In this document: piece by piece, positions 1-64,000 of the stretch
How the letters are laid out: the number at the start of each line of letters is the position of its first letter
How positions within the stretch are numbered: position 1 is the first letter of the stretch
NCBI GenBank assembly: GCA_000961585.1
Contig: LADN01000070.1
Span: forward strand, 1-64,000
DNA length: 64,000 nucleotides
Direction of reading: 5' to 3'
Source: Peptococcaceae bacterium BRH_c4a
GTDB lineage: Bacteria; Bacillota; Desulfotomaculia; Desulfotomaculales; Desulfocucumaceae
Translations under genes and position numbers: made by a program
The notes under the pieces: generated by a model
Told to the model about the DNA's origin: nothing
Seen by the model: the letters and a program-made list of their open reading frames with translations, nothing else
Databases searched by the model: none

Positions 1-142
1 GCGGCTTCAATGCTCAACGTACAAGGAGTACGCCTCCGCTTGAAGCCTTGCCGCGCCTTGCATCTGGAGCTTTTTGAACAGCCTCCGGTTGTAGTCGAAT
101 AAGTACTTTGTTGACCTCTTAATATAGTTTTGCAACACTCTC
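1..142. repeat. Intergenic palindromic sequence downstream of lonB
   Basis: No gene is visible. The first 47 bases form an imperfect hairpin: GGCTTCAA at 3-10 pairs with TTGAAGCC at 40-47, with a smaller CGTAC/GTACG pairing inside. It looks like a dispersed intergenic repeat of the kind seen in Peptococcaceae, but the window has only one copy, so dispersal is an inference. It could also serve as the 3' end of the leftward lonB transcript. Confidence 0.35.
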
Positions 143-1888
143 CTAGTTCTTTTCCAGGGCTATCCCCTGGTTTTTATTACAGCCCAGACAAGTTCCAATT
201 CCCTTGGCCGCAAATAATTCGGTCTGCTGAGAAAAACCGGAAGCCCTGTCCAGTGCGGGCCGACTGGTAAGTGCCAGGTCCAGCACCTCTTCCAGCCTCT
301 CCACGGCCATTATTTCTATTTCTTTCATTGATTCGAATACCTTCTGATAGTTTTCGGCGGGTATCAAGACCTTTTTTGCCCCCGCCTGACGGGCGGCGTC
401 CACCTTGGCAACCACTCCGCCCACCGGCATGACAAGGCCCCTTATGGATACTTCACCGGTCATGGCCACCAGGTTGTCCGCCGGTATTCCCTTTATGGCC
501 GAATACACAGCAGTGGCCACCGCCACCCCGGCCGAGGGTCCGTCTATGGGAACACCTCCAGGGAAGTTGATATGTATGTCGTAATCCCTGGGGTCAACAT
601 CGGTTATCCGGCGTAGTACCGTCAGGACGTTATCCACCGAACCCCTGGCCATGCTTTTCCGGCGTATGGTTCTTCCCCGGCCTCCCAGTTCCTCCTCTTC
701 GACAACCCCGGTGATGACGATCTTTCCCTGTCCCTTATTTGCCGGAAAGGCCCCCACCTCCAATTCAAGCAGTGTGCCCATGTTCGGGCCATACACCGCA
801 AGGCCGTTAACCAGCCCAATCTGAGGGGATGAGGCCACCTTTTTCTCCGGTCTGGGACTATACTGTCCACTGTTTACCACCCACTCCACATCGGTGGTCA
901 GCATGGTTTTGCGATTATCCGTCATGGCTATCCCCGCCGCCAGCTGCACAATATTCACTGCCTCGCGGCCGTTGGCGGCAAATCTTTTTATTACATTCAG
1001 CCCGCCTTCTTCTAGGGGAAGGCTGACCTTTTCGGAGGCATTTCTGGCTATCATTTCAATTTCATCAGCTAAAAGAGGCCTGAAGAATATTTCCAGGCAG
1101 CGGGAACGGATGGCCGGGGGTATTTCATCCGGGGTCCTGGTAGTTGCCCCCACCAGCCTGAAATCAGCCGGCAGCCCGTTTTGAAATATGTCATGTATGT
1201 GAGAAGGTATGTTGGCGCCCTCGGGGCTGTAATAGGCGCTTTCCAACAAAACCTTGCGGTCTTCCAAAACTTTAAGCAGCTTGTTTATTTGAATTGAATG
1301 AAGCTCTCCAATTTCATCAATAAACAGCATCCCGCCGTGAGCCTTTGTAACTGCCCCGGGCTTTGGCTGAGGTATTCCGGCCATGCCCAGAGGGCCGGCC
1401 CCCTGGTATATTGGGTCATGCACCGATCCTATGAGAGGATCGGCAATGCCTCGCTCGTCAAACCTGGCTGTGGTGGCATCCACTTCTATAAATTTGGCGT
1501 CTTCCTTAAAGGGGGAACAGTGGCTTTTTTTAGCTTCTTCCAATACCAGCCGGGCTGCCGCTGTTTTGCCCACCCCCGGGGGGCCGTATACTATCACGTG
1601 CTGGGGATTGGGTCCGCAGAGGGCGGCCCGCAGTGATTTCAGCCCCTCAGCCTGCCCGATTATGTCTTCAAACCTTGTGGGCCTTGTTTTTTCAGCCAAA
1701 GGTTCGGAAAGTGAAATTGACCGCATGCGGTTAAGCTTTTCCAGCTCTTTTACCGATTCCCTTTCCACCGCGCCCTTGCTTCCCTGCTGCGCCCTCAGCA
1801 GGTTCCAGAAATAAAGGCCTATAATAACTGCAAAAAACACCTGTATAAAGGTTATAAAACTCCCTATTCCTAAACCATATTCACCCAT
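143..1888 (-). CDS. lonB: ATP-dependent protease LonB
   Basis: Membrane-anchored Lon-type protease of spore-forming Firmicutes that degrades proteins with ATP hydrolysis. An N-terminal hydrophobic helix (about residues 8-30) replaces the large LonA substrate domain. The AAA+ module has Walker A GPPGVGKT near residue 102 and Walker B MLFIDEIGE near 187. The C-terminal Lon protease domain has the catalytic serine in GPSAG (about 452) and the lysine of the dyad in GGVVAK (about 495). The length of 581 aa is normal for LonB. The ATG start follows a GGGAGG-like site. It is the last gene after tig-clpP-clpX, the usual Firmicute neighbourhood, but a terminator and a possible promoter lie just upstream, so it is probably transcribed on its own. 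Confidence 0.95.
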   Translation of the reverse strand: MGEYGLGIGSFITFIQVFFAVIIGLYFWNLLRAQQGSKGAVERESVKELEKLNRMRSISLSEPLAEKTRPTRFEDIIGQAEGLKSLRAALCGPNPQHVIVYGPPGVGKTAAARLVLEEAKKSHCSPFKEDAKFIEVDATTARFDERGIADPLIGSVHDPIYQGAGPLGMAGIPQPKPGAVTKAHGGMLFIDEIGELHSIQINKLLKVLEDRKVLLESAYYSPEGANIPSHIHDIFQNGLPADFRLVGATTRTPDEIPPAIRSRCLEIFFRPLLADEIEMIARNASEKVSLPLEEGGLNVIKRFAANGREAVNIVQLAAGIAMTDNRKTMLTTDVEWVVNSGQYSPRPEKKVASSPQIGLVNGLAVYGPNMGTLLELEVGAFPANKGQGKIVITGVVEEEELGGRGRTIRRKSMARGSVDNVLTVLRRITDVDPRDYDIHINFPGGVPIDGPSAGVAVATAVYSAIKGIPADNLVAMTGEVSIRGLVMPVGGVVAKVDAARQAGAKKVLIPAENYQKVFESMKEIEIMAVERLEEVLDLALTSRPALDRASGFSQQTELFAAKGIGTCLGCNKNQGIALEKN

Positions 1889-1942
1889 GGGAAAGGAGCC
1901 TCCCTGCTTACTCTTTTTTTATATTATTACAAGGATTTACAT

Positions 1943-1970
1943 ATTTTATCCCTACAACCAAATTAATCAA
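1943..1970 (-). promoter_or_regulatory. Possible lonB promoter
   Basis: On the minus strand TTGATT (1970-1965) and TAAAAT (1948-1943) are separated by 16 bases, about 55 bases before the lonB start. The match is partial and no start site is known. Confidence 0.35.
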
Positions 1971-1972
1971 AA

Positions 1973-2006
1973 AAAGAACACCGCCTGTCGCCGGGCGATG
2001 TTCTTT
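1973..2006 (-). terminator. Rho-independent terminator before lonB
   Basis: AAAGAACA (1973-1980) pairs with TGTTCTTT (1999-2006), with extra G-C pairs inside, and a run of seven T follows on the minus strand. It would stop transcripts coming from clpX or the intergenic region before lonB. Confidence 0.6.
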
Positions 2007-2120
2007 ATAAGACAATTGCTCATGACAAAATTGTTGACAACTTTTTTCTTACCCGAAAATGATCTTGTTAATCTTGAGGTCGCTCAGGCTTTAACAAATT
2101 CTGTCTCCTGGCTCCCCAAG

Positions 2121-2141
2121 CGCCCGTCAGGGCGTTTTTTT
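2121..2141 (+). terminator. Rightward terminator in the clpX-lonB gap
   Basis: CGCCC, a GTCA loop, GGGCG and then seven T form a compact terminator on the plus strand. No plus-strand gene lies upstream. Either a short RNA is made from about 2030 (TTGACA at 2034 lacks a good -10), or it blocks antisense transcription into clpX. Confidence 0.5.
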
Positions 2142-2161
2142 ATCGTTAAGGAAAGTATATG

Positions 2162-2602
2162 ACGCATTAAAGCATTAAAGCACTGAAGCACCAAAGCATT
2201 TTTATGCAAGCCCAGAGTTTTTCCGGGGTCGCTCCGGGGTCACTTGAGGGTCGCTGCATTGTCGCTAATGGGTAGGTGGAGCGATTTAAGTCCGGCCTGC
2301 ATTACCTCCTGCTGCAACTGTCTCTAAACTCGGTCGCCAACGGACTGCCGACCGCCTCCAACGCCGCATCCTTGCGTCGATTCCGGCTTCCGGCTGCGTC
2401 CTGCAGCCGGCTCGGCATTCCGTAGGCTCGGTCGTTAAGAGACAGTAGCAGCCTCCGGTACATTCCGCACGGACTTAAATCACTCCCCCTCACTGCATGT
2501 CGCTGTGGGGTCTCTTGAGGGTCGCTTTTAAGGCAGCCTGTCACTATTCTGGCTTCTGAATTCCGCCGTCTGCAAGACGGCACCGCCGACAAGGCGGTTA
2601 TT
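2162..2602. repeat. Large imperfect palindrome between clpX and lonB
   Basis: No convincing gene. A roughly 205-bp imperfect palindrome spans 2280-2484. The arm beginning GCGATTTAAGTCC at 2281 and containing CTGTCTCT matches the reverse complement of the arm ending GGACTTAAATCAC at 2483 and containing AGAGACAG. The arms continue inward through CGGTCG-rich sequence to a centre near 2380-2405. CTTGAGGGTCGCT also occurs twice as a direct repeat (near 2244 and 2514). It may be a non-autonomous repeat or a structured 3' UTR of the clp operon. Confidence 0.5.
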
Positions 2603-3853
2603 TTATGCCGTTTCTTCTTTTTTCTTCTTTCTGTCCACCGAAACCATTAGAGGTTTTTCTTTCTTTAAAATGTTGTCCCTGGTTATTATGCATTTGGCTA
2701 TATCCTGTCGTGAAGGTATTTCATACATCACGTCCAGCATAACTTCCTCCAGTATAGCTCTCAAACCCCTGGCCCCGGTTTTCCTCTTTAATGCTTCCTG
2801 AGCCACGGTTTTCAGGCCATCCTGCTGGAATTCAAGGCTCACGCCATCAATATCGAACAATTTCTCATACTGTTTTACCAGGGCATTCCTGGGCTCGGTG
2901 AGAATTCTCACCAGGGCCTCCTCATCCAGAGCCTCCAGTGTCACTATGACTGGCAGCCTGCCTACAAATTCGGGTATCAGACCGTATTTCAGAAGGTCCT
3001 CGGGCAAAATGTGTTTTAGAATTTCCCCTATTTTCTTTTCCTTGTGAGTCTGTATTTCGGCCCCGAACCCCATGGTTTTCTTACCGATTCTGTTCTGGAT
3101 TAACTTGTCGATACCGTCAAAGGCGCCTCCGCAGATAAAAAGAATATTTGTGGTGTCCAGCTGAATAAATTCCTGGTGGGGGTGCTTGCGTCCACCCTGG
3201 GGAGGCACACTGGCCACAGTACCTTCCAGAATCTTCAGCAGCGCCTGCTGAACCCCCTCACCGGAAACATCCCTGGTTATTGAGGGATTTTCAGATTTAC
3301 GGGCTATTTTATCAATCTCGTCAATATATACTATTCCTTTTTCTGCCTTCTCCACATCATAATCCGCAGCCTGAATCAATTTCAGCAGAATATTCTCGAC
3401 ATCCTCACCAACATAACCGGCCTCTGTAAGAGATGTGGCATCGGCTATGGCAAAGGGCACGTTTAAAAGACGAGCCAGCGTCTGGGCCAGCAAAGTTTTA
3501 CCGCTTCCGGTAGGTCCAAGCATGACAATATTGCTCTTTTGCAGCTCGACATCATCAATTTTTCCGCCCAGGTTAATTCTCTTGTAGTGGTTATAGACGG
3601 CAACTGCCAGAGATTTTTTGGCCTCTTCCTGCCCTATAACGTACTGGTCGAGAATCCCCTTAATCTCTTTCGGCTTCGGGATATCGCTTAAATCAAGACC
3701 TAAATCCTCGTTCAATTCCTCTTCGATAATCTCATTGCAGAGCTCAATGCACTCATCGCAGATATAGACCCCGGGGCCGGCTACCAGTTTTTTCACCTGG
3801 TCCTGCAACTTACCGCAAAAGGAGCATTTTAGCTGACCCTTCTCGTTAAACAT
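2603..3853 (-). CDS. clpX: ATP-dependent Clp protease ATP-binding subunit ClpX
   Basis: AAA+ unfoldase that feeds substrates into ClpP. The N-terminal zinc-binding domain has cysteines at about 10, 13, 32 and 35 (CSFC and CDEC). Walker A is GPTGSGKT near residue 114 and Walker B is VYIDEIDKI. The sensor and C-terminal small domains are complete, and 416 aa is the family length. It lies 11 bases after clpP, which indicates one tig-clpP-clpX operon. Confidence 0.97.
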
Positions 3854-3864
3854 TTTTTCACCTC

Positions 3865-4458
3865 TTATCTTTGCTTCCCGAGTTGAAACACCTTGTCTAT
3901 CAGGCCGTAATCCTTTGCCTCGTCCGCCGACATGAAAAAGTCACGCTCGGTATCTCTTTCCACCCTTTCCAGGGGCTGCCCGGTATGCTCTGAAAGCAAT
4001 TTATTCAAGATATCCTTCATTCGCAAAATTTCCTTGGCCTGGATGTCTATATCGGTTGCCTGCCCCTGTACTCCTCCCAGGGGTTGATGAATCATTATTC
4101 TGGCATACGGCAGCGCAAAACGCTTCCCCTTGGTTCCGGCGCTTAACAAAAACGCCCCCATGCTTGCCGCCTGGCCGACACAAATGGTGGAAACAGGAGA
4201 CTTGACATACTGCATTGTGTCGTATATAGCCATGCCGGCAGTGATTACTCCACCGGGAGAATTAATATAAATCTGAATATCCTTCTCCGGATCCTCGGCT
4301 TCGAGAAACAATATCTGGGCCACAACCAGGTTGGCAATGTGATCGTCTATGGCCCCCCCGATAAGTATGATCCTGTCTTTTAAAAGCCTTGAATAGATAT
4401 CATATGCCCTCTCACCGCGGTTGGTTTGCTCCACTACTATAGGTACCAGTCCAGACAA
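3865..4458 (-). CDS. clpP: ATP-dependent Clp protease proteolytic subunit ClpP
   Basis: Serine protease subunit of ClpXP. The catalytic triad is visible: Ser in GQAASMGA (about residue 99), His in MIHQPLGG (about 124) and Asp in the [11 protein letters not shown] region (about 173). It is 197 aa, normal for the family. It lies between tig and clpX with short gaps. Confidence 0.97.
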
Positions 4459-4497
4459 CTATTAATTCCCCCCTTACTATATTTTAGATATTAAAGA

Positions 4498-5814
4498 CTA
4501 TTCCTTTTCAGGCTGGTTTGTGCCTTCTACCAGAACAGCCCGGTAAACCAGATATTGAACAGCTTTATCCCTCAGTAAGCTTTCCTTGATAAATTCCAAC
4601 TGGTTTTGCCCCTCCAGTATTTTTCTGACAACTTCGGGATCTTGCTTCATTTCGACACCCATGCGGTTAATCTCTTCACTAATTTCCTCATCACCCACAG
4701 TCAGGTTCTCAGCCTTGGCCACGGCATCAATAACCAGAGACTGCAGCACACTCTGCTCGGCGTCAGGCCGTACCCTTTCTTTGAGATCATCCATATTGGA
4801 GTTGGTATAGGTTAAATACTTTTCCAGTGAAATACCCTGCCCGGACAGGCGCTGATTCATATTCCTGATCATTTCTTCCATCCGGCTGTCTATCATTTCC
4901 CGGGGTACTTCCACCTGGGCGTTTTCCACCACCCTGGAAACCACATCCCTGTGTATCTGAGCCTTAGCCTTCTCCTCGGCGGCTTGTTTTAATTTATTCG
5001 CCAGATCAGCCCGTAATTCCTCCAGAGTGTCAAACTCACTGACATCCTTGGCAAACTCATCATCCAGGGAAGCCAGTTCCTTGCGCCTGATGGATTTAAC
5101 CGTGACGGTGAAAACAGCTTCCTTACCGGCCAGATCCTCCTTGCCGTAATCCTGGGGAAAAGTTACATTAATGTCCCTGGTTTCGTTTATATTCATACCC
5201 ACAATCTGATCTTCAAAACCTGGAATAAATGAACCGGAACCAATTTCCAGGGAATAATCGCCGGCTGTGCCGCCCTCAAAGGGAATTCCGTCTGTTTTTC
5301 CCTCAAAATCTATGGCCGCCAGATCGCCAACCTCAACTGTTCCTTCTTCCAGGTTAATCAGCTTGGCATGGCGGTTTCTCAGGCGCTCCACTTCTTGCTG
5401 AATCTCTTCATCAGCCACTTCGCTTCCGGGATTGACTATTTCCAGATCGGTATACTGTCCCAGATTAACCTCCGGCTTGACAACAACCTTGGCCTTGAAA
5501 ACCACCGGCTTGCCTTCTTCCAATTGAATTACTTCCAGCTCGGGCTGTGCAACCGGTTCGATGCCTGTGTCTTCAACAGCGCTGATATAAGCGTCCGGAA
5601 TTATTATCTCAACGGCCTCGTCATAAAGGGCCTGTTTTCCCAAGTACCGCTCCAGTATTATCCGGGGTGCCTTGCCTTTTCTAAAACCTGGTATGCTAAC
5701 CTTTTTCACAATTTTCCTGTAAGCCTGGTTCATGGCTTCCGAGAATTTTTCCGGTTCAACCTCAACCTCCAGAACCACCGTGTTTTTTTCAACTTTTTCC
5801 GCCGTAGCCTTCAT
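4498..5814 (-). CDS. tig: Trigger factor (ribosome-associated chaperone/peptidyl-prolyl isomerase)
   Basis: Binds the ribosome exit tunnel and folds nascent chains. The N-terminal ribosome-binding domain contains the signature GFRKGKAPR (about residues 44-52), followed by an FKBP-type PPIase domain (about 160-245) and a long helical C-terminal chaperone domain. 438 aa is normal. First gene of the leftward tig-clpP-clpX operon. Confidence 0.96.
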   Translation of the reverse strand: MKATAEKVEKNTVVLEVEVEPEKFSEAMNQAYRKIVKKVSIPGFRKGKAPRIILERYLGKQALYDEAVEIIIPDAYISAVEDTGIEPVAQPELEVIQLEEGKPVVFKAKVVVKPEVNLGQYTDLEIVNPGSEVADEEIQQEVERLRNRHAKLINLEEGTVEVGDLAAIDFEGKTDGIPFEGGTAGDYSLEIGSGSFIPGFEDQIVGMNINETRDINVTFPQDYGKEDLAGKEAVFTVTVKSIRRKELASLDDEFAKDVSEFDTLEELRADLANKLKQAAEEKAKAQIHRDVVSRVVENAQVEVPREMIDSRMEEMIRNMNQRLSGQGISLEKYLTYTNSNMDDLKERVRPDAEQSVLQSLVIDAVAKAENLTVGDEEISEEINRMGVEMKQDPEVVRKILEGQNQLEFIKESLLRDKAVQYLVYRAVLVEGTNQPEKE

Positions 5815-6121
5815 TAAACGTGATCCCCCTCGATTCTTGCGTTTATAAAATACATTTATTTAAATAATCGACCCCATTTTACCATACACAGGGCAGATTA
5901 CCATACAAAATTATTGTATCCATTTTTCCATTTGGTATAATCCACCAATTTTATCCTGCCGCAATATTGGTATCTTAACATTATAATTCTCCAGAGCGTG
6001 TAAAACAATATTTTTAACCAAAAAGATACTCTCCCAAACAAATTTTATGGAATAAGTAACCCAGGAATGCAAATATTAGTTTTTAAATTTCGTTAGATAA
6101 TGTATTATTGAAGGGGGAGAA
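5815..6121. other. AT-rich divergent intergenic region
   Basis: No gene is seen. It separates the leftward tig operon from the rightward biotinyl-protein gene and must hold both promoters. On the minus strand TGGTAAAAT (5884-5876) resembles an extended -10 for tig, but no strong -35 accompanies it. On the plus strand a GGGGGAG ribosome-binding sequence occurs at 6113-6119. Confidence 0.4.
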
Positions 6122-6249
6122 ATGCGCTAAAAAAAGCTTCAGGTGAAGCTAAAAAGATCATATCAGTTTATGGTGCCCTGGACATAATAAATGGTGCGAG
6201 GAATTTTCCGGGTATTTTACTAGCGATTAAAAAAGGAGGATTACATTAA
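6122..6249 (+). pseudogene. Frame-broken small ORF coupled to the biotinyl protein gene
   Basis: A strong Shine-Dalgarno sequence (AAGGGGGAG) precedes ATG at 6122, but the frame is ATG CGC TAA. The frame one base back is open from about 6112 to TAA at 6247-6249. It encodes roughly 40 residues, including GEAKKIISVYGALDIING, and its stop overlaps the next ATG as TAATG. One base inserted between 6124 and 6127 would join the start to this frame, just ahead of a run of seven A (6129-6135). The product is not recognised. It may be a frameshifted gene, a sequencing error or a leader that controls translation of the next gene. Confidence 0.4.
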
Positions 6250-6464
6250 TGAGCAAAACCGTTAACGCCCCTATGGTGGGCAAACTGGTATCAATCGATG
6301 TAAAAGTTGGAGATAAGGTAAAACAGAATGACGCTGTGGCAACCATCGAAGCCATGAAAATGTTTGTAAAGATCTACTCCCCCGCAGATGGAGAAGTTAA
6401 GGAAATAAAGGCAACCCCCGGCGAAGTAATAAATCCCGATACAGCCATCATGATTCTGGAATAG
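6249..6464 (+). CDS. Small biotin/lipoyl-attachment domain protein
   Basis: A 71-aa stand-alone biotinyl carrier domain. The motif EAMKM places the biotin-accepting lysine at about residue 37, and the surrounding beta-strands (NAPMVGKLV, GDKVKQND, GEVINPDTAIMILE) match the family throughout. It would carry CO2 for a biotin-dependent carboxylase or decarboxylase, but no partner subunit lies nearby. The ATG overlaps the stop of the preceding broken frame, and AAAAAAGGAGG gives a strong ribosome-binding site. A terminator follows at 6589. Confidence 0.9.
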   Translation: MSKTVNAPMVGKLVSIDVKVGDKVKQNDAVATIEAMKMFVKIYSPADGEVKEIKATPGEVINPDTAIMILE

Positions 6465-6588
6465 TAATTCACCGGAAGGGTTTTTTCGGGAATAATCGCA
6501 CACATGACTAACAGGACGGGCATCAAGGCATTGTACCTGCTTAAATGGGACAAGCCTTTATGTAAGAACATAAGAAAAAATATTTTAT

Positions 6589-6619
6589 AAAAGCCGCTTT
6601 TTAATGAAGAGCGGCTTTT
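6589..6619 (+). terminator. Terminator after the biotinyl protein gene
   Basis: AAAAGCCGCT (6589-6598) pairs with AGCGGCTTTT (6610-6619). The T-rich 3' arm makes it effective on the plus strand, and the A-rich 5' arm could also act on the minus strand. Confidence 0.7.
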
Positions 6620-6662
6620 ATAATTTGTATTTATATAAATTTGACTGAAGACGACTTAATAT

Positions 6663-7421
6663 CTACTCCAATACACCGGGCCCCTCTTCCAGCAGTTTGG
6701 AAACCGTTACCAGGTCATAGCCCCGGGCCTTTAGCCCTTCTATTACCCTGGGGAGGGCATCCGGCGTCTGCAGACAGGTATCGCTGGCATGCATCAGTAT
6801 AATAGCCCCCGGATGAGCCCGATCCAATACCCTGCTTACTATCACATCAACTCCGGGATTTTTCCAGTCCAGAGAGTCGGCGCTCCACTGGATGACCTTG
6901 TACCCCGCCTGGTCGGCCACGTCAAGCACCATATCATTCCAGGCTCCGTTAGGGGTCCTGATAAGGCTGGGCATGGCACCGGTCACCTCTTTTATGGACT
7001 GGTGGGCCGTCATAATTTCCTCCCTGACGGTGGAAGCGGACTCCCTGTCCAGGTCAATGTGCCGGTTTCCGTGGGAAGCTATCTCGTGTCCCTCCTTCAC
7101 CAGCCGCTGGGGAAACTCGGGGTATTTTTTCACCCAGGGGCCCGACAGAAAAAAGGTAGACTTTACGTTGTTTTTTTTCAGTATATCCATTACCGGACCC
7201 GGCACCTGGGTCCCCCAGCTAATATCAAAGGTAAGCGCCGCCACCTTACGTTCTGTTTTGACCTTGTATATGGCGTGAGGTTTGGGTTTCGTCACCACCA
7301 ATGCCGAGAGGTCGGTCATCATAACCCCGGTTAAAAGCAGGGCAACCACAGCCGCCGCTGAAACAAAGGCCAGGAAGCTCCTGAATTTACGAAAATCAAA
7401 AAAGTAGATTTTCATAATCAT
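6663..7421 (-). CDS. Polysaccharide deacetylase, PdaB-like
   Basis: NodB-fold carbohydrate deacetylase, probably acting on peptidoglycan or spore cortex outside the membrane. One N-terminal hydrophobic segment (about residues 13-33) acts as signal anchor. The metal and catalytic motifs are TFDISWG (Asp about 66), SHGNRH (His about 117 and 121) and RTPNGAW (about 155). The C-terminal LMHAS motif holds the last active-site histidine. The arrangement matches the sporulation-linked PdaB group. TFDISWG lacks the second Asp of the common TFDD motif, which also occurs in other PdaB-type proteins, so metal use may differ. Confidence 0.85.
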   Translation of the reverse strand: MIMKIYFFDFRKFRSFLAFVSAAAVVALLLTGVMMTDLSALVVTKPKPHAIYKVKTERKVAALTFDISWGTQVPGPVMDILKKNNVKSTFFLSGPWVKKYPEFPQRLVKEGHEIASHGNRHIDLDRESASTVREEIMTAHQSIKEVTGAMPSLIRTPNGAWNDMVLDVADQAGYKVIQWSADSLDWKNPGVDVIVSRVLDRAHPGAIILMHASDTCLQTPDALPRVIEGLKARGYDLVTVSKLLEEGPGVLE

Positions 7422-7590
7422 CCTCCTTATGGTATTTATTGCATTATTTACCTATAAACATATTTATCTGACCACTCTATTATGCGGGTGAGACGCTAAC
7501 CCGATGAAAAAGTTTCCGCTAATATTAACAATGATCGCAAGGCAAAATAACTAGCGACGCTTATATTGATATCTTCCCGGGGTGAATTAA

Positions 7591-8784
7591 ATGAGCCATA
7601 CTAAAAAAATATTAATTATGGCATGTATGATAGTAGTTGCGATGGCTTCCGCCATACCGGCGGCTTATGCCGTATCGCCCCGTATAACTGCGGTTTCAGC
7701 CCTGCTGATGGATGCGGGCAGCGGCCAGATACTATACCAGAAAAATGGTTTTGTCCGGAAGGAGCCGGCAAGCCTGACCAAAGTAATAACCGCCATAATC
7801 GCACTGGAATACAGTCATCCTGAAGAGGTGGCGACCATCAGTAAAAAGACCGCCAACATTTCGGTAGGCCAGGAACTGGGTTTGAAAACCGGTGACCGTA
7901 TAACGGTGGAAAATCTAATCAAAGCGGCCCTTATGTATTCCGCCAACGACAGCACTGTGGCCATAGCCGAACATCTGGCCGGAACCGAGGAAAGGTTCGT
8001 TGAACTGATGAACGCCAAGGCCGTTGTGCTGGGAGCCCTGAACACCAGATTCGCCAATACAAACGGCTACCACAGCCCCAATCATTACAGCACAGCCTAT
8101 GACCTGGCGCAGTTGACCCGATATGCCCTCACAAACCCGGACTTCGCACGAATTATAAGCACTCCAAAGGATACTATACACTGGGCTGACGGTGATAAGA
8201 AGAGGGAAGTGAACAATACCAACAGGCTGGTGAGAGAAGATAGCTACCAGGGGATACTGGGGGTAAAAACTGGATCAACCATACGGGCGGGCAACTGTTT
8301 AATTGCGGCCGCCAAAAGAGGTGACCGGACGCTTATCGCAGTGGTTCTGCACAGCCGCAACAGATACAGGGACGCAGTAAACATACTGGATTATGGATTT
8401 GATAAAATGGTTCCGGTAAAACTATGTCAAAAAGGCGACAGCTTCGGAAACCTATCGGTGGCGGGAGGGGTAAAGGACTGTGTTGAGACCGTCAGCCAGG
8501 AAGAGATAAACATTTACCTTGCCGAAGAAGACCGGGACAAGGTGACGGTAAGAGTGCTGCCACAAAAACCCCTTCAGGCCCCGGTGTCTCCCCGGCAAAA
8601 GGTGGGAACGGCGGTGTTCACCCTCGGCAAAACAGAACTGGCCAGGGTTAACCTGATAGCCTCCGAAGGGGTGGAGAAACCGGGATTTTTACATAAAATA
8701 AAAATGAAAATGGCTGGTCATGCATACATTTACCCTCCCTCTGAACAACTTTTCCGGGCAATTTTACCGGGCAAATTATCTTGA
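7591..8784 (+). CDS. D-alanyl-D-alanine carboxypeptidase, DacF-like
   Basis: Penicillin-binding serine peptidase that trims the terminal D-Ala of peptidoglycan pentapeptides outside the membrane. A signal peptide covers about residues 1-28 and ends near AYA. The three active-site motifs are SLTK (Ser about 61), SAN (about 117) and KTG (about 226). The C-terminal PBP5-like beta domain follows, with a short basic or amphipathic tail. Length 397 aa. A GGGGTGA ribosome-binding site precedes the ATG. It is monocistronic, with a tRNA gene just downstream. Confidence 0.9.
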   Translation: MSHTKKILIMACMIVVAMASAIPAAYAVSPRITAVSALLMDAGSGQILYQKNGFVRKEPASLTKVITAIIALEYSHPEEVATISKKTANISVGQELGLKTGDRITVENLIKAALMYSANDSTVAIAEHLAGTEERFVELMNAKAVVLGALNTRFANTNGYHSPNHYSTAYDLAQLTRYALTNPDFARIISTPKDTIHWADGDKKREVNNTNRLVREDSYQGILGVKTGSTIRAGNCLIAAAKRGDRTLIAVVLHSRNRYRDAVNILDYGFDKMVPVKLCQKGDSFGNLSVAGGVKDCVETVSQEEINIYLAEEDRDKVTVRVLPQKPLQAPVSPRQKVGTAVFTLGKTELARVNLIASEGVEKPGFLHKIKMKMAGHAYIYPPSEQLFRAILPGKLS

Positions 8785-8809
8785 CTTAAAACCGCCGATA
8801 AGGCATAAT
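8781..8809 (+). promoter_or_regulatory. Promoter of tRNA-Val
   Basis: TTGACT at 8781 overlaps the dacF stop codon; 17 bases later comes CATAAT (8804-8809), followed by an AT-rich stretch. It lies about 75 bases before the mature tRNA. Confidence 0.5.
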
Positions 8810-8883
8810 ATAATATGCATCCACGGGCTGGTAATCCAGTGGAATTACGGCTCAAACCACCCTGATGATGCAACAAAGAATAT

Positions 8884-8958
<75 letters not shown>

Positions 8959-9000
8959 ATAAAATGAAGGGACTGCGGAAACGCAGTCCCTTCATTTTAT
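8959..9000. terminator. Perfect bidirectional terminator after tRNA-Val
   Basis: A 19-bp perfect inverted repeat (8959-8977 and 8982-9000) with a GAAA loop and A/T-rich ends on both sides starts directly after the tRNA CCA. It would end the tRNA transcript rightwards and the leftward phage transcript coming from 9032. Confidence 0.9.
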
Positions 9001-9031
9001 TGAAAGTAATGCAACGGTAATGCAGTAGGTT

Positions 9032-9226
9032 TTATTTTTTCGCCACCACCCTCAACCCCGCCCGAATAATCCTCCGCAACTCCCTGGACTTTTTCCCCTT
9101 ATCCATCCCGGAAAGATGGGCGATTAATTCGGCATCGTATTCGGGGTGGATGCGGAAGGAGAGTTTACTGCTGGTGCTGGTGGTCAGTTTATTAGTAGTT
9201 AACTTAGTAGTTAATTCTTTAGTCAT
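9032..9226 (-). CDS. Putative ribbon-helix-helix DNA-binding protein
   Basis: A 64-aa basic protein. The first 20 residues are low-complexity (repeated LTT). The rest, from LSFRIHPEYDAEL through KSRELRRIIRAGL, has the strand-helix-helix pattern of Arc/CopG-type regulators. Such proteins bind repeated DNA sites, and a 12-bp repeat array lies 120 bp upstream of its start (9344-9419), so autoregulation or an accessory role with the nearby FtsK and relaxation proteins is plausible. No close family was recognised. Confidence 0.6.
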   Translation of the reverse strand: MTKELTTKLTTNKLTTSTSSKLSFRIHPEYDAELIAHLSGMDKGKKSRELRRIIRAGLRVVAKK

Positions 9227-9343
9227 TTAGTCAATCAACCTCCTTATGATTTTTTCAAAAAATTTTGGTCCTGCCCCCGCACCCCCATTCCCGCTTCGCT
9301 TATCTGGGCGAGTTATCCCTGAAAAACAAAGAAAAAAGGGGCG

Positions 9344-9419
9344 GCGTATGAACGCCGGGGCGTACCAAGGGGCGTATGAGCGTGCGTACCATGTAGCGTA
9401 CCAACTGGCGTATGGACTT
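9344..9419. repeat. Array of six GCGTA repeats with 12-bp period
   Basis: GCGTA begins at 9344, 9360, 9372, 9384, 9396 and 9408; the last five are exactly 12 bp apart, followed by TGA, TGG or CCA. In every minus-strand frame checked there is no start codon for a repeated peptide. It looks like a binding-site array in the 9240-9435 gap, which otherwise holds no gene. Confidence 0.65.
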
Positions 9420-9435
9420 TAATTGTTAATTTAGT

Positions 9436-9825
9436 TTAACCCAGGAGACTAAAGAATTTATTCAGGGCCTCCCAGATAGTCCCGATCACCAGGATAAAGG
9501 CGATCAACTGTGTCAGCATCTTGGCCTGATTACCCAACTGCGGGTTTTTCATAGCAGTGGCAAGGTGATTAATGCCCCACCCAACCAGGGCCAGAAGTAA
9601 GACCTGCATTAGCACAAAGCCCACGCCCCCAACGCCAAAGGTAGCACCAGTAACGGCAGACAAGGAAAATTTCTGTGGGACTGCGGCGGCCGCAAACATG
9701 GGAATGTTTTTATTGAGATTGACGATGGCCGAAGTCCAAAACTTCCTATCCAGGGGCGTAACCTTGTTTTTATTTTTTATGTCGCTTTTCTTGACCTGCC
9801 ATATTATTATCACCGGCTTCCTCAT
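9436..9825 (-). CDS. Small membrane protein with two predicted TM segments
   Basis: About 129 aa with a basic N-terminus and two hydrophobic segments (about VGFVLMQVLLLALVGWG and LIAFILVIGTIW) separated by a short polar loop. An Ala/Gly-rich stretch (MFAAAAVPQKFSLSAV) precedes the first. The layout resembles small secretion-channel or pilin-like (VirB2/TrbC) proteins, but that is only shape similarity. The start is placed at the internal ATG (9825), which is better spaced from AAAGGAGG than the upstream GTG. It overlaps the end of the replication-relaxation gene. Confidence 0.55.
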   Translation of the reverse strand: MRKPVIIIWQVKKSDIKNKNKVTPLDRKFWTSAIVNLNKNIPMFAAAAVPQKFSLSAVTGATFGVGGVGFVLMQVLLLALVGWGINHLATAMKNPQLGNQAKMLTQLIAFILVIGTIWEALNKFFSLLG

Positions 9826-10478
9826 TTCAAACACGCCTCCTTTAAGCTTTCCAGTAAATAAATTTCAAACTCTAAGCCTTCCCGGTTATCCTTCTCAATC
9901 TGGCCCCGGATAATTTTCTCCCGTGATGGAGTGGTGGTAACCGTTAGTATGCCGGGGAACCTCTCTGTCAACTCCGCCCACCACCAACCGGCATACCCCT
10001 CCGAATTATAGAGGTCGCAATATTTTTTTGCCTTATCAAAATGGTTTCGACTCTCAGCCTGGTCAAGCTCAATAAACCAAAAGCGCAACTTCCCGGTAAC
10101 AGTATTTCTGACAACACAAAAGGCATCACATTGTAGGACACCATAGTCCTGCTCGTAATCCCACCGGTAAATCTCTTCCCAGCTTTTAACCGATTTTACC
10201 ATCCACACATATACCCAATTTAAGGCGATTAAGTGTTCCAGTCGGCCATGCTTTTTTCCGGAAAAATAAATATATGGACTTTCCGGCGCCGGCCTCCAAC
10301 GATTGAGTCTCCCCCGGTCGTGAAGTGCCTTGAGCCTTTCCTGTGCCTTCCTGCGGCCATATCGTTGGTTACTGAACAATAATACCCTCACCTGCTCCGT
10401 ATCAAGTGCCTGAAGGCGTTCTGTGAGGAGGCATATTTCCTTATCGCGGTGCAATCCTTTTTCTTGATTGGGTGACAT
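9822..10478 (-). CDS. Replication-relaxation family protein
   Basis: 218 aa. The N-terminal half looks like a winged-helix domain (about residues 15-70, RYGRRKAQERLKALHDRG). The C-terminal part has CDAFCVVRN..WFIELDQAESRNHFDKAKKY, the pattern of the replication-relaxation family (PF13814) found beside FtsK-like genes on Firmicute plasmids, integrative elements and phages. It probably acts on DNA at an origin or transfer site. It overlaps the FtsK-like gene by 38 bp and follows an AGGAGGGGG site. Confidence 0.7.
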   Translation of the reverse strand: MSPNQEKGLHRDKEICLLTERLQALDTEQVRVLLFSNQRYGRRKAQERLKALHDRGRLNRWRPAPESPYIYFSGKKHGRLEHLIALNWVYVWMVKSVKSWEEIYRWDYEQDYGVLQCDAFCVVRNTVTGKLRFWFIELDQAESRNHFDKAKKYCDLYNSEGYAGWWWAELTERFPGILTVTTTPSREKIIRGQIEKDNREGLEFEIYLLESLKEACLK

Positions 10479-11583
10479 CCCAAACCACCCCCTCCTGCTT
10501 TTCGATTAACTTTTTTGCCTGCTTGACAGGGAGATACATTGTCTGAACCTCTTTGATTGTCACCCCGAACTTATAAACTCCCCGCCCCTTTATCTCCGGG
10601 AGTTGGGCGGCCATGCTACAGGTTTCCCCTAATACCAACCGGGAACTGATTTCATCTGGCATCAGGTAGCACAGTCGGGCGGAGAACATATCCCTGGTAT
10701 CATCCCGGAACACTGGAACCTTTTTGCTGGGGCGTTGAGTGGCAGCCACCACGCTGATCCCGGTGGCCCTGGCAAGGCGAACGATCCGGTCAATAAGGCG
10801 AATAATTTCCGGGTCGCTGATTTCTGCCACTTCATCAATAACCAGAACTATGTAGTCCATAGCCATGGCCGCCTTTCCCGTTCCATGGTACTCCTGAATT
10901 TTCTCCACCCCGGCGGCCTCCAGGATGTCGATGCGCCGCTCCATTTCCCGGTTAAGCGCCCTCATTAGTGCCAGGGCATCTTTTTCGTTTTTGGCCAGGG
11001 CGCAATGATTTTTAAGGTAGCTGAACTGTAATCGCTTAAGGTCGATAATGGCAATCTTGGCATGTGACATCAGGGAGTGAATTAGCACCAAAAGGAAATT
11101 GCTTTTTCCGAATCCGGTCACCCCAGCCACTAATAGGTGGGGCGCTTCGGCCAGGTCCAGAACTTCCGGGGCGGGACTGTAGCCGATGGGGACCGGGAGT
11201 GCCATTTTCTTGTATCCTTTATGTTCGTCCGGGGGCCATAGATAGGGATAGTGATTTTCCAAGTGGCCGGTCCTGACTGTCATGTGGACATATCCAGCTA
11301 CCTTCTTTATTTCCACATATCCCCGGCAGGCATCAGCAAAATACTCCTGACGGTTAACCACATCCCTATAACTTAATCCGGGGGGAAGGGTAAAAATCAT
11401 GTGCCAGTTCCCCGGATTTTTCTTTTTGTGTGTAAGGAGGGGTCGAGGTTTGGGCTCCGGCCACAGCACGTCAACGGTGTCCAGAATGGCCGCCGGTATT
11501 TCTTGGCCTGCGCGGTGCCGCCATGTGTGTTTTATTAAGTCGATGGTCTCCTTGAATGAATCGTCTTTTTTATTGTTATTCAA
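10441..11583 (-). CDS. FtsK/SpoIIIE-type DNA translocase ATPase
   Basis: 380 aa with Walker A GVTGFGKSN (about residue 155) and Walker B YIVLVIDEVAEI, followed by the FtsK motif ATQRPSKKVP. It lacks the membrane domain and gamma domain of chromosomal FtsK, so it is the small mobile-element type. It may pump DNA with the co-transcribed replication-relaxation and membrane proteins. The start is TTG at 11583, fixed by AAGGAGGTGA seven bases upstream. Confidence 0.85.
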   Translation of the reverse strand: MNNNKKDDSFKETIDLIKHTWRHRAGQEIPAAILDTVDVLWPEPKPRPLLTHKKKNPGNWHMIFTLPPGLSYRDVVNRQEYFADACRGYVEIKKVAGYVHMTVRTGHLENHYPYLWPPDEHKGYKKMALPVPIGYSPAPEVLDLAEAPHLLVAGVTGFGKSNFLLVLIHSLMSHAKIAIIDLKRLQFSYLKNHCALAKNEKDALALMRALNREMERRIDILEAAGVEKIQEYHGTGKAAMAMDYIVLVIDEVAEISDPEIIRLIDRIVRLARATGISVVAATQRPSKKVPVFRDDTRDMFSARLCYLMPDEISSRLVLGETCSMAAQLPEIKGRGVYKFGVTIKEVQTMYLPVKQAKKLIEKQEGVVWDVTQSRKRIAPR

Positions 11584-11688
11584 GGGCTCTCACCTCCTTG
11601 TCGGAATTTTGTAGTGTAGATATATGACTTTGGGATTGTCCATTATGACTATGGTATCGTGGTAATTTAAGGCAACAAAAATCCCCGA

Positions 11689-11886
11689 CTATTTATCGGG
11701 GATCCATAAATCTTCTGCTTTTCGGTTTACGGCCTGGGCTATTGCCATGGCCAGATATACGCCAACCGAAGAACCCTTTTTTATTTTTCTAAAATTCGTC
11801 TCATTCATTCCGCATTCCTCGGCCACCTGCCGCTGAGTTTTCCCAACCTCGGCCAGGGCGATCCGAAATTCTCTCTCATTAAACAT
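11689..11886 (-). CDS. Small helix-turn-helix protein, Cro-like
   Basis: About 65 aa. The core EFRIALAEVGKTQRQVAEECGMNETNFRKIKKG is a Cro/CI-type HTH. The ATG at 11886 is preferred over upstream starts because it lies after a purine-rich site and begins the conserved domain. It is transcribed leftwards, opposite to the repressor at 12507, as expected of a Cro-like partner, although a gene and a terminator separate the two. Confidence 0.7.
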   Translation of the reverse strand: MFNEREFRIALAEVGKTQRQVAEECGMNETNFRKIKKGSSVGVYLAMAIAQAVNRKAEDLWIPDK

Positions 11887-11920
11887 ACCATCACCACTGG
11901 AAATATTCCCCATCCAAAGA

Positions 11921-11949
11921 AAAAACCCTTCTTTTTATCTATGAAGGGC
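11921..11949 (-). terminator. Terminator downstream of 12014-12400
   Basis: On the minus strand CCCTTC (11948-11943) and GAAGGG (11931-11926) form a stem followed directly by TTTTTTC. It separates the zinc-ribbon gene from the Cro-like gene. Confidence 0.6.
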
Positions 11950-12013
11950 ATATAATAAATTGAGAGTTTTTATTAAGTTATTTATTTTGGTCCCTGGCCT
12001 ATGCCGGGGGTTT

Positions 12014-12400
12014 TTATTTTATTTCCTCCCACTTCCCAAAAACGCACTTACACCCCCCACACCCATAAGTCGCCAGATCCCCATCATCCCCCTGAAGAAT
12101 GCTCAAAAAAACCACCTTCCCCCCATTTTCCGGCCTCTTATAAATAACTTCCCCGCACCCCGGACACTCCCGGCCATGCGCCATCTTTCTGGGGATGATT
12201 CTCACCCCGCCCTGTTTTCCTCTTTCAATAATATAGTCTACGAATTTAATTTGGTCTATTTTGTATTTATCCAGAATGAATTTTAAAACCCCCTGCATGA
12301 CGTTCCGGGTTGGACCGTTCCTGGTATCCAGGAAAATCGATATCGCCGTTTTCATTGCGTCCATGTCATCTTTCTGGGGAAAGTCGTATACTTCACACAT
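12014..12400 (-). CDS. Hypothetical protein with C-terminal zinc ribbon
   Basis: 128 aa, not recognised. The C-terminal third has paired cysteines (CPGCGEVIY and YGCGGCKCVFGKW) that would bind zinc. The N-terminal part is mixed helix/strand with no motif. It is the first leftward gene from the repressor control region (12401-12497), the position of an early phage regulator. Confidence 0.6.
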   Translation of the reverse strand: MCEVYDFPQKDDMDAMKTAISIFLDTRNGPTRNVMQGVLKFILDKYKIDQIKFVDYIIERGKQGGVRIIPRKMAHGRECPGCGEVIYKRPENGGKVVFLSILQGDDGDLATYGCGGCKCVFGKWEEIK

Positions 12401-12447
12401 TTTTATTACCCCCTGTTCATTTATTTTCTACACCATATTCAAAACAG

Positions 12448-12487
12448 TCCGACAGTGTTCATAAATTGCCGACAGGTGAATATAAAT
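12448..12487. promoter_or_regulatory. Repressor promoter with two operator repeats
   Basis: TTCATA (12458-12463), 17 bases and TATAAA (12481-12486) make a rightward promoter for the repressor gene. CCGACAG occurs at 12449 and 12469, exactly 20 bp apart, each followed by a GTTCATAAAT- or GTGAATATAAAT-like sequence. One copy overlaps the -35 and the other lies in the spacer. Binding of the repressor would control its own gene and the leftward gene at 12400. Confidence 0.65.
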
Positions 12488-12506
12488 TTTTAGGGGGGTG
12501 AATTCT

Positions 12507-12815
12507 GTGCTAGGAAAACGAGTGAAAGAACTGCTGGAGGAAAGAGGTTGGACGCAATCCGATCTGGCCAGGGCTGCCGAAATGCACCGGTCTGAAATAT
12601 CTGAGATATGTACCGGTCGACGCACAAAGGTAAATACGGGAACACTGGAAAGACTTGCCCGGGGGCTTGGAATACCTGTAGAGGAATTGTTGAAGGAGGG
12701 AGGGGAAGAACCGAAGGTCTGTAGGTTGATGATGCGAGAGATCGGGGAGGCTGCAATGTGGGAGCTACTGGAGGTTATAAGGAAAATAAAAAAGGCCCCG
12801 ATTAGGGGGCCTTAA
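12507..12815 (+). CDS. XRE-family phage repressor
   Basis: About 102 aa. The N-terminal HTH (GKRVKELLEERGWTQSDLA through EISEICTGRRT) is a typical Xre/CI fold, followed by RLARGLGIPVEELL. The short C-terminal part has no peptidase or dimerisation domain of known type. GTG at 12507 is preferred over GTG at 12498 because the AGGGGGG site lies about nine bases upstream of it. It is the only rightward gene in the left arm and is likely the lysogeny repressor. Confidence 0.8.
   Translation: MLGKRVKELLEERGWTQSDLARAAEMHRSEISEICTGRRTKVNTGTLERLARGLGIPVEELLKEGGEEPKVCRLMMREIGEAAMWELLEVIRKIKKAPIRGP
12794..12811. terminator. Hairpin at the repressor 3' end
   Basis: GGCCCC (12794-12799) pairs with GGGGCC (12806-12811), with an A-run before it and TTAAAA after. 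It overlaps the last codons of the repressor and sits between convergent genes, so it may terminate both. Confidence 0.55.
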
Positions 12816-12817
12816 AA

Positions 12818-13006
12818 TTAACTATTCTTCTTCGCCATTGCAGCCGCCCCACCAATCCCAAGTGCCAGGCCGAACCACTGCATAACCTCTTTTATGCCTT
12901 CCCTTATCTCCGGGGTAATGCCGGGATAAAAACAAGCGGCCACGTAAGCCGCCAAGGAAAAGCCGATGAAACCCAACAGGGCCATGTCTACATAATTTTC
13001 TTTCAT
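12818..13006 (-). CDS. Putative holin (small two-TM protein)
   Basis: 62 aa with two hydrophobic segments (VDMALLGFIGFSLAAYVAACFY and WFGLALGIGGAAAMA) and a charged tail KKNS. Its place directly after the endolysin gene on the same strand supports a holin role. It has no specific family signature. Confidence 0.6.
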   Translation of the reverse strand: MKENYVDMALLGFIGFSLAAYVAACFYPGITPEIREGIKEVMQWFGLALGIGGAAAMAKKNS

Positions 13007-13059
13007 GGTATCATTTTCCTTTCTTTTACCGATATACAGCTTCGGGGGCGCATTTCACA

Positions 13060-13683
13060 TCATCCTTTCATCTTGTTGTAGTTCCACAGGACGGTAATAA
13101 AGCGGTAAAAATCCTCACTGCCTGCCGGATCTTTTATTAATCCTTTTGCCGCCGCCCACTTTACCGGTGCCATTGCCCACTCCGGAATACCCTGGAAGGG
13201 GTCATTGGGGATCACGGGTAACTTATCATACTGCTTCAAATCCCAGTCGTGCATCAATTGAATAAGCTTTTGGGTATACTCGCTGTCCGTGGCGTACCCG
13301 CAAATATACAGCATCCCGGCTGCTGCCTCGGGCGTTGAAGCCTCCCGCACTCGGTCATACCGGGGCTGCATTAGTACTTCGTAGCGGTCCTGGAGGCATT
13401 CGCCGAAACTATTGTAGGCCCTGAACTTCGCCAGCGTGCGGATTCTACTACCGTCCGGATTTTCTTCTTCCGTCCAGCAAACGACGCTACCAGCGGGACC
13501 CTGTCCCTTTATGCCGAAAAGGTTGTTACTGCTGTGTCCGGTATCCCGGTCAGCGGGGATGTATTCACCCCATCCAGTTTCGAGAATCGCCTGGGCAATG
13601 GTAAGGCTGGAGAATAGGCCGGTGTTGCGTTGGAGGGTTTGGGCGGCGGGGAAGAGGGTTTCAATAAATTCCTGGGGTTTCAC
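13060..13683 (-). CDS. Endolysin: glucosaminidase (FlgJ-like) domain
   Basis: 207 aa cell-wall hydrolase. SSLTIAQAILETGWGE carries the catalytic Glu of the glucosaminidase/lysozyme-like fold, followed by NNLFGIKG and a C-terminal YATDSEYTQKL motif, as in FlgJ/LytG-type N-acetylglucosaminidases. The last 50 residues (WAMAPVKWAAAKGLI) resemble a partial S-layer-homology unit for wall binding. Overlaps the subtilase stop by 4 bp, so the two are translationally coupled. Confidence 0.85.
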   Translation of the reverse strand: MKPQEFIETLFPAAQTLQRNTGLFSSLTIAQAILETGWGEYIPADRDTGHSSNNLFGIKGQGPAGSVVCWTEEENPDGSRIRTLAKFRAYNSFGECLQDRYEVLMQPRYDRVREASTPEAAAGMLYICGYATDSEYTQKLIQLMHDWDLKQYDKLPVIPNDPFQGIPEWAMAPVKWAAAKGLIKDPAGSEDFYRFITVLWNYNKMKG

Positions 13684-14768
13684 TTGACCGCCCCCTGCCT
13701 AATTGTGACCTTTTGTTCCTTCTCGTCCCACTCCACCGTAGCCCCTAAGCCTTCAGCAACATACCGGGCAGGCGTAAAAGTGCGCCCCTCCCGAATAAAC
13801 GGGGCCACATCCATTTCCATTTGCAATCCGTCAACCATATACTCAGTCAGTCCAATCCACATTTTGATTTCCCGCCGAATGGCATCCGCATTTTCAAGCC
13901 GCCCAAAAGAAAACACCCCACACCCATACCGCTCATCCCGGCCAGGAGCCCCGAGATCCTCGGCATACAGGTCCAGGGCGACACGCATTTCCTCCGGAGT
14001 CAGCTTTCGGCCTAACCGCCTTTTAGCCTTCGCCTGCAGAATGGCTGCGGCACCGGCTATGTGAGGACAAGCCATGGAGGTGCCGGAGAGCTGTACGTAC
14101 CCACCGCCCAGCCAGGTAGACCAAACGTCCACGCCAGCGGCAGCCAAATCCAGCTCCATCCCGTAAGCTGAAAAGTCTGCGGGCAACTCCTCCAGGTTGA
14201 CGGCGGCTACCGCTATGACCTCTGGATATTTGGCCGGGTACATAACCCCGTAGTCCCTCCCAAAATTTCCGGCCGCAGCTACCATGACGATACCGGCAAC
14301 ATGACACCGCTTGACCGCCTGGCGTATATCCTGGTCATCAGATGGGCCGCAGATGGACATGCTTATAATGTCAATACCTGCACTTACACACCAGTCCAAC
14401 GCACGGGAAATCGCCCCGGGTACCGCTCCGCCGGAGTCAGGGAAAACCTTCAGGATATACAGTTCTACACCAGGGGCCACGCCCATAATTTTTCCGTTTG
14501 CCGCAATAATCCCGCAACAGTGTGTGGAGTGCCCCCGGCGGTCGGCTATCCCGCTGCCGGAAAAATCCACAACACCGGCAACCGATATGTCGGGATGGTC
14601 TGGACGACCAGTGTCAATAACAGCCACCTTGATACCTTCCCCCCGGGTTTCTGGCCACTCCATTTCGGCACCGATCATGCGGATGCCGTAAGGGATCTGC
14701 GTGGGCGGGGCGGTCGCATCCTGGACAACTACATAATCGGGGACCCTAAAACCATCACTCATGACCAA
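13680..14768 (-). CDS. Subtilisin-like serine protease (S8) with C-terminal stalk-type domain
   Basis: 362 aa. The S8 catalytic triad is complete: Asp in VAVIDTGRPDHPD (about residue 50), His in GHSTHCCGI (about 80) and Ser in LSGTSMACPHIAG (about 230). Residues about 300-362 match half of a copper-amine-oxidase N-terminal-like domain (MVDG..FTPARYVAEGLGATVEWDEKEQKV), a wall-exposed module common in Firmicutes. There is no signal peptide. It sits between holin-like and endolysin genes, so it may act in lysis, virion release or cleavage of host surface protein. A subtilase here is not part of the standard phage lysis set. Confidence 0.85.
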   Translation of the reverse strand: MVMSDGFRVPDYVVVQDATAPPTQIPYGIRMIGAEMEWPETRGEGIKVAVIDTGRPDHPDISVAGVVDFSGSGIADRRGHSTHCCGIIAANGKIMGVAPGVELYILKVFPDSGGAVPGAISRALDWCVSAGIDIISMSICGPSDDQDIRQAVKRCHVAGIVMVAAAGNFGRDYGVMYPAKYPEVIAVAAVNLEELPADFSAYGMELDLAAAGVDVWSTWLGGGYVQLSGTSMACPHIAGAAAILQAKAKRRLGRKLTPEEMRVALDLYAEDLGAPGRDERYGCGVFSFGRLENADAIRREIKMWIGLTEYMVDGLQMEMDVAPFIREGRTFTPARYVAEGLGATVEWDEKEQKVTIRQGAVK

Positions 14769-14769
14769 A

Positions 14770-14988
14770 TCACCCTTTCAGCCCGGCCAGCACCGCAACG
14801 ATACCGGCCAAATTTAAAGCCACCCCCAAGGTGGCCCCCATGATCCAATATTTAAGCTTACTTACATCCTGCCTTGTTTCCTTGATGCTCCCATTTTGTG
14901 CCTTCTGCCAACCGGCAAGATTACCAACGGCCTGTTCCAATGCCGCCACCTTCTTTCCAATTTCTATGACTTCCTTTTCCTGGTTCAA
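14770..14988 (-). CDS. XhlA/holin-like small membrane protein
   Basis: 72 aa: an N-terminal coiled-coil-like helix (EIGKKVAALEQAVGNL), a central amphipathic stretch (KETRQDVSKLKYWI) and a C-terminal TM helix (GATLGVALNLAGIVAVLAG). This is the layout of XhlA-type lysis proteins. It is one base from the subtilase gene. Confidence 0.65.
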   Translation of the reverse strand: MNQEKEVIEIGKKVAALEQAVGNLAGWQKAQNGSIKETRQDVSKLKYWIMGATLGVALNLAGIVAVLAGLKG

Positions 14989-15022
14989 TACCCCACCCCC
15001 TGGTAACTAAAATAAAAACCGC

Positions 15023-15211
15023 CTACTTCGACGGCTTTTCAGTCAGCAGTTCAATGATAATATCCAGCTTTTCATTCAGGTCCTCGATGGTCAGCTTGCC
15101 CTGTTTTTTCTTGTTGTCCAGGGCAGTTAACTTGGCCTGCCTTTGCTTTTCCTTCTCCTGCTTTTCGTCTGCAAATACCACCCTTGCGCCTTCTACATTT
15201 ACCGCCTTCAT
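15023..15211 (-). CDS. Hypothetical small charged helical protein
   Basis: 62 aa, mostly Lys/Glu and predicted helical (EKQEKEKQRQAKLTALDNKK). The end, LNEKLDIIIELLTEK, resembles small XkdX-region tail proteins but is not diagnostic. Its ATG overlaps the stop of the preceding gene (ATGA). Confidence 0.6.
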   Translation of the reverse strand: MKAVNVEGARVVFADEKQEKEKQRQAKLTALDNKKKQGKLTIEDLNEKLDIIIELLTEKPSK

Positions 15212-15642
15212 TGTGCCGTAATCACCACCTCGTTAAGTTTGATTCTCGTTGGCTCTCCTACTCTAATATGAATCGTCCCGGGTGTTGTAGCAGCAACCTG
15301 CAATGCTGCCGTGTGTGTTGCAGGGTCAACCGGCACGGTGGTCATGGGTTTACCGGTATCGGCGTGGTAGAAGGTTATCTCCGAGAGGACATCCGGAACA
15401 TGGGCAGTAATGCTGGCCGTATCCACCCCATTGGCGGTGATAGTCGCTTTGTCCACTGAGACTGTGATTGGTTTGAATTGCCCTGCGCTATAATAGTGAT
15501 CCAATGTTATGTCTTCACCACACTCAATAGCCAACTGCCCTTTAGGCAACCGGGCGTTTATGTCTTCGATAGCATCTATCTCCCCGACTGCTTCATTAAT
15601 TTGTATTGCAGCCCCAGTACTGTCTATTATAGCGAATCTCAT
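15208..15642 (-). CDS. Hypothetical tail protein with Ig-like C-terminal domain
   Basis: 144 aa. The N-terminus (MRFAIIDSTGAAIQINEAVGEIDAI) looks like a short tail-fibre-assembly or phage-tip domain. Residues about 75-144 (VSVDKATITANGVDTASITAHV) show the strand pattern of a bacterial Ig-like (BIG) domain. Probably a virion surface protein downstream of the fibre genes. Confidence 0.6.
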   Translation of the reverse strand: MRFAIIDSTGAAIQINEAVGEIDAIEDINARLPKGQLAIECGEDITLDHYYSAGQFKPITVSVDKATITANGVDTASITAHVPDVLSEITFYHADTGKPMTTVPVDPATHTAALQVAATTPGTIHIRVGEPTRIKLNEVVITAQ

Positions 15643-15672
15643 GCAATCATCTCCTTTAATTTAACTTCTTCC

Positions 15673-16263
15673 TCAATAAAACTCTATTATTATTACACTA
15701 TGTGTTCCGTAACCAGACGAATATGGCGCATAACTTTGAGCAAAACTTATAGATGTGGCTAAAAAGGCAGATATATACCTGAGCACCGACCACGGTCTAG
15801 CACTACTATCAGCTCCAAAATCATATCCGTTAAGTAAAACAATACATTTTTCCGGGACAACGCTCGAAATCGCTACTGCAAACGCAGCATTTGTATTCGG
15901 CGTAAATGTCACTCTCTGCCATGACTTTATTGGGCTGTTAAGCCAACCCATTACCGTATTGGTCGCCCTTCCGTCTGCTGAGGTACCAATAGATGCAGAT
16001 GTGGCCCTGCTCGACACCGCCGCATCCAAATACCCGGCCCTGGCCGCCGTAAGCCTGTTAGTCAACAATTCAGCCAGCCGGGCAAGCACAGTTCCCGCAG
16101 CGTTGGCCGCATCGCCCGTGGTACCTAAATTTGTTTCCAGGGTGTCGACGTATTCGGCTATCTGTGTCAGTCTCTGAAAAGCAGTCAACGTACCTGCTGT
16201 CTCGGTGTTATACCCCAACTTATCTAATATATCTATCAACAAAACCAGTTGTTCATCAGTCAT
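15673..16263 (-). CDS. Hypothetical fibre-region protein
   Basis: 196 aa. The first 90 residues are Ala/Thr-rich and helical (LTRLAELLTNRLTAARAGYLDAAVSSRAT-like pattern, common in phage tail stalks). The rest is beta-rich (CIVLLNGYDFG) and may be a receptor-binding tip. Starts three bases after the preceding stop. Confidence 0.55.
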   Translation of the reverse strand: MTDEQLVLLIDILDKLGYNTETAGTLTAFQRLTQIAEYVDTLETNLGTTGDAANAAGTVLARLAELLTNRLTAARAGYLDAAVSSRATSASIGTSADGRATNTVMGWLNSPIKSWQRVTFTPNTNAAFAVAISSVVPEKCIVLLNGYDFGADSSARPWSVLRYISAFLATSISFAQSYAPYSSGYGTHSVIIIEFY

Positions 16264-16265
16264 AA

Positions 16266-16637
16266 TTAGCTCACCGCCTTTGTAATTCCCGTTACCTGCC
16301 CGCTGGTCCGGACTACCGTTGTCGTAATAACCCTGGCCCCAACAGTCTTGGCAATGGAGGAAATTTGTCCACTCGTCCTGGTTACGGCAATACTTGCCAC
16401 TGTTGAAGCGTCGGAGGGATCTTTAATGGTAAGGCTGGTTATTTGGCCCGACGTGCGGGTCACTTCTACGCTCCGGGTATCGGTCCCCACTAACAAGTTT
16501 TTTGTTTCCCGGGTGCTTTTGTTATTGGTCCCAGCTATCCCGGCGTCAATTTTGTCCATGTTGTCATTTAATTGGGTTCTCAGAAGGGGCTCAGTTGAAT
16601 CCCATGTTTTAAGGGAAAGTCCTGGCGTTATGGGCAA
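16266..16637 (-). CDS. Tail protein with VxRTSGQ repeats
   Basis: 123 aa. The N-terminal part (TPGLSLKTWDSTEPL) resembles phage tail-attachment segments. After residue 55 three copies of a V-x-R-T-S-G-Q-x-x-x-I unit follow (VTRTSGQITSLTI, VTRTSGQISSIAK, VVRTSGQVTGITK), spaced about 30 residues apart. Likely a beta-repeat shaft of a tail fibre. Confidence 0.6.
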   Translation of the reverse strand: MPITPGLSLKTWDSTEPLLRTQLNDNMDKIDAGIAGTNNKSTRETKNLLVGTDTRSVEVTRTSGQITSLTIKDPSDASTVASIAVTRTSGQISSIAKTVGARVITTTVVRTSGQVTGITKAVS

Positions 16638-16705
16638 TTTTCTTCACCACCTTATTTCAGATAATCATTAAAATAAAAGTAAAGTAAAGGACTTTTAGAG
16701 CTTTT

Positions 16706-16999
16706 TTAAAGCTTATGGTCAATAAACGACATGTTATCGACCTTTGAATTGGGGTTCCAAATAAACACCAAATTATTCAATGCCAAAGATAGCCCCCGTG
16801 GATTTCTTATTGTGGTTGCAGTTAGGGAATTGTTAATGTAAACGGAAATAGATGCCCCACTGCCAGCCACCGCCACTTTACCGGTGCACCAGTTGGCCGG
16901 CCTAAAACCTTCCATCTTCTTTTCTATCCGCCGGTCAACGGCGGCAATCAGTTTTTTTGCAAACTCCGAACTATTAATATCCACATACCCTTTGTCCAT
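16706..16999 (-). CDS. Hypothetical tail-tip protein
   Basis: 97 aa. The N-terminal half is helical (SEFAKKLIAAVDRRIEKKMEG); the C-terminal half is a short beta-barrel-like stretch (CTGKVAVAGSGASISVYIN..LVFIWNP) resembling small phage OB-type tail proteins. No family assigned. Confidence 0.55.
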   Translation of the reverse strand: MDKGYVDINSSEFAKKLIAAVDRRIEKKMEGFRPANWCTGKVAVAGSGASISVYINNSLTATTIRNPRGLSLALNNLVFIWNPNSKVDNMSFIDHKL

Positions 17000-17029
17000 T
17001 TGCCCTATGTCACCCCTTTCCTATGCTAC

Positions 17030-19450
17030 CTACGTCACCACCCTCCAACACTCCACTGAATACTGCCCCAGCCCCAGGGGTTCAGTTATGGCCTGAATCT
17101 CATATTTGGCATCCGCTATCCCGGCATCCGCATCCTCCAGTTGAATGCACTCACCCTCACGGAGAAATGGAACAAAGTCAAAGCTGGCGCTTGTCCGATG
17201 CCAGCTTTTAAGGTTCTTCTTTAATTCGTAATCCGCCCTGGATGCACACAAGGCGTTAGATGTAAGGTTGGTATCTGTTATTACCTCCGCCTTAACCCCT
17301 ATGCCCGTAGGAGGCGTGGCGGTGTTTGTGGGGCTATTTGGATTGTTGTCCTGGGCAGTCCCGGTATAAGTTGTGCCAGTGCCTGAATCAGAGTAGCCAA
17401 TAACCTTTAATAGGTTTTTTATTTTTGACCATTCGGGTTTATAGCTCCCGGCGACATAGAGCTTTCGGAATAAAGAGAAAGATGTGTTTTCCAAGATACC
17501 ATCTGCAGTAAATTTATATGTCGTATCCGCATCCACCGCCAGCGCAACTCCGCTGCTATACGCCGCCAAAATCTCCGCGTCCGTCCTGGCGCGGCTGGAG
17601 ATTCGGAGGTCGTCGATGAGGCCGTTTAGCTGCTCAATTCCATCCCTGTTGGCACCAATGTAAGCCACCGATGCAAAGCCATTTATAGCATCTATTGTCG
17701 CAGTCGCTTGCAGGATACCATCCAGGAACAACTTCGCTGTCGTTCCACTCCATGTAAGAGCAATATGATACCATGTGTTGGTACTAAGTGTCGGTCCAGT
17801 TAAGACAACATTTGTTGGATAATAAAATTGGAATCTCAATGCTGTACCGTAGGATTGTAGCCCAATCCACCCAGTACCAGATTTACACACACCAAAGATT
17901 TGGCGGTATCCACTGAGTGTATTAAATCTTACCCAGCACTCCACCATCCCCTCACTTGCATTCAACACCCCCGCCGTGGGGATGGTCAAGGTTTCGGGGG
18001 AACGGGAAACTGGTGCTGAAGTTGTTGCCATATAGGTTGTAGCATAGGCTTTTTGCTCCAATTGTGCGCCCCAAATCACTATAGACCCTGTAGCCGTATC
18101 CTCATATGTCCCGAATGTGCTAGTAATTGCTGGACAAATACGTATTATAGCGGTGGTTTGGTCAACATTTGTCACCATAATGGCTATTCGCCAATAACCA
18201 CCCATATCTTGAACTGTAGCGCTAACTGTACCAGTACTAGTGCGAAAAATGGTGGCCCCGGTATTCGTATTCAGCTGGACGTAAGCCTCGTATGCGGTTA
18301 CTCCGCCTGACCATAACCGTAGAGCAAATTCAGGAAACCGAGTAGTGATTGTGTCTTTTTTAACATATACGGAAAATTCCCAGGGTACGGCAGTCCCCGG
18401 AATAACTACAGACTGTTCAACCTCGCCGTAGGTAGTAGTGCTTGAATCCGTAAGTGTATCGGCTGTGGTTGCTCCGTCAGGCGAAACAGTAGCATTGGCT
18501 ATTACCGAAGCATTATTTTTATTCCATGCGGCATTATCGAACTGCTCAGAGTACAATAAAACATTCGTCGTCCCCTCCTCGACCATCACCGCCTGGTCGA
18601 ATTTGCCGGACTCGAAGCGGGGAACACCGGAGGCTACTTGGTTGCCATCCTGCTTGTAGGCAACAGAATTACGAGAGAAGGTTGGATCTTTGGTATGATC
18701 GTGTTTGGAAAAATTATAAGCCACCGGCTTATTAACCGGATCTATTATTGGCCTGAAAACCATATACCCTTCGGTGTCATAAAAAAGCTCATAACTCGGA
18801 ATAAGCGCCAACTCTTTTATTAAATCGGCATAGGTTTCTCCTGGTTCTTTTGTAATGGTGTAGGGAGTGGTCGTGGAACATGCGTCGAACCTGAATTTTG
18901 TTTCCCCGGCTGCCGTTAAAACCGCCCTTATGGCCGTTGCTACATTGGTCCCGGAGGGTATTTGATATGTTTCTGTCAGGGTGCCACCCAGGGTGCCATC
19001 CAGTAAAGACCACTTATCCAGTCCCTGTAGAGATACTGTTTTATCTGCCCCCCGGTGAAGGGCCTCCGGGTCTGTCAGTACAAATATCCCTTTCTGCCAC
19101 CACTCCTGCCCAGAAGCCGTCACTATTCCCCTGGAGAGGCGTAATTTTACTCCCATGTTTGTCAAGCTGCCGTTGGGGATAAATAGGCCAGAGGCGTTTA
19201 AGAATGTGGCGTTGAAGCTCCTCCGGCAGTCTTTTGATACATCACTGGAAATATTTCCGGATGTGGCGTACCCGGCATATTCGCCGGTGGCCACCGTTTC
19301 CGCCCAGTTTAGCCATTCGATCCTGACGAGAAAAGTTTTTTCCGGCGAAAGAAGTGCCTTCATTGTCTCGTCTGCTGGAAGATTGTTGAACTGATAAAAA
19401 TAGCGAATATCGGCAAAGTCTGATACCGTTTTTTTTGTAATGGTGGTCAA
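17030..19450 (-). CDS. Tail hub/baseplate protein with inserted carbohydrate-binding and LamG domains
   Basis: 806 aa. Residues about 1-245 and 650-806 read as one tail-hub-like unit: LVRIEWLNWAE, LQGLDKWSLLDGTLGG and YADLIKELALIPSYELFYD in the first part; FRKLYVAGSYKPEWSKI and LREGECIQLED in the second. Between them, about 285-475 form a beta-rich carbohydrate-binding-like domain (NVLLYSEQFDNAAWNK) and about 485-640 a concanavalin/LamG fold (WYHIALTWSGTTAKLFLDG). So a receptor-binding cassette appears to sit inside a hub protein. Adjacent fibre genes support a tail-tip location. The assignment of the hub halves is inference from position and pattern. Confidence 0.7.
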   Translation of the reverse strand: MTTITKKTVSDFADIRYFYQFNNLPADETMKALLSPEKTFLVRIEWLNWAETVATGEYAGYATSGNISSDVSKDCRRSFNATFLNASGLFIPNGSLTNMGVKLRLSRGIVTASGQEWWQKGIFVLTDPEALHRGADKTVSLQGLDKWSLLDGTLGGTLTETYQIPSGTNVATAIRAVLTAAGETKFRFDACSTTTPYTITKEPGETYADLIKELALIPSYELFYDTEGYMVFRPIIDPVNKPVAYNFSKHDHTKDPTFSRNSVAYKQDGNQVASGVPRFESGKFDQAVMVEEGTTNVLLYSEQFDNAAWNKNNASVIANATVSPDGATTADTLTDSSTTTYGEVEQSVVIPGTAVPWEFSVYVKKDTITTRFPEFALRLWSGGVTAYEAYVQLNTNTGATIFRTSTGTVSATVQDMGGYWRIAIMVTNVDQTTAIIRICPAITSTFGTYEDTATGSIVIWGAQLEQKAYATTYMATTSAPVSRSPETLTIPTAGVLNASEGMVECWVRFNTLSGYRQIFGVCKSGTGWIGLQSYGTALRFQFYYPTNVVLTGPTLSTNTWYHIALTWSGTTAKLFLDGILQATATIDAINGFASVAYIGANRDGIEQLNGLIDDLRISSRARTDAEILAAYSSGVALAVDADTTYKFTADGILENTSFSLFRKLYVAGSYKPEWSKIKNLLKVIGYSDSGTGTTYTGTAQDNNPNSPTNTATPPTGIGVKAEVITDTNLTSNALCASRADYELKKNLKSWHRTSASFDFVPFLREGECIQLEDADAGIADAKYEIQAITEPLGLGQYSVECWRVVT

Positions 19451-19514
19451 GAAAATACCCCCTTTCTGGGGTCTGGAGAAGTGTTTCTGTTAAAAGTATC
19501 GCACCCTGTTAGTT

Positions 19515-19727
19515 TTACAACTGGATTTCCTTCGGAGGTGCTTTTCTGTCAATTTCGTATTGCGCTAAAAGTTCGGACTCTCGTTTGCAGTTTTGGAGGT
19601 ACTGTTCCAAAGTTTGGCCTTCGGGTGGAGTTTTTCCCCACATGTACTCAAATGTATCTTCTTGTGTATCATCTGTAATAATAAATAGATAGTTAGTTGG
19701 GTTTTCATAAGCTTTTGTAATTAGCAT
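19515..19727 (-). CDS. Hypothetical small tail-region protein
   Basis: 70 aa, acidic, not recognised (NYLFIITDDTQEDTFEYMW). Lies between the hub and a fibre gene on the same strand. Confidence 0.5.
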   Translation of the reverse strand: MLITKAYENPTNYLFIITDDTQEDTFEYMWGKTPPEGQTLEQYLQNCKRESELLAQYEIDRKAPPKEIQL

Positions 19728-19745
19728 TTAAATATCCCTCCTCTA

Positions 19746-20729
19746 TTATAATATTAAAAAGTAACCTACGCTGTAGGTATAAGAAGTAGCGTCCGAATGG
19801 TTTATCCTAACACCCCATTCCCGGGGCAGGGCTGCTTTTGCAACCCCATTTATGTTTCCAGATGCTACAATATCACCAGGATATAGCATGTAAAAATATG
19901 CGCCTACCGCTGACACTACAGGAAATGCAACGTGCAACCACCAGGGATAACTACCGTTTTGCGGTATCGATGTAGACACAGTTAAAGATAAGCCGCCAGT
20001 ACCGCTGGATGCCGTAATATCCAAGCATACCAACACACCTTTATGATTATAATTTTGTTGCAGTGGAGAGTCTTGGCTTCCAATTCTCGCTGCACTTGCC
20101 AGTAATGTGCCTTTGATGTTGTTGCGCCAGCGGTCATAAGTAGAACCGTTGTATACAAGTAAACCGCTAGCATTACTATTTGCGCCAGCACTAGCGTCTA
20201 TAATTCCACTTAATCCCGCTTCCCGATACCATGATGGCCCCGTCGCAAAAAGCGAACTAATGCCCAATATTTGTTCGGCATCTGCAGGGTTACTACCCGC
20301 TGCAATTAAAGTCAGCCCTTGCAAATTTCCATCAGATTTTTTTCCACCAACATAAATTGTCTTATTCGGTACGGCACTTCCTGGGGTTTGCTCAAAGTTA
20401 CTCCCGGTTAGTTCAGTACGCAAACTACCGGTAGCCGAAGTCTGCAATGTGACTGCATCACCATCCTGCCGTGTGGCTGGAGTAGCATTATATTTGCCAG
20501 CAATCAATAGAGGGTTACCAGCAGCAGCTGCATCGTCGGCAGCTGCCCCGACCGCCACAGCATTACCGTTCGCATCCCCTTTCTGGAACACCCATAACCC
20601 TCCTGGAGTCAGAACGCAATTCCCAGTATGCATTAACCACTGCGCTATGTTAGAATCATATACTGCCGATGTCCTGTTGCCTTCGCCCGTTGTATTTAGC
20701 TCCTGAGAAAATGTGGACACCAATCTCAC
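19746..20729 (-). CDS. Putative tail fibre/receptor-binding protein
   Basis: 327 aa, rich in Gly, Ala, Ser and Asn, with many short beta-strand patterns (GGKKSDGNLQGLTLIAAG, LLVYNGSTYDRWRNN). The WRNNIKGTLLASAARIGSQDS stretch resembles phage tail fibres and appendage proteins. It has no chaperone or enzyme domain. Confidence 0.6.
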   Translation of the reverse strand: MRLVSTFSQELNTTGEGNRTSAVYDSNIAQWLMHTGNCVLTPGGLWVFQKGDANGNAVAVGAAADDAAAAGNPLLIAGKYNATPATRQDGDAVTLQTSATGSLRTELTGSNFEQTPGSAVPNKTIYVGGKKSDGNLQGLTLIAAGSNPADAEQILGISSLFATGPSWYREAGLSGIIDASAGANSNASGLLVYNGSTYDRWRNNIKGTLLASAARIGSQDSPLQQNYNHKGVLVCLDITASSGTGGLSLTVSTSIPQNGSYPWWLHVAFPVVSAVGAYFYMLYPGDIVASGNINGVAKAALPREWGVRINHSDATSYTYSVGYFLIL

Positions 20730-20756
20730 CTTCCTTTGATTAATATTTATCCAAAT

Positions 20757-22562
20757 CTATCCAATATCGCCAACCTCAACAAAATCAAACGAAACGCGCC
20801 GAACAAGGCCCAGGCGACCCAGAACCAATTCAAAGCTGAAATTATAAGTGTCCACCAAAAACTGTTCTCCAAATGGTGTCATAAAAATTAATGGCTTTTT
20901 TGTTGGAGCATCAAGTAAATTTCGAATCTTATTTAAGGCTGTTGGCATATCTACATCAACCATGATGTAACCTGAAAAACTTGAACGATAAGCCCTCTTT
21001 TTTCCATACCCCGCGGTCGGATAGTATTCACCGAAGGTCTTTTCGTCTGACCGATCTCGCTCAGAATCAAGGCCACCCCAGTCAGGACTGGCCTCTAACT
21101 CCACTCCCCTTCCTGTGTCCGGGTCAATAACCCAGAATGACGCAGGGGATGTGGGTGGCAAGTCATATTCCCCTATTGCATAGCTCACGCCACTTGAAGC
21201 TGTTTCAACCATGTCAAAGCTTACGGCCCTGTATCTGTCTCCAGGTAACTTGGGTTTGATTTTAAAATTTGACATGTCCACCTTAAATACATCACCAAAT
21301 GGAGACTTAAGCCACATACTTTTCTTGGCGGCTCCGTCAATAAACGTCCTTAAATTCTCTGCCTGCACCCGGGGTGATGCTCCACTTCCAGCACTGCTAT
21401 CTTCAATGAACCCAGCCTGGAAGCTGCCTTGATAATATCTCGCCTGGTCGTATGTTATGGATGGAAATGCCTCATCCACCCCCCATATTTCTTCCCGTTC
21501 CCTCTCTGATTGCATACGCCCCCACGCAGGATCGGCGTATAACCTGAATCCTGTATTGGTGTCCGGGTCCACAAGCCAATAATCACTAAGCGATGCCGTT
21601 ATCGTGACGGGGGTGGATTTACCTGATTCATCACCAACGGCAGATACTGCACTTACTGAATATGTTACCTGCAATCCAGAGGCAAATATCTTGGCCGAAT
21701 AACTGCCACCTACCACCCCCGAAGCCTCCAGCGTCCATGTCCCATCCGACTCCTGGCGATATACTTTATTTGAGGCTGCCGCTGGCTGCCCCGTTTGGGG
21801 AGTAGGGTTTGTAATGGTTAAAACAACCGATGCATTGCTGCTGTCTACTCCTGCGGTTGCTGTTGGTGTCGGTGGGAGGTTCATGTTTACCTTAAAATAC
21901 CTGTTGTCGGCATCACTATTAGTGTAAATGTCCCACGCCTGAACCTGTATCTTGTATGTTTTATTTCCGTCCAGATATCCTGTCGGCTGTTGTATGGATG
22001 TTCCGGTGCCCATGATAATTCCCGAATCCCATAATAATGCATCAGAGAAAGATTCCAACTGATCCCATGTCATGGCCTCAATCTGTGCCCATGTCAGCGC
22101 TTCGATATCGGGCCAAATGGTAGGGTCGGTTAACTTGTATTGAAATTTTGTCTGGGTATTTGACAGGGCATGTTGATATGTAGGAAGGGCGCTTATTTCG
22201 TCGAAATCGGCTGCCGGATAGGTTATGGTTGCTACCGGTAAATTGGCAGCCTTGAACACTGCCCATTCTGAAAAAGGAGATTCCTGGTTTATTGAATCTT
22301 TTGCCTTAATCCTCCACTTATACTCTTTGCCGGCGGTAAAAGTCCCGGACACAAAGGTGTGTTCGGCGTTTGGGGTTGCCACCCACCCGGTATTGCTTAT
22401 GACGGCGCCTTCTATAGTTTCGCCATATTCAATATATAGGGCCGACTGGGTATCTCCCGGGTCATTAAAGGTGTACGTAAAAGTGTTTGAGACTGAAGCA
22501 AGTATGGCCCCTCCGTTGGGGGGGGTTAGGTTTGAAGGAATTAATGGTGCAGAGTTTGGCAT
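20757..22562 (-). CDS. Tail protein with Fn3-like modules and a duplicated C-terminal domain
   Basis: 601 aa. The N-terminal 330 residues contain fibronectin-III-like modules (YKWRIKAKDSINQESPFSEW; YKIQVQAWD). The C-terminal half carries two copies of one domain: copy 1 from YWLVDPDTNTGFRL (about 333) with WLKSPFGDVFKVD, copy 2 from FWVIDPDTGRGVEL (about 473) with FMTPFGEQFLVD. Each ends in RAVSFDMVE or RRVSFDFVE. It is probably a distal tail component linking the tape-measure end to the fibres. Confidence 0.7.
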   Translation of the reverse strand: MPNSAPLIPSNLTPPNGGAILASVSNTFTYTFNDPGDTQSALYIEYGETIEGAVISNTGWVATPNAEHTFVSGTFTAGKEYKWRIKAKDSINQESPFSEWAVFKAANLPVATITYPAADFDEISALPTYQHALSNTQTKFQYKLTDPTIWPDIEALTWAQIEAMTWDQLESFSDALLWDSGIIMGTGTSIQQPTGYLDGNKTYKIQVQAWDIYTNSDADNRYFKVNMNLPPTPTATAGVDSSNASVVLTITNPTPQTGQPAAASNKVYRQESDGTWTLEASGVVGGSYSAKIFASGLQVTYSVSAVSAVGDESGKSTPVTITASLSDYWLVDPDTNTGFRLYADPAWGRMQSEREREEIWGVDEAFPSITYDQARYYQGSFQAGFIEDSSAGSGASPRVQAENLRTFIDGAAKKSMWLKSPFGDVFKVDMSNFKIKPKLPGDRYRAVSFDMVETASSGVSYAIGEYDLPPTSPASFWVIDPDTGRGVELEASPDWGGLDSERDRSDEKTFGEYYPTAGYGKKRAYRSSFSGYIMVDVDMPTALNKIRNLLDAPTKKPLIFMTPFGEQFLVDTYNFSFELVLGRLGLVRRVSFDFVEVGDIG

Positions 22563-22675
22563 CTTGTTGAGCCACCCCTTTCAATTCAGGGAAGGGAGAT
22601 AAGAGGATAAGGGTAAAAAAAGAAAAAAGTAAAGAAAGAAAGAGGAAGATTAAGGCGGGTTCTGTTTTGTATTAT

Positions 22676-25600
22676 TTAACCCGCCGCCGCATACTGCTCA
22701 AGGTTTCGGATAAGCCCGGATGCATCATAGACATGGGGGAGCTTTATGTCGCCCCATATCTGTACCCTGCGGTCATTAGTGATGCTGGACGGGGACTGCG
22801 CAGGGTTTATTTGGGGCATTCTCCATTGAGACTGAGACATATTTATGGTGGCTACCAATCTTTCCACCCCGGCAAAGCCGCCCAGTGCCCGGACCGTCTG
22901 TGCATTCAGCATATACTCGCCCCTGTGTATTCTGGCCATCTGATTGTACAATACGGGGCCGCCGACATCCAGTGACCGTGGGGCCACAGTATGTCCGCTG
23001 CTCAATAAACTGTCTCGGACGGCCCTAGTATAATCAGTCAGGCCATCTGAGCCGATGCGGGTACTGTTAAGGCCGGATTGTGTCGGGGTCGGTATGCTGC
23101 CGCCACTCCCGCCAATAGGAATTGCCGGTTGCTGTGCCTGCTGTAGTGATTTAACCTGATCATAGTAGTTCCGCCACTTAGTCAGGGCACCATCCAGTCC
23201 CAGCCTCAAAATTTCGTTCATGGCATCCTGGTTAATGCGCTCCGCATCCAGCATTCCTGCCCAGTGGCTTTCTAAGGTGGCTTTTTCGTTAGCCTGAGCC
23301 TCCCGGAAATCATCAAGTCGCTTATCCCACGCCTGCTGTTGTTGATTTTTCTCTTTCTGCTGGGCATCCCTCTCGGCATCCAGCTTGTCATCCCATGCCT
23401 TCCGGGCGGCCTCTATCTGCTTATCATAAGAATCGAGTTGCGTTTTTTGGATGTCCTGCTCCTGCTTGATTTGGGCATCCAGTTCCCGGCGGCGGGCATT
23501 TTTTCTGATATCAGCCTGTGTATCGGCCAGTGCCTTTTCTGCGCTTTCGAGATCCTTGCGGGCCTCCCGCAGGGCGGTTTCGTCGGCGATATATGTCCAT
23601 TGACCGTCTGCGCCCACGACACGGATTTTCTTGTCAGCCTCAATGTTGGCTATTTTTGTACGGGCTTCTTCAACGGCCTTTTGGCGGGAGAGCAGTTCTT
23701 CCTGCTCGTTCAGGAGATCGTTTTCTAATTCCAGGGCGTCAATTTCGGCCTGGATGGCCTTTATTTTGGCGTTAGATGTCTCTTCGTATGCGTCCTTGGT
23801 TGCCTTCAGGGAATTAATTTCCGTGTCTCGGGAGGACTCCAGGGAGCGTATACGGGCTTTTTGGGCTTCCTCCAGATCGTCAAGGGCTTTTTTCTTTTGC
23901 TGCTCCATGGTGTCGAGTGCGGATTTCTGGGACTTGGCCAGGGCATCCAGGGCGTTTTCTTTTTGGAGTTCGCGGGTGGAACGAATAAAGGTGCGGACCA
24001 TGTCGGCCTGGGCGTCTTTAGCCTGGACTGTATTATAATCCAACTCCAGATATGCATTGCCAAGTCGTCTTATGTTGCGTTCAATCTCATTAACAGGGCC
24101 ACGAAGTGCAGTCATGGCGGCGTTGTATTCTTTCGTTGTGGCAAGGCCCGCCCTGTGTTTTGCCTCCCAATCCGCCATTTGGATTTTTAGGCCAACATAA
24201 TTTTCCATTTGCTGTTTTTCTTCTTCGGACAAAACCGCTGATGCCGCCGCCCAATCTTCGGCGGTCACAATGCCCTTTTCCATGGCTCCGGTCAGGCCAT
24301 ATAATTGGACACGGCTCATAGTAGCCTCATTGTGAAGCATTTTTTGTTTTTCTGTATTAGCTGCCATGGCATCGTTGAGTAAGATATACTTCTGCCGGGC
24401 CTGTTCTAGTGTGGGTATTTTTTGGTTTTTGATGTAGAGGTCGAGGGTTTTTTCTTGGGTTGAAAAATCTCTTAATTTATCATCAGCCAATGATACGGCA
24501 TCGCTATAGTAAGTGAGAATACTGCGGGCCTCATTAACGGATTCTTTTAGGGGGTCGGTGAGGTCTGAGATTTTTGGTTTTTTGTCATCGTCCCCACCAC
24601 CAGGAACGTGCTCAATATTATTGACCCCCGCAAAAAGAGCGGAGCCGCGAAGTTCCAGAAGGTCTTTATGTGCCTTGGCTATAATCTTTTCTTGTTTTGT
24701 GACCTGCCTTTCGGTCTCACGGGCAACCTCGTTATTAAAAGACTGCATTCGTTCATTGGCTAGCTGGCGAGATTTTTCAGCCCAAAGCCTCTGCTTGTCA
24801 GCTAAGTTATTTAAACCGACACTATCGAGAAAGGAAGCCATTTTTTCCTTTGATGTAGCATCAAAATTCCATATATCAGTCCCAATGTCGGCGGCCTTTT
24901 TCTCCATAGCTAAGAAGCCTTTTATGGCGACCCCTTCCTTTTGGAGCGTTTCAATTCGCTTAACTGCGCCATCGATAACGGCCTGTGTTTGACTTTCCTG
25001 TGTCTTTATAGTATTTCGCAAGGCTGTGAATTCGGCATCACTTTTTGACTTAAGGGCATCTTTTTCGTCTTTTATGGCCTTATCTGTATATTGGGCAGCT
25101 TTTAGCCGTGCACTAGCCTCATTGCCCAGAGCTATTTCCAGTGCCTCTTCTACGGCGATCATGTCTTTCTTGACGGCCTGCGCCTCGGCCTCAGAAAGGT
25201 TTCCGGAGTCAGTCTTTTGTTTTAGGATTTCACGGTATTGGGCCATTTTGCCAAGAAAATCGGCTTCCTGTTGATATTGTTGGGCCTTTTGTTGGCTTAT
25301 TACCACGGAATCACGATTGGCCTGACTTAATTCAAGTTGTTTCTTTTCAGCTTCCCCGGCTTGATAGACTGCAAGGGCAATGGCACCAAGAAGGATCGTA
25401 AGCCCTCCGGTGGCTAAGGCGGTGGTTACCTTTAACCTGCTCATGGCCGCACTTGAAATGTTTGTCGCTGTGGCCAAGGACATTTGCCCGGAGGCAGCCA
25501 TAGCAGATGCCCCCGCCATCGTGGCCGTTGCTCCTGTTACTCCGCCCAATATCGGAAGGACACGGGAATATGTTCCAAATATCATCTTTCCGGCCAACAG

Positions 25601-26974
25601 AAAGGCTCCCAAACCAAGGCTTGCGTTTATTGCTGTAGCACTTACCTTATTAAGGCCCATGAACAATTGATTCAGAGTGTCTATCATCCCTTTAATAGCT
25701 GACCGTAGACCGGCATCCCCGGCCCCGGAAAAGGTATCTATAAGGGTAGCTTTCAGCATTTTGGCCTTCCTCTCGATAGTGTCGAGTTGCTGGGCGGCCA
25801 TTTGCATGGTAATGCCTTGGGAATTAACGCTTCTGGCGGTGTTTTTTACAATCTCATCAAACTGACCCATGAGAGCAGCCAATTTAGAATATTGGAATTT
25901 CCCAGAAGAAGCCTTTAGCATGGCATTGTTTAGGTCTTCCTGGCTTATTTTTGCGTCCTTCGTCGCCAATGATAGATCAAGAATGATATCGTATGCGCTC
26001 CGCAACTCTCCGTTGGTATTGCGCATTTTTACGCCGATTTTTTCAATGGTTTCTTCAACCGCCTTAGTGGGGGCAGACAGTTGAACAAAGACGGTCCGTA
26101 ACATCCGCCCGAGATTGCCGCCCTGGTTCTGGAGGCCTGTGGCTCTTACGGCTGATGCTCCCAAGCCCAGGAGTTGATCCATTTCAACTTTTGCGCCTTT
26201 GGCTGCACCACCAGCCTGCTGCAGGATTTGGATAAGATCGCTGGCCTGGGCCATCGATTCGTGAGAAAGTCGTGTTAAGCTGTCCATGAGTTTTCCGGAA
26301 AAAGCCAGTACTTCATTTGTACTTTTAAGTTCTTTGCCGTAAATACTTAAAGCGGCTTCATTGCCCCTGACCGCATCCTCTAATCGAACATTGTCAATTA
26401 CATTCAAAAGAATAGAATTATTGGTTAATCCCATAACGGTATTTACGTCTTTATACATACGGCCAAGCGATCTAGCGGAAGATAGTACTTCATCCACCGA
26501 GGCCCCATATTTTTGCATTAAATCAATGGCGTCTCGGCTTGTTTTGTTGTACAGTTCATGATCGTGATGTAGTTCGGGCAATACGGTTATAAGTCCCTTC
26601 ATGCCTTTTTCTACTTGAACTAATGCCTCACTTGCCACGTGCAATGCACCGAACACTGCTCCAGTAGTTAAATAAAAGTTTAAATGGTGGGCAAAGTAGT
26701 TATTAGAGAATACCTTATCCATGAAGGTTTTGTGCTGTTTGGCCCGGTTCTCAATATTGTCAAACATCCTTTTTGTGGCCTGTTCGGTTGTTAGTAAGTT
26801 CTGCCCGGAGTATGCGCCCATTGACATTTTTTTGAATTGGTTTTCAAGTTTTTGTCCAGATGCGCCCATTTGATTAACGAGTTGTTCCAGTTTCGTGGCA
26901 TTGGCCTGAACTGGATTCATATCGAAACTAAGAATGCCTAGAAGTTTATTCATGTCTTCGGACACGCAAACCAC
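22676..26974 (-). CDS. Tape measure protein
   Basis: 1,432 aa, the largest gene, in the standard place after the tail chaperones. The N-terminal helical region leads to a PhageMin_Tail-type domain (about 120-420), hydrophobic segments (about 440-540) and long coiled coils (about 560-1320) full of Glu/Lys/Gln repeats such as KAIQAEIDALELENDLL. At roughly 0.15 nm per residue this predicts a tail a little over 200 nm. The start may be the GTG at 26974 or the ATG seven codons later; neither has a strong ribosome-binding site. Confidence 0.92.
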   Translation of the reverse strand: MVCVSEDMNKLLGILSFDMNPVQANATKLEQLVNQMGASGQKLENQFKKMSMGAYSGQNLLTTEQATKRMFDNIENRAKQHKTFMDKVFSNNYFAHHLNFYLTTGAVFGALHVASEALVQVEKGMKGLITVLPELHHDHELYNKTSRDAIDLMQKYGASVDEVLSSARSLGRMYKDVNTVMGLTNNSILLNVIDNVRLEDAVRGNEAALSIYGKELKSTNEVLAFSGKLMDSLTRLSHESMAQASDLIQILQQAGGAAKGAKVEMDQLLGLGASAVRATGLQNQGGNLGRMLRTVFVQLSAPTKAVEETIEKIGVKMRNTNGELRSAYDIILDLSLATKDAKISQEDLNNAMLKASSGKFQYSKLAALMGQFDEIVKNTARSVNSQGITMQMAAQQLDTIERKAKMLKATLIDTFSGAGDAGLRSAIKGMIDTLNQLFMGLNKVSATAINASLGLGAFLLAGKMIFGTYSRVLPILGGVTGATATMAGASAMAASGQMSLATATNISSAAMSRLKVTTALATGGLTILLGAIALAVYQAGEAEKKQLELSQANRDSVVISQQKAQQYQQEADFLGKMAQYREILKQKTDSGNLSEAEAQAVKKDMIAVEEALEIALGNEASARLKAAQYTDKAIKDEKDALKSKSDAEFTALRNTIKTQESQTQAVIDGAVKRIETLQKEGVAIKGFLAMEKKAADIGTDIWNFDATSKEKMASFLDSVGLNNLADKQRLWAEKSRQLANERMQSFNNEVARETERQVTKQEKIIAKAHKDLLELRGSALFAGVNNIEHVPGGGDDDKKPKISDLTDPLKESVNEARSILTYYSDAVSLADDKLRDFSTQEKTLDLYIKNQKIPTLEQARQKYILLNDAMAANTEKQKMLHNEATMSRVQLYGLTGAMEKGIVTAEDWAAASAVLSEEEKQQMENYVGLKIQMADWEAKHRAGLATTKEYNAAMTALRGPVNEIERNIRRLGNAYLELDYNTVQAKDAQADMVRTFIRSTRELQKENALDALAKSQKSALDTMEQQKKKALDDLEEAQKARIRSLESSRDTEINSLKATKDAYEETSNAKIKAIQAEIDALELENDLLNEQEELLSRQKAVEEARTKIANIEADKKIRVVGADGQWTYIADETALREARKDLESAEKALADTQADIRKNARRRELDAQIKQEQDIQKTQLDSYDKQIEAARKAWDDKLDAERDAQQKEKNQQQQAWDKRLDDFREAQANEKATLESHWAGMLDAERINQDAMNEILRLGLDGALTKWRNYYDQVKSLQQAQQPAIPIGGSGGSIPTPTQSGLNSTRIGSDGLTDYTRAVRDSLLSSGHTVAPRSLDVGGPVLYNQMARIHRGEYMLNAQTVRALGGFAGVERLVATINMSQSQWRMPQINPAQSPSSITNDRRVQIWGDIKLPHVYDASGLIRNLEQYAAAG

Positions 26975-27046
26975 CCCGTTTCAATAAAAAAGCAACCGTG
27001 AAAGCGGTTGCCAATAATTATGTAAATCTATTGGTTGTGATTATTA

Positions 27047-27469
27047 CTAGAACGATAAGTAGGCTAGTAAGAAAAGTAAAATCGGAAGCGAGAAAAATAG
27101 CCATACCAATGGAGACAACTTGGTGCTCGGGGGATTGTTCTTATACCACCCGAACCCCTCTTTGCCCTGCTCAGCTTCCACGTTCTTCTGTAATGAGACA
27201 TTGTATTGCTCGGCATCATAGTATGCCTTATATGCTCCTATGCTACAATTTAAAGCAACCAGAATAAGATAAAATGTCGATGAATTGCTTTCTCTGTGCA
27301 CAATATTATTCATGTGGATGCTGTAAATGTTGACCGATGCAAAGACACCCACTCCGATATGTATAATCGCCATCAGCCAATTGCCCATGTATATTGATCC
27401 AACACCTGGTAACAAAAAATTTAATACCGCTGCAATGCCGGGATTTTTTTTCAATATGAACACCCCCAT
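27047..27469 (-). CDS. TM2-like membrane protein, possible moron gene
   Basis: 140 aa with about four hydrophobic segments. The N-terminal KNPGIAAVLNFLLPGVGSIYMGN is like TM2-domain proteins, and the C-terminus ends in LVWLFFSLPILLFLLAYLSF. It interrupts the tail operon between the chaperones and the tape measure and is preceded by a hairpin (27567-27592) and a possible minus-strand promoter (TTGTCA near 27530). This layout suggests an extra gene expressed from the prophage, for example for host surface change or superinfection exclusion; the role is not shown by sequence. Confidence 0.65.
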   Translation of the reverse strand: MGVFILKKNPGIAAVLNFLLPGVGSIYMGNWLMAIIHIGVGVFASVNIYSIHMNNIVHRESNSSTFYLILVALNCSIGAYKAYYDAEQYNVSLQKNVEAEQGKEGFGWYKNNPPSTKLSPLVWLFFSLPILLFLLAYLSF

Positions 27470-27566
27470 CTTTTTTAACTATTATAAATCAGGGGGTAAT
27501 AATATTCTACTTTTTGTGAAATATTTGTCTGACAATCATTATCATATAAAAACCTATGATAGCCAA

Positions 27567-27592
27567 GCCGGGATGTATTATTGCATCCCGGC
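27567..27592 (-). terminator. Hairpin after the tail chaperones
   Basis: GCCGGGATG (27567-27575) pairs with CATCCCGGC (27584-27592), starting next to the chaperone stop codon. There is no T-run, so it may be an attenuator or RNA-processing site rather than a full terminator. Confidence 0.45.
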
Positions 27593-27895
27593 CTAATTCA
27601 GCAATCCCAAAAGCTCATTAAGATCGGCTTCGGTTGCAATTTGCTTCCCATCTGGCGTTCTTGCCACTTTATTGTCAATGTCATCCAGTTTAATTCCGTG
27701 CACCCCGGCCTCAAACTGCCTCATCCGATATTCCGCCTGCCTTATTGCAATGGCCTGAAAAAGCGTCATGCCTTGAGCCACTTCTCCGGGAAACTTTTTT
27801 AGAATCACAGACAGATCGGCGATAAGCTCTTTCCATTTCATGGGCTCAGTTTTTACCTGGCCCTTATTTTCTTCTTTGTTGGTTTTTAATGTCAA
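27593..27895 (-). CDS. Tail assembly chaperone, downstream (T) part
   Basis: 100 codons from a TTG that has no ribosome-binding site. Its frame is +1 relative to the upstream chaperone gene and is open back through that gene's end (from about 27928). It is probably translated as a C-terminal extension of the upstream protein by ribosomal frameshifting at TTTTTTC, as in many tailed phages. Sequence such as YRMRQFEAGVHGIKLDDID fits a GT-type chaperone tail. Confidence 0.65.
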   Translation of the reverse strand: MTLKTNKEENKGQVKTEPMKWKELIADLSVILKKFPGEVAQGMTLFQAIAIRQAEYRMRQFEAGVHGIKLDDIDNKVARTPDGKQIATEADLNELLGLLN

Positions 27896-27899
27896 GCCA

Positions 27900-28220
27900 C
27901 TAGCTGATAAGAAAAAAGTCCAGTATTTCTTTCACCTGATCTCGCCGCAGAGATTTGAATTTTTCCTGCGACACCTTTCCGGCAAAAGCCATTCCCAATA
28001 GTTTATAAAGGTGTTCTCTGTTTTCTTTGTTAGCCTTCAAAAAATTGGCCAGCACTACGGGATGAATCTTCTCGTTCCACAGGTCCGCCACTTCCTCCAA
28101 CTGCCCCAGGGTGGCCGGCAGAACCTCAAATTTTTCACCGTCAATCACAAAAATCTTCCCCGCTCCGGAAATCTGCTGCATTTCACTCAATGCGTCATTA
28201 TCCTGCAACTCTTTAAACAT
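27900..28220 (-). CDS. Tail assembly chaperone (G-like)
   Basis: 106 aa between the major tail protein and the tape measure, the standard chaperone position. IFVIDGEKFEVLPATLGQLEEVADLW is a typical start for this class. Near its end GAC TTT TTT CTT holds a T6C run at which a +1 slip would continue into the next frame, giving a G-T fusion. Confidence 0.75.
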   Translation of the reverse strand: MFKELQDNDALSEMQQISGAGKIFVIDGEKFEVLPATLGQLEEVADLWNEKIHPVVLANFLKANKENREHLYKLLGMAFAGKVSQEKFKSLRRDQVKEILDFFLIS

Positions 28221-28250
28221 CTACAAAAACCTCCATTTCGATATTAACAA

Positions 28251-28282
28251 TTTGGGGCCCCCACCTATGCGGAGACCCCAAA
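28251..28282 (-). terminator. Hairpin after the major tail protein
   Basis: TTTGGGG (28251-28257) pairs with CCCCAAA (28276-28282), with further G/C pairs inside. It is likely a partial terminator that lets the tail tube gene be expressed more than the genes below. Confidence 0.5.
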
Positions 28283-28327
28283 CTTCAAATTGAACTTAGA
28301 TTGTTTTACTGTTCTGCTGTTATGCCG

Positions 28328-29107
28328 CTACACTACCCTCACAATCTTCAGTGCACCCTTATCCGCCCTCCCCGGATCAAACAACTGAAATTCCAGTTTG
28401 GGCGCCACGGCCTCACCGCGCTTCCAGTCGAACTGAATTGCCCCCCTGAACCGGCATTTGTAAATGGTGGTCTGTACCACGCCCAAGGAACCGTCAGTTT
28501 TGATGTAGTTACCCCTGTGGACAAACATCCCGTACTGGGGCACAGCAATAGTTGTTACCGTGATGCCCTCGGTATTGGTCGCAGTGTACTGATAGTCAGC
28601 CCGGACAGTTTTTCCTGCCGCAGTGGAGTGGAAGGTGATTAAGCCTGCCGCAGAAATCTGATATTCAGTAATGGCTGCCGGGGCAACCCCTACTCGTGTC
28701 ATAGGAAGGTATGTGTCGGTGGCGGTATCAAGATACCGCAGGCGGTCAGATGTAGCCACCAGGACGGCACCCATCTCCAGGGTGTAGGTGTAGGGGGTGG
28801 TGGCCGGGACCAGTATTTGCTCTGCAATCTTCCATAGTGTGTCTGCACCCTTGGCATACGCGTTAGCTCCAGCAAATGCCTTCGCAGATTCAAAATCCAT
28901 TTGCGCTGCGGTCAGTGCCACGTTGCCCTTTGCCTCGTCATAAAAGCTGTCAATGGGAAATAGGCCATCACCGCCCATAACTTCCTTTAAGGTTTTTTCA
29001 AACTGAATGGTCAGGTCTTGGTTTTTAATAAAATCACAGATCCTCGAAGTCCCATCCAGCGACATGAACTGACTAACGCCAATCCCTTGAAGAGTCAATT
29101 CCGGCAA
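28328..29107 (-). CDS. Major tail (tube) protein
   Basis: About 259 aa. The N-terminal LPELTLQGIGVSQFMSLDG, central TLEMGAVLVATSD and the C-terminal beta-rich end (FRGAIQFDWKRGEAVAPKLEFQLFDPG) are typical of tube proteins of long-tailed Firmicute phages, and it lies just before the chaperones. TTG at 29107 is chosen as start because AAAGGAG lies about eight bases upstream; the longer frame would place that site inside the gene. Confidence 0.8.
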   Translation of the reverse strand: MPELTLQGIGVSQFMSLDGTSRICDFIKNQDLTIQFEKTLKEVMGGDGLFPIDSFYDEAKGNVALTAAQMDFESAKAFAGANAYAKGADTLWKIAEQILVPATTPYTYTLEMGAVLVATSDRLRYLDTATDTYLPMTRVGVAPAAITEYQISAAGLITFHSTAAGKTVRADYQYTATNTEGITVTTIAVPQYGMFVHRGNYIKTDGSLGVVQTTIYKCRFRGAIQFDWKRGEAVAPKLEFQLFDPGRADKGALKIVRVV

Positions 29108-29133
29108 AACAATCACTCCTTTCAAATATTGAG

Positions 29134-29574
29134 TTATTTAACTACAATGTCATTAATCATGTACCGCTGACTGTACTTTTTGATCCCAACGATCTCGCTC
29201 GCCCCGGCAAAGTCATCCAAAAATTCGCACTCAAAAACAAAACCACCCGGTATTGTAGGGGTGGTATTGTTGAGCAGGTTTTGAGCTATTTTCCCGGAGG
29301 ACATGGCCGCGAACAGTGTCGCCGCATAAAAGTCGATCTGGAATTCAGCCTCGTAGATTGTGTAGTTCCATCTTTTCTTCAAGCCCGGCACTGGGTAAAT
29401 GCAACCCAAGGGGATATTTTGCGTCGCCAGACCTTCAGGTTCTTTTTCCTTTTGCAGCTTCTTTGACTTTTGTTCTGTTGTCGCAGTTCCCGGATTAAGC
29501 CCCAGAGAAGTCAGGAATGCCGAATTGGTCATAAGTACGGTCCAAATTCCATTAATAATGTCAACTGCCGGCAC
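29134..29574 (-). CDS. Head-tail/tail-terminator-type protein
   Basis: 146 aa. GIWTVLMTNSAFLTSLGLNP at the start and a beta-rich body (IYEAEFQIDFYAATLFAAM) are like tail-terminator proteins that cap the tail tube. Its place just before the tail tube gene supports that. Confidence 0.6.
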   Translation of the reverse strand: MPAVDIINGIWTVLMTNSAFLTSLGLNPGTATTEQKSKKLQKEKEPEGLATQNIPLGCIYPVPGLKKRWNYTIYEAEFQIDFYAATLFAAMSSGKIAQNLLNNTTPTIPGGFVFECEFLDDFAGASEIVGIKKYSQRYMINDIVVK

Positions 29575-29609
29575 TCAATGGATCACCTCCTCGGGAATAT
29601 AGGATAGGG

Positions 29610-30182
29610 CTAAGAGTTGGGACTAGAAATAATGTACTTATGCATCGGAAACATCTTTAATGTCTCAATGCAATGGCGCTTAAACCGGACTTGATTTAAT
29701 TTGAAAATGGCCCGAAACCATGCGGTACCCTTTATTGGCTTGTATCTGTTCTTGTTTTCAAGGTTTCGGCCAGCCGCCGTTCCCCGGGTGTATTTGTCCC
29801 GACCAAAAAGGTCTTTGTATCTCCCTCGGGGGCGACCAACTATCGGGGCACCGGGGGTTCGGGGTCGGGCGGGGTTCCATAATTCAGAAGCAATATACCG
29901 GGATAGGGCTGGATTATTGAGACTATTGGTTTCCATGAGACTGCCGGTCCCAAATTCAGAGGCCACCGCCCACCCGCCAACTGCCATTACTTGGCCGACG
30001 ATATGCCAGCCTATGACCTCGGCATCCCTTTTTAAGATTATAATGGACGGGATCCCTGGGGACGGCGGAGCAGGTTTGGCCGCTTCTGCTTCCATGGCAA
30101 GCTTGGCTGTAAAGTCTTGGACCGCCTTTTGGAAGGCAATTATTATGTCACGTTTAAAGCCCTCCCGGTCAAATCGGAGCAT
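29610..30182 (-). CDS. HK97 gp10-like neck protein
   Basis: About 190 aa. MLRFDREGFKRDIIIAFQKAVQDF at the N-terminus and the VIGWHIVGQ / SRYIASELWNPARPRTPGAP segments fit the gp10-like family of head-tail joining proteins. ATG at 30182 follows AAAGGGGG; the frame is open 29 codons further upstream but overlaps the preceding gene. Confidence 0.65.
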   Translation of the reverse strand: MLRFDREGFKRDIIIAFQKAVQDFTAKLAMEAEAAKPAPPSPGIPSIIILKRDAEVIGWHIVGQVMAVGGWAVASEFGTGSLMETNSLNNPALSRYIASELWNPARPRTPGAPIVGRPRGRYKDLFGRDKYTRGTAAGRNLENKNRYKPIKGTAWFRAIFKLNQVRFKRHCIETLKMFPMHKYIISSPNS

Positions 30183-30198
30183 ATAAAATCGCCCCCCT

Positions 30199-30756
30199 TT
30201 ATGTCCGGGTATCCGACGACACTTCAATAATCTTGTTTCCCGGACTGGAGATCGAATCAATAGTATCAACCTGATAATTCGCCCCCGAAAACACCGCCCT
30301 ATCTAATGACCGTACGTCATTTGTTGCCTGGAGAGTAATTTGAAATGACTGACGAGGAACCATGCCGGGATCCTCCTGAAACATCCGCTGGAAAGTTGGT
30401 TCGGCATAAGCCGGTATGTCTGTAACAATATTAACCCAATTTTGACCGGTTACGTTCCCGTGTACATCGTATGTGCCTTGAAGACGCTTAATGGCAAGAA
30501 CTGCGTTTGTTTTGACACATTGGAATGAGGTTATTCCCTGACTTGCAGGGGGTGTCGTTGTCACCAGATATTTTGATCCAGAGTATTCTAATGTGTCACC
30601 GCTGACCAATCCGCTCGTGGCGGCTATTAACCCATCCCGAATTGATTCGACGTACTTTCTGTCTGTGTGGCCGCCAACCGCCATCAGGATGACGTAAGCC
30701 TGGTCAGTGCCATTAATGAGCGCCGATTCGCCGTACCATTTAATCATATAAAGCAT
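30199..30756 (-). CDS. Head completion/neck protein
   Basis: 185 aa in the connector block. No firm family match; TSFQCVKTNAVLAIKRLQGTYD and QDDPGMVPRQSFQI-like segments suggest a head closure protein. Twelve bases downstream of the connector gene. Confidence 0.5.
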   Translation of the reverse strand: MLYMIKWYGESALINGTDQAYVILMAVGGHTDRKYVESIRDGLIAATSGLVSGDTLEYSGSKYLVTTTPPASQGITSFQCVKTNAVLAIKRLQGTYDVHGNVTGQNWVNIVTDIPAYAEPTFQRMFQEDPGMVPRQSFQITLQATNDVRSLDRAVFSGANYQVDTIDSISSPGNKIIEVSSDTRT

Positions 30757-30768
30757 AATGACGCCCCC

Positions 30769-31353
30769 TTACCGGTAGGACCTGACCACATATTTGCTCA
30801 ATAACTTCTCCACTTCAGATGTAATGAAGGAGTCGCTATTATAGGACACTGACATTCCGGCACTGATTTTTTCACTCATGGCGCTAGGGTTTACCCGCAT
30901 CGACATCATGGTCAGGATGATCCCGCAGGCCACCTTAATGTCTTCCGGTATCGTTGAATATCCAGCCGTGTAAGTGATTTTTGCCTCGTCATAGTAGGCG
31001 TTATAAATTGATACCGGTAGGTAAAAAAACCGCCCCGGGGCATTTAACTCCACGTCAGATATAGCAATGGTCTGCCACTCCGGAGTCCCCAGAACACCAT
31101 ACATGGGATCGTTGCTCCTGCTCCACCGGGCCTTGACCTCGGTTAGTGCCACTATGGGAAAAAACGAAAGGTGACTGCCGTTGGAGGTCAGTGTCATTTG
31201 TTCGGTATAGGTAACAACCCCCAGGCCGTCGGGTCGGTGACAGTGGTTATCAATCATCAGGCTGGCCCTTTTAATGAGGTTTGATTCTTTACCAGAAATG
31301 AGTTGGGCGTCCGGGGCGTAGATGGCGAGATCGCCAACGCTTAAATAGTCCAT
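30769..31353 (-). CDS. Head-tail connector protein (gp6-like)
   Basis: 194 aa. The start MDYLSVGDLAIYAPDAQLISG, the helix with IKRASLMIDNHCHRPDG and the C-terminal helices (VACGIILTMMSMRVNP) match gp6/gp15-type adaptor proteins that bind below the portal. Confidence 0.7.
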   Translation of the reverse strand: MDYLSVGDLAIYAPDAQLISGKESNLIKRASLMIDNHCHRPDGLGVVTYTEQMTLTSNGSHLSFFPIVALTEVKARWSRSNDPMYGVLGTPEWQTIAISDVELNAPGRFFYLPVSIYNAYYDEAKITYTAGYSTIPEDIKVACGIILTMMSMRVNPSAMSEKISAGMSVSYNSDSFITSEVEKLLSKYVVRSYR

Positions 31354-31376
31354 ATAGTATCACCGATCCTTTGGTT

Positions 31377-31430
31377 GCCAGGGAAGGGAAAAGTTAAGTT
31401 AAGTTAAGCGGCAAATTCCCCTTCCCTGGC
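31377..31430 (-). terminator. Hairpin between 31439 gene and connector
   Basis: GCCAGGGAAGGG (31377-31388) pairs with CCCTTCCCTGGC (31419-31430); the loop has GTTAA repeated three times. With no T-run it is likely an RNA-stability or processing element. Confidence 0.45.
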
Positions 31431-31438
31431 CATGGAAA

Positions 31439-31819
31439 TTAACTCTTGCCTATGAATTTGGCGCCGTAGGTAAAAGACGGAGTAGTGCCGCCTACGGTAT
31501 GCTTTAGGCGAATTTTTTCCCCGAAATTGGTTATCGGCACAAGAAAACTGGAAACTCCAGTTTTCTGAGCAATGGTCAAACCCAGATTGAACCACTGTGC
31601 CCCGTCATAAGTTTCAACGGCAAAATCTATTGTAGGGGTAGTTCCAGAAACGGCGGTTATGTCGATGGCCAAGAGCCCCTCAATGTAATCTGCCACATCA
31701 ATTCCGGTCGTAGAGGCATATCCAGTTGCAGTCACCGCGCCGGAAGCCTTGACGACCTGATTTTTTGTGTTGCGGACAACGCCAAAGGTGGATGCGAAGA
31801 TATTTTTAAGTCTATCCAA
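31439..31819 (-). CDS. Possible head decoration protein
   Basis: 126 aa, beta-rich (YIEGLLAIDITAVSGTTPTIDFAVETYDGAQWFN), directly downstream of the major capsid gene. Position and fold pattern suggest a small decoration or head protein. No family is certain. Confidence 0.5.
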   Translation of the reverse strand: MDRLKNIFASTFGVVRNTKNQVVKASGAVTATGYASTTGIDVADYIEGLLAIDITAVSGTTPTIDFAVETYDGAQWFNLGLTIAQKTGVSSFLVPITNFGEKIRLKHTVGGTTPSFTYGAKFIGKS

Positions 31820-31868
31820 TGTGATTCACTCCTTTCGAAATAAAAGGTGGTTAATGACTAAATGTTAA

Positions 31869-31889
31869 GGCGGGAGAAATGCCCCCGCC
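31869..31889 (-). terminator. Hairpin after the major capsid gene
   Basis: GGCGGG (31869-31874) pairs with CCCGCC (31884-31889), followed on the minus strand by TTAACATTTAG. Probably attenuates transcription after the capsid gene. Confidence 0.5.
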
Positions 31890-31903
31890 CTTTCCATTAC
31901 CTT

Positions 31904-32872
31904 CTATCGGGTCACAGTGCCGATGCTGTGGGCAATGCCAGCGCCACGAACCACGGGAGACCCGAATTTGATGACCACATATACGCCAGCCAGGTTCTCG
32001 ACCAGTCCCAGTTTGAACATCCTGGGTTTGGGAGTAGTTACATAGTGATATTCGATCAGGTTCTCAGTGACGATAGCGCACTTGTAAAGCGTATCAGCAC
32101 CGCTGACCGAAGCCTCCAGGTACGATTCCGGGATCAAGGGCAGGATACCGGCAGCAGTGGACAGGCCTCTTACAACCAGTCCGGGGACAACCTCAACCTC
32201 CCGGGCCGCTACGTCTTTCATAGTGTTGGCCGCATTCTTCACTTCCTGCTCCAGCAGGTCCAGTAAAATGGCGTCCAGATAAATGGCGGTTGGCCGAATA
32301 CGGTAAGCCTTGTTGGCTACCATCGAGGCCACCTTAGTCCTGATGCCGTCAACAATGCTCTCGCCCTTGGCGATTGCAAAACTTCCAGTAATTAGGGTGA
32401 GAAGGCCGTCATATTCCAAGGGGGCAGTGGCAACCTTCCCGGTCCACAGCTTTTCATCCTCCATCACAAGGATGTCTTCAATGCGGTCCTGAAGTTCACC
32501 AGCAACCAGATTGGGGAAATTCCCTTGCTGGTTGTTTACCTCGACATCAAAAAGCCCGAAAGATGCCTTGGAAAACAGGGCTTTGAGGGGGGTGTATTTC
32601 TCCACCCTGGTGGTGCTGCCGACGGATCCGGCTATGGTCCGCTTGTCAACGAATTCCCCACCGGCCTTGGCAGATACCTCCAGCCACCTGGTAGGATCAC
32701 CAGTGGCGAGGCGGGTGCGAATACGCTGGCCCAAGGCGCCGCGCTGACGCATCAGGTCAAGAATATTGGTGTCAAACTCCGGCATGAAAATGGCGCCAGG
32801 ACCCATATAGTCGGTAGCGGCTTTTAAATCTACAAAGCGGGCGGTTTCAACTTGCTTGCTCAATCTGAACAC
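31904..32872 (-). CDS. Major capsid protein
   Basis: 322 aa, right after the protease/scaffold gene. The features fit an HK97-fold capsid of the encapsulin-like or phage type: LEVSAKAGGEFVDKRTIAGSVG, a middle region with DRIEDILVMEDEKLWTG and the C-terminal VVIKFGSPVVRGAGIAHSIG. A strong ribosome-binding site (AAAGGAGTG) and a hairpin after the stop fit high expression. Confidence 0.85.
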   Translation of the reverse strand: MFRLSKQVETARFVDLKAATDYMGPGAIFMPEFDTNILDLMRQRGALGQRIRTRLATGDPTRWLEVSAKAGGEFVDKRTIAGSVGSTTRVEKYTPLKALFSKASFGLFDVEVNNQQGNFPNLVAGELQDRIEDILVMEDEKLWTGKVATAPLEYDGLLTLITGSFAIAKGESIVDGIRTKVASMVANKAYRIRPTAIYLDAILLDLLEQEVKNAANTMKDVAAREVEVVPGLVVRGLSTAAGILPLIPESYLEASVSGADTLYKCAIVTENLIEYHYVTTPKPRMFKLGLVENLAGVYVVIKFGSPVVRGAGIAHSIGTVTR

Positions 32873-32936
32873 ACTCCTTTCGGTTAACCAGTTAAATGAT
32901 TTAATTACTGTGTTACTTACTTACTGCGTTACCTGG

Positions 32937-34007
32937 CTACTTAATCATCCCCTCGGACCGGGCGGCCAACTTCATGGCCATGATGGTAGCATTGTCCAGG
33001 CCAGCCTGTTTGCCAACCTTGTCAATAGTGGCGGCCACGTCAACATCTTTACCGTCCTCGGCGGCACCGGAAATGCTGTATTTGGCCAGCAGGCCGGTGG
33101 ATTCAACCGTCTTTCTCGTAGGGGGGTCGCCTCCTGCGGCCGGTGGGGTTGCTGTATTTCCAGCAGTCTTGGTGGCCTCCAGTTCGGCATTTTTCTTTTT
33201 CAGATCCTCAATTTCGGCTTCCAGCTTAACTTCAGCTTCGGTCTTGGTGGGCGGAGTTGCGGCGGCAGCCGCTACAGATGCCTTGACCTCTTCCAGCTTG
33301 GCATCAAACTCCTTTTTAACGCCCTCCATGCCCGCCTTGACGGTAGTGTCTACGTGTGCGGTAAGTTCCGTTTTCATGTTGCCGATGGCATCCATAATGT
33401 CTTTCAGTTCCAATTTCTCATTACTCCCTTCTTGATTTGAATTTTTGCCCTTATTGGCGTTGGCGGCTATTGACGAGTTCTGGTATGCAGCCCCCCACTT
33501 ATAGAGGATTGCCGCCCCGGTAAAAACAATAGAAACGGCTTTTGCCACCGTTTCGCCGTTCCAGTCGAAATCTTGAAGCAGGGTTTCCGTTGTTTCCAGG
33601 GACATTCCGAGGGATTCCTTTTTGTCCTTAATCTTGTCTACCTCTTCCGGGAAGTTCTTTGCAAACAGATACCCGGACACCTTGGCAATGCTGCCAGCGG
33701 TCTCAATCCATGCCTTTTCAATGATGCCTATGGGCTTCTTAGGATCATGCCCGTCAAAGTTATCCCATGAATCCTTGTCGTCATAGTCGATATTAACCGG
33801 CATCCCGACAAGCGTAGGTAAAGCCTTTTCCGTAACATCCCGGGGGATAAGCAACCTTCGGCCACCGGTCCCATGAGGCGCATTCTCCGAAGGTATATCC
33901 ACATAAAAAAGGATCCCTTCAAAAGGAACCTTATTCGGATGGCCCTTGCCTTTCGGTTTCTGCTCAATGGCCAGTGACCCGTGAATGTAACCTCTTCCTA
34001 CAAACAA
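32937..34007 (-). CDS. Prohead protease fused to scaffold-like domain
   Basis: About 356 aa. Residues 1-180 resemble phage prohead/peptidase proteins (LVGMPVNIDYDDKDSWDNFDGHDPKKPIG with a conserved His; ESLGMSLETT with a candidate Ser). From about residue 195 the chain is a charged coiled coil (EAEVKLEAEIEDLKKKNAELEA) followed by a Pro/Ala-rich linker, typical of scaffolds. TTG at 34007 is preferred because GGAGGTGA precedes it by seven bases. Protease class is inferred. Confidence 0.7.
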   Translation of the reverse strand: MFVGRGYIHGSLAIEQKPKGKGHPNKVPFEGILFYVDIPSENAPHGTGGRRLLIPRDVTEKALPTLVGMPVNIDYDDKDSWDNFDGHDPKKPIGIIEKAWIETAGSIAKVSGYLFAKNFPEEVDKIKDKKESLGMSLETTETLLQDFDWNGETVAKAVSIVFTGAAILYKWGAAYQNSSIAANANKGKNSNQEGSNEKLELKDIMDAIGNMKTELTAHVDTTVKAGMEGVKKEFDAKLEEVKASVAAAAATPPTKTEAEVKLEAEIEDLKKKNAELEATKTAGNTATPPAAGGDPPTRKTVESTGLLAKYSISGAAEDGKDVDVAATIDKVGKQAGLDNATIMAMKLAARSEGMIK

Positions 34008-34073
34008 AATCTCACCTCCGACAACAAAATACAAAGTGACGGCAATCTTATTGTGGTGCCTACGCCTTTACAA

Positions 34074-35477
34074 TTACACGTCTGCACCACCACCCTCACC
34101 CTTATTACCCGTGCCACTCTTACCTTTATTGCCACCCTTGCCTGACTTGGCCTCCTTGGGCAGGGGGGTATTAAGTGTTGACCGTCCCGGGTCGCCGGGT
34201 TGCGGGTCCACCCCGCCAAGCTCCCGCCGATAAGCAGTAAGGGTAAGCCCTCCCAGGCTTTCATCCTCCATGGGCGGGTACCCCAGTTCATCCCTGGCCT
34301 CATCCAGACTGACCAAATCCACCTCCGCCTGGTTACGGATGGCCCTGGAGTGAGCCTCTAGTTCCTTGGCGGACACCACAAAGGAAAATCTAAACTCCAG
34401 ATCCATGTATCCCAGCGCCCAAATGATTTCCCGGTTTATGTGGTCGGCGATAAGTTTCGCCAGGGGCTTAACGGCTTCCTCATCGGTGGTCTCGTCGTCG
34501 CTCTCAGCGGTGGATCGGTTTATATCCCGGGAGAGCCCCAATTTCTTAGGCGGCAGGTCAAAGGCCATGGCGATAACTCTTATCAGAAATTCCTGCCACT
34601 GCAGATATAGGCCCTGGTCATCGGCGGCGCCGATTTGGACAACTCCTATCCGGTCAGTGCCACCTATAATAGGAGTTATCCCCCTACCGGCCACCTCATT
34701 GGCCCAATACATCCGAAATGCGCTGACGTGGTTATTGTCTACGGATCTGCCCAGATCGAGCATCTTCTTGGGGGTGGCCTTATTCACCGTGTTGCCGGCA
34801 TACTGCTGTGCCCCTAGAAAATATTCCACCGTATTTGCAGCTACCTCCAGGGCGGATAGTCCAAACGGTGTGGCATTACTGGGGTTAGACATTATATAAA
34901 TAAGTTCATCATTCAGCAGGGGAACGAATTTACTCCCGGTCCACTGGGCATACCGGGGCTTATTTCTTTCCCCTTTCCAGTCCATATACATCTGAATTGT
35001 GTGACCATCCACCCCCCACAGCCACGGCCGGCCGCTAACAATCTTTCTCTCAATGGACCCGGCATCCAGCACTAAAATGTCCTCAATCGTCTTTTCCAAT
35101 AACGTCCTGAAGCTGTCGGACTCATTGGGGAAGTTGAGGCTATCCGTTAAAAACTTAATATCCTTTTCATGTCTCTTTTTATCCCGTATGCCCCGCTTCG
35201 GTACTATCCGCCAGTCCAGGGAGGCCACTTGCTTCTTGATGGCGTTTATGGCCCGGCGCGGAACCGGACTCTTTGAAAGCGTCCTTAACCTCTGGTGAGT
35301 CAGCTTCGGAATAGGGTAATCAACGCCCTTGAATTCAGTGGGCGCCCCCCAGAAAAAAGGAAAATCCGTCGTTTGTTTTTTGGGCGGATCGGGCATTATC
35401 ATCCTTGCCAGTTTATCCCTTGCGCTGTGTACCATATATTCCATAAGACCTTTAAATTCACTTGAAATACCTATCAC
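34074..35477 (-). CDS. Portal protein
   Basis: 467 aa. RLRTLSKSPVPRRAINAIKKQVASLDW, LLNDELIYIMSNPSNATPFGLSALEVAANTVEYF and DLPPKKLGLSRDIN are classic HK97-type portal features. The C-terminal 35 residues are Gly/Lys-rich (KSGKGGNKGKSGTG). Lies between terminase and protease, as expected. Confidence 0.9.
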   Translation of the reverse strand: MIGISSEFKGLMEYMVHSARDKLARMIMPDPPKKQTTDFPFFWGAPTEFKGVDYPIPKLTHQRLRTLSKSPVPRRAINAIKKQVASLDWRIVPKRGIRDKKRHEKDIKFLTDSLNFPNESDSFRTLLEKTIEDILVLDAGSIERKIVSGRPWLWGVDGHTIQMYMDWKGERNKPRYAQWTGSKFVPLLNDELIYIMSNPSNATPFGLSALEVAANTVEYFLGAQQYAGNTVNKATPKKMLDLGRSVDNNHVSAFRMYWANEVAGRGITPIIGGTDRIGVVQIGAADDQGLYLQWQEFLIRVIAMAFDLPPKKLGLSRDINRSTAESDDETTDEEAVKPLAKLIADHINREIIWALGYMDLEFRFSFVVSAKELEAHSRAIRNQAEVDLVSLDEARDELGYPPMEDESLGGLTLTAYRRELGGVDPQPGDPGRSTLNTPLPKEAKSGKGGNKGKSGTGNKGEGGGADV

Positions 35478-35482
35478 CCCCT

Positions 35483-37429
35483 CTACATGGCGATACCGCC
35501 AAACTGCAGCCGACTTACATATTTTCTCATCTGCCAGGCAATGGCCGCCGCCATAACAGAGTCATCGTTATAGCCCTTGGCCGCTCCCATCTTTCCCTTC
35601 TCATCCAGATAGGTATACACCAGCATCTCATCGGCATATATCCGGGAGGCAAACCTTATCCATGCATTCCGAACAGCCTCCTCCAACTCACCGATCATTA
35701 CCGGCTTACTCTTACTGGAGGTTACCCACCCGGGGCGCGGAGCCTTAGGACTGGACATGTTTCTGGTGTCTATTTCTTCATGGTAGTAAAGGTCGGGAGT
35801 GCCCAGATCCTGCAACCTCACCACCACGGCCAGGCCCATCCCGGTCCTTTCCACTCCCAGGGGGCCGGGGTACATCCGGGAAAGAGCATCTATCTTTTCG
35901 CCATATACCCCCGGAGCCCACTTACCTCTCAGGGTGGCCACTTCATCCAGGGTCTCGGCATCCAGAACCAGCATTTGGCAGTAGTCTGTCCCGCCACCCT
36001 CGGAGGAGTCAACCCCTTTTAAGTAGCGCCTCCCCGGGATAGGTCTCTGATAAATAGTTAACCCCCCATAGTCTTCCAGGGGGGTTGTGTTACTGGCTAA
36101 TAATATCGGACTTCCCTCGTTGTCGAATAAGAACTGAGCGTCAAAAACCGGGCTACCTGACTGCAGGAAGTTGCAATCAACCTCCTGGGCCATATCCTTT
36201 TTACTGGTATTTCGTAGCTGGGTTTCATACCACTCATCATCCCGACCGGGGAACATCCGCCAGTGAAGCTTTATGGTGTTGAAGTCGTTCTCGCCCTTAA
36301 TTGCCTTCGACCATACCTCATGGAAAAGATTTCCTACGCCGTTGGCGGTGGATAAGAGTATGGCCGCACCACCGGTAGACAGGGTATAATATGCCGCTTT
36401 CCATATGGAGGTGGCGTCTGGGATAAAGGCAGCTTCATCCATGATTAGAAGGGACAATCCCTCGGACCGGCCAGCGTTAGGATCCGAGGGCACCGATTCT
36501 ATCATGGACTCCATTTTGGTAAATTTTAAAACCTGCTCATTTTGGTGCATTTCCTTGTCTGGAACACGCAAAAAAAGCGGTAAATTTTCGTAAATATACT
36601 TGCTTTTGTTTAATAATTTAACGGCATCCTTCTCTTTTTTGGAGATCATAAGGACTTTTTTGCCGAAATTAAACAGTACGATGTGCAGGGCATCCCCGGC
36701 CACCAGCCAGGAAATGCCCATTTGCCTGGGCTTAAGAATTACATTAAACCGGTAATCGTCAAAATCATCCAGGGCATCCCGCTGATATTCAAAAAGGTGA
36801 AAGCGTATTTTACCCTGAACCGGGTCCAGCATATATGCGTAGGTGTCGAGAAAATACTTCTTGTCAACCACGCACCGCATAAACTCCTGCATTTCCTCAT
36901 TGTTGATTGGGCCTGCGGGGCCTTCCCGGCGTACATGTATTGGGAAACCGGAGGTACGGCGCTTGCCGGGGCCGGGGGGAAGAATTGAGAGTTCTGGGAT
37001 CGTAGGATGGGATTCAGGTTGATTTTCCTCTTTTTCCGCCTTTTCTGCTTGCTGCCTGGCCATTGCCACCTCTGCGACCTGCATATTTATTCTCTTTATG
37101 CAATCGGGGCATTTCTTCTGGTTTACATTAACTGGAGTGAATTCCTTTCCGCAGTCTGGTTCAGGGCATGCGATGGCGCGCTTTTTTTGACGGCGACCAT
37201 CTGGGCCGATTTCCATTTTGGGGGGAGGAATTTTTTCTTTTATTGCCTTCTTGGCGGCGACTGATTTAGGCGCCTCTTTAGTTGGCTTGATTGTGCGGTT
37301 GGGTGTCCTGTTGGGGGTGGGTAACTGATTGGCCTCCTGATTTTCGATTGGGGGGCGCTGTTTCATTCTGGCGGCGAGGCTGAATAATGTGTCGTCGTTG
37401 CTGCTGTTATTGCGATTGTGATTGTTCAT
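35483..37429 (-). CDS. Terminase large subunit with N-terminal zinc-finger extension
   Basis: About 648 aa. The packaging ATPase has a Walker-A-like LKPRQMGISW and Walker B LLIMDEAAFI; the RNase-H-like nuclease begins at KGVDSSEGGGTDYC. The first 160 residues are an extra region, Asn/Pro/Lys-rich, with CPEPDCGKEF and KKCPDCIKR forming a likely zinc site. ATG at 37429 is taken as start because the preceding gene ends at 37467; the frame is open further upstream. Confidence 0.9.
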   Translation of the reverse strand: MNNHNRNNSSNDDTLFSLAARMKQRPPIENQEANQLPTPNRTPNRTIKPTKEAPKSVAAKKAIKEKIPPPKMEIGPDGRRQKKRAIACPEPDCGKEFTPVNVNQKKCPDCIKRINMQVAEVAMARQQAEKAEKEENQPESHPTIPELSILPPGPGKRRTSGFPIHVRREGPAGPINNEEMQEFMRCVVDKKYFLDTYAYMLDPVQGKIRFHLFEYQRDALDDFDDYRFNVILKPRQMGISWLVAGDALHIVLFNFGKKVLMISKKEKDAVKLLNKSKYIYENLPLFLRVPDKEMHQNEQVLKFTKMESMIESVPSDPNAGRSEGLSLLIMDEAAFIPDATSIWKAAYYTLSTGGAAILLSTANGVGNLFHEVWSKAIKGENDFNTIKLHWRMFPGRDDEWYETQLRNTSKKDMAQEVDCNFLQSGSPVFDAQFLFDNEGSPILLASNTTPLEDYGGLTIYQRPIPGRRYLKGVDSSEGGGTDYCQMLVLDAETLDEVATLRGKWAPGVYGEKIDALSRMYPGPLGVERTGMGLAVVVRLQDLGTPDLYYHEEIDTRNMSSPKAPRPGWVTSSKSKPVMIGELEEAVRNAWIRFASRIYADEMLVYTYLDEKGKMGAAKGYNDDSVMAAAIAWQMRKYVSRLQFGGIAM

Positions 37430-37466
37430 GGGTAGGAACCACCCGCCTTGCTTTCTGGGGAGTGAA

Positions 37467-37697
37467 CTATTCTGGCTTTGGTACGATATATTTTGCACGG
37501 CACCTGGGGCAGGTTCCAGTGCATAATCCCTTTACTTCTTCTGGCTCCCCGCAGATCAACTTCTCTCCGCAGTTTTTGCAGTGCCAAATATCTAACTCTT
37601 TTAGTCTGTCGATAATGGCACTTATCCCATCACGGAAAACTTCAAGTTGTTTTACTGTATAGCCACTAAACCAAGTAACCTCAATATTATTTAACAT
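37467..37697 (-). CDS. Small zinc-finger protein (Com-like)
   Basis: 76 aa. The N-terminal half is helical (LEVFRDGISAIIDRLKEL). The C-terminal half has two CxxC pairs (CKNCGEKLICG and CPRCRAKYIV) as in Com-like phage proteins. Directly upstream of the large terminase on the same strand. Confidence 0.65.
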   Translation of the reverse strand: MLNNIEVTWFSGYTVKQLEVFRDGISAIIDRLKELDIWHCKNCGEKLICGEPEEVKGLCTGTCPRCRAKYIVPKPE

Positions 37698-38367
37698 AAA
37701 GAGCCTCCTTCTGGGGTGGATTTTTAATTATTCTTGATGTTTTTGATTTGTTTTTTATGTAGCCCTTTTTGTGGGAGGGCCAATCCCATGCTCAAGCCCA
37801 ACCTTATTCCACTGCCGGAGCACTCGACAGGGCGGAGGTAGGTGCAGGGCTGTGCCGTATTCTTGGCCATGCGGCGGCCAATACCCCAATGACTACCTGC
37901 ACCACTTTCGGACTACGGCGGTCCGCAGGAAGGGCGTTCTAAGTGTGATGGCTTAGTTAAGGTTAGGGGTCGAAGTAAGTTGGTTGTATGGGACGTGACT
38001 GCGTGAGTCGAAGTCGAAATATGGTAAATTATGGGGGCAATTTTGAAAAATGGTCATCGCGTTGTTTGTGGCTCTCTGCGGGCCGAAACCCCCTCCCCCC
38101 TTTGCTTTTTTGGGGTGGGGGGGGTGGACAGGCTAACGAGTGGCCGGGGCCTGAATATGTGGTCAACCCCGGGCCAGGCAGTCATATGTAGCCAGGACGG
38201 CCAGGCTATGAGGTCACACATGACCACCAGGCCCGGCCAGATAAAGGCAAATAAAAAGCACCACTACCACGGAGCGGAAATGGCACTTTGTAGAGCTGAA
38301 TAGAATACCGAAGATATGGTATTGTCGGTATTCTGGCTATGCGGGGGGTGATATTGGCCTATATCGA
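37698..38367. other. Structured non-coding gap between the terminase genes
   Basis: About 670 bp in which no gene on the minus strand and no convincing one on the plus strand is seen. Several inverted repeats are present: GGTGCAG/CTGCACC (about 37837 and 37897), GGTCA/TGACC (about 38212) and AGAATACCGA/TCGGTATTCT (38302-38311 and 38325-38334). The last is a perfect 10-bp repeat with a 13-bp spacer. The position between small and large terminase genes fits a packaging (cos/pac) site or an RNA element; neither is shown. Confidence 0.45.
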
Positions 38368-38865
38368 CTATGCGCAGGGCACACTGCCGGCCTTTTTGAT
38401 TGCCTTTTTTGTCTCGTCCCTGACTACTCCATGCGCCGCATCCTGGGCCGCCTTGATCATGGCCTCGCGATCTGCGTCGGATGATATCTTTTCGGTCCTG
38501 TTTGTGGCCTCGCCCATGGCCAGTGCCAGCTTGTCAAAGAGGATACCTGTCGCAGTGGCGATGTCCTTGAAGGATGCATCTTTGAGCTTTGTATCTAATT
38601 GGGCGAGGAATTTCATAGCCAAAAGCCAGCCCGCCTCAATGAATTCACGCTTCTTTTGAATTCTCAAGTCCCGTAGATAGTCAGCTGTCATGCTGGATGC
38701 ATCCCGGGCGGGTTCTTCTCTTCTTTCTTCCCATGTGCCTATGGTGGAGGGCGGAATTCCCATAGCGGCCCCTACCTGTGTGGGCGAACCGGTCACATGA
38801 TAGGCTTCCAAGGCTATCTCCTTCACCTCTTCAGGGTATGATTTTTTATCTTTTCTGACTCCCAC
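38368..38865 (-). CDS. Terminase small subunit-like protein
   Basis: About 165 aa with an N-terminal HTH (EEVKEIALEAYHVTGSPTQVGAAMGIPPSTIGTWEE), helical middle (LAMKFLAQLDTKLKDASFKDIATA) and charged tail. This is the usual design of small terminase subunits that bind the packaging site. First gene of the leftward late operon. GTG at 38865 is favoured over 38874 because GAGGGGGG lies eight to nine bases upstream. Confidence 0.75.
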   Translation of the reverse strand: MGVRKDKKSYPEEVKEIALEAYHVTGSPTQVGAAMGIPPSTIGTWEERREEPARDASSMTADYLRDLRIQKKREFIEAGWLLAMKFLAQLDTKLKDASFKDIATATGILFDKLALAMGEATNRTEKISSDADREAMIKAAQDAAHGVVRDETKKAIKKAGSVPCA

Positions 38866-38874
38866 GCCTACCAC

Positions 38875-39162
38875 CCCCCTCTATGTATATTATGTATAAA
38901 ACCATGCATAAACTTCCCCACAAAAAAAAGACCTCTATATCATAAAAGCCTTATGTTTATTGGTATTTATTTACCATTAAATATATTCTTCCCTGGATAG
39001 ACCCATGTATATTTATTCATTATTATTGTATATCTTTTTTTACTTATACTTATCCCACAATAATATATTTATAACTAATAATACTCCTCTACCCCCAGAA
39101 AGTAAACACATTTTTTCATTATTCCCGCCTCCAAGAAAAAATATTTTTCGTTTTACCGAACC
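38875..39162. promoter_or_regulatory. AT-rich divergent control region, late operon side
   Basis: About 290 bp, very AT-rich, without a gene. It lies between the leftward late operon and the rightward early operon, so the late promoter should be here. TGGTA (38961-38965) and TACCA (38972-38976) form a small palindrome. No clear sigma-70 consensus was found on the minus strand, which fits activation by a phage factor such as the ArpU-like protein at 43863. Confidence 0.4.
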
Positions 39163-39192
39163 TTGACACATTGTAATAACGTAACGTATCAT
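39163..39192 (+). promoter_or_regulatory. Promoter 1 of the rightward operon
   Basis: TTGACA (39163-39168), 18 bases and TATCAT (39187-39192). Two tandem TAACG units (39177-39186) lie in the spacer; the same 5-bp unit occurs inverted in promoter 2 at 39551. Confidence 0.65.
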
Positions 39193-39228
39193 ATATTAAA
39201 TAATCCCCCAGAAAGGAGCCCACCACAC

Positions 39229-39411
39229 ATGTCAGCCGCCGAACCAAAAATAAAATTCCCCCTCGACCTCACCGCCTGGCAACAGGAAAAGCTGTCCCGG
39301 GCCGCCGCCGTACACGGAACAACCAAAAAGGGCCTGATATTTTCGGCCCTGAAAAAAGCATATGGGATAGACCTGGATCAAAAAGACCCCACCACCACCA
39401 CTCCAAAATAA
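39229..39411 (+). CDS. Small putative DNA-binding protein
   Basis: 60 aa. IKFPLDLTAWQQEKLSRAAAVHGTTKKGLIFSALKKAYGI has the strand-helix-helix spacing of a ribbon-helix-helix regulator. It lies between two promoters that share TAACG operator repeats and is a natural candidate for their repressor. The ATG at 39229 follows GAAAGGAG. Confidence 0.6.
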   Translation: MSAAEPKIKFPLDLTAWQQEKLSRAAAVHGTTKKGLIFSALKKAYGIDLDQKDPTTTTPK

Positions 39412-39542
39412 AATTCCCCACATCCCGGAAAGATTTTTCAATCCATTTTTCTCCAACCCGGAAACGCCCGCCGTTCCTGGGTTTTTCTTTTTCCTCTTTT
39501 CCTATTTCCCCGTAAATAATTAAATATTTTTTCGGTATTCTA

Positions 39543-39571
39543 TTGACACACGTTACGTTACGTTATATAAT
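39543..39571 (+). promoter_or_regulatory. Promoter 2 of the rightward operon, consensus match
   Basis: TTGACA (39543-39548), 17 bases and TATAAT (39566-39571) match the sigma-70 consensus exactly. The spacer is almost wholly three tandem CGTTA units (39551-39565), the reverse complement of the TAACG units in promoter 1. Such a strong promoter with an operator inside is probably tightly repressed in the lysogen. Confidence 0.8.
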
Positions 39572-39594
39572 AGGAACATAGAGAAAGGAGCACG

Positions 39595-39747
39595 ATGACA
39601 CACGACACCAACCCCACCGACACCGGCCAACAAAACCGGCGAAACCCACCGCACACGGACCGGCCAGCAGAAAGGCCAGGACCGGCTGAATATAGAGAAC
39701 CACCCAAACCCGGGACCGGAGAAGCCAGGCATGAGGCCGGCCAATGA
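39595..39747 (+). CDS. Small hydrophilic protein, first ORF after promoter 2
   Basis: 50 codons starting ATG ACA CAC, eight bases after GAAAGGAG and 23 bases after the -10. The product is Pro/Arg/Thr-rich and probably unstructured (NRRNPPHTDRPAERPG). No family is known. Overlaps the next small ORF by 17 bp. Confidence 0.5.
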   Translation: MTHDTNPTDTGQQNRRNPPHTDRPAERPGPAEYREPPKPGTGEARHEAGQ

Positions 39748-39880
39748 AACGGAGATAACCGGAGGAAGCAACAGCCGAACGAGGAGCGCGCCTGCGGGAA
39801 GGGTTAGAAGATTCACCACCCAGAGAGATTTGTTTCCCTGTGCTGGTCCTGAAAATTTGTTGGCCGACAGATGGAAATAA
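39731..39880 (+). CDS. Small basic protein
   Basis: 49 codons from ATG at 39731 (GGAG site upstream) to TAA at 39880. The N-terminal half is low-complexity; the C-terminal GRVRRFTTQRDLFPC and ENLLADRWK look like a conserved short motif. Function unknown. Confidence 0.45.
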   Translation: MRPANETEITGGSNSRTRSAPAGRVRRFTTQRDLFPCAGPENLLADRWK

Positions 39881-39901
39881 ATAAGCCGGGGAGGTTTTAA
39901 T

Positions 39902-40117
39902 GTGTACAAGGAAACCCTGAAAATCAGTCAAAAAAGGGCAGAGGAAATTGCCCAAAAGTTTACCGAGGAGGTAAAGCACCTTCTTAATTCCGGGGCAATT
40001 GACAGAGAAATTCACAATCGCGGCCTCCTGTTTGGTGTGGCACTGGAAAACATAGCCGATGGATTTTTGAGGGGGGAACGAAAAACCGGGGAATATAAAA
40101 ACCTTAAATATTTCTAA
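39902..40117 (+). CDS. Hypothetical helical protein
   Basis: 71 aa from GTG (39902) after GGGGAGG. Amphipathic helices (ISQKRAEEIAQKFTEEVKHLL) suggest a small regulatory or antirepressor-like protein; no family recognised. Confidence 0.55.
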   Translation: MYKETLKISQKRAEEIAQKFTEEVKHLLNSGAIDREIHNRGLLFGVALENIADGFLRGERKTGEYKNLKYF

Positions 40118-40209
40118 GCCGAAAGGGTTTGAAAAAATCAAAATTAAAACCCACCCCCTAAAAAACTGAATATGGTAAAATAAATCAAAAAATGGGAGGT
40201 ATTTTAAAA

Positions 40210-40557
40210 ATGGAAAAAATCAACTGGAAACATCTTATTGAGGGCAAAAGGGGAGAACTGGAAACCGCCATAATAAAGCAGTGGAAGCTCATGCTCGACG
40301 AGCCCGAAACCACATCAATGAGAGCCGTTGTATTGCTTTGGGACGATGGAGACGTAACAACCGGCTACCGTGACCAAAACAGCTTTAGCCAGGGCGAACA
40401 TGATGGTACAGCAATCTGCATAGCAAGCTTCGGCAGCACCAAAGACGAGTGCATGGATGAATTTGACAGTGCTGACGAGTATAGGAAATTTATAGAGAGA
40501 GAGTACCTCGTTGATGTTGATGATATACTTGACATGGCAATCGCAGACATAGGTTAG
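40210..40557 (+). CDS. Hypothetical acidic protein
   Basis: 115 aa, acidic (pI low from many Asp/Glu), beginning MEKINWKHLIEGKRG. The ATG at 40210 is chosen because GGGAGG lies just upstream. RAVVLLWDDGDVTTGYRDQNS suggests a small alpha/beta fold. Unknown function; DNA-mimic acidic proteins are one possibility. Confidence 0.55.
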   Translation: MEKINWKHLIEGKRGELETAIIKQWKLMLDEPETTSMRAVVLLWDDGDVTTGYRDQNSFSQGEHDGTAICIASFGSTKDECMDEFDSADEYRKFIEREYLVDVDDILDMAIADIG

Positions 40558-40646
40558 TGTCTGCGGCCAGCCGGGAGCCTATCCCGGCAGAATACCAAAA
40601 TTTCATATCCCGTCCGCCCGGGGACGTTAAAAAGGTGTTAGGCCGG

Positions 40647-40693
40647 GTGCGGAGGCCAGGAAGCCCACATCTAAAACTTCCTGGCCTCCGCAC
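40647..40693 (+). terminator. Strong terminator-like hairpin
   Basis: A perfect 17-bp stem (40647-40663 with 40677-40693) followed by ATTTT. It separates the first small genes from the DUF3560 gene and probably reduces read-through. Confidence 0.7.
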
Positions 40694-40718
40694 ATTTTAA
40701 AAGGGGGTATCAATTATT

Positions 40719-41990
40719 ATGCCTAAAAAGTACATCCGTAACATGGAAACCGGCAAAATAGAGCTCCATTTTCAAAAAGCAGAATACCAGGCCATGCCGG
40801 AAGCCCAGAAAAAACAGCTAAAAAGTAATTTCCTTTTTAGCGGCACCTCTAAAGCATGGGTAAGTCGTTGCAAGGATCCTAGCCTCTACCACGCCATACA
40901 AACGGCCAAGGCGCTGGGCTTTACCGACGAGGAGCGCACCGGGGAAAGGTTATCTTTTGCCGAGCAGCAGGAGCGCAAAGCAGAGCGGGCAGAGGCCCGG
41001 GCGGAGAGATTTGAGGGTTACGCCGATAATGCCACAAAGAGAGCGGAAAGCCTGCAAGCCGAGTTTAACGAGTGCCGGAAGGATTGGAGTTGGCTAACTC
41101 AGCCGATCATGTCCGGCCATGCCGGCAGTCAGCGGTTCGGGCGGCAGCGGGAAAAAATCATGGCCAGGTATGACAAGGGTTTTGAGGAGTACAGAAAATC
41201 GGAATATTTCAGGGACCGGGCAGAAACTGCCAGAGCCACCGCAGAACAGAAAAAAATGACTGACCGGTTTTACCTCAACAATAGGATCAAGGAATGCGAA
41301 AAGAATATTAAGGCACTGACCGGAAACACCGTCCACTATGAGCAGCTTTTATACAACATTGAAAACGGCATTAAAAACGACTCACTATATGACCAATACA
41401 CCCCGGAACAGATCGGCCAATGGTTTACCGACACCCTGGAGCGCATAGAGGCCGAAATTGATAAGCAGGCATATTTTCAAAATGCCCTGGACGAAATCGG
41501 CGGTATCATTTATAACCGGGAAAACATCAAGCCTGGCTATATTATTAAAATCAGGGGCGATGGCTGCCGGGTTATCAAGGCAAACCCCAAGACCGTGGAA
41601 GTTCGCATTATATCCGGCGGGGCGGCCGGCATGGTTTTAACTTATGACTATTCAGAGATTCAGGGAATTATCAAGGCCGAAGAAGTAAAGCCGAAGCAGG
41701 AAGCCGAGCCACACCCCTACCACGAAGGGGAAATACTTGTTCGGTGTAATGCGGGAGGAAACAGGATTTTAGGTGCCTATCAAATTATAGCCCGGACTGA
41801 TAAAACTATTCAAATTCAACAAATCCAGGTCAGCGAAAACAAGCCCATGCCTGGCGTGTTTATCCCTGGCAGCAATCCCCAGCGCAAAAAGCCGACAGTG
41901 AGAAAATACACCAATGAATGGACCGTGTACGACGAAAACGATTGGCAGCTTTACAAATATTCTGAGCCCGTAGAGTCAAAAGCCTGCTAA
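40719..41990 (+). CDS. DUF3560 domain protein
   Basis: 423 aa. The Arg/Glu-rich helix SFAEQQERKAERAEARAERFEG, then QPIMSGHAGSQRFGRQREKIMARYDKG and YFRDRAETARATAEQK match the DUF3560 pattern of plasmids and phages. Residues about 275-320 and 345-400 look like small beta barrels. Role in phage biology is unknown. Confidence 0.75.
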   Translation: MPKKYIRNMETGKIELHFQKAEYQAMPEAQKKQLKSNFLFSGTSKAWVSRCKDPSLYHAIQTAKALGFTDEERTGERLSFAEQQERKAERAEARAERFEGYADNATKRAESLQAEFNECRKDWSWLTQPIMSGHAGSQRFGRQREKIMARYDKGFEEYRKSEYFRDRAETARATAEQKKMTDRFYLNNRIKECEKNIKALTGNTVHYEQLLYNIENGIKNDSLYDQYTPEQIGQWFTDTLERIEAEIDKQAYFQNALDEIGGIIYNRENIKPGYIIKIRGDGCRVIKANPKTVEVRIISGGAAGMVLTYDYSEIQGIIKAEEVKPKQEAEPHPYHEGEILVRCNAGGNRILGAYQIIARTDKTIQIQQIQVSENKPMPGVFIPGSNPQRKKPTVRKYTNEWTVYDENDWQLYKYSEPVESKAC

Positions 41991-42015
41991 GGGTTAAGCC
42001 GAGAATCCCGGCAAA

Positions 42016-42042
42016 CCGAGGACCATGTTTTTTGGTCCTCGG
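42016..42042 (+). terminator. Hairpin after the DUF3560 gene
   Basis: CCGAGGACC (42016-42024) pairs with GGTCCTCGG (42034-42042) around a T-rich loop. No T-run follows. Confidence 0.5.
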
Positions 42043-42090
42043 TCCAGTTTAAAGGCTATCCAAAAACATTAACCAGGGAGGTTTTAAATC

Positions 42091-42966
42091 ATGGCCAAAT
42101 TAAACATAATACAATTCCCCACCGGCGGCCGCGCTGGCCTGCAACCGGCTATAACTCAAAATATGGCCCTGGCAAATAAGGCTTTTGACCTCACCCCGGA
42201 GCAACAGATCAACCTTGCCCGGGCTTTTCTGGAAGCTATTGCCGAGCCTCTGACAATTCCGCGCCCACCGGTAACACCCACTCCAACCACCCCACCAACC
42301 CGGGGCCGCGACTACAGCACCAAAGAATTTAAAGGTTGGTCCGTGGGCCAAATTGTGCAGCTTAATGAATCCCGAGGCCTCTGGAAAATAACCCGGATTG
42401 AGGTCCATGTATTCCCTGACCATTTTCCTAATAACCCGGAAATGGCCGGCCAAGAAATGGCCCACATCCACATAAGCGGCCTCAAAAAGGACGGCACACT
42501 CAATAAATATAATACCAGTGTGCAGCCAGAGAAACTTCTCACCCTGGAGGAGAACCAACCCGACACCGACAAAGACGGAAAAGCAGCCGCACAAAAGGCC
42601 GCCGAATTATACCACCCTGGCGGGTTCGCTGTAACTGATTTATGTAGTACTGACTGTGAATCCCTGGTATATGTAGATTCTGTCACCAAGACCGGCCGCG
42701 TCAAAATAAGAAAAATATATGTAACCCGGGGCGAGGCTGCCAAGATGATCAGAAATCAGAGGACCGGGCAGGAAGTTGCAAGCATGGAAACGAGTGTTAT
42801 TGATGTGGAGAAGTTGGAATATAGGTTCATGGAAGGACGGGAAAGGGGATCGGTAGAGACTCAGATTTTTACACCCAGGCTTTATTCCGGGGAATGGCAT
42901 TGGTGGAGTGGCAAATATGTCACCCTGGAGCCGTTTAAAACTGAGTTGACGAGGTTGCTGGATTAA
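42091..42966 (+). CDS. Hypothetical protein of the rightward operon
   Basis: 291 aa, not recognised. After a Pro/Thr-rich linker (about residues 58-72) two similar segments follow (WSVGQIVQLNESRGLWKITRI and ACTDCESLVYVD-like region with VRKIYVTRGEAA), so a duplicated small beta domain is possible. AGGGAGG precedes the ATG. Confidence 0.6.
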   Translation: MAKLNIIQFPTGGRAGLQPAITQNMALANKAFDLTPEQQINLARAFLEAIAEPLTIPRPPVTPTPTTPPTRGRDYSTKEFKGWSVGQIVQLNESRGLWKITRIEVHVFPDHFPNNPEMAGQEMAHIHISGLKKDGTLNKYNTSVQPEKLLTLEENQPDTDKDGKAAAQKAAELYHPGGFAVTDLCSTDCESLVYVDSVTKTGRVKIRKIYVTRGEAAKMIRNQRTGQEVASMETSVIDVEKLEYRFMEGRERGSVETQIFTPRLYSGEWHWWSGKYVTLEPFKTELTRLLD

Positions 42967-43013
42967 TTTCCGGCAGCCTCATGTAATTTTAAAAAGAGGA
43001 GGTTTAAATAACC

Positions 43014-43664
43014 ATGCCCAGACCATTAACCACCACCCAGAAAGGCGCCGACCCCGACAAGTCCAAAAAGCGCAAGCCCCAGCGCCTCCCCAAAGTCATT
43101 TCCAGGGAGGAGGCAAAATTGATCCTCTCCCTCCCCAACATTAAAACAAAGATCGGGCTGCGGAACCGGACGATCCTGCAGGTATTATACCGCCAGGGAT
43201 TGAGGGTTCAGGAACTTTGCAACCTCACCCTTAAGGACGTTGACACCCAGCAGGGATTCATTTATGTCCAGGCTGGCAAAGGAAATAAGGACAGAGTAAC
43301 TCCGATGGACCCGGAAACTATTCTATGGTGTAAAAAATGGGCAGAAAAGCGCCCTATGGAAACAAATTGGTTCTTTCCCTCCCTGCAGGGTACTGCCTTA
43401 GACCAGAGGTATATTAGGGCCATGGTGGCGGATTATGGTAAAAAGGCGGGGGTTTATATTCAGGATGGGAAAAAGCAGAAAAGTGTTCACCCGCATTGCT
43501 TCAGGCATACATGTTTTACTGAGATGTTGGAAGAAAATTTTGTACTGACAGATATACAGCAAATGGCCGGCCACAGCGATTTAAAGACAAGCTGCATATA
43601 TCTCCATGTACGTCCCCATGCCCTGGCCGCTAAAATTAGGGCAAGGCAGGGGGTTGACGTATAA
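43014..43664 (+). CDS. Short tyrosine recombinase (phage integrase family)
   Basis: 216 aa. The catalytic domain is complete: Arg in RQGLRVQELCNL, Lys in GKGNKDRV, HCFRHTCFTE for the His/Arg pair, GHSDLKT and the nucleophile Tyr in SCIYLHV. There is no N-terminal core-binding (SAM-like) domain, only a basic 30-residue leader. It also lies about 34 kb from the chromosome junction. It may be a resolvase/Xer-like enzyme or a reduced integrase. Confidence 0.85.
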   Translation: MPRPLTTTQKGADPDKSKKRKPQRLPKVISREEAKLILSLPNIKTKIGLRNRTILQVLYRQGLRVQELCNLTLKDVDTQQGFIYVQAGKGNKDRVTPMDPETILWCKKWAEKRPMETNWFFPSLQGTALDQRYIRAMVADYGKKAGVYIQDGKKQKSVHPHCFRHTCFTEMLEENFVLTDIQQMAGHSDLKTSCIYLHVRPHALAAKIRARQGVDV

Positions 43665-43771
43665 TGGTTGACAATAGCAGTCAGGAAAATTCTTTCAACT
43701 CCACCGCCCGCCTCATCTTCTCCCTGCTCTTTGTGGCAGGGATTTTTTTGGGGTTGGTGGCGGGGAAGTGA
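43664..43771 (+). CDS. Small single-TM protein coupled to the recombinase
   Basis: 35 aa from an ATG that overlaps the recombinase stop (TAATG). About 17 polar residues precede one hydrophobic helix (LIFSLLFVAGIFLGLVAG). Translational coupling and the clean TM pattern support a real small gene; function unknown. Confidence 0.55.
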   Translation: MVDNSSQENSFNSTARLIFSLLFVAGIFLGLVAGK

Positions 43772-43791
43772 GGAAGGCAGAAGGGGAAAAG

Positions 43792-43832
43792 AAATACCGG
43801 GGAACTTTTTTGATTGGGGTTCCCCGGTATTT
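43792..43832. terminator. Bidirectional terminator between convergent operons
   Basis: AAATACCGGGGAAC (43792-43805) pairs perfectly with GTTCCCCGGTATTT (43819-43832). It ends the rightward operon and the leftward replication operon. Confidence 0.8.
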
Positions 43833-43850
43833 AACTCACCTTTAAAAGTT

Positions 43851-43883
43851 GCTACTTTTTTGCTACTTTTGTGCTACTTTTTT
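43851..43883. repeat. Three tandem 11-bp repeats
   Basis: GCTACTTTT starts at 43851, 43862 and 43873, an exact 11-bp period. It overlaps the 3' end of the ArpU-like gene. Arm-type sites of tyrosine integrases are similar in size, but the period of one helical turn may also be chance in an A/T-rich stretch. Confidence 0.5.
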
Positions 43884-44444
43884 GCCACTAAAATGCCAAA
43901 CACTTTCCCCGATCCATTCTGAAATTCTTGAAATTATCTTATTTTTTCTCCTGAAAAATGTCATCCTGTCCACATTTAACTCTTTCCATATCTTCCTATC
44001 CGGCCTCTTCAGTTTCCAATCCTCAAAATACCACTTCTGAACCAGTTCCATTTCTTCATGTCCCAGTCTGGCAATAACCGCCTCCACTACCACCTTTTGC
44101 GCCCTGAGTCGCTCAATTTTGGCGTTAACTCTGTCCCTGCTGGTAATTCTCTTTTCTGCGTACTTTTCCGAAGAACTGACTACATCGTCCGTGCTGGGGG
44201 GGCCATCGTTTCTATATTTAGCAACCCCGACAGGAAACATATTTACCTCAATGAGTTTAAGGATGGATTCTTGATGGGCGATGGCACTGTCTATGGTTGG
44301 ATACAGAAAGAGCATTTTTTCGGTACGGCGATACCATGAATTATCGTCCCGGGAATCTCTGTTATTTTCTGCCTGATTTTTTACTTGGCTTTCTGATTGG
44401 CTCCCTGGCTGGCCCAACTTCTGCTCCTTTTCCCTGTCCTCCAT
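43863..44444 (-). CDS. ArpU/RinA-like phage transcriptional regulator
   Basis: About 193 aa. SWYRRTEKMLFLYPTID near the N-terminus and the sigma-region-4-like C-terminus (LVQKWYFEDWKLKRPDRKIWKELNVDRMTFFRRKNKI) match late-gene activators of Firmicute phages. It probably switches on the late operon starting at 38865. The ATG at 44444 after AGGAGGTGG is chosen; the frame continues upstream inside the previous gene. Confidence 0.75.
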   Translation of the reverse strand: MEDREKEQKLGQPGSQSESQVKNQAENNRDSRDDNSWYRRTEKMLFLYPTIDSAIAHQESILKLIEVNMFPVGVAKYRNDGPPSTDDVVSSSEKYAEKRITSRDRVNAKIERLRAQKVVVEAVIARLGHEEMELVQKWYFEDWKLKRPDRKIWKELNVDRMTFFRRKNKIISRISEWIGESVWHFSGKKVAQK

Positions 44445-44709
44445 TCTCCGGTGCCACCTCCTTCTTGATTGTTGCAATATCGCCAACACTAAAAGCATCC
44501 TTGGCCTCTGACTGCAATACGCCCTTATTGTCTATGGCAGTTTTAATGTATCTGCTACCCCTGGCCCAGCTATGTTCCCTTAACTGTTTCACATCCCGCC
44601 CAACAATAAATCCGCATACGCCACCGGCCACCGCAAAACCGGCCAATGTTGCCGCATATACCCAGAGGGGTATGCTGATGTTCGTGAGATTGGAAAATAT
44701 ATCGGTCAT
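44362..44709 (-). CDS. Small membrane-anchored hypothetical protein
   Basis: 115 aa with one TM helix (WVYAATLAGFAVAGGVCGFIVG) and a charged cytoplasmic tail. Overlaps both neighbours: ATGA with the RuvC-like gene and about 80 bp with the ArpU-like gene. Function unknown. Confidence 0.55.
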   Translation of the reverse strand: MTDIFSNLTNISIPLWVYAATLAGFAVAGGVCGFIVGRDVKQLREHSWARGSRYIKTAIDNKGVLQSEAKDAFSVGDIATIKKEVAPENGGQGKGAEVGPAREPIRKPSKKSGRK

Positions 44710-45308
44710 GCCTGCGCCACCCCCTTCTTTTTGGATTTCTTAGGCTTATTCTCCTTGTTATTTGCTTTCCCGCTCTTTATGGTCTCCATAACCTCTTTCT
44801 GGAAGGCAGTTAGTCCAGGAGGCTCCAATGCCAAGGCTTCTCCAATTTTGCAAAGGGCGAAGGCATCCGCCTCGTTATTGTTAGGGAACTCCTTTCCCCA
44901 TCTCTTGTATATCCCCACCGCCACCTCTTCCTTGCTGGCCGTCCCCTTGCCGGTGGCAAATTTTTTCACAGCAGTCGGCGCCACCTCAACCCATTTCAAC
45001 CCCGCCTCAGTCAGCGCCACCCGCAGCACCCCGCCCAGTTCTCCCATTTGGTGGGCCTGGTTTTGTTTACCGTAGGCGTACCCCTCGATAACTATTAACT
45101 CTGCTCCCTGGCACCATTCCAGAACCCTGTCCCGGATAGTTATTAGCCGGTCTACGCCGAAATGTTTGGTTAGGATGAGGGCTGTTTCGCAGGTGTCTAT
45201 TAATAGATTTAGGCGGCATAGGCCGGTGCCGGTTAAGCTGGCATCTATGCCGACGACCTTTATTGGTTTTGTAAGTTTATTAACTTCGTAATTATTCGCT
45301 ATTTCCAT
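44706..45308 (-). CDS. RuvC-like Holliday-junction nuclease
   Basis: About 200 aa RNase-H-fold nuclease. The first acidic residue is in VVGIDASLTGTGL, the second in LIVIEGYAYGK and the last pair in NNEADAFALCKIG. This is the RuvC layout found in Firmicute phages for resolving branched DNA before packaging. The ATG at 45308 follows GGAGGTG; a longer frame upstream lacks such a site. Confidence 0.8.
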   Translation of the reverse strand: MEIANNYEVNKLTKPIKVVGIDASLTGTGLCRLNLLIDTCETALILTKHFGVDRLITIRDRVLEWCQGAELIVIEGYAYGKQNQAHQMGELGGVLRVALTEAGLKWVEVAPTAVKKFATGKGTASKEEVAVGIYKRWGKEFPNNNEADAFALCKIGEALALEPPGLTAFQKEVMETIKSGKANNKENKPKKSKKKGVAQA

Positions 45309-45323
45309 GTTACACCTCCAAAT

Positions 45324-45352
45324 TTTTCGATATCCCCGCCCTGCAGGGCAGA
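45324..45352. repeat. 29-bp repeated element, copy 1
   Basis: Core CCGCCCTGCAGGGCA with a GCCCT/AGGGC hairpin, between the PP-loop stop and the RuvC-like start. It matches copies at 46188-46216 and 50696-50724. Confidence 0.6.
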
Positions 45353-46162
45353 CTAAAACATACATTCACAGGGCAAGTTTTCTCCCTGGAATAACCCGTC
45401 AATATTTATGCCACCCTCAATATACCTTTCCCTGAATTCCGTTAGCGTTATATATCTTCTCCCCCCCCCTGTTCTGTCTCTTAATATTGCTATATTGGGA
45501 TTAATCTGCTCCCGGAAACGCCTCTCAATATCCTCAACCTCGGCATATCTTTCAGGCCAGACACGATAAAGGGTTTTAAAATGTTCATGTCCTCCCTTGA
45601 TGCACCTACCTCCACAATTGGCATGAGTAAATCCCATTTCATACATCCTTGGGACTTTTATCCCCCAACCCTGTTCGCAGGTCCACCACATTTCATTTTT
45701 CGTTATAGGTTTATCTAATAGCGGGAACCTACATTCTACCGGGGAATACCGGGAAGTTATGTTTAGCGCCCGATGTTCCTCATCTATTCCAATGCCGAAA
45801 TATAAGATGGGTTTAACTTTTTTATTTTTCTGCTGCAACTCTTTGATGAACTTAATAGTTTGTTCAGTCTTTAAAATCAAGCTACATTTTGCGATTTGCC
45901 TTGACAGGAGAAGTCGAGTTTTAAAGAAAATCTGTTCAGGGGTACGGCCATCCTTTCGGTGCTCAAAGTTGGCATTGAGGCCAAAGTGTTTTATTGTCTG
46001 ATTTATGAAGCGGTAATTATCGCAGTCCTCCCATAGTGGATCGGTGAAAAGGGCTATGGTGTCTTCGGGTCCGTGGGTCTTTAGCAGATTTTCAAGGACG
46101 AAGGCACTTGATAGGCCGCCAGACAAAAGGACTATGTGAATTTGCTTTTTTGTGTCGGTCAC
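45353..46162 (-). CDS. PP-loop ATP pyrophosphatase family protein (PAPS-reductase-like)
   Basis: 269 aa. The N-terminal PP-loop is VLLSGGLSSAF, followed by a FTDPLWEDCDNYRF strand-helix unit typical of the PAPS reductase/adenylyl-transfer superfamily. The C-terminal half has GFTHANCGGRCIKGG and a CECMF end, so several cysteines could bind metal or sulphur. It lies in an operon with a clamp and RuvC-like nuclease, so nucleotide, tRNA or DNA modification is more likely than sulphate assimilation. The GTG start has a weak ribosome-binding site. Confidence 0.75.
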   Translation of the reverse strand: MTDTKKQIHIVLLSGGLSSAFVLENLLKTHGPEDTIALFTDPLWEDCDNYRFINQTIKHFGLNANFEHRKDGRTPEQIFFKTRLLLSRQIAKCSLILKTEQTIKFIKELQQKNKKVKPILYFGIGIDEEHRALNITSRYSPVECRFPLLDKPITKNEMWWTCEQGWGIKVPRMYEMGFTHANCGGRCIKGGHEHFKTLYRVWPERYAEVEDIERRFREQINPNIAILRDRTGGGRRYITLTEFRERYIEGGINIDGLFQGENLPCECMF

Positions 46163-46187
46163 GTTATCACCGCTTTTTGTGGATTAT

Positions 46188-46216
46188 TTTTCGGCATAAC
46201 CGCCCTCCAGGGCAAA
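46188..46216. repeat. 29-bp repeated element, copy 2
   Basis: Lies between the clamp gene stop and the PP-loop start. On the minus strand it provides GGAGGGCGGTTATG, a good ribosome-binding site and ATG for a 12-codon frame that ends over the PP-loop GTG start. Confidence 0.6.
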
Positions 46217-46217
46217 T

Positions 46218-47519
46218 TTAACTCTTCTTACCCTTACCGCTTCCCTTTTCTTGGCCCTCTTCTTCTTTTTTCTCAACCAGTCTTCCCGGCACAATTACGC
46301 ACAGCCATCCATCCCCTGAATTATTACTGCCTCCACCATCCCAACTCCCTCCACCATCCGCCGCCCTGATAACACTTGGCCCATACTGCCCAGTGAGCCC
46401 CCAAACCACCCGATCCCCGCCGGCATGCTTCAGGGCATCCGTAACCTGGCGGACATTGAATAGCGCCTCCCTGGTTTCCCCCGCCGGTATTTCCCCGCCA
46501 ACTATCTGGCAGGAAACATCCTCCTTAAACTGGCCGCTTTCCGACTGGGCGGTAATTTTAATAAATCCTTCAGGAGTGAATGTAAACTTCGGCATGGTCT
46601 TGTCTGGGAGCATCAAGGCAACCCTGTTCAGTGCCCCGACCATCTCTGCTGCCGAAAATTCCACTCTCAGGGGCGGGTTTTCCAGTTGTGACAGTAACGG
46701 CTTTAGGTCAGGGTATCGGTGAGGAAGGAGGCGACTTATCATTGTATAGCTGCCACTGTCGCTATTACTTTCCTTGGATGCCTCTCTGGACTGAATCAAT
46801 TTTGCCCTGCCTTCATCGGCATCTATCGCAATCGTTAATGCGGGTTCATCCATTCCAGAAATAAGGTTGGCCGCCCTGACCGGTAAAACTATTGAAGGCA
46901 TGCCCTCCGGGAAACTGCCTCCTGCTTCCCCCGTTAAGTCCATGGCCGCGAATCTAATTGTATCGGAGGCGGCCACCTTTCTGTCTGGGAAGTTAATGAA
47001 CACTCCGGTAAAGGCAGGGCTCACACCGGCAATGTTGCCACTATTAACCGCAAATGCCACCCTTTTGAGGTCAGTAGAAAACTGAAATTCTTCCCCCTGA
47101 ACCTCCGGCACCTGAATATAATCCTTCGCACTGTAAAGTTGATGTGTCTGAGAATTTTTGAATCCATTCCCGTAGTTAATTTTGAGGTTTAACCTCTCCG
47201 GGTGGAATTCAAAGAGCGTTTGTCCATCCGGCAACCTCAAAATGGCGTCCGCTACCTTTTTGGGGAGGACGAAGGATACCGAAGGAGATCCGGAGGGCAA
47301 TAAAGTTCCAATAGGCAACTTAACCTCCCCCACCCTAACAATGATCCACAACTCCATATCACACCCAACAAGGGTCAATCCGTCCGGGGTGAGTTGGAAT
47401 AAGATCCCCTCCAGGATGGGTATTGATGATTTTGAGGGTACGGCCTGGTTTACGGTTTTAAAGGGGGTGGCCAGGGTCCGGGCCGGGTTGGTTATTTGGA
47501 ATTGGATTGGGGTTGACAT
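46218..47519 (-). CDS. Phage DNA polymerase III beta clamp-like protein
   Basis: 433 aa. Three topologically similar domains follow the bacterial clamp pattern: TPFKTVNQAVPSKSSIPILEGILF, AAMDLTGEAGGSFPE and VAL(M)LPDKTMPKFTFTPEGFIKITA. It is longer than a host clamp (about 370 aa) owing to Gly/Asn/Ser-rich and Lys/Glu-rich tails. It would load phage replication proteins onto DNA or compete with the host clamp. No polymerase gene lies in the window. Confidence 0.85.
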   Translation of the reverse strand: MSTPIQFQITNPARTLATPFKTVNQAVPSKSSIPILEGILFQLTPDGLTLVGCDMELWIIVRVGEVKLPIGTLLPSGSPSVSFVLPKKVADAILRLPDGQTLFEFHPERLNLKINYGNGFKNSQTHQLYSAKDYIQVPEVQGEEFQFSTDLKRVAFAVNSGNIAGVSPAFTGVFINFPDRKVAASDTIRFAAMDLTGEAGGSFPEGMPSIVLPVRAANLISGMDEPALTIAIDADEGRAKLIQSREASKESNSDSGSYTMISRLLPHRYPDLKPLLSQLENPPLRVEFSAAEMVGALNRVALMLPDKTMPKFTFTPEGFIKITAQSESGQFKEDVSCQIVGGEIPAGETREALFNVRQVTDALKHAGGDRVVWGLTGQYGPSVIRAADGGGSWDGGGSNNSGDGWLCVIVPGRLVEKKEEEGQEKGSGKGKKS

Positions 47520-47965
47520 GATTCGATTTCCTCCTTTGTGAATAGAGTGGGTTGAATAGAATGACCCTCCCCTGAATATTCCGCCGCTTCCTCCAATGAA
47601 AATTCATACCCCCGCCGACTCTCCCCGGGCATGAGCCATATATCATCGGAACCGGTGCCATCGTCCCATTGGTGGCGGACCTTATAAGGTTGGCCACATG
47701 TTTTGCACTTTCTGATTGTCAGACTTTCGCTGCTGTGGGTGCAGGCGTTTTCTCTGCTCCATATTTTCTTGACCACCAGGCAGTCCCCGGGGTGGCAATT
47801 GTGGGGGATTTTTCCGGTTCCCTTGCAGTGGGGGCAGTCAATCATTATTTTGGTGGGCATTTTGGGTGACCTCCTCCCCTTTATCCAAATGTCATCAACG
47901 TGAAAATATTTTATTGATTCTTCTGCTTTAACTAAGAGGTCGAGGATTTTGGCTTCTTCTGGCAT
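47492..47965 (-). CDS. Zinc-ribbon protein (DnaJ-type cysteine pairs)
   Basis: 157 aa. Two cysteine pairs separated by about 40 residues (CPHCKGTGKIPHNCHPGDC and CKTCGQPYKVRH) resemble the DnaJ zinc domain. No J domain is present. It overlaps the clamp start by 28 bp. May be a single-strand-binding or folding factor; function unknown. Confidence 0.6.
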   Translation of the reverse strand: MPEEAKILDLLVKAEESIKYFHVDDIWIKGRRSPKMPTKIMIDCPHCKGTGKIPHNCHPGDCLVVKKIWSRENACTHSSESLTIRKCKTCGQPYKVRHQWDDGTGSDDIWLMPGESRRGYEFSLEEAAEYSGEGHSIQPTLFTKEEIESCQPQSNSK

Positions 47966-48206
47966 TTCTCAATTTACCTCCATTTCTCAAATTTCCGTCA
48001 TCCCTGATTATTTATTTGGTTGGTTACGTTATTTCCGTGGGGATGGGCAGGGGAAGGCCCCCTTAACCTTTCTTTTTCCCTTATAACCTGTGCTATCCTC
48101 CCTAAAATCCACTCAGGACAAGGAATTGCTAAACTATTTCCAATTGCTTTGTAGCAAGCCGTGTCCGATGCCCCGGGGATGTTGGTCCAATTGTCCGGGA
48201 GTCCCA

Positions 48207-48809
48207 TTAGACGCTCGCACTCGATGGGAAGTAATCTTCTGACTGCGTAACCCATAACAGGCCTGCTCTTTTTGCCTGCATGTAATGCTTCCCACAAAGC
48301 TCTTTCGAGTGTGCCAAGTCCCCACAAACTTTGCACTTCTTCCTTAGTGGGATATGGTAGGCTAGTGGATCCCCATATTTTTTGAAACGAATATAATGCT
48401 TGTTGCAAAATCCTAAACCCTTCGCTGGTTGCCCACAAATTACACAATATTTCTGCCGACTGTGCTTTAAGTTGTGACAACTCCTGCAAAGTCTCTCCAG
48501 GTTCTCCGGTTCGTTGTTCTTGTAATTGTTGTCCTTGTGGTGAACATCCATCGCATTCGGTTTGCCACACTCCACGCATGGTCCCGGCGGAATCAATGCC
48601 CTTGATCTGCTGTGGTTCGTTCCCCAGTTGTCCGACTCTGTTTTTGGTTTTCCCTTGAACCCTTCCGCCATGCACTTCTGATTGCAATATTTCCTTTTGT
48701 TGAAGTGAAACAAGCACTCCAAGTCCCCATTCGGCAAACGCTTTCGCTCCAATTTTGTCCCGCAGGTTTCGCAGTATTTTTCCGGGGTGGGCTTGATTGG
48801 CGTTGCCAT
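48207..48809 (-). CDS. HNH endonuclease-like protein nested in the methyltransferase
   Basis: 200 aa with its own GGAGGTG site seven bases before the ATG. Four or more CxxC pairs (YCETCGTKL, KYCNQKCMA, CVECGKPNAMD, CVICGQPAKG, CKVCGD) surround an HNH core, VHHKDNNYKNNEPENLERLCRSCHNLKH. It is read in another frame of the methyltransferase C-terminal part, whose own frame stays open across the whole gene and continues into motifs IX-X. So both frames seem to be coding. Confidence 0.8.
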   Translation of the reverse strand: MATPIKPTPEKYCETCGTKLERKRLPNGDLECLFHFNKRKYCNQKCMAEGFKGKPKTESDNWGTNHSRSRALIPPGPCVECGKPNAMDVHHKDNNYKNNEPENLERLCRSCHNLKHSRQKYCVICGQPAKGLGFCNKHYIRFKKYGDPLAYHIPLRKKCKVCGDLAHSKELCGKHYMQAKRAGLLWVTQSEDYFPSSASV

Positions 48810-50009
48810 CTTTTTGCACCTCCGTAATTAATCCGCCGTCACAGTCAAAATCTGTCCCAAGACCCCCGCCTCCCCGCTCCCTTGCCGGAATAGTGGGAGC
48901 AATTGATTCACAAATATATGTCGTGCTATCCGGCTTATCTGCCTTACTTGCCTGCGCTGATTGCGTGGGCTATTTCGTGCTGACCGCCGGGGCCAAAAGC
49001 TACGTGCGTAGCTCCACCTGCTCTCAGCGTCGGGCACTGTTCAATGGTTTCGCCCATGCTTCTGGTTTTCTCGCTTTGGTCGCCGTTAAAGCCAATAGCC
49101 AATTGAGCGACCGCTTGTCCACTGGCCAAGTCAAGGGTATACGACAATTCCTCCGTTATCCCCCATCCGTTACTGCTTGTCTGTGCTGTTCTTCGCACGG
49201 CGTAGGATGGTAATGGTTGGGCAACGCACGGTTGTCTCTGCCCTCCCTGCATCGTATTAAGAGTTGGACTTATACCCCCCCCCGTGAATTCTGGGGCATC
49301 CGTCTTGGCTTCTTGGTTCAAAGAGGACTGTCCCGCCTGTTCCTTCAGTGCCATCTCCAACACCGGCGGCAACTTTTTCCCTCGTTTTTCGGCCCTCCGG
49401 AGAATCCCAAGACATGCCTTCGGGCTCAAATAGTATTTCGGCGGAACATCTGTTTCTAAAATCGACGACAATGAAGATTCTACGCCTCCGTTGCGGAACT
49501 CCAAAGTGCTTGGCATCCAGGATCGTCCAAGCCAATTCTCTGTCGGATGTTCTAACCACTCCATGTTTTGCCCACTTTCCAGATCGAGGCATTGGAATGT
49601 CGGATTCCGTGAGTTCTTTGAGGACGGCAAGGAAGTCTTGTCCTTTGGAGGCAGAAAGGAGTCCAGGTACGTTTTCGAGAACAATGACTGCTGGATATGC
49701 TCCACTTGTAGCATCCCTCATTTCCCTAATAATCCTAACCAACTGAAAAAATAAACCCGATCTATTTCCTTGCAAGCCTTCTCTTTTTCCAGCCACTGAT
49801 AGGTCTTGACAAGGAAAGCCGCCCGCTATGATATCCACCGGTTCTATTTCGGCCCCATTAATATCTGTCACGCTTCCGAGGTGAACCATTTCGGGAAAGT
49901 GAGTTTTTGACACCGCTATTGGGAATGGTTCAATTTCCGATGCCCACAATGCCTTAATTCCGTGCCTACTGGCTGCTAAGGGAAAGCCAGCTATATTCCG
50001 TCAAACAGA

Positions 50010-50597
50010 CTACCCAACTTTAATTTTTGCTGTTTTAACATTGGCATCACCTGCCTTTCGCATCGCATTATGTATTTCCATGTGCTCCTTGAATGTAACA
50101 AGTTTCAGGTTTTCTATTCTGTTATCAGTTTTATTACCGTTTATATGATGAACTATTTCTGTGTCGGAATGTCCCGGCCCAAACCAATTTAAATATCTAC
50201 CTAAATACTTTTCCATAATCAACACATGCTCCATAACATAGCCACCACATTGTTTTGCTCTCGGATGCTCATGACATTTAATCAATACATAGCCCTTATC
50301 GCTTAATGTTTTACCGCCTTTCCAATATGAATTTTTGTTTCCATATTGGTTTCTAACGGCGCAACTCCTTGACTTAATGCCGTTGTTCTTCATGCATCGC
50401 CATATCGCTTTTTGTTGCACGCCTAATTTTTCAGCAACTTCTTTTTGTGTCATACCTGATTTATACATAATTTTTACCAGTTCAATATCTAACGGGGTAG
50501 ATTGCATTAATGACCTTGCTTTTCTCCACTCAGACGTACATCTTTTCTTAGCTGATTCTGACATTTTTCTTCTTGTTTCTTCTGAGAACTCTTTCAA
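50010..50597 (-). CDS. HNH homing endonuclease interrupting methyltransferase motif I
   Basis: 195 aa from TTG at 50597 with GGGAGGAG six bases upstream. N-terminal NUMOD/HTH-like region (MTQKEVAEKLGVQQKAIWR) for DNA recognition, then an HNH_3-type nuclease core MEHVLIMEKYLGR and EIVHHINGNKTDNRIENLKLV. It lies exactly between DG and IAG of motif I. With only about 14 and 15 bp between the gene and the exon-like flanks there is no room for a self-splicing intron, so it is a free-standing homing-type gene. Confidence 0.88.
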   Translation of the reverse strand: MKEFSEETRRKMSESAKKRCTSEWRKARSLMQSTPLDIELVKIMYKSGMTQKEVAEKLGVQQKAIWRCMKNNGIKSRSCAVRNQYGNKNSYWKGGKTLSDKGYVLIKCHEHPRAKQCGGYVMEHVLIMEKYLGRYLNWFGPGHSDTEIVHHINGNKTDNRIENLKLVTFKEHMEIHNAMRKAGDANVKTAKIKVG

Positions 50598-50679
50598 TCA
50601 GCACTCCTCCCGTCAAACAATGATCCCAATTTTATTTGTTGATAATCACCCACATGGCCACCTTCTTTCGGTATACCCA

Positions 50680-50892
50680 TTATATTTGTCGTGGATTTTC
50701 GGCATAACCGCCTTCCAGGGCAGACGAATCCCCTTTATTCTGGGCGGCAATAAATTTCTTCAGGTCTTCTTCCTCAATCCTTATGAGTTTTCCAATTTTG
50801 GTGGCCGGGAGTCCTTTTTTTGTCCAGCTTATTACTGTGGCGTGGCTCGTCCGGTACTTTTCTGCTATTTCTCTAACTGTAAGTACAGGCAT
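50680..50892 (-). CDS. Excisionase/MerR-type HTH protein
   Basis: About 70 aa. LTVREIAEKYRTSHATVISWTKKGLPATKIGKLIRIEEEDLKKFI is a single winged HTH of the AlpA/excisionase (HTH_17) group. The second ATG (50892) is better spaced from AAGGAAG. Its 3' end contains copy 3 of the 29-bp element, and its stop overlaps the methyltransferase ATG. Confidence 0.8.
   Translation of the reverse strand: MPVLTVREIAEKYRTSHATVISWTKKGLPATKIGKLIRIEEEDLKKFIAAQNKGDSSALEGGYAENPRQI
50696..50724. repeat. 29-bp repeated element, copy 3
   Basis: 27 of 29 bases match copy 2. Unlike the others it lies inside a coding region, the last codons of the HTH gene, just upstream of the methyltransferase start. Confidence 0.6.
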
Positions 50893-50909
50893 AAACATAC
50901 TTCCTTTCT

Positions 50910-50930
50910 GGGTATGGCATAAATATACCC
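50910..50930 (-). promoter_or_regulatory. Possible operator upstream of the HTH gene
   Basis: GGGTAT (50910-50915) and ATACCC (50925-50930) make an inverted repeat 18 bp ahead of the HTH gene, next to an AT-rich stretch (50931-51000) likely to hold its promoter. Confidence 0.45.
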
Positions 50931-51012
50931 ACTATATATTATATATGAATCTAATGAATAATCAATAGTATATTTAGTACATATTCCCTGTTAATTTTAA
51001 TATCAACTTACT

Positions 51013-51765
51013 TCACCCCACACAATCACAAAACTCCGCCAACCCAACTACAAACCCAATATCCCGCAACCCCCTCTCCGCCATCCTCACATACCCCATA
51101 ATTTCCGCCCCACACCGGTCCATCATGCCCCGGGCCTTATCCACCGCCCCCTGATCCTTTGCCCTCCCCCAGTCAAATTTAAGTCCACTGGGACCCACCG
51201 CCAGCAACCCCCCTGCCGCAATTGCCGCCTCCATGGCCTGAACAACCGGATGCCCCTGCCCTCCCTGACTTCCTGCCCCCAACTCCTTCCTGGCCGGCAA
51301 ATACATCATGTAAGTATACAGGGAAGATAAAACCTCTTGAATCCTCCTCTCGTCCCAGTTTTCATTACTTCCCGGGGTGAAGATGAACTTCTCAATCACA
51401 ACATACCCCCCAGAACCCTTTCCTGTCCCTCCTTCACCCCCCACCCCTTTAACTTTTACCTTCTTCAATTCCAACCCCAGTCCGGTCTGATAAAGAGTCT
51501 CCAGATACCCCGCTATCTCTGGGCGCATGTCTTTTGCCTGGCGGAGGAGGCGGGACCAGTTATTGCGGTCGTAGCCTTCGGCGTCGCGCTCTGGGGTGGG
51601 AGGGGGAATAGGATCACTGTCATTTCCCCTCAGGGAAGGAAACAGTGCCGACGCTAAAGGTGTTTCAGGTTCTTTGTGGACGGAGATTTTGGTATCCCCA
51701 TCTTCTCCCATATCCCTCACTACCCCGGCCAGCCATTTCTCATAGTCCATTTCTTCCGGCGCCAC
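51013..51765 (-). CDS. Hypothetical protein
   Basis: 250 aa, not recognised. The N-terminal third is acidic and Pro-rich; the middle has a Gly-rich loop (GVGGEGGTGKGSGG) that is not a proper P-loop; the C-terminal part is helical with several Cys. GTG at 51765 overlaps the stop of the DUF559 gene, so it belongs to the helicase operon and may be a replication accessory protein. Confidence 0.55.
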   Translation of the reverse strand: MAPEEMDYEKWLAGVVRDMGEDGDTKISVHKEPETPLASALFPSLRGNDSDPIPPPTPERDAEGYDRNNWSRLLRQAKDMRPEIAGYLETLYQTGLGLELKKVKVKGVGGEGGTGKGSGGYVVIEKFIFTPGSNENWDERRIQEVLSSLYTYMMYLPARKELGAGSQGGQGHPVVQAMEAAIAAGGLLAVGPSGLKFDWGRAKDQGAVDKARGMMDRCGAEIMGYVRMAERGLRDIGFVVGLAEFCDCVG

Positions 51766-52406
51766 TATACCCCACCTCCACCATTAAACATAAACCCCAA
51801 TACCTCCCGGGCGCACCCAAAGGGATTGCCCCATATTTCGCTTCCGGTATAATGAAGAACAATATATCCTTCCAGGGTTAGGAGCCTTGCCCGCCTCTTG
51901 TCTTTCATGGCCTGCTCTCTGGTTTTTTCATGGAATATATGTCCATCGCACTCCACTATAATTTTATGGCGCCGCTTGCCTACCCTGGCCTGAATTAGAA
52001 AATCCACCCGGAACTTTTCTTTGTTAATTTTTATTTCTTCCTGTTGCCGAACAATGATTTCGCCGTCATCGGTCAGCGCAAGGTATTTTCCTTTTTGCGA
52101 TCTAATGGCCAACATCATTAACTGCTCAATTGGTGATTCGCAGAAATTTATAGAACCAACTGCTTTCCGGGCATATTCATCTATCACATCATTAAATATT
52201 TGTCTTACCCGGGGATCAAATTTTTCTGCTTCCCGGCGCCAGTCAAAATTATTCGGCAGCAATTCGATTTCTTGTTTTTTATTATTTTCTTCTTCCTGCC
52301 TGAACTTTTTTAAAATTCTTTCGTACCTATTTTCAGCATGGTCTTTGTTGTCATCAGTCTCTTCCCCAATGATGGCATCAAATGGGTTTACCTCATTATC
52401 GCTCAT
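51765..52406 (-). CDS. DUF559/Vsr-type PD-(D/E)XK endonuclease
   Basis: 213 aa. SPIEQLMMLAI (first acidic residue), FRVDFLIQ (Asp), IIVECDGHIFH (E-x-D/K-like) and AMKDKRRARLLTLEGYIVLHYTGSEIW follow the DUF559/very-short-patch-repair nuclease fold. The N-terminal 75 residues are charged and helical. Shares one base with each neighbour, so it acts with the RecD-like helicase in processing or repair of phage DNA. Confidence 0.8.
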   Translation of the reverse strand: MSDNEVNPFDAIIGEETDDNKDHAENRYERILKKFRQEEENNKKQEIELLPNNFDWRREAEKFDPRVRQIFNDVIDEYARKAVGSINFCESPIEQLMMLAIRSQKGKYLALTDDGEIIVRQQEEIKINKEKFRVDFLIQARVGKRRHKIIVECDGHIFHEKTREQAMKDKRRARLLTLEGYIVLHYTGSEIWGNPFGCAREVLGFMFNGGGGV

Positions 52407-54790
52407 TAAATTTCCCCCCTTAACCTTTCTTTTAACAAGCCAAACCGCCTAACAACTTTGTTGTTCTTGACTGCTATTTCAAAGGCATCTTGGGTGCCGA
52501 CAATGGCCAGTCTGACCTTCCCCCGTGTGCTGCCGGTATATATAATTGGCCGGCTTAACATAATGAAGTGGGATCGGATACAGACCACAATTACCGTGGG
52601 ACTCTCAGACCCCTGTGATTTATGCGTGGTATAACTATAGGCTGGCTCAATGTATGCAAGGTCTTCGGTGCCCAACGGAATCGGTACTCCGTCAAGGATA
52701 AATGTTATTTCTTCCCTCTTTCCATCGCCCCCGGTAATCTCCAAGGTGCCAATGTCACCATTAAAAAGAGATTTGTTATAATCGTTTTTCTTAACCTTCA
52801 TCACCTTGTCGCCGTCCCTGAAGACCCTGTCCCCGAACTTCTTTTCTTTCTTCAGGGGGTCCACCGGGTTGACTATGTCCCGCAGCATGGCATTTAATTT
52901 TTCGGCACTAGCCAACCCCCTGTCTCTTAAAGGGGTCAACACCATGAAGTCCATGGGATTCAATCCCTTGGCACACTGGTCAGTTATAAGTCGCTGAACT
53001 GCCCGGTAAACATCTTCCGGGGTTTCGGCTTCAATAAACCTGAAGTCCCGGCCGCCACACATCGCCTCCAATTCCCGAAGGTTAGGCATTTTCTTATTTT
53101 TTTTACCATCTATTTCCCGACCATAATTTTTAATCATATCGGCCAACAGTGAAATAGTGGACCCCTCTGATTGGCGGTATATAAACTTCAGTTCCGTAAC
53201 TGGCACCACCCCAGATTGAATAATGTCTCTCAGGACTGCACCGGGGCCGACAGATGGGAGTTGGTCCTGATCTCCGATAATAACCACCTGCATGTCGTCG
53301 GGAATGGCCTTAAAAAGGTTGTGGGCTAACTCAATGTCAATCATTGAGCTCTCGTCCAATATCATCAACCCCGGCCCCTTGAGTTGGTTATAATCATCAT
53401 AGGTAAATCCCAATTCCGGATTGTATCCAAGTAACCGGTGAATTGTTTTGGCCCCTTTTTGCGTAGCCTCTGCCAACCTCTTGGCCGCCCTGCCCGTGGG
53501 TGCCGCCAGATAGATTTCCTGCCCGGGGTGGACCGATTCATAACCTGCAACAATAAATTTTGTAATGGTTGATTTACCGGTACCGGGTCCACCAGTGACC
53601 ACAGATATTTTATATTTCAGTCCCCAAATAACCGCCCGTAGTTGTTCCGGCGCCAGGGCGATCCCGGAATTCTCAGCCATTTTTTCTATCAGGGGGAAAA
53701 CTATTTCATCGTTTATGCCGGGCATTTCATTTTTCTTGGTCATCGCCCTGATCTTGTCGGCCAACCCGACCTCTGCCCGGCGCATCCCATCCAGATAAAC
53801 AAGATCCAGACTTAATCCTTCTGGGCCATCTTTCTTTTCCCTGAATAACTCCCCCAACTCAATTAAGTTTTTACCGGCCCGGGCCACATCTCCAAAGTCC
53901 ACTCCGGAGTCTTTTCCCAGTAGATCCAAAACTTCAGCACTGATAGATGCGGAGCTCCGGGCACAGTGCCCTTCCCCTTTGGCCTCCTCCAAAACATGGC
54001 GGATCGCCGCGTCTACCCGAAAAGGACTGTTTTTCTTAATGCCTACGGCAGCGCCAATCGAATCCGCACGATCAAACCCTATTCCGTCCACGTCCTTAAT
54101 TAACTGGTAAGGATTTTCCTTAACTATCTGCAAGGACTCCGCCCCATATTTGGCATATATCCGCCCGGCCATTCCAGCACTTATGCCATGGCGGCAAATC
54201 ATCGCTATGAGATCGCCCAGCGCCCCATGCTCCCGCATCTTTTCGGCAAGTTCGCCCTGCTGCTTTTCCGAGAGTCCGGGGACCGAGAATGCCAGGTCAG
54301 GATTATTTTTTAATTTCTCCAGGCAACTTTCTCCGAGTGCGGCCAGTATTTTTTCGGCAGCCACCCGCCCCAATCCATAGAAATTATTCCCACTGAAGTA
54401 AGCCATAACCCATTGGGCACTTGTCGGGAGGATGATGTCAAAGGCAGTGAAAGAGAACTGACGGCCATACTTGGGATCGGTTATCCAACTACCTTTCAAT
54501 AGAATTTCATCTCCCTGCTTTGCATTTGGCATTATCCCCTTGCATGTAATCTGGTTTTGATCTTCAGTGAGGAGGTTGTCAAAAAAGTTGCCAGTGCCTT
54601 GATTTTCCTGACTTTCTTGCTGATTTTGTTGTCCTGCACTTTTTTTGCTCTCCCCGGACAGAGAAATAATGATAATTGAAAATCCATTCTGCTGATTATT
54701 AAATCTCACCTTTTCGATATACCCGCGAATTTGAATTTCTCCTTTCGGTATACCCTCCTTTTTCCGCATGGCAGTAGCACTACGGGCCAT
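52406..54790 (-). CDS. RecD2-like SF1B helicase
   Basis: 794 aa. An OB-like N-terminal domain is followed by helix-hairpin-helix-type repeats (about 150-260). The helicase has Walker A TGGPGTGKSTITK near 405, DEAH-type LMILDESSMID near 480 and motif III GDQDQLPSVGPG. C-terminal motifs include YTTHKSQGSE and YTGSTRGK. It is the RecD2 type without RecBC and moves 5'-3' on single strands. Transcribed with the nuclease downstream. Confidence 0.88.
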   Translation of the reverse strand: MARSATAMRKKEGIPKGEIQIRGYIEKVRFNNQQNGFSIIIISLSGESKKSAGQQNQQESQENQGTGNFFDNLLTEDQNQITCKGIMPNAKQGDEILLKGSWITDPKYGRQFSFTAFDIILPTSAQWVMAYFSGNNFYGLGRVAAEKILAALGESCLEKLKNNPDLAFSVPGLSEKQQGELAEKMREHGALGDLIAMICRHGISAGMAGRIYAKYGAESLQIVKENPYQLIKDVDGIGFDRADSIGAAVGIKKNSPFRVDAAIRHVLEEAKGEGHCARSSASISAEVLDLLGKDSGVDFGDVARAGKNLIELGELFREKKDGPEGLSLDLVYLDGMRRAEVGLADKIRAMTKKNEMPGINDEIVFPLIEKMAENSGIALAPEQLRAVIWGLKYKISVVTGGPGTGKSTITKFIVAGYESVHPGQEIYLAAPTGRAAKRLAEATQKGAKTIHRLLGYNPELGFTYDDYNQLKGPGLMILDESSMIDIELAHNLFKAIPDDMQVVIIGDQDQLPSVGPGAVLRDIIQSGVVPVTELKFIYRQSEGSTISLLADMIKNYGREIDGKKNKKMPNLRELEAMCGGRDFRFIEAETPEDVYRAVQRLITDQCAKGLNPMDFMVLTPLRDRGLASAEKLNAMLRDIVNPVDPLKKEKKFGDRVFRDGDKVMKVKKNDYNKSLFNGDIGTLEITGGDGKREEITFILDGVPIPLGTEDLAYIEPAYSYTTHKSQGSESPTVIVVCIRSHFIMLSRPIIYTGSTRGKVRLAIVGTQDAFEIAVKNNKVVRRFGLLKERLRGEI

Positions 54791-55182
54791 TCTTATCCCT
54801 CCGTTTTTAGTTTTTTTTATTACATAATTTCATTTAGTATTTATATTACGCCACTATACTCCGTTACGCCCAATCTAAGTTTCTAAGGAAATCGGGTTTT
54901 CATCTAAGGGAACTAAAGTCTTGTCGCCCAAGGCTTTCAAGGTTTTCCCTTCGCCCATTAGACGCCTTAGACGGTTTTGACCCCATAATGCTAATTAAAA
55001 AATTAAATAATATAATTAAAAATTATCACCGCCTATTTTAATTAATTAATTATTTTTCAGGGAGGTTATTGGTCCGTTTTCATCTAAGGCGTCTAAGGAA
55101 ATTTCAAACGCCTACTGCGCCATGGCTTCCACGCATTAGACGATCCTTAGAAAGTCATTAGAAACTTAGATGGATCAATGCC
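54791..55182. other. Candidate phage replication origin
   Basis: A 390-bp gene-free gap between the helicase and primase genes. TCTAAGG or TCTAAG occurs on the plus strand at 54874, 54882, 54903, 55083 and 55092, and inverted at 54965, 55145 and 55165, with further TCTAAT variants. The two clusters flank a very AT-rich stretch (54990-55060). Iterons plus an unwinding element between replication genes are what an origin would look like. Confidence 0.65.
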
Positions 55183-58100
55183 CTAAACTTCATCGTTAAA
55201 CCCCTTCACCCTTACAGTCTCAAGGACTGAGGCTATTTCCTTGACGTTATCGGGCGATTTATCAATATTAATCAAAAAACAATGTTTTGTTGTTGAGTTC
55301 ATCCAGGCGTTTTTTGCCTCTAAAAAATAAGGCTCATCCCGCAAATAGCCGGATACGGACTTCCAGTCAAAGGGTTCTTTGCCTGTTTTTTTGCGATAAA
55401 ATATACTCCAGGCATCATGTAATCCCTTAAACCAAATGGTAAGAATTTTTTCCGCAGGGCGATATTCTATAAAACTCTTGGTGACAATTTCATTTGAAGA
55501 AACAAGATAATTAATGTCATCCCAGAATTGATTAAGCGCGTGATCGTTTTCGCCGCTCATCTTAAGATCCTGACAGGTCTTAACGATCCACTGGACAAAA
55601 CTGTCGCTACGCCTTACGGTCGCATTAAAGCACCCTGCCATTATGGCCCAGTTTTCCGCCGTCCGATCAGATATTTTTAAGCCGATCAACATTTTTTTTG
55701 TTGCCGCTATGCTTTTTAATATTTCTTTCCGGTACTGCTCATAGTTGATGATTAAATGAAAAACAAACCCAGAAAACTTTTCACAATCCACATTAAGCTC
55801 GTCATAATAATCCCGATTTCTTTTGTTGCTACTCATTTGAATAAAACAACTTCTGGTAAAGAGCCCTGAATCTTTTGGAACCTCCTCCCCGGTTATTGAA
55901 ATTGTTCCCAGAACGGGATTGCTGATGGCGCCAAATGTTTGCTTAATTCCCTTCCCCGACATCTGCCGGTTATATGCACTCCTCAAAAAGCCATCCTTCT
56001 TTGTCACCTGTGGCTCGTTCCTATACTCATCAAACCACACGCCCAGGGAGCTAAAATATCCCAGCGCCCGCATTATATAGTTCTGGGAGGTCTCGGGAAG
56101 CGATATCCCGTCTGACTCAATCCCAAAAAACCTAACTATCCATCGCAGAAACGACGACTTCCCTGACTCTCTTTTCCCATGGGGGAATAAAAACGGGAGC
56201 ACCTTATACTTGGCAAAAATGTCCTTGCTAAAGATAGTCATTACCACCCAGCCGATCCCAATGTATGCCTCATAGCCACCGACACAGTGCCGCAGCTTTT
56301 CAGCCACTCCCTGAATGTCTACTGGCCCTTCGTAAAGGGAAGGAATGGCATCCTCTATTGGCTCGTCTTTATGACTTAAATGCAATGACTGTGGTTTATA
56401 ACCAGTCTCATTAATCCAAATTATTCCGTCCTCTCCGGGCCTATAAACCTTACCGTCCTTTATGGCCATATTTCCGAACAGCCAAACAGTCATTTTGTCG
56501 TCATCAATGCGGCCAATTTTTTCAGGAATGTGAATGGCGGTCCCTGCATCCCTGGAAAACTCGTACTCCCAAATGTTTGTCAGGTCCGCAGAACTGCCCT
56601 TAAAAATGTAATTTCCCTTGCCAAAACAAAACTTCTTGAAGGCATCTGCGCCTGACATATGTTCTGGCTCCAGGGCAAAGGGTTTACTGACCTCCCCGAA
56701 CTCATTTATAAGCTCGATATTACGGATAACGCCCTCGCCCGTATGGAAATTGTTCTTTATGTTTATAACAAAATTGGATATTACCTCCTCAAATTTTTCA
56801 CCATCCTTTCCCTTATGGCGCGTTGCCAGGTATTTGTTGTATTCCCGCCGCACAGCGAACCGCTTAAAAAAACGGGCTATTTTCCGTTGAATAATCGGTC
56901 GCCCTTCCTCTGGTAAGGTGTCAAGGTATTCCCGGGGTGGCACGGCAGCCTGGATAACCTTATTAATATCCTCCCTGGTCCGTCCTTGGGCAAGGGCCAT
57001 GTCAAAATCTATCTTCCCCTTTTCCCGCCACGCATCCGGCAGGTTACCAATGACCGTCTGAAAGCCTTCCTTAGCCAATTTGTAGCCCATGAGATAGGCG
57101 TAAAATGGGGTGTCAAAACGATCCTCCACTTTTTCTTTATAATTGGGAAGGGACGAGTCACCCTTTTCCTCGTTGTCGTATATGATGACAACCTTTTCTA
57201 TTTCGGCCTCACGCAGCACTCCGACCAACCGCTCAAAGTATATGCCGGCAAAGGACGCTACTCCAGGGACGGCCAGGGATGGGATTTTCCACTCGGCGGA
57301 CAGGGCCACCGCCTTAAATTCTCCCTCTGTGAAAACTATTGTTTTGGGATGGCCCTTAAGAAAAAACTTTGCATATGGTTGCGGCGCCACATCCTTGAAC
57401 CCTAATTTGTGGGGCCTGAGATGGTAAATTACCGATCCTGAATCCGCATCTCCCCCCTGCTCATCCATGTAGGGAATTATCGCCCGGTCCTGCAATAACT
57501 GCTCACACGGGATAAGTGTATTATTCTGGCGAATCATTACCCCGGATATAGCCAATTCATCCCCCGAAAACTCAGACTGCAGTTGAGTCAGAACCCCGGC
57601 CACATACTCCCCGCCGGAACGAAATTTCAGAGTGTCTATTGTGGCGTCAGAAAACCCCCTTTTCTCTTTCATTTCCTTTCTATGTTCCGGCGTTAAGTGG
57701 GTGAGTTCCACAAACCGGGAATAAATTCTGGCGCTGCTGGGTGGGGCTATGGGCAGAGGATCCCGCCGGCGGTCATCACTGCCGGAGCCAGAACCGCCCT
57801 TGCCCCCCCTACCCTTACCTTTTGGGCGGCCCGGTTTAAGGGAGGCATTTGAGGTGGCGCTGGGGGTGGTGTCCTCCACAATCCCCGCCGCCTCCTTCAG
57901 CAACTTCGCCGCCTCCCCCTTCTCCCGAACCACTCCCAGAAAAAGAAGCAGACTATACAGATTCCCCTTCTCCCCACAGATGTTACACTTCCATGGACCC
58001 ACTACTCCTTTAGGGGTAACCCCGGGGAGGAAGGAAAGTTTTTTCCGCCCGGAGTCGCCGCAGTTCGGACAGTCATAGAGCCAGTTCTTTGTCTCCCTTT

Positions 58101-58209
58101 TGACTGGTTCGGGGAGGTGGCGGGCGGCGAACGACTCTATATCTGTTATCTGTTTCATTATTTCACCAATTTGAAGATTCTTTCGGGCGTGGTCGTCCGA
58201 ATTACTCAA
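55183..58209 (-). CDS. Primase-helicase (zinc finger, Toprim and ring-helicase parts)
   Basis: 1,008 aa. Near the N-terminus WLYDCPNCGDSG and WKCNICGEKGN form a primase zinc finger (about 43-85). A Toprim-like domain follows (IVFTEGEFKAVAL about 295; VVIIYDNEEKGD about 345). The C-terminal half is an ATPase with Walker A FPHGKRESGKSSF (about 690) and a GVWFDEYRN Walker-B-like motif, as in DUF927/SF3-type phage helicases. One protein would therefore prime and unwind. The start may be TTG at 58209 or the ATG 17 codons later (58158). Confidence 0.88.
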   Translation of the reverse strand: MSNSDDHARKNLQIGEIMKQITDIESFAARHLPEPVKRETKNWLYDCPNCGDSGRKKLSFLPGVTPKGVVGPWKCNICGEKGNLYSLLLFLGVVREKGEAAKLLKEAAGIVEDTTPSATSNASLKPGRPKGKGRGGKGGSGSGSDDRRRDPLPIAPPSSARIYSRFVELTHLTPEHRKEMKEKRGFSDATIDTLKFRSGGEYVAGVLTQLQSEFSGDELAISGVMIRQNNTLIPCEQLLQDRAIIPYMDEQGGDADSGSVIYHLRPHKLGFKDVAPQPYAKFFLKGHPKTIVFTEGEFKAVALSAEWKIPSLAVPGVASFAGIYFERLVGVLREAEIEKVVIIYDNEEKGDSSLPNYKEKVEDRFDTPFYAYLMGYKLAKEGFQTVIGNLPDAWREKGKIDFDMALAQGRTREDINKVIQAAVPPREYLDTLPEEGRPIIQRKIARFFKRFAVRREYNKYLATRHKGKDGEKFEEVISNFVINIKNNFHTGEGVIRNIELINEFGEVSKPFALEPEHMSGADAFKKFCFGKGNYIFKGSSADLTNIWEYEFSRDAGTAIHIPEKIGRIDDDKMTVWLFGNMAIKDGKVYRPGEDGIIWINETGYKPQSLHLSHKDEPIEDAIPSLYEGPVDIQGVAEKLRHCVGGYEAYIGIGWVVMTIFSKDIFAKYKVLPFLFPHGKRESGKSSFLRWIVRFFGIESDGISLPETSQNYIMRALGYFSSLGVWFDEYRNEPQVTKKDGFLRSAYNRQMSGKGIKQTFGAISNPVLGTISITGEEVPKDSGLFTRSCFIQMSSNKRNRDYYDELNVDCEKFSGFVFHLIINYEQYRKEILKSIAATKKMLIGLKISDRTAENWAIMAGCFNATVRRSDSFVQWIVKTCQDLKMSGENDHALNQFWDDINYLVSSNEIVTKSFIEYRPAEKILTIWFKGLHDAWSIFYRKKTGKEPFDWKSVSGYLRDEPYFLEAKNAWMNSTTKHCFLINIDKSPDNVKEIASVLETVRVKGFNDEV

Positions 58210-58259
58210 ATGCGGTCACCGCCTACGTAGTTAAAATTTATTGATGTATTGAAAAAATC

Positions 58260-58370
58260 TTGACATGACTCTAGCGTCATAATATAATATTTTAAATAAC
58301 CGTTTCGTGACTCTAGCGTCATAATATAATATTTTAAATAACCGTTTCGTGACTCTAGCGTCATAATATA
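58260..58370 (+). promoter_or_regulatory. Consensus promoter with 42-bp tandem repeats and near-palindromic operators
   Basis: TTGACA (58260-58265), 17 bases and TATAAT (58283-58288). A 42-bp unit begins at 58267 and recurs at 58309 and, in part, at 58351-58370. Each unit starts with GACTCTAGCGTC, a near-palindrome (GAC-N-CTAG-N-GTC) followed by the -10-like sequence. Only the first unit has a good -35. The operators would allow cooperative repression of the gene at 58386 and perhaps of the leftward primase gene. Confidence 0.75.
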
Positions 58371-58385
58371 AGAAGGAGGAGAAAA

Positions 58386-58859
58386 ATGAAAATTTACGAC
58401 CGCAACGAAAACAAATATCTTGATGCCAAGGTTATTGCTAGGCAGGATTTAGCAAAAAATGTTAAATTTTTGACTGTACGCGCCTATTTTGAATGTTATG
58501 GTGTGCCAATAGAATTTGTTGTCATTCAATACAGTGACGGTGTCTACTTTATTACCAATGACTGGATTTCTGATCAACCAACCTCATTTAAAGAAATTAC
58601 TAATCATAGATGGGTTGATCGTTGGGGACAGGATGCTGAAATCGTTGACGGACTCCCTGCCATTTCTTCGCATATATTAAAAAGAGTATTAACCGCAGCA
58701 GAAGCAGAACGCGAATGGAATCTCAAACCTCCCACTGTCCGATCCTCCTGTCTCCATAAAAGATTTCGGAAAGAGGAGGCAAGGCGCTCCGGACGGGATT
58801 GGCTGGTCACGGTTGCTGGCATGGAGCGATTGTATGGACCTAAGCCAGTCACCGAATAG
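58386..58859 (+). CDS. Hypothetical protein under strong control
   Basis: 157 aa with AGAAGGAGGAG site. The first 75 residues (FLTVRAYFECYGVPIEFVVIQYSDGVYFITNDW) look like a small beta domain; the C-terminal part is basic (RKEEARRSGRDWLVT). It is the only rightward gene in the right-hand 20 kb. Unknown function; the operator-rich promoter suggests an antirepressor, toxin or early regulator. Confidence 0.65.
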   Translation: MKIYDRNENKYLDAKVIARQDLAKNVKFLTVRAYFECYGVPIEFVVIQYSDGVYFITNDWISDQPTSFKEITNHRWVDRWGQDAEIVDGLPAISSHILKRVLTAAEAEREWNLKPPTVRSSCLHKRFRKEEARRSGRDWLVTVAGMERLYGPKPVTE

Positions 58860-59094
58860 TCCGCACCGTTTCCTCCATCGCCACCTGGACAAGCAACTTC
58901 CGGGCGAAGTTCCTTATGTTAGTCACCCCGTATTTTTTCAGCAGAGCGTCAAAGTCGGCCTTGATGTTTTCCTGAACGGTCTTTGTTCGCAAAACAGCCC
59001 GCTTGCCCTGCCCCCTCCTGCCATGGATACCACCGCCCGATAGTCTTTCCGCCGAAGTGAGATCGTCAACACCAACCTTCATGTCTTTATTCAC
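58849..59094 (-). CDS. Hypothetical protein, possible DNA-binding
   Basis: 81 aa. A basic N-terminus and helical C-terminus (IKADFDALLKKYGVTNIRNFARKLLVQVAMEE). Converges on 58386 with an 11-bp overlap. Start may be the GTG at 59094. Confidence 0.5.
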   Translation of the reverse strand: MNKDMKVGVDDLTSAERLSGGGIHGRRGQGKRAVLRTKTVQENIKADFDALLKKYGVTNIRNFARKLLVQVAMEETVRTIR

Positions 59095-59353
59095 CTACTC
59101 CAACCCCTTCCGTAACAGCGACAATCCCCTCTGTCTCCGCCATCCAATCCAACCTGTCAATTAGCACATCCCCCGGATAGGCCCGCACCTCATTACCGTC
59201 TCCGTCCCGGCCAACAACATATTCTTTTACAACAACCTTTACAATTGGATTCTTGAACTGTCGATCAAGATCCGGGTATACGTTGTATGGTCGTGGGTGA
59301 GCAATGACCCTCTCCTCGGTGACCTTGCGACTGGTCTTTGTCCTACCTGCCAT
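59087..59353 (-). CDS. Hypothetical protein
   Basis: About 88 aa, beta-rich (PIVKVVVKEYVVGRDGDGNEVRAYPGDVLIDRLDW). ATG at 59353 follows GGGGGTG. Not recognised. Confidence 0.5.
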   Translation of the reverse strand: MAGRTKTSRKVTEERVIAHPRPYNVYPDLDRQFKNPIVKVVVKEYVVGRDGDGNEVRAYPGDVLIDRLDWMAETEGIVAVTEGVGVGE

Positions 59354-59744
59354 ATTGCACCCCCGCATAGATCCAGACCCCTATCCACATTGCAATAACG
59401 CAGGCATACAGCACCGCAGTCCAGAATAACCTGGATATTCTGGCGGAACGAACCGGGTTCCGCCGTCCAATGTCCCGCCGCCCAAGGCCATGACGATCCT
59501 TTTTGCCCAACTCCTTGACTATCCGCTGGCGCAGCTTATAGGGCAGGCCCGGGGTGGTTGCGACAGGGATAGCATTCTCCCCTGAAGCATAAAGCTCATA
59601 CCAAAGGGAATTTCCCCTTGGCGTTGGATGGATTACCGACCCCGGCTTCGCCATGTCGAAATGCACCAGTGCCCCGGTTACGTTATGCCCGCCTTCATGG
59701 GCGCAAAAATCCCCATGTTGTTTACCTCCACCCCATTTAACCAT
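59343..59744 (-). CDS. Hypothetical C-terminal-anchored membrane protein
   Basis: 133 aa. Soluble N-terminal part of unknown fold with FCAHEGGHNVTGALVHFDM, then a basic stretch and one C-terminal TM helix (LFWTAVLYACVIAMWIGVWIYAG). Overlaps neighbours at both ends. Confidence 0.5.
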   Translation of the reverse strand: MVKWGGGKQHGDFCAHEGGHNVTGALVHFDMAKPGSVIHPTPRGNSLWYELYASGENAIPVATTPGLPYKLRQRIVKELGKKDRHGLGRRDIGRRNPVRSARISRLFWTAVLYACVIAMWIGVWIYAGVQYGR

Positions 59745-60081
59745 TTAACCGGTACACCTCCCCTGTCTTAGATTCAATAAATTCAATTTTCATATCCAGG
59801 TCATACGCCATTCTAAACTCCATCTGACAACCTTTGCTATTTAGCCACTCCGGGAAGGGGAGCATGATGCCGGTGAATATTTCTGACCGGAGGAAGGCAA
59901 AGCAATACCGCAACCCCATTTCCCTGTCCTCCGGCTCTCGCATAAAGCTGGTGGCCGCCAGAGGGGAGAAAATTACGCGGTCAGGATACTGCAGGGCCAA
60001 CTTCCGGGCCAGGGCGGCATTTTTCTTTAAGTTATTTTCAATGTCGCCGGCCAGGGGGTGACATAAATACCAGAATTCCAT
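59737..60081 (-). CDS. Nucleoside deoxyribosyltransferase-like (DUF4406-type) protein
   Basis: 114 aa. MEFWYLCHPLAGDIENNLKKNAALARKLA is the N-terminal Rossmann-like start of the DUF4406/YtoQ group, with a later LP..EWLNSKGCQMEFRMAYDLDMKIEFIE helix-strand. Would act on nucleosides, perhaps in phage base metabolism; catalytic role unproven. Confidence 0.65.
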   Translation of the reverse strand: MEFWYLCHPLAGDIENNLKKNAALARKLALQYPDRVIFSPLAATSFMREPEDREMGLRYCFAFLRSEIFTGIMLPFPEWLNSKGCQMEFRMAYDLDMKIEFIESKTGEVYRLNG

Positions 60082-60136
60082 TTGGGGTTGAACCTCCTTA
60101 TTTCATTTTCTTTTCGTTATTTCCTTTTACGCTGGA

Positions 60137-62488
60137 CTATATTTTCGGTATCACCGACTGTTGGGGCAAAGAAAAGCCTTCGTCATTACTTATTTGCATA
60201 TAATCAAGCAGTGAAGGCTGGCTTATCTCATTAACTGCCCTCCGCAAATTTTCCTTTGCCTGTTCCCAATAGCTCTGCTTTAACTCAACACCTAGAAACC
60301 TGCGCCTCATTTTCAATGCCACATATCCCTCTGAACCTATCCCGGCAAAGGGGCTAAATATTAAATCCCCGGGATTGCTCCAGAGCTCCAGACACCTTTC
60401 AATGACCTCCAGCTGCAGGGGACAAATATGCTTCTCGTCCTGGTCTGTCCGCGCGCTTTTTCTTTGCAATGTATTTGATTGATTAATGTCCATCCAAACA
60501 GGTGAGGCATATCGGCGCCATACATGATGAGAATAAACGGGATCGAGCTTTACCATGGATTCTTTTCTGTGGTTTCTGCTATCCCTCAATGTTTGTTCTT
60601 TTTTGGGTGCTTCTGGTTCATTTTCACCGATAAACCTGGTAAACCCATCCAGGTGCGATATCGACTCAGTATTTACTCCTGGTTTACGGACAGTTATTAA
60701 ATAATCAGGCAACCCTTGTCTACACATTGCTGAATCCTTTACGATCTGTTTGTGCATTAAGCCTAATGCCTTTGTTCTTGTGGCCTCAATGAGTGGGTCT
60801 TTCCATATTACAACCCTTGAGTGGTAAATAAATCCGGCACCCTGAAACATTCTTATTAAATCTCCCGGAAAATCCTTTAAGCCAATAACGCCGTCTTTTT
60901 GTTTCATTAGGGGCAGGTCCATGCAGTGAATAGACACCAATCGACCGGGCATCATCATCCTAAAAAGCTCCTTGACCAAATAATCAAAGTGAACATAAAA
61001 CTCATCGTCGCTCCGGCAGTTTCCCATATCCCTGTCACTATTGGAATAGGTATATAGGGAACTAAATGGCGGGGAAAATATGGAAAAGTGGATACTTTCA
61101 TCGGCCAATCCTCGGACCATATCCACGCAATCCCCAAGGCGTAATTCCCAACCCTCCCCAGATACCTTGTCGGTAACGTATGCGGCCTTTTCCTGGCCAG
61201 TGCTCTGAATATTTTGCTTTGTTATTTCCTGTGTGGCCGCAATCATGCCTGATAGCATTTCCGTAAAATCAGCCTCCTTGCGCTTAATATTGGCTACCAC
61301 TGCGCCCTCTGTTTCGGCGGTTATAACGTACACATCAACCGGCTTTTCCTGGCCGAACCTCCAGCACCGACGAACAGCCTGAAAGTATTCCTCGAAGCTG
61401 TCAGATAGCCCCACGAAAGCCATTTTTGAGCAGTGCTGCCAATTCATCCCGAATCCTGCTATGCTGGGTTTGGTGACTATTTTTTGTATTTGGCCATTGC
61501 TAAAGTTAAGCATGGCCTTTTCTTTGTTTTCCGGCTTATCACTGCCGGTTATTTCTTTGACCCCGGATATAGCCCCGGTCAACATCTCGCTTTCAGCATT
61601 AAGTCCACACCATATAATCCAGGGATCATCCGATTCGTTAACTATTTCCGCACACCTGGTCACTCTCTGCTCTATGCTTTCCTTCCGGGCCTGTCTGCGC
61701 TCGGTCATCGTCTTGGCCTCGGGGCCATCACAGGGTATTGTCACCTGGTGGATATTGAGCGGCGGTAACAAAAAATCTCCGTCCTCATAACCCAGGTCAG
61801 AGGGCTTGCTCATCATCACCGCCCAGGATGCCACCCACTCCCAAAAAACCTCCCTGGCATGTCCCTTGATACGCCATTTTGAGGTATCCCCACCATCGTG
61901 GACGAAGAACATGGATAACATTTCTGAGCGTCCCATCACCCCTAAAAACTCAGCATGGTTGCCCAGTTCCATATGGTCATTAGGTGCCGGCGTAGCGGTG
62001 CAGGCTAACCGATAGGGTGTGAATTTAAATGCATTGATTATCTGCGTCCTGGTTTTTCCGTCGAAGGCCTTTAGGATGCTGCTTTCATCCAGGACAACAC
62101 CGGCCAAATCACAGGTATCGAAGTTTTTCAACATTTCGTAGTTGGTTATATTGATCCCGGGCTTTACTTCTAATTGGTCCCGGCAGTAGTTTACCTGAAT
62201 ATCAAACTTCTGTCCTTCCCTGACGGTCTGTGCCGCAACGGCCAGGGGCGCAAGTATTAATACGTTCCCGCCTGTATTTTTGTGAATATACATTGCCCAT
62301 TCTAACTGCATACCGGTCTTGCCCAGGCCGGTCCCGGCAAATATTGCCGATTTTCCCTTTGCCAATGCCCACCGTACAATGTCCCGTTGGAAGGTAAAAA
62401 GCTTAGGGTTTATATTGGAACTGGGAACAATTATCCCGGAAGGCTGAATTACTATCCTTTTGGATTCAAGAAATTCCTGGTATTCCAT
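60137..62488 (-). CDS. SNF2/DEAD-like helicase fused to DNA N4/N6-methyltransferase
   Basis: 783 aa from ATG 62488, which overlaps the preceding stop (TAATG). N-terminal half: SF2 helicase with IFAGTGLGKTG (Walker A), GVVLDESSIL (DExx), TATPAPNDHMELG and VDVYVITAETE. C-terminal half (from about 450): a methyltransferase with SPPFSSLYTYSNSDRDMG (motif IV, SPPF) and FSPFAGIGSEGYVAL (motif I). The SPPF form fits N4-cytosine or N6-adenine in the beta order. The fusion could move along DNA and mark it against host restriction. Confidence 0.85.
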   Translation of the reverse strand: MEYQEFLESKRIVIQPSGIIVPSSNINPKLFTFQRDIVRWALAKGKSAIFAGTGLGKTGMQLEWAMYIHKNTGGNVLILAPLAVAAQTVREGQKFDIQVNYCRDQLEVKPGINITNYEMLKNFDTCDLAGVVLDESSILKAFDGKTRTQIINAFKFTPYRLACTATPAPNDHMELGNHAEFLGVMGRSEMLSMFFVHDGGDTSKWRIKGHAREVFWEWVASWAVMMSKPSDLGYEDGDFLLPPLNIHQVTIPCDGPEAKTMTERRQARKESIEQRVTRCAEIVNESDDPWIIWCGLNAESEMLTGAISGVKEITGSDKPENKEKAMLNFSNGQIQKIVTKPSIAGFGMNWQHCSKMAFVGLSDSFEEYFQAVRRCWRFGQEKPVDVYVITAETEGAVVANIKRKEADFTEMLSGMIAATQEITKQNIQSTGQEKAAYVTDKVSGEGWELRLGDCVDMVRGLADESIHFSIFSPPFSSLYTYSNSDRDMGNCRSDDEFYVHFDYLVKELFRMMMPGRLVSIHCMDLPLMKQKDGVIGLKDFPGDLIRMFQGAGFIYHSRVVIWKDPLIEATRTKALGLMHKQIVKDSAMCRQGLPDYLITVRKPGVNTESISHLDGFTRFIGENEPEAPKKEQTLRDSRNHRKESMVKLDPVYSHHVWRRYASPVWMDINQSNTLQRKSARTDQDEKHICPLQLEVIERCLELWSNPGDLIFSPFAGIGSEGYVALKMRRRFLGVELKQSYWEQAKENLRRAVNEISQPSLLDYMQISNDEGFSLPQQSVIPKI

Positions 62489-62670
62489 TAAAATACCCCC
62501 ACCACCGCGGCCACCGCAAGCAGCACCGCCGCCACTCCATAAATCCCCGGATTTCCATAAATCCCCGCATTTCCCCACTTCCGGGAAATAACATAATATC
62601 TCACGGCACAGTGGGCAAAGTATCCAGCAAAGAAAATAAAAAATAAAGAGATAATCATTGATTTAATCAT
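62488..62670 (-). CDS. Small two-TM protein
   Basis: 60 aa: IISLFFIFFAGYFAHCAV, then a polar loop with GNAGIYGNPGIYG, then VAAVLLAVAAVVGVF. Its ATG overlaps the SbcD-like stop and its stop overlaps the helicase-methyltransferase start, so it is part of a tightly coupled run. Confidence 0.6.
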   Translation of the reverse strand: MIKSMIISLFFIFFAGYFAHCAVRYYVISRKWGNAGIYGNPGIYGVAAVLLAVAAVVGVF

Positions 62671-63755
62671 ACTCCCTGGTCAACCCCCTTCGCCTCCATG
62701 GCATTACTCACCCGATCCAACCTACCCAAACACCTACCCAGAACCATTTCCCCGGCCACCCCGCCAGGCAGCTTCCCGTTATCCCCCAACTCCTTAACCG
62801 ACTCCTCAATCACTACACGGGCATCCCTGGTGCGGATTTCCCTTTTGGAGCCAAGGAGTTGAAGGTATTCCGACATCTTTTCCTTATTCTTTGACCGCTC
62901 AATTTCCCGCTCCAACTTCTCTCTTGAAAGACACTCATGTCCCGGCCTCTGAGACTGCAGAACAATGCCCCTGGCTTTATATCTTCCTGGCCCCTCAATG
63001 CTTACCAGGCCCACCTTTAACTCCCGGTTAATCTCGCCTATGTCCCTGGAAAGGTGGCAGACTGCCCCATAATTGACTATTAATGTTCCGTTGAGCAGAT
63101 AGGTGGCTTCGTGGCCATTATGAAGGTGGCCGTTAACAATGATGTCAGGCACCAGGGAGGATGGACAACAACAAGGCTCATTGAACGTAGTATACCTATG
63201 CCTCCGCCCCTCCCGGTCAGTTTTATTTTCCTTATCTGTGATGTACCATGGGTGATCCGGCATCAATGCCCCGTGGGTAAGGTGGATTGTAACCTGTGCC
63301 AGTCTCTCCTTTATGCAGTATTGAGTTATGTCCCAGTCAGTATTTTCGTCATAAGGATGGCCGGTTACAGCAAATCCATAATCCAGGGAAACAAATGGAT
63401 TGTCGTATGCATCCCAGATAACACCGGCAGCCCTCAACACGCCATATGGGGCCGCCTTCAAATCTTCCCTGTTCGTCGTCTCTTTGCAGTGGTTACCGTC
63501 AATCGCAATCACCGGACAGGGAAACCTTTTTATTGCCTCAATAAATTCTGTCTTTACACGGTCACTCATTAAGTGGGTGTCGGTTACATCCCCCGGAATA
63601 AGGACAGCAGCGCAATTATGTTCCCGGGCCAACTCGGCACATTCGGTTAAAATATTAAGTCCATCCTGCTTATAGGCGGCAGGGTTCGGCAAGTATGCTT
63701 CCGGACCTTTGCCGGAGTGGTGGGGGTCGGTTATTGTGAGGAGGTTAATTGTCAT
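62667..63755 (-). CDS. SbcD/Mre11-like metallophosphoesterase
   Basis: 362 aa. Metal motifs TDPHHSG (about 9), IPGDVTDT (about 53), IDGNHCKE (about 84), HLTHGALM (about 160) and VNGHLHNGH (about 210) follow the calcineurin-like nuclease order. No SbcC-like partner is seen in the window, though it may lie to the right. Probably a DNA repair or recombination nuclease. Confidence 0.85.
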   Translation of the reverse strand: MTINLLTITDPHHSGKGPEAYLPNPAAYKQDGLNILTECAELAREHNCAAVLIPGDVTDTHLMSDRVKTEFIEAIKRFPCPVIAIDGNHCKETTNREDLKAAPYGVLRAAGVIWDAYDNPFVSLDYGFAVTGHPYDENTDWDITQYCIKERLAQVTIHLTHGALMPDHPWYITDKENKTDREGRRHRYTTFNEPCCCPSSLVPDIIVNGHLHNGHEATYLLNGTLIVNYGAVCHLSRDIGEINRELKVGLVSIEGPGRYKARGIVLQSQRPGHECLSREKLEREIERSKNKEKMSEYLQLLGSKREIRTRDARVVIEESVKELGDNGKLPGGVAGEMVLGRCLGRLDRVSNAMEAKGVDQGV

Positions 63756-64000
63756 TTCGGGGATACCTCCAGTAATTCAGGATTTTCAAAGATGTTACCA
63801 ATAACTTCTCCATTTTCAACAGTGGAAAGAGTTACTGCTTCATCGTCAATGCCTTTGTAGTCAAGATAGAAACCGGTTTCCTTTTCATCCCACTTCACCA
63901 AAAATCTTCCCATGCCCTCATCGACATCGACAATATCTCCATTGTAAACCTCTTTGCCATTGCGGTCTTTTCGGCCGGTGAAAAACTGGACTATGTGGGT
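63752..64000 (-). CDS. YopX-family protein, N-terminus outside the window
   Basis: 82 residues up to the stop are visible. FTGRKDRNGKEVYNGDIVDV near the cut and the end GNIFENPELLEV are the hallmark of YopX-type phage proteins. Its stop overlaps the SbcD-like start (ATGA). The true start lies beyond 64000. Confidence 0.85.
   Translation of the reverse strand, partial: THIVQFFTGRKDRNGKEVYNGDIVDVDEGMGRFLVKWDEKETGFYLDYKGIDDEAVTLSTVENGEVIGNIFENPELLEVSPK

Follow-up and report, generated by a model that had tools for sequence, protein, structure and literature searches.

A gene for an HNH endonuclease lies out of frame within a phage-type C5 methyltransferase (MTase) gene, and the MTase reading frame runs open across it. 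On the sequence evidence, it is probably a mobile, homing-type HNH gene that resides in the phage MTase gene without an intron or intein and with the host frame kept open. The host gene is readable through the insert because synonymous codon choice in the HNH gene removes every stop. We infer that both products are expressed, that the MTase is active and that the nuclease is capable of homing. The window, i.e., the whole stretch of 64,000 nucleotides analysed (Peptococcaceae bacterium BRH_c4a, contig LADN01000070.1), is a phage or prophage region in which the neighbouring genes are of phage type (terminase, portal, tape measure, PAPS reductase, sliding clamp, primase and helicase); the contig belongs to a 3.49 Mb bacterial assembly.

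The nested locus in the window

The locus and its surroundings carry the following features:

48207-48809, minus strand: nested HNH endonuclease ORF, 200 aa with an ATG start (sequence, PF01844, AlphaFold2)
48817-48823, minus strand: Shine-Dalgarno sequence GGAGGTG of the HNH gene, inside the MTase frame and about 11 nt upstream of the ATG
47998-48966, minus strand: C5-MTase open frame, 323 codons to the stop, spanning the whole HNH gene and reaching motifs IX and X
48187-48249, minus strand: MTase motif IX region YAVRRLLPIECERLMGLPDNW, with the insertion directly before the motif
48229-48234, minus strand: L-L codons TTACTT, which are L-T (YTAACN or YTGACN) in most relatives
48133-48153, minus strand: MTase motif X, YKAIGNS (sequence comparison)
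49365-49994, minus strand: MTase motifs I-VIII (PCQ, ENV, GVPQRRRRIF), PF00145 E=7.5e-34, in a frame that differs from that of the dual-coded part
48945-49246, minus strand: MTase middle segment in a third frame, resembling locus L021, with frame breaks at both ends
50010-50597, minus strand: second HNH gene (HTH + HNH_3), directly upstream of the MTase

The nested ORF encodes an N-terminal CxxC..CxxxC zinc site, an HNH core (C78-x2-C81..H90H91..N103..C108-x2-C111..H116) and C-terminal zinc fingers. Its score of 25.1 against a cut-off of 21.4, together with the HH..N..H core and the zinc cysteines, places it in the Pfam HNH family PF01844. AlphaFold2 predicts its structure with a mean pLDDT of 89.8, and no structural match was found in the PDB at E<=0.001. 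The original prediction that the HNH frame is real is borne out by this profile match, by the core with its zinc cysteines and by the strong ribosome-binding site. It had also stated that the MTase frame stays open for about 270 codons over the same DNA into motifs IX-X, and this is what we found: the MTase frame over the HNH gene forms a 273-aa ORF (47998-48819, minus strand), extended upstream as the 323-codon open frame, and its C-terminus matches PF00145 at 6e-8 and bears YAVRRLLPIECERLMG and YKAIGNS.

The further claim, that this DNA is MTase coding sequence, holds for the part open over the HNH gene but only in a qualified way for the part upstream, which is split over three frames in the window, with breaks near 49995, 49275-49250 and 48945. 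C5-MTase (PF00145) motifs I, IV, VI, VIII, IX and X are all recognisable; however, the N- and C-terminal parts lie in different frames in the window, whereas the MTase of the relatives is one continuous frame. An apparent extra TA is seen in motif I, a tract of nine G residues near 49275 and a third break near 48945; they could be due to decay, to phase variation at the G tract, or to sequencing or assembly error. In addition, L-L replaces L-T at the motif, changing the HNH stop from TAA to TAC, and the HNH protein is thus 8 residues longer. For the window copy only, there is slightly less than an even chance that the MTase is dead and the HNH alone still selected, the open frame being a relic; this would be compatible with the explanation given above for the family. 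The three upstream breaks and the L-L replacement point in this direction, while the dual-coded segment is still stop-free across 200 codons and the breaks, one of them at the 9-G tract, could be errors of sequencing or assembly.

The stop codon of the second HNH gene (50010-50597) falls within the codons for MTase motif I (LGS), but in a different frame.

Host frames, stop avoidance and selection

Relatives were sought with the HNH protein or HNH alignments only, so that the search was blind to the other frame. It yielded 70 non-redundant full-length relatives from many phyla, all of them nested. The host frame, HNH+2, is open in 70/70 and extends into a long host ORF, in which C5-MTase motifs can be recognised in most cases. 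Group A, the close family, consists of 28 loci including the window and was found in viral contigs, in Staphylococcus phage CUB-EPI_14 and in bacterial genomes (Dokdonella, Actinomycetales, Acidobacteriia, Virgibacillus, Methylococcaceae, Treponema and Akkermansia). At all group A loci the HNH+2 frame is open over the HNH gene and extends mostly for 300-990 codons, and HNH+1 is closed. A second search, started from group B (Komagataeibacter phage phiKX1 type), which is more distant, yielded 32 relatives of full length, again all nested, while none of 22 inspected HNHs sharing only the core with group B was nested. Some group B host ORFs did not match the MTase profiles used, yet they bear motif IX- and X-like sequence. 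There was no close match in 150 genomes of the host's near relatives (three weak HNH-core matches), none in 398 genomes of the phylum besides the host's own genome, and none in the plasmid sequences searched. The suggestion that dual coding is conserved and not due to chance was upheld, as HNH-only searches returned nested copies with the same frame open in every full-length relative.

Several individual loci may be mentioned here. In CUB-EPI_14, gp45 (ON325435; L012:1842-3647) was deposited as a DNA-cytosine methyltransferase only, with the HNH unannotated, which the nesting explains. In a Ktedonobacterales MAG (L065:170-409), the HNH frame is broken and HNH+2 is open; this copy may be a nested HNH in decay or reflect an error from low coverage. 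Two group B hosts (L042 and L013) carry a long ORF that precedes the HNH in the same frame and has the ending GQLNP.HSRWLMGYP.EWD. This ORF overlaps the MTase frame, and these genes may have been double-read already before the HNH arrived.

We defined risk codons as HNH codons before AA, AG or GA, at which a third-position T stops the MTase frame. At the 70 loci, T occurs at 0 of 2,091 risk codons, with about 750 expected from T3 use elsewhere in the same genes, whereas 24 unrelated control HNHs carry T at 206 of 470 risk codons (211 expected) and therefore exhibit no avoidance. In the window HNH, T is found at 0 of 55 risk codons, against an expectation of about 20.6, and 2,000 synonymous resampling draws never gave an open frame. 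When full-length HNH ORFs are counted, there are three T, one each in three loci whose host ORF ends within the HNH ORF. The corresponding frame of free-standing relatives from Vibrio phages nt-1 and 1.253.O contains 12 and 14 stops, respectively. As follows from the genetic code, every NNT has a synonymous NNC in the HNH+2 relation, and stops can thus be removed with the HNH residues unchanged. The original prediction had named insert-free MTases and common stops in the other frame as evidence against it; the former exist, but at the same 2,091 sites stops are absent rather than common.

Long open alternative frames are common in high-GC phages, and the second frame might therefore be open through base composition, with only one frame being real. 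This is hardly conceivable here, since many of the loci are AT-rich (GC3 0.23-0.5), the frame is open in at most 0.1% of synonymous resamplings at the loci tested, and control HNHs of the same collection have closed frames; by resampling and controls, the stop-avoidance test refutes a chance open frame.

The codon-position comparison proposed with the original prediction was carried out, and the two frames gave different results. The HNH frame is, as judged from sequence divergence, under strong purifying selection: its zinc and HNH residues are invariant across relatives, and in the closest pairs, at similar fourfold divergence, amino-acid identity is 0.77 for the HNH versus 0.45 for the MTase flank. 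The MTase-frame residues of the insert are mostly free, save for stop avoidance and one short motif. An overall amino-acid constraint on this part was rejected, as HNH fourfold sites vary about as much as the single-coded MTase flank, and the insert peptide used as a query retrieves only itself plus motif IX. In 12 diverged loci, MTase-frame conservation exceeds a synonymous null (z=9.8, an approximate value because the null treats loci as independent) and is centred on HNH residues 19-27, which read I-G-E-E-A-F-x-E-W in the MTase frame, with G and W present in 12/12.

Insertion, distribution and alternative explanations

With the MTases of phages SPR, SpGS-1 and Latilactobacillus phage TMW 1.1386 P1 as insert-free references, the insertion point lies between a variable region (DRHGVAVG or QGVV) and motif IX, RIR[RK]LTP. 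Insert and HNH gene differ in length by no more than a few codons, and the insert-free alleles are clean. In 18 of the 28 loci, the MTase L-T codons (YTAACN, YTGACN), read in the HNH frame, supply the HNH stop, and the last HNH residues (RSED, QSED, ESES) are an out-of-frame reading of VRR or RIRK. A Shine-Dalgarno match of at least 4 nt precedes the HNH in 24/28 relatives versus 28% of background start-like codons. Flank repeats at the site-A loci are not above background; group B uses other insertion points, and two of its loci have imperfect repeats of 41 and 56 bp flanking the HNH. The AlphaFold2 model of the MTase with the insert had too low a confidence to be used.

Among about 80 MTases chosen by C-terminus alignment, only two carry the insert, and of several hundred phage records in which this MTase C-terminus occurs, CUB-EPI_14 alone matched the window HNH at the corresponding position. 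The nested state is scattered over the MTase tree, requiring five changes, of which four are forced by well-supported branches, and nested and empty MTases occur as sisters (L037/L186 and L012/L074). The HNH and MTase trees agree in broad outline, with conflict only local, and no decayed nested HNH was found among the roughly 80 related MTases. The predicted mobility of the nuclease appears to be supported by the patchy distribution and the several insertion sites; tree agreement and the lack of decayed copies agree equally well with a homing cycle, with a useful function or with long-standing co-inheritance.

These results suggest the following series of events: the HNH coding sequence, and little else, is inserted, as comparison shows, directly before the motif IX codons (RRLTP) of MTases that otherwise resemble the SPR/phi3T and streptococcal phage enzymes; the host gene stays readable through the insert, synonymous choice in the HNH gene having purged every T3-AA, T3-AG and T3-GA, as the sequences likewise show; the HNH, judging from its Shine-Dalgarno sequence and purifying selection, would be translated from an internal start on the MTase mRNA and would end in most relatives at a stop supplied by the MTase L-T codons; and the nuclease may cut insert-free MTase alleles of co-infecting phages and then be copied into them, with the MTase presumably tolerating about 160-200 extra residues in the variable region between motifs VIII and IX.

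It is conceivable, but unlikely, that the two genes form a nested restriction-modification-like pair, in which the HNH cuts the unmethylated DNA of rivals, the surrounding MTase protects the phage, and nesting links the genes. Such a pair would agree with the constant occurrence of the HNH with the MTase, the strong purifying selection on the HNH and the broad agreement of the two trees. However, about 78 of 80 homologous MTases do without the HNH, members of the nested family sit at several different insertion points, the same kind of MTase harbours an unrelated nested HNH family at motif VIII, and the sites lie in conserved motif DNA, as with homing elements. Insertion at a conserved motif is also usual for introns and inteins, and HNH genes are common intron cargo; nevertheless, it is very improbable that a group I/II intron or an intein bearing the HNH is removed from RNA or protein. 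An Rfam scan gave no match at E<=1, and an insert consisting of the HNH gene plus a few codons has no room for a ribozyme, which together speak against a group I/II intron; an intein is contradicted by the HNH being out of frame, and a stop-free MTase frame would be unneeded if splicing took place.

Relation to known systems and a second nested family

A published precedent is the ShiLan domain found in methylases of mycobacteriophages, an open insertion that harbours an HNH in another frame (PMC11855218, PMC9957025), and a further case of this kind has been reported (PMC12613952). Both ShiLan and the present family have an HNH ORF out of frame in a phage methylase insertion with a stop-free host frame, no intron or intein features, a patchy distribution and a stop codon placed right where the insert ends; among the relatives studied here, the insert is absent from close homologues and its distribution is disjunct. 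The present family thus belongs to the ShiLan kind by its out-of-frame HNH in an open methylase gene and its lack of intron or intein features, but not to the ShiLan domain proper, which is defined by the same HNH family, methylase class and relative frame. The ShiLan gp65 methylase is of the DPPY type and the present one C5; the ShiLan HNH is of another type, the present HNH profile reaching only E=0.003 over the core; the host frame is HNH+1 in ShiLan and HNH+2 here; and its authors saw no ribosome-binding site, whereas a Shine-Dalgarno sequence is usual in the present family. Synonymous resampling of ShiLan alone gave a P of only about 0.02-0.03.

Other systems share some of these properties. 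The C5 MTases of SPR/phi3T/SPbeta and streptococcal phages are of the same kind, and their homology is contiguous to either side of the insertion point, but they have no insert. Free-standing phage HNHs (Vibrio phage nt-1 ORF189, phrog_1271) have a similar architecture of zinc site plus HNH, and the nt-1 HNH is about 38% identical to a group B member, but it is not nested, as its 12 stops in the corresponding frame indicate. HNH homing endonucleases of the I-HmuI type, borne by group I introns, likewise occupy a conserved site of a phage gene; in contrast to these, the present family has no ribozyme, and its host frame is read through, not spliced.

In a literature search covering sources outside preprints and most subscription journals, we found no paper on nested HNHs in C5 MTases. 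The kind of arrangement has already been published as ShiLan, and the C5-MTase version appears to be new; this is also the first statistical test of both frames that we know of. Long same-strand overlaps in phages are usually doubted, and 70 non-redundant loci provide a clean test: the host frame is kept stop-free purely via the nuclease's synonymous codons, and HNHs outside MTases have no such pattern. The published ShiLan cases thereby become part of a broad lifestyle of homing-type nucleases that appears to be convergent, and both the fate of the host enzyme and homing activity are now directly testable. In addition to introns and inteins, frame-nesting may offer homing nucleases a third general means of residing in a host gene; we consider the odds of this to be about even. 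Under this proposal, unrelated HNH families would each have adopted it on their own, in phage MTase genes at several positions and in both forward frames; host stops would be purged synonymously, the nuclease would borrow its stop from a host motif, and the insert as read in the MTase frame would have gained a conserved functional motif (the nine-residue one above).

The unrelated HNH family (HTH + HNH_3) that is nested out of frame at motif VIII in this kind of MTase was seen at L021:2400-3056 and L248:3001-3615. Its host frame is HNH+1, and a Shine-Dalgarno sequence is present. In these two genes, 9.6 and 8.7 host-frame stops, respectively, would be expected, and none was seen. L021 bears both nested HNHs.

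Follow-up and report, generated by a model that had tools for sequence, protein, structure and literature searches.

The WHO elements of the yeasts Torulaspora and Lachancea home by swapping the 3′ end of FBA1 for a diverged copy, such that the target gene survives and resists cutting, with pieces of the former end left behind as duplicates (Coughlan 2020, PMC7282813). In fungal mitochondria, the endonuclease ORFs termed mORFs carry a replacement C-terminus for the gene that they adjoin; the native end is stranded, and the replacement ends have nucleotide identities of 64–81% and protein identities of 94–100% (Beaudet 2013, PMC3630166; Paquin 1994, cited there). Phage genes are split by the free-standing HNH genes T4 mobA, with the bypass of gene 60, and Aeh1 mobE in nrdA, and the added sequence in T4 is thought to protect from cutting (PMC2988022, PMC5009743). 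The ShiLan domain, an HNH gene in an actinophage C5 methylase, is neither an intron nor an intein; its first 11 residues resemble 11 residues beyond the insertion site, a similarity that was discussed as a possible intron feature and not as an end replacement (Arsenault 2025, PMC11855218).

The locus described here lies in a prophage region with terminase, portal and tail genes, within the window (the whole stretch of 64,000 nucleotides that was analysed) of a 3.49-Mb genome in 98 contigs. As in the WHO elements, a free-standing nuclease gene adjoins a target gene of which one end appears to have been replaced. However, the WHO elements are yeast nuclear elements with an intein-like nuclease and a zinc finger that act on the 3′ end of FBA1, whereas the present elements are phage HNH genes with many targets, lie mainly at 5′ ends and place the restart of the target over the nuclease stop. 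The window locus, with its HNH_3 domain at the 5′ end of a methyltransferase gene, is accordingly not a WHO element itself. The mORFs differ in that they encode LAGLIDADG or GIY-YIG enzymes, affect only C-termini and reside in mitochondria, and for T4 mobA and Aeh1 mobE no duplicated gene end has been described, the product being a split enzyme or one made by ribosomal bypassing. The ShiLan domain is read through in frame, with its HNH gene hidden in another frame and away from the gene start, whereas stops interrupt the methyltransferase frame within the first HNH segment of the window.

It is likely that the window locus and its counterparts are free-standing HNH homing elements that replace the end of the gene that they enter. 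The idea has precedents in the WHO elements and mORFs, which act at 3′ ends, and in the similar 11-residue flank of the ShiLan insertion. A search of the open-access literature found no account of phage HNH elements restoring the 5′ ends of genes, subscription papers lying outside the search.

Doubled start and broken body of the window methyltransferase

The first HNH gene sits within motif I of a C5 methyltransferase with a copy of the motif on both sides, just as the first-pass annotation had described (Table 1). The upstream motif I codons, from position 50629, are TTG GGA TCA TTG TTT GAC GGG, and the downstream codons, from position 50017, are TTG GGT AGT CTG TTT GAC GGA. Both encode LGSLFDG (7/7 residues identical), and four of the seven codons differ, all of them silently, as had also been noted. 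The homology is longer than the motif copy recognized at first, extending over 15 codons on each side: the GTG at 50653 and the ATG at 50041 both lie exactly 15 codons ahead of the same Gly, which places the copies in register, with 9 of 15 residues identical (10 when Met is assumed at either start) and 28 of 45 nucleotides identical. The restart, previously assigned to the TTG at 50017, is reassigned to the ATG at 50041, which has its own likely Shine-Dalgarno sequence.

Table 1. Features of the methyltransferase locus in window coordinates.
Feature	Position	Strand	Basis or remark
Small HTH_17 gene, excisionase-like	50680..50898	-	PF12728 E 1.4e-10; directly upstream, context
Stranded original C5 methyltransferase 5′ end, VGDYQQIKLGSLFDG, GTG start 50653, 15 codons	50609..50653	-	AAGAAGGTGG upstream of GTG
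GGGAGGAG, likely Shine-Dalgarno of first HNH gene, at left junction	50604..50611	-	sequence
First HNH gene (HNH_3 nuclease of 195 aa), TTG start 50597	50010..50597	-	PF13392 E 1.1e-10
AAAGGCAGGTGAT, likely Shine-Dalgarno of methyltransferase restart, within HNH gene	50046..50058	-	sequence
Replacement 5′ end, MLKQQKLKLGSLFDG, ATG start 50041, 15 codons	49997..50041	-	overlaps HNH 3′ end and stop
Scar at the junction with two additional bases (GGA ATATAG CTGGC)	49993..49996	-	sequence
Body of the methyltransferase, from the rest of motif I to the motif VIII region	49257..49994	-	PF00145 E 1.5e-36; open in HNH frame
Second methyltransferase frameshift, nine-G run	about 49275..49283	-	frame comparison
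Third methyltransferase frameshift, GCAAGTAAGG	about 48943..48950	-	frame comparison
Second HNH gene, with zinc-finger-like Cys pairs (PF01844)	48207..48809	-	nested out of frame in methyltransferase variable region
Methyltransferase C-terminal part, RRLLPIECERLMGLPDNW ...	47998..48348	-	PF00145 E 4.2e-8

The stranded frame runs on into non-homologous sequence and then reaches a TGA that overlaps the HNH start. The HNH gene lies between two copies of the end of its target gene, one stranded and one a replacement. The encoded protein comprises an HTH-like region and an HNH region with an intact HHINGNK core that is invariant in the alignment, and the PF13392 match lies above the Pfam cut-off, as befits an HNH catalytic domain. 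Because motif I of PF00145 occurs twice, in register, on both sides of the HNH gene, and because the arrangement recurs elsewhere, the duplication is real and not a product of chance.

The replacement copy in the window is out of frame with the methyltransferase body. The two extra junction bases create a stop after FDGI and shift the body into the HNH frame; a search for ATG, GTG or TTG in that frame ahead of motif I found none, so the restart is broken, as the first-pass annotation had deduced from an extra TA. Intact homologues were found for the body. The frameshift at the nine-G run could reflect phase variation, decay or a sequencing error. Given the junction bases, the two further frameshifts and the second HNH gene, the methyltransferase as sequenced is probably dead, and the window locus is classed by its way of working with the gene-end-replacing (WHO and mORF) type, as a decayed case rather than an intact member of it. 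The arrangement does not by itself entail the junction break, since at locus L006, with a related HNH protein (55% identical), the methyltransferase start overlaps the HNH stop in the same way and opens an intact frame of 791 codons.

The methyltransferase frame is open across the second HNH gene (47998–48819), which resembles the ShiLan domain in layout only. In Staphylococcus phage CUB-EPI_14, a relative of this second HNH protein (55% identical) is located within a gene annotated as a DNA-cytosine methyltransferase.

Duplicated gene ends at other phage loci

The survey compared the peptides ahead of and behind HNH genes on viral contigs, and subsequently for a second HNH subfamily. A looser duplication test returned many low-complexity and GC-rich out-of-frame matches, and position limits and control genes were therefore added. 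With a score of at least 49, a position-matched flanking copy was found for 10 of 235 HNH genes versus 8 of 1197 other genes (p 1.5e-4), in a sample that was not random, since positive cases had served as the starting point of some scans. The matches of the control genes are mostly low-complexity or tandem paralogues (e.g. L030).

Motif I of a C5 methyltransferase is duplicated at two of these loci. The copies at L008 read MKNVGSLFSGIGGIE and MLTVGSLFSGVGGIE, with 9 of 11 shared residues silently re-coded and the downstream methyltransferase open, and those at L290 read MKYLSLFSGIGG and MKYLDLFSGIGG, with 8 of 11 shared residues silently re-coded. Other targets are unrelated: the 5′ end of an SSB gene is duplicated over 45 residues at L065 (13/24 shared codons differ silently; SSB homologues of this locus are known at only about 55% identity), the 5′ end with the P-loop of a polynucleotide kinase at L045 (6/10), and the 5′ end with motif A of a DNA polymerase at L163 (6/8). 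Further position-matched 5′-end copies are found at L077 (8/11 shared codons differ silently) and L213. Several of the duplicated sites are catalytic motifs. The new start in the 5′-end cases overlaps or almost touches the HNH stop, and in L008, L290, L065 and L045 the replacement copy continues in frame into the remainder of the target gene. In several unrelated target genes, the end of the stub coincides with the end of the new copy.

The arrangement also occurs at 3′ ends, where a complete gene is followed by the HNH gene and then by a stranded, diverged 3′ end. Such versions are seen in a helicase gene (L154, 4925–5632; 9 of 16 shared codons differ silently) and at the C-terminus of a C5 methyltransferase (L079, 3864–5340); L164 (4934–5930) and L219 are weaker cases with 10-residue matches. 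No duplicated end was found beside the related HNH genes of ctXG6705, Javan74, P52, MulchMansion, phiH, ctDrO704, ctf1B273 and Warpy. At L007 (4400–5588), an HNH gene 53% identical to that of the window follows a truncated methyltransferase, the N-terminal segment of which is fused behind the C-terminus of another methyltransferase and stops short of motif IV; this locus has no methyltransferase copy downstream.

Occupied and empty alleles in Gordonia phages

A near relative of the window prophage with an empty site was sought and none was found. In the Gordonia phages Lton (OP297548) and Gudmit (MN813685), an HNH gene lies directly ahead of a C5 methylase, whereas CheeseTouch (PP208929) shares the upstream gene end and the methylase but lacks the HNH gene, which is thus present or absent at a fixed site. 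In locus coordinates (L294 for Lton, L306 for CheeseTouch), the upstream flanks (2804–2955 and 815–975) are 86% identical and the downstream flanks (3448–3655 and 1001–1208) are 94% identical. Between them, 25 nucleotides of CheeseTouch (976–1000, codons 2–10) are replaced by 492 nucleotides of Lton (2956–3447), a cassette that contains the HNH gene together with a new methyltransferase start, MSETLRTGSLFSGY. All eight codons of TGSLFSGY differ silently between the two phages, versus 8 of 65 adjacent codons for shared residues (p 1e-6). The comparison of methyltransferases with and without the HNH gene that the first-pass annotation called for yields an empty and an occupied allele that differ by an exchanged start plus HNH gene. 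Its reading of a free-standing HNH element that brings a re-coded copy of its target, leaving a complete start to the gene it enters, is supported here and by the recurrence around other genes; the copy in the window is itself decayed.

In both Lton and Gudmit, an identical TGAAC breaks the frame directly behind FSGY, which is the motif I codon boundary at which the window frame is also broken. With the junction frame broken in all three, there is no gene repair in them as sequenced. The methylase bodies of Lton and Gudmit are nevertheless open over hundreds of codons. The two substitutions by which Lton and Gudmit differ within the overlap leave the protein unchanged in the frame of MSETLRTGSLFSGY (MSETLR), where they are silent or non-coding, whereas in the other, annotated frame they destroy the start or change a residue. 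Motif I sits in a frame other than the annotated one (ATGTCCGAAACACTCCGC...), and from the reading frames the annotated methylase starts of Lton (L294 3396–4526) and Gudmit (L293 3396–4781) are probably wrong. No stranded 5′ copy is kept in Lton, Gudmit or L006, and a viral-contig scan with the Lton HNH protein returned no relatives. Vividuovirus methylases (L303, L305 and L311, of Keitabear, Ailee and Lennon) have other nuclease insertions downstream of motif I and were not included in the comparison.

Proposed mechanism and competing explanations

We infer a mechanism of cutting in motif I, repair by copying and immunity through silent changes. The HNH nuclease would cut or nick a methyltransferase allele within its motif I codons, and repair would copy in a cassette composed of the HNH gene and a diverged methyltransferase 5′ end, the latter comprising a Shine-Dalgarno sequence, a start codon and the codons up to motif I. 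The first 15 codons of the host gene itself would be stranded ahead of the HNH gene, or lost, and the methyltransferase would restart on the cassette copy, over the HNH stop. As the same conserved residues are specified by different codons, the gene would keep working and the site would no longer be recognized; in the present prophage, the restored gene would have been broken later.

A selfish gene of this kind, without an intron or intein, could occupy the most conserved and least tolerant positions of phage genes, the price of insertion being a ready-made replacement gene end. It would extend the yeast and fungal-mitochondrial mode to phages and to HNH nucleases, mostly at 5′ ends, would explain why some gene starts are misannotated and suggests how puzzling insertions like the ShiLan domain might be read. 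It would provide a case of immunity by silent recoding that is testable in cultured phages.

The silent codon differences fit such immunity, which the first-pass annotation had suggested as a possibility, and they also fit a simple origin of the new start from a diverged homologue in which purifying selection has kept the residues of motif I, with no adaptation against self-cutting. We give this origin an even chance. Amino-acid changes are numerous as well in the copies of the SSB and kinase genes, and fungal mORF copies are likewise nucleotide-diverged yet protein-conserved (PMC3630166); on the other hand, every one of the eight motif codons differs in Lton. An origin from a homologue is in any case compatible with end replacement by a homing element and denies just the selection on codons.

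It is unlikely that the two extra bases of the window arose through faulty sequencing or assembly and that the restart is really intact. Two more frameshifts in the same gene, one of them in a G run, would be in keeping with an error, but the frame-breaking insertion of Lton and Gudmit occupies the same codon boundary of motif I.

Quite improbable, in our judgement, is the exchange of a whole HNH-plus-methyltransferase unit as a mosaic module beside an old stub, the doubled start then being a remnant of recombination and the HNH gene not homing at motif I. Phages do swap modules, nuclease genes have been reported at exchange boundaries (PMC10448857), and L006, Lton and Gudmit have the HNH–methyltransferase pair without a stub. 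However, the high identity of Lton and CheeseTouch up to the junction and again right after it argues that only the short start and the HNH gene were exchanged, and the coincidence of stub end and new-copy end in several unrelated target genes also speaks against a module.

Within the model of a homing element that replaces the gene end, the junction break might itself be part of the system, with ribosomes skipping or shifting over a few site-protecting bases and so completing motif I. This reading draws on the analogy with T4 gene 60, on the shared position of the break in the window (after FDGI) and in Lton and Gudmit, and on the open bodies of the latter two with substitutions that spare the MSETLRTGSLFSGY frame; we regard it as very doubtful. 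That the HNH gene is removed from RNA or protein as a group I intron or an intein is hardly credible: phage group I introns often harbour HNH genes, and for the related Vividuovirus Gordonia phage Ailee the annotation gives the methylase gene in two parts that enclose a nuclease, but no group I intron core matched Rfam at the gathering score in the window and nine other loci (no intron had been expected by the first-pass annotation either), an intein is excluded by stops and frame changes at both ends, with no intein family among the Pfam results, and, the target codons being duplicated, excision of the HNH gene would leave the motif doubled or absent.

Elsewhere in the window, a TwoAYGGAY RNA motif lies near the clpX gene (2303–2460, − strand), and a tRNA gene (8884–8955, + strand) lies beside the phage-like region as a possible attachment site.
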